Assembly (NCBI GenBank): GCA_030634615.1
Contig: DAOWAL010000015.1
Location: 1-14,154, forward strand
Source of the DNA: Candidatus Aenigmatarchaeota archaeon
GTDB lineage: Archaea; Aenigmatarchaeota; Aenigmatarchaeia; QMZP01; QMZT01
Direction of reading: 5' to 3'
DNA length: 14,154 bases
Under the pieces are notes generated by a model that searched no databases, was not told the DNA's origin, and saw only the letters and a list, made by a program, of their open reading frames with translations. Below are positions 1 through 14,154 of this stretch, one piece after another. The position numbers were made by a program, and so were the translations under genes. Within the stretch, counting starts at the first letter, position 1; the number at the start of each line of letters is the position of its first letter.

Positions 1-35
1 CATATAAACTTATTGTCTCGTCATGGGCAATCATG

Positions 36-500
36 TTATTGCTTTATTCCTTTTATTGCGTTGAATTTCTTTATTATCTTTGCATACTCCTCGCTTACAT
101 TATCTCTTACCCCTGTACCAAGTAAAGCGTCCACGAGGATGTCATATTTTGCTTCAGGAAATTTTTCTATATAGAACTTTACTTTATGACCCATTGAACT
201 GAGTGCCTTTAGAATCGTGTAGTTTTTCCTTGTGGTTTCACTTCTCAGAACTCCAGGTTTTTTAGCAAAGTATACGCTCACATGTGCACCATGCATTAAA
301 GCATGTCTCGCAAGTACAAGACCGTCTCCGGCATTGTTTCCCGTACCGCAGAAAACAAGTATTTTTTTGTTTTTAAGGGAAATTTTCTTTTCAATGACAC
401 ATAAGGCATTTGATCCGGCATTTTCCATTAAAACAGCTTCAGAAACACCAAACTCCATTGCTTTCTTTTCTGCAATTAGCATGTCCTTGACAGATATCAT
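36..500 (-). CDS. nnrE: NAD(P)H-hydrate epimerase (YjeF_N fold), C-terminally truncated
   Basis: The protein of 154 residues belongs to the YjeF N-terminal family, whose members epimerise damaged NADHX/NADPHX so that the partner dehydratase can repair it. Visible family signatures are LMENAG (24-29), the glycine-rich CGTGNNAGDG (51-60) and DALLGTG (124-130), all in the right order and spacing. The protein then stops after KGIKQ, just before the position where the family normally has its DIPSG segment and the last part of the Rossmann-like fold, so about 50-70 residues are missing compared with usual family length. The ADP-dependent dehydratase domain found fused in many archaeal homologues is also absent from the window. 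It is divergent from the coiled-coil gene. It is probably a decaying gene or a frameshifted copy; family assignment is secure, activity is doubtful. Confidence 0.8.
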   Translation of the reverse strand: MISVKDMLIAEKKAMEFGVSEAVLMENAGSNALCVIEKKISLKNKKILVFCGTGNNAGDGLVLARHALMHGAHVSVYFAKKPGVLRSETTRKNYTILKALSSMGHKVKFYIEKFPEAKYDILVDALLGTGVRDNVSEEYAKIIKKFNAIKGIKQ

Positions 501-553
501 ATCTATATTATTGACAACGTGTCGTAAAAAGTGTTTCTGAAATGAATGTAACG

Positions 554-569
554 TTATAAAATATTTATA
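554..569 (+). promoter_or_regulatory. TATA-box promoter of the coiled-coil gene
   Basis: The string TTATAAAATATTTATA is centred about 22 bases before the ATG at 584. The spacing fits a leaderless archaeal transcript that begins at or next to the start codon. This is why the ATG at 584 is preferred over the in-frame GTG at 578. Confidence 0.5.
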
Positions 570-583
570 GTCAAAACGTGGTT

Positions 584-943
584 ATGAACAACAAATACTT
601 TGATAATGAAACAGCGATGACACTAAGTAAAATTAATGAAATAATTGAAACTAATCCTGAACTTCTTGGTAAATATCTCAAGACAAGAGTTGAAATCATA
701 TACAGAGACGGGACAGAAGAAGGTAAATCATGTATAATAGAAAAATACAATAAAAAAATGGAAGATTTGAAAGAACTAGAAAAAGAGATCAAAGCTATTA
801 TACGAAAATGTAAAAGCGTATCAGATTCACATGCGCCGATCATTGAAGAGCAAGCACATGAAATTGATAAGTTAATTAAAGAAAATAAAGAATTACATAA
901 CTATATAGATGATATCGAAGGTACACCAAAAAGCTCAAGTTAG
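584..943 (+). CDS. Coiled-coil protein of unknown function
   Basis: This encodes 119 residues and is not recognised as any named family. The sequence is highly charged and predicted helical. A first helical region lies around residues 8-40, a lysine/glutamate-rich heptad-like stretch around 51-77 (KKMEDLKELEKEIKAII), and a second charged helix around 86-110. There is no signal peptide and no membrane segment, so it is probably a cytoplasmic oligomeric or scaffold-like protein. Its stop lies only 2 bases from the stop of the convergent herA gene. A strong TATA box sits just upstream and gives it its own promoter. The short DGTEEGKSC segment may be a beta turn. No function can be assigned. Confidence 0.7.
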   Translation: MNNKYFDNETAMTLSKINEIIETNPELLGKYLKTRVEIIYRDGTEEGKSCIIEKYNKKMEDLKELEKEIKAIIRKCKSVSDSHAPIIEEQAHEIDKLIKENKELHNYIDDIEGTPKSSS

Positions 944-945
944 AA

Positions 946-2448
946 TTACATAAAGCTCTTGGCGTCTTCTTTATTCTGTTTTATTTTCTCTGAAAACTCT
1001 ATTGCGGCCTGTTCTAGAGGTAACCCTGTTCTGGATTCCTTAGAATTTCTCTTTCTTATTTTAACAAATACTGGATAGTTCACGCCTTCTCCTATTATGA
1101 GCCCTGAACCCACCCTAAGACCAGAAATCTGATTTTGAACTTCTCTTGTAATTCCCTCTGCTGATTTTCCTATATGATCTAAATCGTATGGATTTGTTAC
1201 CCTGAGAATAATCTGGGTATTACACTGTGAAAGAACAGTTGTAGACAATTGTATCGGTCTCTGTGATATCAAACAAATTGAAGCATGGAACTTTCTCCCT
1301 TCTCTTGCTATGGTCTGTATTATGCCCCTGGAAATGGCGTTTTCAACCTTTGCAGTTTCAGGTACAAACTGATGCGCTTCTTCTAAAATGAGCAGGAAAG
1401 GCGGTATTTTGGCATCTCTCCTGTCGTTGAACATGTTTTGTGACAGGTGTGCCACAATCATTTGCTTAACCTTTGAACTTACAAACGAGGACATGTCTAT
1501 TATGCTTATTTTGCCCTGCTGCGTGAGTTCTTTTGTGGATGGGTATGAAGTGGCCCCGAATACTCCGGTCTCCATAAGTTCGTAAAGAACCGAAACCAGG
1601 ACATCTTTTGTAGCTGCCTTTACTTTACTGTCTTCCTGTATCTTTTCTATAAGGTCTTTTACACCAAAATGCTTCTTATCGGTCTTCATTTGCCTCAAGA
1701 AACGTGCCAGTTCCCTGACCTGTACACCAGACAGTCTTGGAAGGAATCTTGATATCTGCCCTGTACTGAGTTCAGAAAGGCCTATTCTTATATCTTTTCC
1801 AGGGAAAACTGTTATTTTATCTGAGTAATCCGGATCATCTGCAAATGATAAGTATTCACCGTGAGTATCGATAATTACGGTTGCTATCTGCCCGTCTTCT
1901 TTTTTCCTGTTCAGAATCTCTTCAAGCAGCACGGAAACAAGATATGATTTACCTGCTCCTGATATGGCTAAGATAGCAAGATGTTTTTGAAGCAGTTTTG
2001 TCATGTTAAGGTTGACATCCACATCATGCGAAGGCAGTTTTCCTATCTTTAAACCGTTTTCATCGAGTCCTAGGAACTTTGCAAGCATCGCGTGGTCAGG
2101 CTCAATTACCTTTGTACCAGGCGATGGCGGAAACGTTACTTCATCAAACTTTCCATCATCATTTTGTACACCCAAAGGGGTCACGTCTGCAACAAGATAT
2201 TCCCAGTTTTTGACAGGGAAGATTTCATCCATGGGCCTTGAAGATTCGTATTTTTCAACACTCTCAGGCCTTGTGAAGTATCTGTTGCTCTTGAAAATAT
2301 CATTAACCCTGCCTATCAGTTTGCCTCCATGTACGGGAACATCAACAAACTGCCCCTTTCTGACTATGGTATCTTTCTTTATCACAAAAGAAAACTTCCT
2401 TGTACATGGCCCTTCCGGGTTAGAAACAACTGTACCGTATTCCCTCAT
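946..2448 (-). CDS. herA: HerA-type DNA-translocating ATPase/helicase
   Basis: This is a 500-residue FtsK/HerA-superfamily ATPase, the usual HerA length. HerA hexamers translocate on double-stranded DNA and normally work with the NurA nuclease and Mre11-Rad50 to make 3' overhangs for recombination. Visible features are an N-terminal beta-barrel-like region (about 1-115), the Walker A loop SGAGKS (163-168), the family segment DTHGEY (194-199), a helical insertion (about 225-300), the Walker B strand with its glutamates LLILEEAHQF (352-361), a conserved AREGRKFH (381-388) and the SQRP motif (395-398) where sensor and arginine-finger residues lie. All ATPase motifs look intact. The start at 2448 has a TATA-like element about 24 bases upstream. 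nurA, mre11 and rad50 are not within this window, and the divergent neighbour is a YkgJ-like protein. Confidence 0.93.
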   Translation of the reverse strand: MREYGTVVSNPEGPCTRKFSFVIKKDTIVRKGQFVDVPVHGGKLIGRVNDIFKSNRYFTRPESVEKYESSRPMDEIFPVKNWEYLVADVTPLGVQNDDGKFDEVTFPPSPGTKVIEPDHAMLAKFLGLDENGLKIGKLPSHDVDVNLNMTKLLQKHLAILAISGAGKSYLVSVLLEEILNRKKEDGQIATVIIDTHGEYLSFADDPDYSDKITVFPGKDIRIGLSELSTGQISRFLPRLSGVQVRELARFLRQMKTDKKHFGVKDLIEKIQEDSKVKAATKDVLVSVLYELMETGVFGATSYPSTKELTQQGKISIIDMSSFVSSKVKQMIVAHLSQNMFNDRRDAKIPPFLLILEEAHQFVPETAKVENAISRGIIQTIAREGRKFHASICLISQRPIQLSTTVLSQCNTQIILRVTNPYDLDHIGKSAEGITREVQNQISGLRVGSGLIIGEGVNYPVFVKIRKRNSKESRTGLPLEQAAIEFSEKIKQNKEDAKSFM

Positions 2449-2534
2449 ATCATCTAATTGCGCTCAAATTATAAAAAAGATAAATGCCTCTAGTGGGAAA
2501 ATGCGAATTTAAATCTAAAATTTAAATTGGAGTC
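2449..2534. promoter_or_regulatory. Divergent promoter region, herA / YkgJ-like gene
   Basis: The 86-base gap holds two TATA-like elements facing opposite ways. One on the minus strand (about 2466-2479) is centred about 24 bases before the herA start. One on the plus strand, AATTTAAAT at 2506-2514, is centred 25 bases before the ATG at 2535. A second AAATTTAAATT copy follows at 2518-2527. Both genes therefore look leaderless. Confidence 0.5.
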
Positions 2535-3032
2535 ATGAGAATAGACGAATACCTGTTGCCTGGAAGTCAAGAAGTAATAAATAACTGGAGAACTGATGAT
2601 CTCGTTCCTTATTGTGGAAATATGTGCAAAACAAAAAGCTGCTGTACACAATCCAGTTTGAATAGTCTTACAAAAAAAGAATTACACGATGTAATGGGTA
2701 CCAAAAATTCAGGGGATATAAGAAAACTTGAGAGAATGGACATAATTGAAAGTGATGGTAGCATTTTAAATAAAAGATATAGACTCAAAATAATCTGCCC
2801 CAAATACAACACGCAAACCGGAAAATGTGACATTTACGAGGATCCAGAAAAGCCAGAAACATGTAAAATCAATCCTTTACAGGTATTTCATAACCCTGAT
2901 CCAGTTGATACGGAGACTTACAGAATATGCCTCAATAACAGATGTGAGCTTGTTCAGAAAAATGAAGAAGACATAATCAACTTCTTTAATAGTAAACTCA
3001 AAGAAGATCCTCTTTTTGATGGTTTCATATAG
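2535..3032 (+). CDS. YkgJ-like CxxCxxCC-family metal-cluster protein
   Basis: The 165-residue protein has the cysteine pattern of the YkgJ / UPF0153 family, thought to bind zinc or an iron-sulfur cluster. The first cluster is C27, C31, C36 and C37 (CGNMCKTKSCC). The second is C88 (ICPKYN), C98 (GKCDIYEDP) and C110 (ETCKINPL), the typical CP..-x-GkC-IYe-x-RP-x-C arrangement. Two further cysteines, C132 and C137, sit in the C-terminal part. A loop-and-helix insertion separates the two clusters (residues 45-85). There is no signal peptide. Its biochemical role is unknown; some family members are linked to modification or electron-transfer enzymes. It has its own promoter, diverges from herA and ends before a T-run. 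The start is supported by a TATA element 25 bases upstream. Confidence 0.75.
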   Translation: MRIDEYLLPGSQEVINNWRTDDLVPYCGNMCKTKSCCTQSSLNSLTKKELHDVMGTKNSGDIRKLERMDIIESDGSILNKRYRLKIICPKYNTQTGKCDIYEDPEKPETCKINPLQVFHNPDPVDTETYRICLNNRCELVQKNEEDIINFFNSKLKEDPLFDGFI

Positions 3033-3036
3033 TACA

Positions 3037-3042
3037 TTTTTT
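3037..3042 (+). terminator. T-run terminator after the YkgJ-like gene
   Basis: Six T residues begin 4 bases after the stop codon, in the sense of the gene. Archaeal RNA polymerase commonly stops at such U-tracts without needing a hairpin. Confidence 0.35.
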
Positions 3043-3073
3043 AGATAATATGCTCTATGTATATCGATTTTCT

Positions 3074-3164
3074 CTCCTAGAGACGCTTTCTCGCCTTAAC
3101 ACCCACTTCGAAATTTAAGTCTCACTTTTTCATGAAAATATTATTTATATTCTACAGTATATAT
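3074..3164 (-). repeat. Left inverted copy (arm L) flanking the integrase module
   Basis: Read on the minus strand this stretch carries, in order, ATATATACTGTA (3153-3164), AAAAAGTGAGACTT (3117-3130), AGGCG (3092-3096) and GTCTCTAGGAG (3074-3084). The same blocks occur in the same order on the plus strand at 4798-4902. The spacers between the blocks differ in length and sequence. An A/T-only region adjoins each copy on the inner side. It could be a terminal inverted repeat of the module or one of two related small-RNA genes transcribed outwards: a TATA-like ATATAAATA (minus strand, about 3143-3151) lies about 25 bases before GTGAG. Confidence 0.5.
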
Positions 3165-3264
3165 TTTCTAAAAGATATAATTAAAAATACTTATTAAAAC
3201 ATATCATATAAAATATATATATTTAAAATTATCTTTCAAGAAATACCGATTTTAATGGATACAT

Positions 3265-3277
3265 AATATTTATATTT
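3265..3277 (+). promoter_or_regulatory. TATA-box promoter of the winged-helix gene
   Basis: AATATTTATATTT is centred 27 bases before the ATG at 3298, which fits a leaderless transcript. It supports the start at 3298 rather than the upstream in-frame codon at 3280. The bases from 3131 to 3297 are otherwise almost pure A/T with no gene. Confidence 0.45.
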
Positions 3278-3297
3278 CCTTGATACATAAATTAATC

Positions 3298-3648
3298 ATG
3301 AATTTTGTAAAAAAACAAAAACCGGTATTGGAAGACCTATTCCTGAGAGAAAAACCTGCTCGTATTCTACTATCTCTTAAGATGGCAAAGATACCAGTTT
3401 ATGCAACAATTCTTTCCAAGGAAGCAGATTGTACATACTCACATACCATAAAAATTCTTGACGTTTTAGAAAAAATGGGTCTTGTTGTATTTGATAAACA
3501 AGGTAGAATCAAAGGTATAAAGCTCACAGATGATGGCTGGAACATAGCACATGATATTGAGGCTGTACAGAAAAAACTTACACAGGTAGAGGAAAAACAC
3601 GCAAAGAGGGTAGCTAAAGCAGCCAAGAAAGACAAGGCCAAGAAATAA
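3298..3648 (+). CDS. Winged helix-turn-helix DNA-binding protein with basic tail
   Basis: The 116-residue protein looks like a MarR-like archaeal winged-helix regulator. Helices run over residues 8-30, then comes the helix-turn-helix (about 33-58, with the recognition helix around SHTIKILDVLEKMG) and a beta wing (about 62-76, LVVFDKQGRIKGIKLT). A C-terminal helix follows (78-100), and a very lysine/alanine-rich tail (101-116) ends in KKDKAKK, which may add non-specific DNA binding. There is no ligand-binding or metal-binding domain. It sits next to the recombinase gene, whose promoter is studded with palindromic sites, so it is a candidate repressor of that gene; that link is inference. It could also be a general chromatin-associated regulator. 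It ends 1 base before the stop of the convergent 63-residue gene. Confidence 0.75.
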   Translation: MNFVKKQKPVLEDLFLREKPARILLSLKMAKIPVYATILSKEADCTYSHTIKILDVLEKMGLVVFDKQGRIKGIKLTDDGWNIAHDIEAVQKKLTQVEEKHAKRVAKAAKKDKAKK

Positions 3649-3649
3649 A

Positions 3650-3841
3650 TTAAATCATTAAAGTTCGCTTTTCGTTATTTACTATAATCGTATTTGTTCC
3701 TGTAAGAGGATAATTACCCCATATAGAGTCTCCAAGAACGAGGTACATTGAATCGAAACCTAAAATTTTTCGTGTACCTAATCCATCAACGTCAATGATA
3801 TCGCCTTTTTCGAATTCACTTACACTGATTGGTTTGTACAT
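3650..3841 (-). CDS. Small beta-rich protein of unknown function (63 residues)
   Basis: The family is not recognised. The sequence alternates short hydrophobic strands with turns (FEKGDIIDVDGLGTRKILG, MYLVLG, TNTIIVN), which suggests a small beta-barrel of KOW or SH3-like type. There is no signal peptide, membrane segment or cysteine. The start at 3841 is supported by a minus-strand TATA-like element (3863-3876) about 29 bases upstream. It is convergent with the winged-helix gene and divergent from the recombinase, so it lies inside the inverted-repeat-bounded module and may be part of it. The order of strands resembles translation- or nucleic-acid-binding small barrels, but no motif proves this. 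Confidence 0.55.
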   Translation of the reverse strand: MYKPISVSEFEKGDIIDVDGLGTRKILGFDSMYLVLGDSIWGNYPLTGTNTIIVNNEKRTLMI

Positions 3842-3905
3842 GAAGATTTTAATGATGTTCAGTTTTTTATAGATTTACTGTTCACAGCCTTTTTCTTTCC
3901 CGGTA

Positions 3906-3949
3906 CCTAACCTTTTTCGTGAAAATACGCCCCAAAAAGCAGGTTTAGG
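3906..3949. repeat. Inverted repeat in the divergent intergenic region
   Basis: CCTAACCT (3906-3913) pairs with AGGTTTAGG (3941-3949), with one unpaired base. A competing short pair, ACGCC (3927-3931) with GGCGT (3948-3952), overlaps the right arm. It lies between the promoters of the 63-residue gene and the recombinase. It might be a protein-binding site or recombination site; function unknown. Confidence 0.35.
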
Positions 3950-3978
3950 CGTGAATTACAGTGTTTCATCTTAAAAAC

Positions 3979-4065
3979 GTTACAAAATGTATATTTTGTT
4001 ACGTAAAACGTAACATTTTTTGACAATAAGTTACGAAAACGTAACTTTTATATAAAAGTGTAACG
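3979..4065. promoter_or_regulatory. Recombinase promoter with GTTACG/CGTAAC operator array
   Basis: Two inverted repeats, GTTACG-TAAAA-CGTAAC (3998-4014) and GTTACG-AAAA-CGTAAC (4030-4045), have centres 31.5 bp apart, three helical turns. A half site GTTAC lies at 3979-3983 and another, GTAACG, at 4060-4065. The TATA box TTTTATATAAAAG (4046-4058) sits directly beside the second palindrome and is centred about 25 bases before the ATG at 4077. A protein bound here would block TBP/TFB or the start site, so this looks like a repressor operator. The adjacent winged-helix protein or the recombinase itself are candidates. Confidence 0.6.
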
Positions 4066-4076
4066 TATTATAAAGT

Positions 4077-4655
4077 ATGACAGAGTCAGAAAATGAATCA
4101 GTGTATTATTTGACAAGAGGAGAAATAAGAAAAATTATAATTTGTTCTGCTTCTCTTAGGGACAGGGTCATAATTAAAGTACTTGCAAGAACAGGGATGA
4201 GAAGAGGAGAACTTAGAGATCTCGAAATAAGAGATGTAGATTTTGATAAAAATAGACTATATATCAGAAGTGGTAAGGGAGATAAGAGCAGAACTGTTCC
4301 TGTAGATAACGATACACTGCAAGACATAAAATTCTATATAGGTGAAAGAAAAGAAGGGAAACTTATACGGAGCAACAAACAAGATACCATATCGTTAAAG
4401 CAAATAAATGAAATATGTGCTAAGTGTGGTAAAGCTGCCGGCGTCAGACATCCAAATCCTGGTAAAAATGAGATAAATCCCCACCTTTTTAGGCACTCTT
4501 TTGCCAGAATGATGCTTGAAAAAGGTATGAGAATGGAAGAAGTTCAGAAGGTTCTTGGCCATTCTAGCATAAAAACAACCATGGATGTTTACGGTACACC
4601 TGGAATGGAAAGTGTCCAGAAAAGTTATGATAGGATAATGGAATCAATAGTGTAA
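4077..4655 (+). CDS. Tyrosine recombinase, catalytic domain only (XerA/integrase-like)
   Basis: The 192-residue protein consists of the catalytic domain of phage-integrase-family recombinases, which cut and rejoin DNA through a 3'-phosphotyrosine. All expected active-site residues are present: R42 in TGMRRGEL, K67 in GKGDKSR, H136 and R139 in HLFRHSFA, H162 in LGHSS and the nucleophile Y172 in VYG. The protein starts only about 30 residues before the first catalytic arginine, so the usual N-terminal SAM-like core-binding domain (about 80-100 residues) is absent. The sequence upstream is a regulatory region, not a broken domain: it has TATA and operator sites at the right distance from the ATG. 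It is likely an active or recently active enzyme of a mobile or cassette-handling module, tightly regulated; the substrates are unknown. Confidence 0.9.
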   Translation: MTESENESVYYLTRGEIRKIIICSASLRDRVIIKVLARTGMRRGELRDLEIRDVDFDKNRLYIRSGKGDKSRTVPVDNDTLQDIKFYIGERKEGKLIRSNKQDTISLKQINEICAKCGKAAGVRHPNPGKNEINPHLFRHSFARMMLEKGMRMEEVQKVLGHSSIKTTMDVYGTPGMESVQKSYDRIMESIV

Positions 4656-4713
4656 AACGCATCACTGCAAGCATATTTAGACTAAAAAAGTAGGACGTTT
4701 AAACCGGTCAAAA

Positions 4714-4727
4714 ATGTAAATTTACAT
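4714..4727. promoter_or_regulatory. Perfect 14-bp palindrome ATGTAAATTTACAT
   Basis: The sequence is its own reverse complement and lies 59 bases after the recombinase stop codon, at the edge of an A/T-only stretch. It may be a regulator-binding site. The rest of the 311-base gap (4656-4966) holds the A/T-rich stretch, the right inverted copy and the small-RNA candidate, and no protein gene. Confidence 0.35.
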
Positions 4728-4797
4728 ACATAATATTTAATATATATTACATATAATAATTAATTTAATATATCTTTAATAATATAATTATTATAAC

Positions 4798-4902
4798 ATA
4801 TATACTGTAATATATATTTAATGGAAATTATATTTTTAACAAAAAGTGAGACTTGTTTTGATTTTGACCCCTATAGGGAGAGGCGTAGTGAGTGTCTAAG
4901 AG
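4798..4902 (+). repeat. Right inverted copy (arm R) flanking the integrase module
   Basis: On the plus strand this carries ATATATACTGTA (4798-4809), AAAAAGTGAGACTT (4841-4854), AGGCG (4881-4885) and GTCTAAGAG (4894-4902). The first two blocks match the left copy exactly and the last two closely. The copy is opposite in orientation to the one at 3074-3164, so the pair brackets the winged-helix, 63-residue and recombinase genes. Confidence 0.5.
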
Positions 4903-4933
4903 GTATAAATGAAGCTAAGTATAGCGATTTTTA
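4842..4933 (+). ncRNA. Candidate small RNA (about 90 nt)
   Basis: A TATA-like element (AATATATATTTAATGG, about 4808-4823) is centred some 26 bases before the conserved AAAGTGAGACTT, so a transcript could start there. Downstream are a short CCCTATAGGG hairpin (4869-4878) and, at 4913-4924, GCTA-AGTA-TAGC, a 4-bp stem followed by GATTTTTAG, which resembles a terminator. The segment is non-coding apart from a 13-codon ORF that overlaps its end. It matches no known RNA family that I recognise and lacks clear C and D boxes. The related copy at 3074-3130 could give a second RNA on the other strand. This is a hypothesis only. Confidence 0.3.
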
Positions 4934-4966
4934 GAAATAAAGTGAGCTAACGGATACTTCTTTCTA

Positions 4967-5164
4967 TTATTTTGAACCTGAATCGTCGTGAGTTGCAATT
5001 CCTATGCCGATTATCGCTAAAAGAACGCCAATAAACGCTAGGAACATGTAAACTGGAAAGTATATGGGAGCATCTGTTACGTAAGTGATGTATCCTCCTA
5101 TAAGACCAGTACCAAGAAGTGCCACTCCTGCGACAAGTAGACCTATCATAAGGTATTTTTCCAT
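4967..5164 (-). CDS. Small two-helix membrane protein (65 residues)
   Basis: The family is not recognised. Two hydrophobic helices are clear: about residues 4-27, rich in glycine and alanine (VAGVALLGTGLIGG), and about 34-58 (FPVYMFLAFIGVLLAIIGIGI). A short loop with one aspartate joins them and a polar tail DDSGSK ends the protein. The helical hairpin would sit in the cytoplasmic membrane, probably as an oligomer or an accessory subunit. The start at 5164 has a TATA-like element (5186-5195, minus strand) centred about 26 bases upstream. The neighbour on the other side is divergent. No motif suggests a function. Confidence 0.65.
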   Translation of the reverse strand: MEKYLMIGLLVAGVALLGTGLIGGYITYVTDAPIYFPVYMFLAFIGVLLAIIGIGIATHDDSGSK

Positions 5165-5244
5165 GTATTATAGTTGTGGGAATTTACTTATATGCAACTT
5201 TTGTAACAGAATCAAAATTTAAGCTTTCTTGTATAAACAATATC

Positions 5245-5490
5245 ATGCCTCAGATAATTTTCGAACATAAAGTCAATGGAAGTGGTCAGATGAAGGCTGA
5301 ACAAATTTTAAAGGCAGTAAAAGAGGTATATACTGATGCACACGAAACGGGAATTCAACCTGGAGATGGCAACTACGCAATTTATTTCTATACGTCATTA
5401 GAAGGCAGACTTTCAAAAATTAATGAAACATTAAAAAAATATGGTAGTGGAATCGTAATCGATGGTTTTACTCCCGTAGGAATGTTGTAA
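5245..5490 (+). CDS. Small protein of unknown function (81 residues)
   Basis: The family is not recognised. The start at 5245 is chosen because the TATA-like AAAATTTAAG is centred about 27 bases upstream; longer upstream reading would run through this promoter. The predicted order is strand (PQIIFEHKV), helix (residues 15-33), loop, strand (GNYAIYFYTS, 42-51), helix (53-67) and strand (SGIVIDGF), an alpha/beta arrangement such as a ferredoxin-like fold. There are no cysteines, membrane segments or catalytic motifs. A weak copy of the intergenic repeat begins at its stop codon, so it may be the first unit of the array of repeat-separated genes. Confidence 0.6.
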   Translation: MPQIIFEHKVNGSGQMKAEQILKAVKEVYTDAHETGIQPGDGNYAIYFYTSLEGRLSKINETLKKYGSGIVIDGFTPVGML

Positions 5491-5514
5491 ACAATTCAGT
5501 CTTTAAGCGTTAAT
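5487..5514 (+). repeat. Degenerate copy of the array repeat
   Basis: The stretch GTAAACAATTCAGTCTTTAA, ending in GCGTTAAT, aligns with the right half of the copy at 5737-5796 (GTAACAATCAGTCTTAAACG) if two or three single-base gaps are allowed. The left half of the repeat is not recognisable. As with the clearer copies, it starts directly at the stop codon of the preceding plus-strand gene. It might be chance. Confidence 0.3.
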
Positions 5515-5544
5515 TATAAAAGGGACCTTGACCAAGAAATTGAA

Positions 5545-5712
5545 ATGAACGAATTTCTTATAATTCTGCTGGCTGTCGGAGGTTTTGTTTCTACTGCATT
5601 CATAGGGTATGAAATGTTCAAAAACAACGACGACGATGAGAGTTTTACACGTAAAACAGCAGAAGATGCCATGAGAATAAAGGCAAAACAATTCGAAGAA
5701 ACATACTTCTAA
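5545..5712 (+). CDS. Small single-pass membrane protein (55 residues)
   Basis: This short gene starts at ATG 5545 and ends at TAA 5710-5712. One N-terminal hydrophobic helix (residues 3-20, FLIILLAVGGFVSTAFIG) acts as a membrane anchor. An acidic linker (NNDDDES, 27-33) and a charged helical tail (about 34-55, ending in EETYF) follow. A TATA-like element at about 5510-5522 is centred about 28 bases upstream, as in the neighbouring leaderless genes, which supports expression. The opposite strand is also open here but has no promoter and gives a low-complexity cysteine/phenylalanine-rich product, so this strand is preferred. It lies between two copies of the array repeat. Function unknown; it could be a small accessory membrane protein. 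Confidence 0.55.
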   Translation: MNEFLIILLAVGGFVSTAFIGYEMFKNNDDDESFTRKTAEDAMRIKAKQFEETYF

Positions 5713-5736
5713 TTTTAAAATAAATCTATATCTTCG

Positions 5737-5796
5737 AAAAACATTTCTCCCCACCAACCCAAAAATAACGTAACAATCAGTCTTAAACGGTTTTTA
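5737..5796 (+). repeat. Array repeat, copy 1
   Basis: This 60-base copy has three parts: a left block ending CTCCCCACCAA (5737-5757), a middle AAAAATAACGTAA (5761-5773) and a right block CTTAAACGGT (5782-5791). The left 21 bases and the middle 13 are identical to copy 3. It lies 24 bases after the stop of the 55-residue gene and before the methyltransferase-like gene. Confidence 0.75.
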
Positions 5797-5849
5797 ATAA
5801 ATGAATTTACAAAGAAAATGCTATTAAATAACATTAGATTTAATTTATT

Positions 5850-6344
5850 ATGATGAGGAACAAAAAAGAAAACATATTTAATAGATACCTCTTAGCAAAA
5901 CCAACTATAAGAATGGTGATTGAGTGGCCAATGTTAATAGTGCTAGGAATAATCGCAAATATATTTTCTCAATCCACAATCCCATTTTATCCATTCTCAA
6001 ATATATTCGGCTTTGTTTTGCTAATAATGGGTATTATAATCCATGGATTTTCTCATAAAATTCATAAACAAGCACATTATCAATCCGATAAAATCGAGAA
6101 ACTAATAACTGAAGGTATTTATTCGAAGATAAGACATCCAGGGTATTTAGGTTTAATGTTAATGTATCTTGGCGTTGCATTTACGTGGGGATTTACCTGG
6201 ATTTTAATCCCGGCTGTTCTTTTTGTTATACTCAGTATATTAACGGCACTCAAAGAAGAAGATATAATGAAGGAAAAATTTAGTAAAGAATATGAGGAAT
6301 ATGTGAAGCAAGTGCCATGGAGATTTATACCTAATTTATTTTAG
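5850..6344 (+). CDS. Isoprenylcysteine carboxyl methyltransferase-like membrane protein
   Basis: The 164-residue integral membrane protein has the C-terminal signature of the ICMT/PEMT family: GIYSKIRHPGYLG (89-101), then EED (136-138) and EEYVKQVPWRFIP (149-161). Family members bind S-adenosylmethionine with these segments and methylate lipid-linked or small hydrophobic substrates; prokaryotic members are mostly uncharacterised. Membrane helices appear at about 24-41, 51-68, 98-114 and 117-134. The true substrate cannot be inferred, since prenylated CaaX proteins are not expected in archaea. The start at 5850 (a second ATG follows at once) has a TATA-like TTAAATA centred 23-26 bases upstream. 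The stop codon is directly followed by copy 2 of the array repeat, and copy 1 precedes the promoter, so the gene forms a repeat-bounded unit. Confidence 0.8.
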   Translation: MMRNKKENIFNRYLLAKPTIRMVIEWPMLIVLGIIANIFSQSTIPFYPFSNIFGFVLLIMGIIIHGFSHKIHKQAHYQSDKIEKLITEGIYSKIRHPGYLGLMLMYLGVAFTWGFTWILIPAVLFVILSILTALKEEDIMKEKFSKEYEEYVKQVPWRFIPNLF

Positions 6345-6388
6345 CTCACCAACTCAAAAATAATCGTAATAGTTGACTTTAGACGACG
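6345..6388 (+). repeat. Array repeat, copy 2
   Basis: The most diverged clear copy, starting one base after the stop codon of the methyltransferase-like gene. It reads CTCACCAACTCAAAAATAA, then TCGTAATAGTTGACTTTAGA. It matches copies 1, 3 and 4 in the CACCAA block, the AAAAATAA-CGTAA block (one inserted T) and the TTGACTTTA block. The left AAAAACATTT part is missing. Confidence 0.6.
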
Positions 6389-6422
6389 ACGCAATTTTAA
6401 ATACAAAAAGTATTTTTTTACT

Positions 6423-7073
6423 ATGAGTAGACTTCACAAGAATAAACAGTATTATTCAGAAACCGCTCGAACCACTGAAAAGGTCCGAGAGGAGATAAAC
6501 AAGGGCCTAGCTGTTCTAAACGATGTCGATGAAAATATAATTGCTTTCTTCGGTTCACATAAAGTCAATAAAGATAGTGAATATTACAAGCACTGCAAAA
6601 ACGTTGCACACGAACTTGGGAAGAAAGGATATGCCATTCTTAGCGGAGGTGGTCCTGGTATAATGCATGCTGCAAACAGTGGAGCAAAAGAATCAGGAAC
6701 AAATTCAATAGGTTTGAAAGCTGAACTCCTTTCGGGAGAAAGAGTCACAGACCCGATTTTCACAAAAGAGCTTTCCTTCCATTTCCTCTTTGTTAGAAGG
6801 TTTATCATGTCAATAAAGAGTGAAGCCTTGATATTTTACCCAGGCGGATACGGAACCATGAATGAACTTTTCGAATATGCAGTTCTTATGCAAACAGGCA
6901 TTGTCGATAAGGTGCCGATAATATGCGTAAATAAAAAATATTGGGAAGGGATGTTTGATTGGTTAAAAAACAATCCATTAAAAGAAGACTTCTTCATCCA
7001 TGACATAAGGGATTTGAATCTTCTACACTTAGTTGATGACTACGAAGAAATATTAAAACTGATTGAAAAATAA
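6423..7073 (+). CDS. LOG-family Rossmann-fold protein (TIGR00730-like)
   Basis: The 216-residue protein carries the two hallmark motifs of the LOG / so-called lysine-decarboxylase-like family: a glycine-rich SGGGPGIMHAAN (74-85) and the phosphate-binding PGGYGTMNE (140-148). Arginines R125 and R126 precede the second motif and a family acidic residue, E148, follows it. Characterised members are phosphoribohydrolases that release a base from nucleoside monophosphates, as in cytokinin activation; archaeal substrates are unknown. Length and motif spacing are normal and no domain is missing. It has its own TATA-like element, AATTTTAAATAC (6393-6404), centred about 24 bases before the start. It lies between copies 2 and 3 of the array repeat. 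A role in nucleotide salvage or signalling is the best guess. Confidence 0.85.
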   Translation: MSRLHKNKQYYSETARTTEKVREEINKGLAVLNDVDENIIAFFGSHKVNKDSEYYKHCKNVAHELGKKGYAILSGGGPGIMHAANSGAKESGTNSIGLKAELLSGERVTDPIFTKELSFHFLFVRRFIMSIKSEALIFYPGGYGTMNELFEYAVLMQTGIVDKVPIICVNKKYWEGMFDWLKNNPLKEDFFIHDIRDLNLLHLVDDYEEILKLIEK

Positions 7074-7075
7074 GT

Positions 7076-7142
7076 AAAAACATTTCTCCCCACCAAACGA
7101 AAAATAACGTAATCACTGGCTTTAAACGGTTAAACGATATCT
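7076..7142 (+). repeat. Array repeat, copy 3
   Basis: The 67-base copy starts 2 bases after the LOG-family stop codon and runs into the last bases of the convergent HExxH gene, ending CGATATCT at 7135-7142. Its first 21 bases are identical to the start of copy 1. From AAATAACGTAATCA to CGATATCT it matches copy 4 at about 35 of 41 positions. Confidence 0.8.
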
Positions 7143-7776
7143 AAGTCTCACGTAATTTATCCATCGCACTTTTAATAAAACCGTATACTATTATGGCATA
7201 ATTGTCTCTTATTGCTTCATTCTCAGTAAATTCCCCGTTTAATGCAATTTTACATACTTGACTTAGCTCAGAATCTCCAAAGTTTTTTTTCACAAATACA
7301 CCTTGGACTCTATGTGCTCGACATTCAAAATCTGTAAAAGCAGTAAGCACCTTTCCAACAGGATTATTTCTATCGCCTCCCTTCCAGACACTCTTTGCTT
7401 CTTCCAATAGGCGTTTCTCACCACCATCTTCAAGATAACTCCTCGCTTCATTGAAAATAATTTCCCTGAAAGGTTCTATATTCATGTGATGATATGTTTC
7501 ATGTATACCAGAACCAATCATTGCTGCATCACTCGTTGGTCTTTCATCAAACATCATATCACCATCAAAAATGTTATAAGTGGCACCAGCACCGCAATCT
7601 TCGAATCCAACTGCCATGTTGGATATTTTTTTAGTTTTAGTATTTCCGCTAGTAATTCTTTCTTGTAAACTACTGGCAATTCTGGCATAACCGCCGTTGG
7701 ACCTATACCCTATAGCTTCAACTACCTCTTGAGGTGTTAGGTTTCTCCCGTATTTTCGAATAAGTATATTTTTCAT
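7141..7776 (-). CDS. Putative zinc metallopeptidase-like protein with HExxH motif
   Basis: The 211-residue protein is not recognised as a named family. It contains the zincin signature HETYH (92-96) in SGIHETYHHMN, where H92 and H96 would bind zinc and E93 would act as general base. A second conserved-looking segment, TDFECRAHRVQG (148-159), offers E151 or H155 as the third zinc ligand, at the distance seen in gluzincin-type or ImmA-like folds. The N-terminus (about 14-41) has short helices; the region around 64-80 is rich in aspartate. No signal peptide or membrane segment is seen, so it would be cytoplasmic. The start at 7776 has a TATA-like element centred about 24 bases upstream. The gene is the only one in the array on the minus strand, bounded exactly by copies 3 and 4 of the array repeat. 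Confidence 0.7.
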   Translation of the reverse strand: MKNILIRKYGRNLTPQEVVEAIGYRSNGGYARIASSLQERITSGNTKTKKISNMAVGFEDCGAGATYNIFDGDMMFDERPTSDAAMIGSGIHETYHHMNIEPFREIIFNEARSYLEDGGEKRLLEEAKSVWKGGDRNNPVGKVLTAFTDFECRAHRVQGVFVKKNFGDSELSQVCKIALNGEFTENEAIRDNYAIIVYGFIKSAMDKLRET

Positions 7777-7822
7777 TATTAATTAGTAGTATATTTTATA
7801 ATATAAAGCTTTCTATTAGCTA

Positions 7823-7890
7823 ATAAACATTTATCCCACTCGGTTAATAAAATAACGTAATCATTGACTTTAAACGGATTTCCGATATCT
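7823..7890 (+). repeat. Array repeat, copy 4
   Basis: The 68-base copy lies between the divergent starts of the HExxH and acetyltransferase genes. It shares AAATAACGTAATCA (7849-7862), CTTTAAACGG (7868-7877) and the end block CGATATCT (7883-7890) with copy 3. Its left half is more diverged (ATAAACATTT, ATCCCACT). No further copy is seen downstream. Confidence 0.75.
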
Positions 7891-7903
7891 TTATATATTA
7901 AAG
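7889..7903 (+). promoter_or_regulatory. TATA-like element upstream of the acetyltransferase
   Basis: CTTTATATATTAAAG is a strong TATA-like sequence directly at the end of array repeat copy 4. It would start transcription near 7922, giving a leader of about 35-50 bases, longer than in most neighbours. A weaker element at 7936-7950 would fit a leaderless start at 7972. Confidence 0.35.
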
Positions 7904-7971
7904 CTTCAGAAGATTTTCTTTTACAAATACTCAATGGATATTTTTTTAACCAACGTATGCAAATAGAAACT

Positions 7972-8460
7972 ATGATAATAAGAAAAGCCAAGTTAAAGGA
8001 CGTTCCTGATATTGTTAAAATGTGGAAAGAGTTCATGGAAGAACATGACAAAATTGTCACATCCAGTGAATCAAAACTCAGAGAACAACTCAAAAGAAAA
8101 AAGGAAGCGGAGAAGCTTTTCAAGGATTATATTGCAAAAAATATCAGATCTAAAAATTCTATATTATTTATAGCAGAAGTTAATGGTGAACCAATTGGAT
8201 ACAACATGAGTCACATAAAGCCAGACATACCGATTTTTGAAATAGATAAACTTGGTCTTGTAAGTGACATGTTTGTTAAAAAAAGACACAGAGGATCAAA
8301 AATATCATCCATGTTTAAAGAAAATGCGTTTAACTGGTTTAAGAAAAAAGGTGTAAAATACGCAAGTATTATATTGCACGCTCCAAATAGTTATGCTCAC
8401 TCTGTTTACAAAAACTGGGGTTTTATTGATCACAAAATAGAAATGCGAAAGAAGTTGTAG
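7972..8460 (+). CDS. GNAT-family N-acetyltransferase
   Basis: The protein of 162 residues (from the ATG at 7972) has a GNAT fold: N-terminal strand IIRKAKLKDVPDIVKMWKEF, a long charged helix (about 31-58), strands SILFIAEVNGEPIGYNM (63-79), the acetyl-CoA-binding motif A VSDMFVKKRHRGSKISSMF (97-115, with R105-G108 forming the pyrophosphate loop) and the C-terminal VYKNWGF (145-151). The substrate is unknown. An in-frame ATG at 7957 and one at 7864 are possible earlier starts; 7972 is preferred because IIRKAKLKDV is the usual N-terminus of the family. It follows copy 4 of the array repeat, but no copy follows it, so it may belong to the stable chromosome rather than the array. Confidence 0.8.
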   Translation: MIIRKAKLKDVPDIVKMWKEFMEEHDKIVTSSESKLREQLKRKKEAEKLFKDYIAKNIRSKNSILFIAEVNGEPIGYNMSHIKPDIPIFEIDKLGLVSDMFVKKRHRGSKISSMFKENAFNWFKKKGVKYASIILHAPNSYAHSVYKNWGFIDHKIEMRKKL

Positions 8461-8503
8461 ACAAAGGTTAAATAGCTCAGTTTTCTAAATTAAATTGATT
8501 ACT

Positions 8504-8893
8504 ATGGTCAGAATAACTATGGATTATTCCACGCTTGCAATTCACGACAGAGACCCTGTCATAAAAGAGCTGAAAAAGCTAGATACTGACAGAAAAATAA
8601 ACATATACAATGCAATAACACTTGAAAGAAACATTGAGACCATGACAGAATCCGAAGAGAAAATATATGAAAAACTTAAAGAAATGGTATTTGGTAAGGA
8701 AAGAAAAATTAACCTTACAGACCATGCAGACTTACTTGTTCTGATGAATCATTTGAAGAGCGACAGGGACTTCTTTGTAACATTTGACAAGAAAAAATAT
8801 GAAAACTTGTCAAAACATAAACACATCAAAATAACAGTACCTGATGCTAAATTTTTAAAAGAAATTAAGACAAGGTTATCATTGAGTGATTGA
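8504..8893 (+). CDS. PIN-like domain protein
   Basis: The 129-residue protein looks like a divergent PIN-type nuclease domain. The acidic residues expected in the metal site occur in order: D7 in ITMDYS, E41 or E45 in TLERNIE, D76 in DHADLLVLMNH and D95 in FFVTFDKK, the last pair with the normal spacing. The FVTFD strand is characteristic. PIN nucleases cut single-stranded RNA and include VapC toxins and RNA-processing enzymes. No antitoxin-like gene lies upstream; the next gene is a cysteine-rich protein read from the same transcript. The start at 8504 is preferred over the upstream TTG at 8495; a TATA-like GGTTAAATAGC (about 8467-8477) is 30 bases upstream. The assignment is moderate because the overall sequence is diverged. 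Confidence 0.55.
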   Translation: MVRITMDYSTLAIHDRDPVIKELKKLDTDRKINIYNAITLERNIETMTESEEKIYEKLKEMVFGKERKINLTDHADLLVLMNHLKSDRDFFVTFDKKKYENLSKHKHIKITVPDAKFLKEIKTRLSLSD

Positions 8894-8895
8894 TT

Positions 8896-9096
8896 ATGAG
8901 CGAATGTCCAAACAGAGAACTGAATCTTAAAGAATGTACATGTTCTTATCCGGGATGCCCACGAAAAGGAATGTGCTGTGAGTGCATAAAACACCACAGA
9001 GAAAATGGCGAGATTCCTGGATGTCTGTTCCCGGCAAACGCAGAGAAAACATTTGACAGGTCTGTAAGAAAATTTGTCGAAGTAATGGGTCAATAG
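8896..9096 (+). CDS. Cysteine-rich DUF6485-like protein
   Basis: The 66-residue protein resembles the small DUF6485 family, with eight cysteines: C4, C14, C16, C21, C27, C28, C30 and C43. These could hold one or two zinc ions or an iron-sulfur cluster. Typical strings are MSECPN, CTCSYPGCPRKGMCCEC and a tail with FDRSVRKFVE. The function of the family is not known. It starts 2 bases after the stop of the PIN-like gene, with GAGTGAT just upstream, a partial Shine-Dalgarno match (GTGAT) five bases before the ATG, so it is translated from the same message. It is possibly a redox- or metal-sensing partner of the PIN-like protein; the link rests only on gene order. Its end overlaps the promoter of the UPF0182 gene. 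Confidence 0.7.
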   Translation: MSECPNRELNLKECTCSYPGCPRKGMCCECIKHHRENGEIPGCLFPANAEKTFDRSVRKFVEVMGQ

Positions 9097-9105
9097 TTAT
9101 ATACC
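9096..9105 (+). promoter_or_regulatory. TATA-like promoter of the UPF0182 gene
   Basis: GTTATATACC is centred about 37 bases before the ATG at 9138, so the message would carry a leader of about 12 bases. The box overlaps the stop codon of the cysteine-rich gene by one base. Confidence 0.4.
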
Positions 9106-9137
9106 ATTAAGATACTAAATTAGTAAGGGTTGTATGT

Positions 9138-11837
9138 ATGAAATTAGGTAATATTATATTCTTCGTAATTTTCTTTGTAATAATGTTATTTTCAACAGTC
9201 ATGAACATATTCGGCGATTTATTTTGGTTCACTTCTATTGGATATGAAAACGTCTTCCTGGAAATATTCACGACAAACGTAATGCTTGCATTCTTGTTCG
9301 GACTTTCGTTTTTTGCTTTCATGTTTATCAATTTGAAAGTTGCAAAAAGACTTGCCCTGAATAAAACAGAAAGAAAAGGTAAAAGAAGTATAGACATGTT
9401 ATTAATTGTAATTACACTTGTACTTTCTTCATTTGTAGGAACTGCTTTTGCAAGATGGGAAGTTTTCTTAAAATACCTAAATCACACACCATTTGGTACA
9501 GTTGATCCCGTCTTCTCAATAGATATCGGCTTTTATGTTTTTTCATTGCCCTTCTTTAACCACATACTTGGTTTTCTGTTAACTACTACTGTACTTTCAA
9601 TTGCTTTGACATTTGGCGGTTACCTGTTTTACACAAGCTCAGTTGTCAAGAAGAAAGTAGATGAAGAAATTGAAGTAGTACCTGGAATGGCCACTTACAG
9701 TATTGACTGGGATTCAATTGGTAAAAAAGCTGAATCACACATAAGTTTTTTGGTTGGAATACTTTTCTTTTTGATTTCATATGGCATATACCTAGCAAGA
9801 TATGGTATATTATTCTCATCCAATGGTGTTGTTTTTGGAGCAGGGTATACTGACCTTAACGTGGTATTACCATTGTTAAATCTACTGATGCCAATTGCTG
9901 CTGTTGTAGGTATTGTGTTCATGGCAAACGTGAAAATGGATAAGTGGAGATACAACATCTATGCGGTTGGAGCATTTGTCGGAATTGCTGTTTTAGGTCT
10001 TATGATATCTGGCGTTACCCAAGGGTTTATCGTTAGCCCGGACGAGTTTAACATGGAAAAAGTGTACATAGAAAAGAACATAGAAAACACCCTAAAAGCG
10101 TATAATATAGATAATATTGAAGAAAAAATGTTCCCTATTTCATATGACCTATCACCTGAAGATATAGAAAACAACAGAGGAACAATAGACAATATAAGAC
10201 TATGGGACTGGAGACCACTTATCCAGACATATGATCAATTGCAGCTCTTCAGGACATATTACAACTTTAATGACGTGGATATAGACAGATACGATATCAA
10301 CGGAGAATACAAAGAAGTAATGGTTTCGGCAAGAGGTCTTGATACACGGGGACTTGCAGAAAATGCTCAGACATGGGTAAATAATCACATGGTTTACACA
10401 CATGGCTACGGTGTTGTCATGAACCCTGTTGATAAAGTTTCTAATGGCCTTCCAGAATTCTACATAAAGGATATTCCACCTTCTTCAGATTATTTTGAAA
10501 TAGAAAGACCTGAATTATACTACGGTGACGGATTTAGTGGTTATGCTGTTGTAAAGACGAAAACAGAAGAATTTGATTACCCAAGCGGGGAAAGCAATAC
10601 TTACACAACTTATGAAGGCACTGGTGGTGTACCTCTATCTGACGGATTCAGAAGACTTGCTTACGCGGCAAAATTCAGTTCTGTTGAATTACTTGTTTCA
10701 GGATCCATGACACCGGAAAGCAGGCTTATTATGTACAGGGACATACGTTCTCGTGTTAACAAAGTGGCAAACTTTTTATTGTTCGATCGTGATCCATACA
10801 TAGTTGTTTCAGAAGGTAAACTGTACTGGATGATAGACGCTTACACTGTAACAGATATGTACCCCTACTCTGAACCAGTTTATCATTCAGGGTATGATAT
10901 AGAATTCAATTACATGAGAAACTCTGTAAAAGTAGTTGTGGATGCCTACAATGGAGATATTCAGTTCTACGTTGTAGATAGCAGTGATCCGATAATACAG
11001 ACATACAGTAAGATATTCCCTGAATTATTCAAGGATTACAGTGAAATGAATGATGATCTCAAAAAACACATTAGATACCCCGAAGATTTTTTCAGAATAC
11101 AGGCAGAACTTTATTCAGAATACCACATGAAAGATGCAAGGGTATTCTACAACAAGGAAGACAGCTGGGAAATACCAAATGAAATATACAGGAAAAGAAG
11201 ACAGGAAATGCAGCCATATTACATAATGACAAAGCTTGCTGGTCAGGAAAGTGAAGAATTCATACTAATGTTGCCATTCATACCACGAGGAAAAGAAAAC
11301 TTAATAGCATGGATGGCTGCAAGATCTGACGAACCTAATTATGGAAAACTTTTGGTTTACCAGTTCTCAAAGCAGGTCCTGACATACGGTCCCATGCAAA
11401 TAGAGGCAAAAATTGACCAGGACACTGACATATCTCAGAAAATCACACTGTGGGACCAGTCGGGTTCTTCAGTAATCAGAGGAAATACACTTGTCATACC
11501 AATAGAAGATTCAATACTCTATATTGAACCAATTTATCTAGAAGCAACAGAGAAAGGAACACTTCCACAGTTAAAGAGAGTAATCGTAGCATACGGTGAC
11601 GAAATATCAATGAAGGAAACACTTGCTGAAGCACTTTCAGATGTACTGGGAAGTCAGATATCCACAGGCCCATCAGGGACAATAGACATAAAGGAGCTTC
11701 CTGAGGAAATTTTAGAACAGATATCTGACACATACGATAAAGCTCAAAACGCCCTTAAAAATGGAAATTTGGCCGAATACGCACAGTATGTGGAACAGAT
11801 AGGACAAATAATAAACAACTGGAAAAGTGATTCTTAG
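9138..11837 (+). CDS. UPF0182-family large membrane protein (899 residues)
   Basis: This belongs to UPF0182 / COG1615, a family of roughly 900-residue membrane proteins without a known function, found in actinobacteria, cyanobacteria and some archaea. Seven hydrophobic helices lie in the first third, at about residues 5-27, 44-66, 85-105, 132-165, 200-218, 240-262 and 268-292. A large soluble region (about 300-899) follows, probably outside the cytoplasm. It has the family's conserved strings: WDWRPLIQTYDQLQLFRTYY, DVDRYDI-like DVDIDRYDI, YTHGYGVVMNPV, EFDYPSGE, DRDPYIVVSEGKLYWMIDAY, RNSVKVVVDAYNGD, HIRYPEDFFRIQAELYSEYH and GPMQIEAKIDQD. It is full length and well conserved. The last 39 bases, with the stop, are duplicated at 12241. 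Confidence 0.93.
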   Translation: MKLGNIIFFVIFFVIMLFSTVMNIFGDLFWFTSIGYENVFLEIFTTNVMLAFLFGLSFFAFMFINLKVAKRLALNKTERKGKRSIDMLLIVITLVLSSFVGTAFARWEVFLKYLNHTPFGTVDPVFSIDIGFYVFSLPFFNHILGFLLTTTVLSIALTFGGYLFYTSSVVKKKVDEEIEVVPGMATYSIDWDSIGKKAESHISFLVGILFFLISYGIYLARYGILFSSNGVVFGAGYTDLNVVLPLLNLLMPIAAVVGIVFMANVKMDKWRYNIYAVGAFVGIAVLGLMISGVTQGFIVSPDEFNMEKVYIEKNIENTLKAYNIDNIEEKMFPISYDLSPEDIENNRGTIDNIRLWDWRPLIQTYDQLQLFRTYYNFNDVDIDRYDINGEYKEVMVSARGLDTRGLAENAQTWVNNHMVYTHGYGVVMNPVDKVSNGLPEFYIKDIPPSSDYFEIERPELYYGDGFSGYAVVKTKTEEFDYPSGESNTYTTYEGTGGVPLSDGFRRLAYAAKFSSVELLVSGSMTPESRLIMYRDIRSRVNKVANFLLFDRDPYIVVSEGKLYWMIDAYTVTDMYPYSEPVYHSGYDIEFNYMRNSVKVVVDAYNGDIQFYVVDSSDPIIQTYSKIFPELFKDYSEMNDDLKKHIRYPEDFFRIQAELYSEYHMKDARVFYNKEDSWEIPNEIYRKRRQEMQPYYIMTKLAGQESEEFILMLPFIPRGKENLIAWMAARSDEPNYGKLLVYQFSKQVLTYGPMQIEAKIDQDTDISQKITLWDQSGSSVIRGNTLVIPIEDSILYIEPIYLEATEKGTLPQLKRVIVAYGDEISMKETLAEALSDVLGSQISTGPSGTIDIKELPEEILEQISDTYDKAQNALKNGNLAEYAQYVEQIGQIINNWKSDS

Positions 11838-11855
11838 CGACTATTCTTGAACATT
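11799..11855. repeat. 57-bp direct repeat, copy A
   Basis: This spans the last 12 codons and stop of the UPF0182 gene plus 18 bases beyond. It matches 12241-12297 at 53 of 57 positions without gaps. Read on the minus strand it also contains MFKNSR-stop, nearly the same C-terminal tail as that of the MBL-fold gene encoded in copy B (MFKNNR-stop). Both copies thus hold the meeting point of two convergent genes. Confidence 0.92.
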
Positions 11856-11913
11856 TTCTTCTTCTCTTCCTGATACTAGAACTATGATCTTATATGAAAT
11901 AATCAGGAATAAA

Positions 11914-12180
11914 TTATTGTGTTTTTTTAGATTCACTTTTGAATGTATATACTGGGCGTTTTGCAAATTCCCTTACCAAACTATCTTCGTACTCGGTTAA
12001 TGTGTCTATACTTTCTATAAAAAGTGGGTCTATATGTGTAATACCGCCTGGGTGCTGAGGATTGAATTTGGCCAAGTAAACATTCCCTTTTCCATCCACT
12101 GAAACAGTTCCGTAGAAAGGATTGAATCCTTCTACTTTCACCTTCATTGGATTTCCACTATAAAGTATATTCAAACTCAT
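11914..12180 (-). CDS. Unknown 88-residue protein in a duplication-bounded insert
   Basis: The family is not recognised. The first two thirds look beta-rich (MSLNILYSG, MKVKVEGFN, GTVSVDGKGNVYLAKF, residues 1-40), followed by HPGGITHIDPLF, a short helix (EYEDSLVREFAKR, about 63-75) and a polar lysine/serine/threonine tail. A small beta-barrel or SH3-like module is possible. No membrane segment or cysteine is present. A minus-strand TATA-like element (about 12201-12210) is centred 26 bases before the start, so the gene carries its own promoter. It lies between the two 57-bp direct repeats that duplicate the UPF0182/MBL gene junction, so it appears to have been inserted there. Confidence 0.6.
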   Translation of the reverse strand: MSLNILYSGNPMKVKVEGFNPFYGTVSVDGKGNVYLAKFNPQHPGGITHIDPLFIESIDTLTEYEDSLVREFAKRPVYTFKSESKKTQ

Positions 12181-12240
12181 ATAAACAATTAATGTTTTTC
12201 ATATTTAAATACCTTTTGGTAGTTACAAAATTTGCACTTA

Positions 12241-12297
12241 ATAGGACAAATAATAGAGAATTGGAAAAGTGATTCTTAGCGATTATTCTTGAACATT
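12241..12297. repeat. 57-bp direct repeat, copy B
   Basis: The second copy of the UPF0182 3' end and junction. Read on the plus strand it encodes IGQIIENWKSDS-stop, compared with IGQIINNWKSDS-stop in the intact gene. Read on the minus strand it supplies the last residues (MFKNNR) and stop of the MBL-fold gene. Four differences separate it from copy A; 385 bases lie between them. Confidence 0.92.
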
Positions 12298-12827
12298 CCA
12301 CCATGACCAGGAACTATCCAGTCAGCAACTTCTTTAACTTTCTTCCTGCTCTTTTTGAGTGTTTCCATATCAACAGCGAACTTATCATGTTCCGAAGCAT
12401 TCTCTTTCCATATAACATCACCACAAACTGCTATGGTTCCGTCTTTTGTTTTTACAAGTAGTGTTATACTATCATTACTGTGGCCAGGTGTTTTGATAAT
12501 GGACATGTTTTCATTTACATGGCCATTACAATCTTTCCAGAAATCTCCTTCCCACCATCCCCAATAATCAAGAGCTTTTGCATTGGGGAACATTCCAATA
12601 CTTTTGTAATGATCCATGTGGGAATGCGTTATGAAAACAACGTTTATGTCATCCACTGTAAGTCCTTCTTTACTAAGAGCATCGATAAGAACTTTCTGGG
12701 ACGGGAGTGTTCCCGGGTCAATTATCATATTTAGTCCGTCATCCTGAACTAAAACAATTGTAGAACATGCATGACCATTACTATCAGCTGATGTGTATCC
12801 TTCAATCAAAATTTTCAATTGCGCCAT
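12276..12827 (-). CDS. Metallo-beta-lactamase-fold hydrolase, MBLAC1-like
   Basis: From the ATG at 12827 the protein has 183 residues. All metal-ligand motifs of the fold are present: IIDPG (35-39), THSHMDH (67-73), TPGHSNDS (113-120, H116), CGDV (135-138, D137) and VPGHGG (172-177, H175). The order and sequence, including the N-terminal CSTIVLVQDDGLNMIIDPGT, are closest in character to MBLAC1-like proteins, which belong to the glyoxalase II/RNase Z-type superfamily; the substrate is unknown. It overlaps the 3' end of the upstream HisB-like gene by 26 bases, so the two form an operon. In-frame ATGs at 12833 and 12836 are possible starts; AGGGAG just upstream is a weak ribosome-binding site. 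Its 3' end lies within direct repeat copy B. Confidence 0.82.
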   Translation of the reverse strand: MAQLKILIEGYTSADSNGHACSTIVLVQDDGLNMIIDPGTLPSQKVLIDALSKEGLTVDDINVVFITHSHMDHYKSIGMFPNAKALDYWGWWEGDFWKDCNGHVNENMSIIKTPGHSNDSITLLVKTKDGTIAVCGDVIWKENASEHDKFAVDMETLKKSRKKVKEVADWIVPGHGGMFKNNR

Positions 12828-13386
12828 ATACATCATACTCCCTGTGGAACATTTTTTCAAGAACTGATCCAAATGCCTTTGATGCGAATTTGATTTGATT
12901 GCTTTTACTGCTTCCAAAATTTATTACAGCATTGAAATCCAAACAAAACCCTTGGGCAAAACCGTCAAAAAACACAAAGAAGTGTTCCGGATCAAACTTA
13001 GTCTCACCTATTATCTGAAGGTTTGCTTCACCACTATTCTTGTTTTTGCTGATGGCAAACATCCCCATCATATTATCATCATTATGTATGTATGTAATTG
13101 TTTTTTCTGCCTTTCTTAGTTCATGTGCTTTTCCTAAGGCTTCGCCAAATGCACATCCTATGTTTTCAATGACAATAGGATTTTCCAAATCATCTGTTTC
13201 TATTTTAACATTAAACCCATCCAACTTGCTAAGAATTGAATTGACAAATTTTGAGCTTGATTTGACCTCTTCTGGCTCAACCGAAAAGTCGACTGTTACT
13301 TTTATGTTGAATTGATCTGAAAATCTCTTCAATTCTACCTTATCCCTGGTCTTTGTTACGAACTCAGATTTTATTTCTAAAGACAT
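12802..13386 (-). CDS. HisB-like (imidazoleglycerol-phosphate dehydratase fold) protein lacking metal ligands
   Basis: The 194 residues are the usual HisB length and align by eye with its two repeated halves. FVNSIL (47-52) sits where HisB has FLDHML, NPIVIENIGCAFGEAL (69-84) where it has the HHTVED-x-LG-x-AL segment, EHFFVFFDGFA (134-144) where it has the EH-x-FF-x-SLA segment, and NFGSSKSNQIKFASKAFG (156-173) where it has the G-x-NxHHxxE-x-FKA segment. Every manganese-binding histidine of these motifs is replaced here (for example KSNQIK instead of NDHHIAE-like), so catalytic dehydration of imidazoleglycerol phosphate is not expected. The surrounding hydrophobic pattern is preserved, which suggests a kept fold with a new job. 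No other histidine-biosynthesis gene is in the window. It is read first in an operon with the MBL-fold hydrolase. The homology is inferred from pattern, so moderate confidence. Confidence 0.6.
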   Translation of the reverse strand: MSLEIKSEFVTKTRDKVELKRFSDQFNIKVTVDFSVEPEEVKSSSKFVNSILSKLDGFNVKIETDDLENPIVIENIGCAFGEALGKAHELRKAEKTITYIHNDDNMMGMFAISKNKNSGEANLQIIGETKFDPEHFFVFFDGFAQGFCLDFNAVINFGSSKSNQIKFASKAFGSVLEKMFHREYDVYGAIENFD

Positions 13387-13425
13387 ACTAATTTATCATT
13401 GTATACGATTAATTAAAAAACAATA

Positions 13426-14154
13426 CTATTTTATTTTTTGTAGAACATAGCATGGCCACTCAAATCTAAATTTTGCTCCTTTTTCATTTTTTTCACATTC
13501 AGTATAAGCACTGTCTAAAATTTTCATTCTTTCTTTGTAACTTAATTCCGGTAGAATGCTTTTTGTCATAATAGGTATTTTGAAAAAATTATAAATATCA
13601 TCTAAAGTTCTGTCCAACTCAAAAATTTCATCTGAAATTATTTTAAATCTTTTATTTTCCGAAATTTTTTCCATCATTGAAAAAATACGTGATTTCATTT
13701 CATCATTTTTTGTTTTAAGTTTCACAGATGCAATTTTATGCATCGTTGTTTCAAGTGAAGAAATTTTTATGTTAGTCCTTGGCGATAAATTAAAAGGAAT
13801 ATTAAAAACGAATTTACCATTATTTTTCAATATTTTTACAATAGTGTTTAAAGTCATGTCAGTATTCATTTGCCAAAATGCGAAATTGCATATAATTAAA
13901 TCAACTTTTTCTTCAATCAATTTATCCATTTCCTCAGCCGGTGAGTTAATAAAAACAATATTTTTTTCCTGTATTTTTTTCTTGGCAATATTGAGCATTT
14001 CTTTGGAATGATCTATACCTATTATTTTTCCTGTATTTTTTATTTTTTTAAAAATTTCAATTGTCGTGATACCTGTTCCACAACCCACATCAACTACTCT
14101 CATGTTTTTTTTCATGTTTGAAATTTTTACTAGAAATTGACTAGTTTTCATATA
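13426..14154 (-). CDS. Class I SAM-dependent methyltransferase, possibly cut at the window edge
   Basis: The 241 visible residues from ATG 14151 have a Rossmann methyltransferase domain: motif I VVDVGCGTG (19-27), an acidic end of strand 2 in IIGIDHSKEML (38-48), strand 4 DLIICNFAFWQM (84-95) and motif VKILKNNGKFVFNI (105-118). A helical C-terminal part (about 120-241) probably forms the substrate-binding cap. Methyl acceptor unknown; it resembles the UbiE/small-molecule methyltransferases in general. The reading frame remains open for the last three bases of the window, so the real start may lie outside. The gene is poorer in G and C than its neighbours, with many runs of A and T, which hints at a different origin. 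It ends 39 bases before the start of the HisB-like gene. Confidence 0.8.
   Translation of the reverse strand, partial: YMKTSQFLVKISNMKKNMRVVDVGCGTGITTIEIFKKIKNTGKIIGIDHSKEMLNIAKKKIQEKNIVFINSPAEEMDKLIEEKVDLIICNFAFWQMNTDMTLNTIVKILKNNGKFVFNIPFNLSPRTNIKISSLETTMHKIASVKLKTKNDEMKSRIFSMMEKISENKRFKIISDEIFELDRTLDDIYNFFKIPIMTKSILPELSYKERMKILDSAYTECEKNEKGAKFRFEWPCYVLQKIK

Follow-up and report, generated by a model that had tools for sequence, protein, structure and literature searches.

The stretch of DNA studied here (14,154 nt, hereafter the window) contains single genes separated by direct repeats, about 1 kb from a tyrosine recombinase gene. Are these repeats recombination sites through which genes were gained, and does the recombinase act on them? 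The genome analyzed (G000) is an Aenigmatarchaeota MAG of 1.1 Mb, 83% complete. An earlier note on this DNA had described a cassette-like array and implied a role for the recombinase.

The repeat family and its arrays

By a profile search of the genome's own contigs, we found 14 full copies of the ~60-bp repeat, plus two on the small contig C66 and two half copies (at 5492 in the window and at C24:11124-11148). All full copies are held by three arrays, usually with one gene between neighboring copies. Array 1 is that of the window, array 2 lies on contig C24, and array 3 lies on contigs C45 and C66 and spans a contig gap. When copy 7076-7142 was used as the sole query, it matched 10 other places in the genome (E = 2.5e-13 to 6.2e-5); therefore, the repeat is not a product of chance. 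Outside the three arrays, there was no further strong match among the 150 scored of 503 candidates in the genome, a depth at which weak copies can escape. Scattering of the repeat over the whole genome, which had been named as an argument against a cassette system, was thus not observed. Mis-binning is excluded for arrays 1 and 2, because resident genes share their contigs.

Within each contig the copies are co-oriented (4/4, 8/8, 2/2 and 2/2), and arrays 1 and 2 share the repeat orientation on the syntenic map. CGTAA is the sole invariant five-base run across the 14 aligned copies, and the divergent copy C66:508-557 lacks it. A CGTAA crossover test revealed all four left/right combinations (7, 3, 2 and 2), but with agreement in 10/14 within a copy and 6/11 within a cassette. 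An inverted core site in the repeat was rejected, as its best score was reached by 16 of 100 column shuffles.

We confirmed the four copies described earlier in the window (5737-5796, 6345-6388, 7076-7142 and 7823-7890). Each lies on the plus strand, and the second extends further, to about 6335-6392. The upstream copies do start 0-25 bases past stop codons (5712 to 5737, 6344 to 6345 in the original delimitation, and 7073 to 7076). Of a weak copy placed at 5487, only the right half stood, recognized by eye from about 5497 and missing from the profile list. The nearest weak profile match (5432-5470, E = 0.29) is at a different place, within gene 5248-5490.

Table 1. Array 1 of the window, its borders and the upstream recombinase.
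Feature	Position	Strand	Remarks
dif-like 11-6-11 site	3977..4004	+	ACGTTACAAAA TGTATA TTTTGTTACGT; upstream of recombinase
Tyrosine recombinase, catalytic domain only, 192 aa	4077..4655	+	PF00589, 1e-33; catalytic residues conserved (A2)
80-aa gene	5248..5490	+	Absent from syntenic place in G006, G007; half repeat then follows
Right-half repeat copy	5492..5520	+	CAGTCTTTAAGCG from about 5497; by eye, not in profile list
Small membrane protein, resident, left border of array 1	5548..5712	+	Homologues in G006, G007, G002
Repeat copy 1	5737..5796	+	Profile and single-copy search
PEMT/ICMT-like membrane methyltransferase, array gene	5850..6344	+	PF04191, 8.9e-12; absent from syntenic place
Repeat copy 2	6335..6392	+	Profile; overlaps stop codon of gene before it
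LOG/lysine-decarboxylase family, array gene	6423..7073	+	PF03641, 5.3e-25; absent from syntenic place
Repeat copy 3	7076..7142	+	Profile and single-copy search
211-aa array gene, inverted relative to repeats	7141..7776	-	HETYH motif by eye; no Pfam family; absent from syntenic place
Repeat copy 4, end of array 1	7823..7890	+	Profile and single-copy search
GNAT acetyltransferase between copy 4 and resident gene	7972..8460	+	PF00583, 6.2e-10; absent from syntenic place
Resident gene, right border of array 1	8495..8893	+	Homologues in 5/8 same-family relatives

Gene gain at the array places

The border genes of array 1 are adjacent in three of the five relatives' loci examined (G002, G006 and G007) and not adjacent in the other two (G001 and G003). 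Among the five same-family relatives having the 8495 homologue, it immediately follows the 5548 homologue in three. For array 2, the two border genes touch in a single same-family relative (G006). ftsZ and secE, which flank array 3, are adjacent in 5/8 same-family relatives; in G005 and G008, secE was not seen next to ftsZ. Gene gain would here even divide a conserved gene run (ftsZ | secE-nusG-L11). In a tblastn search of 16 array genes against 23 relatives' loci, the PQQ-repeat protein alone gave a match, which was distant (27-33%) and lay away from the syntenic place. Array genes were thus absent between the same neighbors in relatives for arrays 1, 2 (G006) and 3, and we did not see relatives keeping the same genes in the same order, the other observation named as speaking against a cassette system. 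Because the array border genes adjoin one another in same-family relatives, it seems that the genes arrived with the repeat. The cassette-like layout therefore held: additional genes sit between genes that are adjacent in relatives, and full repeats occur only in such arrays. The small membrane protein at 5548-5712, previously counted as a cassette gene, proved to be resident, with homologues in relatives. In G007, a 117-aa ORF without the repeat lies between pdxT and HTH, so insertions may be drawn to this place by something other than the repeat.

Seven array genes point with the repeat and seven against it. TATA-like boxes were found upstream of 10/17 genes, in both orientations, compared with 6.4% in random, mostly coding stretches. 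The free gene direction and the TATA-like boxes favor recombination sites over regulatory signals. Ten of the 16 array genes have no family above the cut-off, and within that limit no transposase was recognizable among them. Duplicates of array genes gave only marginal matches of 36-37 residues, and the phage and plasmid records searched gave no match.

Integron features

attC sites carry the boxes R'' (RYYYAAC) and R' (GTTRRRY). This pair was present in 0 of 28 copy-strands. The single-strand folding check proposed earlier, run on 14 copies, showed no fold beyond the shuffles, with a mean z of +0.19 for the top and +0.24 for the bottom strand. The repeats are not attC sites, as the defining features are lacking. 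The window recombinase scored 82.9 bits against the integron-integrase model TIGR02249 (cut-off 265). IntI, an integrase marked by an additional domain, was not found in the assembly; the MAG is 83% complete, hence an unseen IntI is possible. As for an attI site, which in integrons lies next to the integrase gene, GTTTAAAC follows the recombinase gene in G000, G006 and G007 and may or may not be related to the repeat.

The neighboring recombinase

In the whole assembly, only the window recombinase matches PF00589 over its full length. Two lesser matches are a 39-position scrap at the end of C111, above the cut-off, and one on C93, below it. At the same place, the same-family genomes G006, G007 and G001 have a different recombinase and no convincing repeat. 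A remnant resembling the C-terminus of the G006 recombinase remains downstream of the window recombinase, which appears, on sequence grounds, to have replaced the resident recombinase of the family in place.

Comparable dif-like sites lie ~100 nt upstream of five other close homologues (G009, G012, G015, G016a and G028), and the G016b homologue has a weaker one (6/11 arm positions). Judging by these sequences, the putative site at 3977..4004 is a companion of the recombinase, not of the array. Its arm is absent from the repeats, the median copy reaching the 55th percentile of random stretches. In G012, whose recombinase is 83% identical, no cassette-like array was seen in the 827 of 929 kb scanned (89%). 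Thus, the window recombinase is an unsupported candidate for the enzyme of the repeats.

Similar arrays elsewhere

A profile search of 155 further genomes from the phylum (at most 32 candidates scored per genome) gave no convincing copy of the repeat, and neither did the syntenic contigs of G006 and G007. Among the genomes searched, these 155 included, none from another strain or species combined this repeat with different genes, and exchange was thus not observed. Single weak matches turned up in G018, G005, G003 and G001 (at most 125 candidates scored per genome). By eye, the G018 match falls inside a reading frame; it was taken as chance, as were the other three after viewing.

We also scanned 138 loci of recombinase homologues for families of at least three direct repeats. 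The scan recovered arrays 1 and 2 as positive controls and was blind to array 3, which has two copies per contig. Otherwise it flagged eight loci. L043 was rejected because its repeats are within coding sequence (a 1061-aa frame), and L205 because multiple-of-3 spacings and sequence suggest coding repeats. L091 has short TGGGAAT-type boxes, and L092 has blocks that look palindromic and MITE-like by eye. Apart from the two controls, no cassette-like array was recognized among the 138 loci, flagged families being viewed in all but the bacterial L119, L120, L131 and L158. L194, flagged at a laxer threshold only, has three short copies spaced by multiples of 3.

Explanations for the arrays

The repeats are probably, if far from certainly, recombination sites of a cassette-type gene-gain system. 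What we observed is the repeats, their layout and fixed orientation, the extra genes between ancestral neighbors and the lack of attC features. Units that are mostly single-gene, with one site each, would have been inserted successively at three intergenic positions in the chromosome, always with the site in the same orientation. This would leave arrays that begin and end with a repeat (repeat-gene-repeat-gene-repeat). Within a unit, the gene would be free to face either way, and many have their own TATA-like box. We infer that the intermediates were circular and that insertion was site-specific, not homologous or transpositional. The enzyme may be missing from the incomplete MAG, lost, or supplied in trans. 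More specifically, and tentatively, this might be a non-integron cassette system of DPANN archaea: circular, mostly single-gene cassettes, ~60-bp double-stranded non-folding sites, several loci, orientation left free by the cassettes' own promoters, and a recombinase not yet recognized.

The arrays could instead have been built by transposition (one-ended or rolling-circle type), with units ending in the repeat landing beside copies already present, or by homologous recombination of incoming DNA at the repeats. In favor of this, we could link no site-specific enzyme to the repeats, there are half copies, and a 57-nt duplicated gene end flanks another extra gene in the window. However, the repeats are strictly co-oriented, the units are compact, and no transposase is recognizable in them, within the limit given above, so we regard this explanation as rather unlikely. 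It is still less likely that the 192-aa recombinase acts on the repeats, as in a Xer-driven, integron-like platform with the integrase beside array 1. The lack of any other full-length PF00589 match, the ~1 kb distance, and the fact that recombinase type and arrays are both peculiar to G000 within its family fit this idea. Against it stand the recombinase's own dif-like site, shared by close homologues and missing from the repeats, the array-free scan of G012, and the lack of a recognized cassette-like array at L082-L160, the families in L119, L120, L131 and L158 left aside. These observations, with the different recombinase of G006, G007 and G001, also weaken the earlier suggestion about the enzyme, while the part concerning layout and gained genes stands.

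A regulatory element (promoter, terminator, insulator or RNA element) would explain why the repeat sits at gene ends and why TATA-like boxes shortly follow it for some genes. Yet its orientation is independent of gene direction, full copies are confined to arrays of extra genes, and Rfam gave no match except tRNA elsewhere. It was also not found on the G006 and G007 syntenic contigs, and we saw no copy at a boundary between ancestral genes, whether in G000 or in its relatives. We consider this highly improbable. The same is true of a canonical integron cassette array (CALIN) with attC sites, for which we see scarcely any chance. The gene-repeat layout fits, and attC arrays are reported from archaea including Aenigmatarchaeota, according to the cited part of Ghaly et al. 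2022 (PMC9668308). However, the copies do not fold on either strand and have no R''/R' pair, and the recombinase is far below the integron-integrase cut-off. Integron cassette genes usually share one orientation, as stated in the same part of PMC9668308, whereas the array genes here are divided 7:7.

Comparison with known systems

Tandem accretion at one att site, as in SCC elements, leaves a direct repeat between each insertion and the next, as well as at either end. The direct repeats here are alike, whereas the units are mostly single genes without their own recombinase. In dif (pdif) modules, the sites alternate in orientation; the copies here are co-oriented within each contig. The pdif modules of Acinetobacter plasmids, as far as described in the cited parts of PMC6449649 and PMC12907356, are also separate gene modules, each delimited by sites of site-specific recombination. 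Compared with these Xer sites, of the 28-bp 11-6-11 type, the repeats are ~60 bp, co-oriented and lack the local recombinase's dif-like arm. In having an 11-6-11 site, the window recombinase fits the pattern of archaeal Xer/dif (PMC2958812) and archaeal tyrosine recombinases (PMC8371274) in the portions cited, although the enzyme (192 aa) consists of a catalytic domain only, and its site differs from the array repeat.

Integron arrays and CALINs, archaeal ones included, in the cited part of PMC9668308, are similar in having mostly single genes between co-oriented ~60-bp repeats and many array genes without a known family. The repeats here differ in being non-folding and without R''/R', the genes face either way, several loci are occupied, and no IntI was found. 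Integrons are the best-known stockpilers of single genes in cassette arrays. If the proposed system is real, it would be a second, unrelated route to such arrays, seen in a ~1.1 Mb genome from a lineage of reduced archaea, and cassette capture would have evolved more than once. It would also offer a testable route of gene gain for these poorly understood archaea.

Repeat copies and arrays

The four copies of the direct repeat (R, about 60 bp) that the earlier note had described stand where it had placed them, every one on the plus strand of the window. For the weak copy that it had added near 5487, the right half could be recognized by eye, but not a full copy. Used alone as a query against the same genome (G000), copy 7076-7142 matched 10 further places. 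R1, a profile of R built from 14 copies by sequence only, gave 18 matches at E ≤ 10 among the 150 of 503 candidates that were scored in G000. The 14 training copies were recovered at E ≤ 8.1e-11 (four in the window, contig C34; eight on C24; two on C45). Contig C66 had two matches (E 1.3e-4 and 4.8e-4), the second truncated by the contig start, and a half copy lay at C24:11124-11148 (E 0.26). The match at C34:5432-5470 (E 0.29) was inside gene 5248-5490 and was taken as chance.

The copies form three gene-R-gene arrays, and we infer that the C45 and C66 halves of array 3 are joined across the contig gap. Six of the 16 array genes, counted with the GNAT gene and the 68-aa ORF, had a Pfam family above the cut-off (methyltransferase, LOG, GNAT, S26-like, ATPase and PQQ). 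The 68-aa ORF is doubtful as a gene. At the border of array 2, the HTH gene (about 14645-14073 of L009, the C24 locus) has an in-frame stop close to its start. A small gene group at L009 14783-15422, toxin-antitoxin-like by eye, has no repeat and was unmatched in the fetched relatives' loci.

Repeat arrays and dif-like site in G000 (layouts in array orientation)
Feature	Location	Layout or context
dif-like 11-6-11 site	window 3977-4004	upstream of recombinase gene
Array 1	window	resident 5548 gene - R - methyltransferase-like gene - R - LOG gene - R - inverted HExxH gene - R - GNAT gene - resident 8495 gene
Array 2	C24 (L009)	HTH gene - R - inverted S26-peptidase-like gene - R - 313-aa gene + inverted 68-aa ORF - R - inverted 92-aa gene - R - 147-aa gene - half R - ATPase - R - inverted 100-aa gene - R - inverted 189-aa gene - R - 60-aa gene - R - pdxT
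Array 3, first part	C45	ftsZ - R - PQQ-repeat protein - R - inverted 343-aa gene
Array 3, second part	C66	R - inverted 140-aa gene - R - secE - nusG - L11 (gene names by eye)

Array sites in relatives

The border genes of array 1, named by their window starts, adjoin each other in three same-family relatives (G006, G007 and G002). On one contig of G006 (C42, locus L165) the order is HerA - MarR-like gene - recombinase - 4967 homologue - 5548 homologue - 8495 homologue - 8890 homologue - UPF0182 - 12802 homologue - methyltransferase - HTH - pdxT - pdxS - ino1. On this syntenic map C34 and C24 lie next to each other, and arrays 1 and 2 share one direction. The 8495 gene was present in five of the eight relatives, and no 5548 homologue was found within the 1.5 kb fetched at the 8495 loci of G001 and G003. 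The borders of array 2, HTH and pdxT, touch in G006 and are about 410 nt apart in G007, with one 117-aa ORF in the gap; pdxT was detected in just two of the eight. For array 3, ftsZ is followed at short distance by secE and nusG in five of the eight (G001, G002, G003, G004 and G007). The G006 contig ends at this place, and secE was not seen in the ftsZ loci of G005 and G008.

When the 16 array genes were compared by tblastn with 23 fetched relatives' loci, which are parts of genomes, only the PQQ protein had matches; these were distant (27-33%), came from G012 and G015 loci and lay outside the syntenic place. Gene 5248-5490 (80 aa) was unmatched in these loci. One more lone extra gene, with a duplicated gene end, is the inverted 88-aa gene at 11914-12180 of the window, for which the syntenic contigs gave no match. 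It is bracketed by a 57-nt direct repeat different from R (11799-11855 and 12241-12297, 93%) that consists of UPF0182 3′-terminal sequence.

The earlier note had suggested a search for the repeat itself in close relatives. R1 gave no convincing match in any of 155 further genomes of the phylum, searched under stricter filters and with scoring limited to 32 candidates per genome; the one match, in G018 (5.3e-5), lay by eye within a reading frame. Exact core patterns of the repeat had no match in viral_contigs or in genome_contigs, which may omit G000, nor did the array DNA match phage and plasmid records.

Origin of the arrays

Circular one-site cassettes would have recombined into the chromosome at the repeats. 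The arrays fit such an origin, because the direction of the sites is fixed while that of the genes is free, the units are compact, the repeat stands at both array ends, and the insertions lie between ancestral neighbours; such cassette recombination, its crossover position and its enzyme are all putative. A mosaic test gave a hint of exchange near the invariant CGTAA, although it was equivocal. The repeat might instead act as a promoter, terminator or insulator. Seven genes run with their flanking repeats and seven against, as assigned from ORF lists with the 68-aa ORF, the GNAT gene and the 80-aa gene 5248-5490 omitted. TATA-like boxes were found upstream of 10 of 17 genes, with examples in both orientations and eight of the boxes at -27 to -31. 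Among stretches drawn at random from the same contigs, a lenient control since they are mostly coding, the share was 6.4%. Such a role is therefore unlikely.

The window recombinase

The protein encoded at 4077-4655 is a tyrosine recombinase with the catalytic domain only. Its top model was archaeal XerA, yet under the cut-off (158.5 vs 220 bits). Close homologues (66-83% identity) occurred in five of 60 relatives, all in other families of the order, and homologues at E ≤ 1e-45 in five of 154 other genomes of the phylum sample. A comparable dif-like site stands at a similar distance for the homologues in G009, G012, G015, G016a and G028; for the second G016 copy the site centre is identical and the arm matches at only 6 of 11 positions. 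The arm of the recombinase's own site is absent from the repeats, and G012, whose recombinase is 83% identical, had no cassette-like array in 827 of its 929 kb, scanned in pieces of at most 20 kb. Thus, the role at the repeats implied by the earlier note is unsupported, although the enzyme may still act there.

In G006, G007 and G001 the same place, beside the MarR-like gene, is occupied by a recombinase with just 29-34% identity. After the stop codon of the window recombinase (4656-4685) there is a tail, NASLQAYLD, resembling the C-terminus of the G006 protein; the NASLQAYL tail is absent from the G007 and G001 recombinases. From this shared tail, the window recombinase appears to have replaced a resident one in place, a reading that draws on one relative, G006.

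Downstream of the recombinase, G000, G006 and G007 have GTTTAAAC palindromes (window 4697-4704, L165 5282-5289 and locus L166), with three copies in G007, whichever recombinase type is present. They resemble the TTTAAACG part of the repeat. G012 has two copies of the recombinase gene's 3′ end (L034 10866-10920 and 12010-12064, 85%), separated by about 1 kb of different sequence. Two inverted recombinase copies with inverted flanks surround cargo in G016:C44 (L036 12434-18371) that by eye resembles an ATPase-type protein plus a DNA methylase. Near a contig end of G000 (C111, L048 7023-8225), a C-terminal scrap of a tyrosine recombinase runs into a P-type ATPase-like frame, possibly a chimera.

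Comparison with known systems

Single-strand folding of the 14 copies, suggested by the earlier note, was no better than that of shuffles (mean z +0.19 and +0.24 for the two strands). The R''/R' pair of boxes of attC, the integron site, was found in 0 of 28 copy-strands, no inverted core site stood out in the repeat, and no Rfam family matched it. The titles and abstract openings listed for open-licence literature on archaeal integrons, pdif modules and XerA/dif contained no account of such arrays. Ghaly et al. 2022 (PMC9668308) report archaeal integrons detected through attC sequence and structure, an approach that would probably overlook these repeats.
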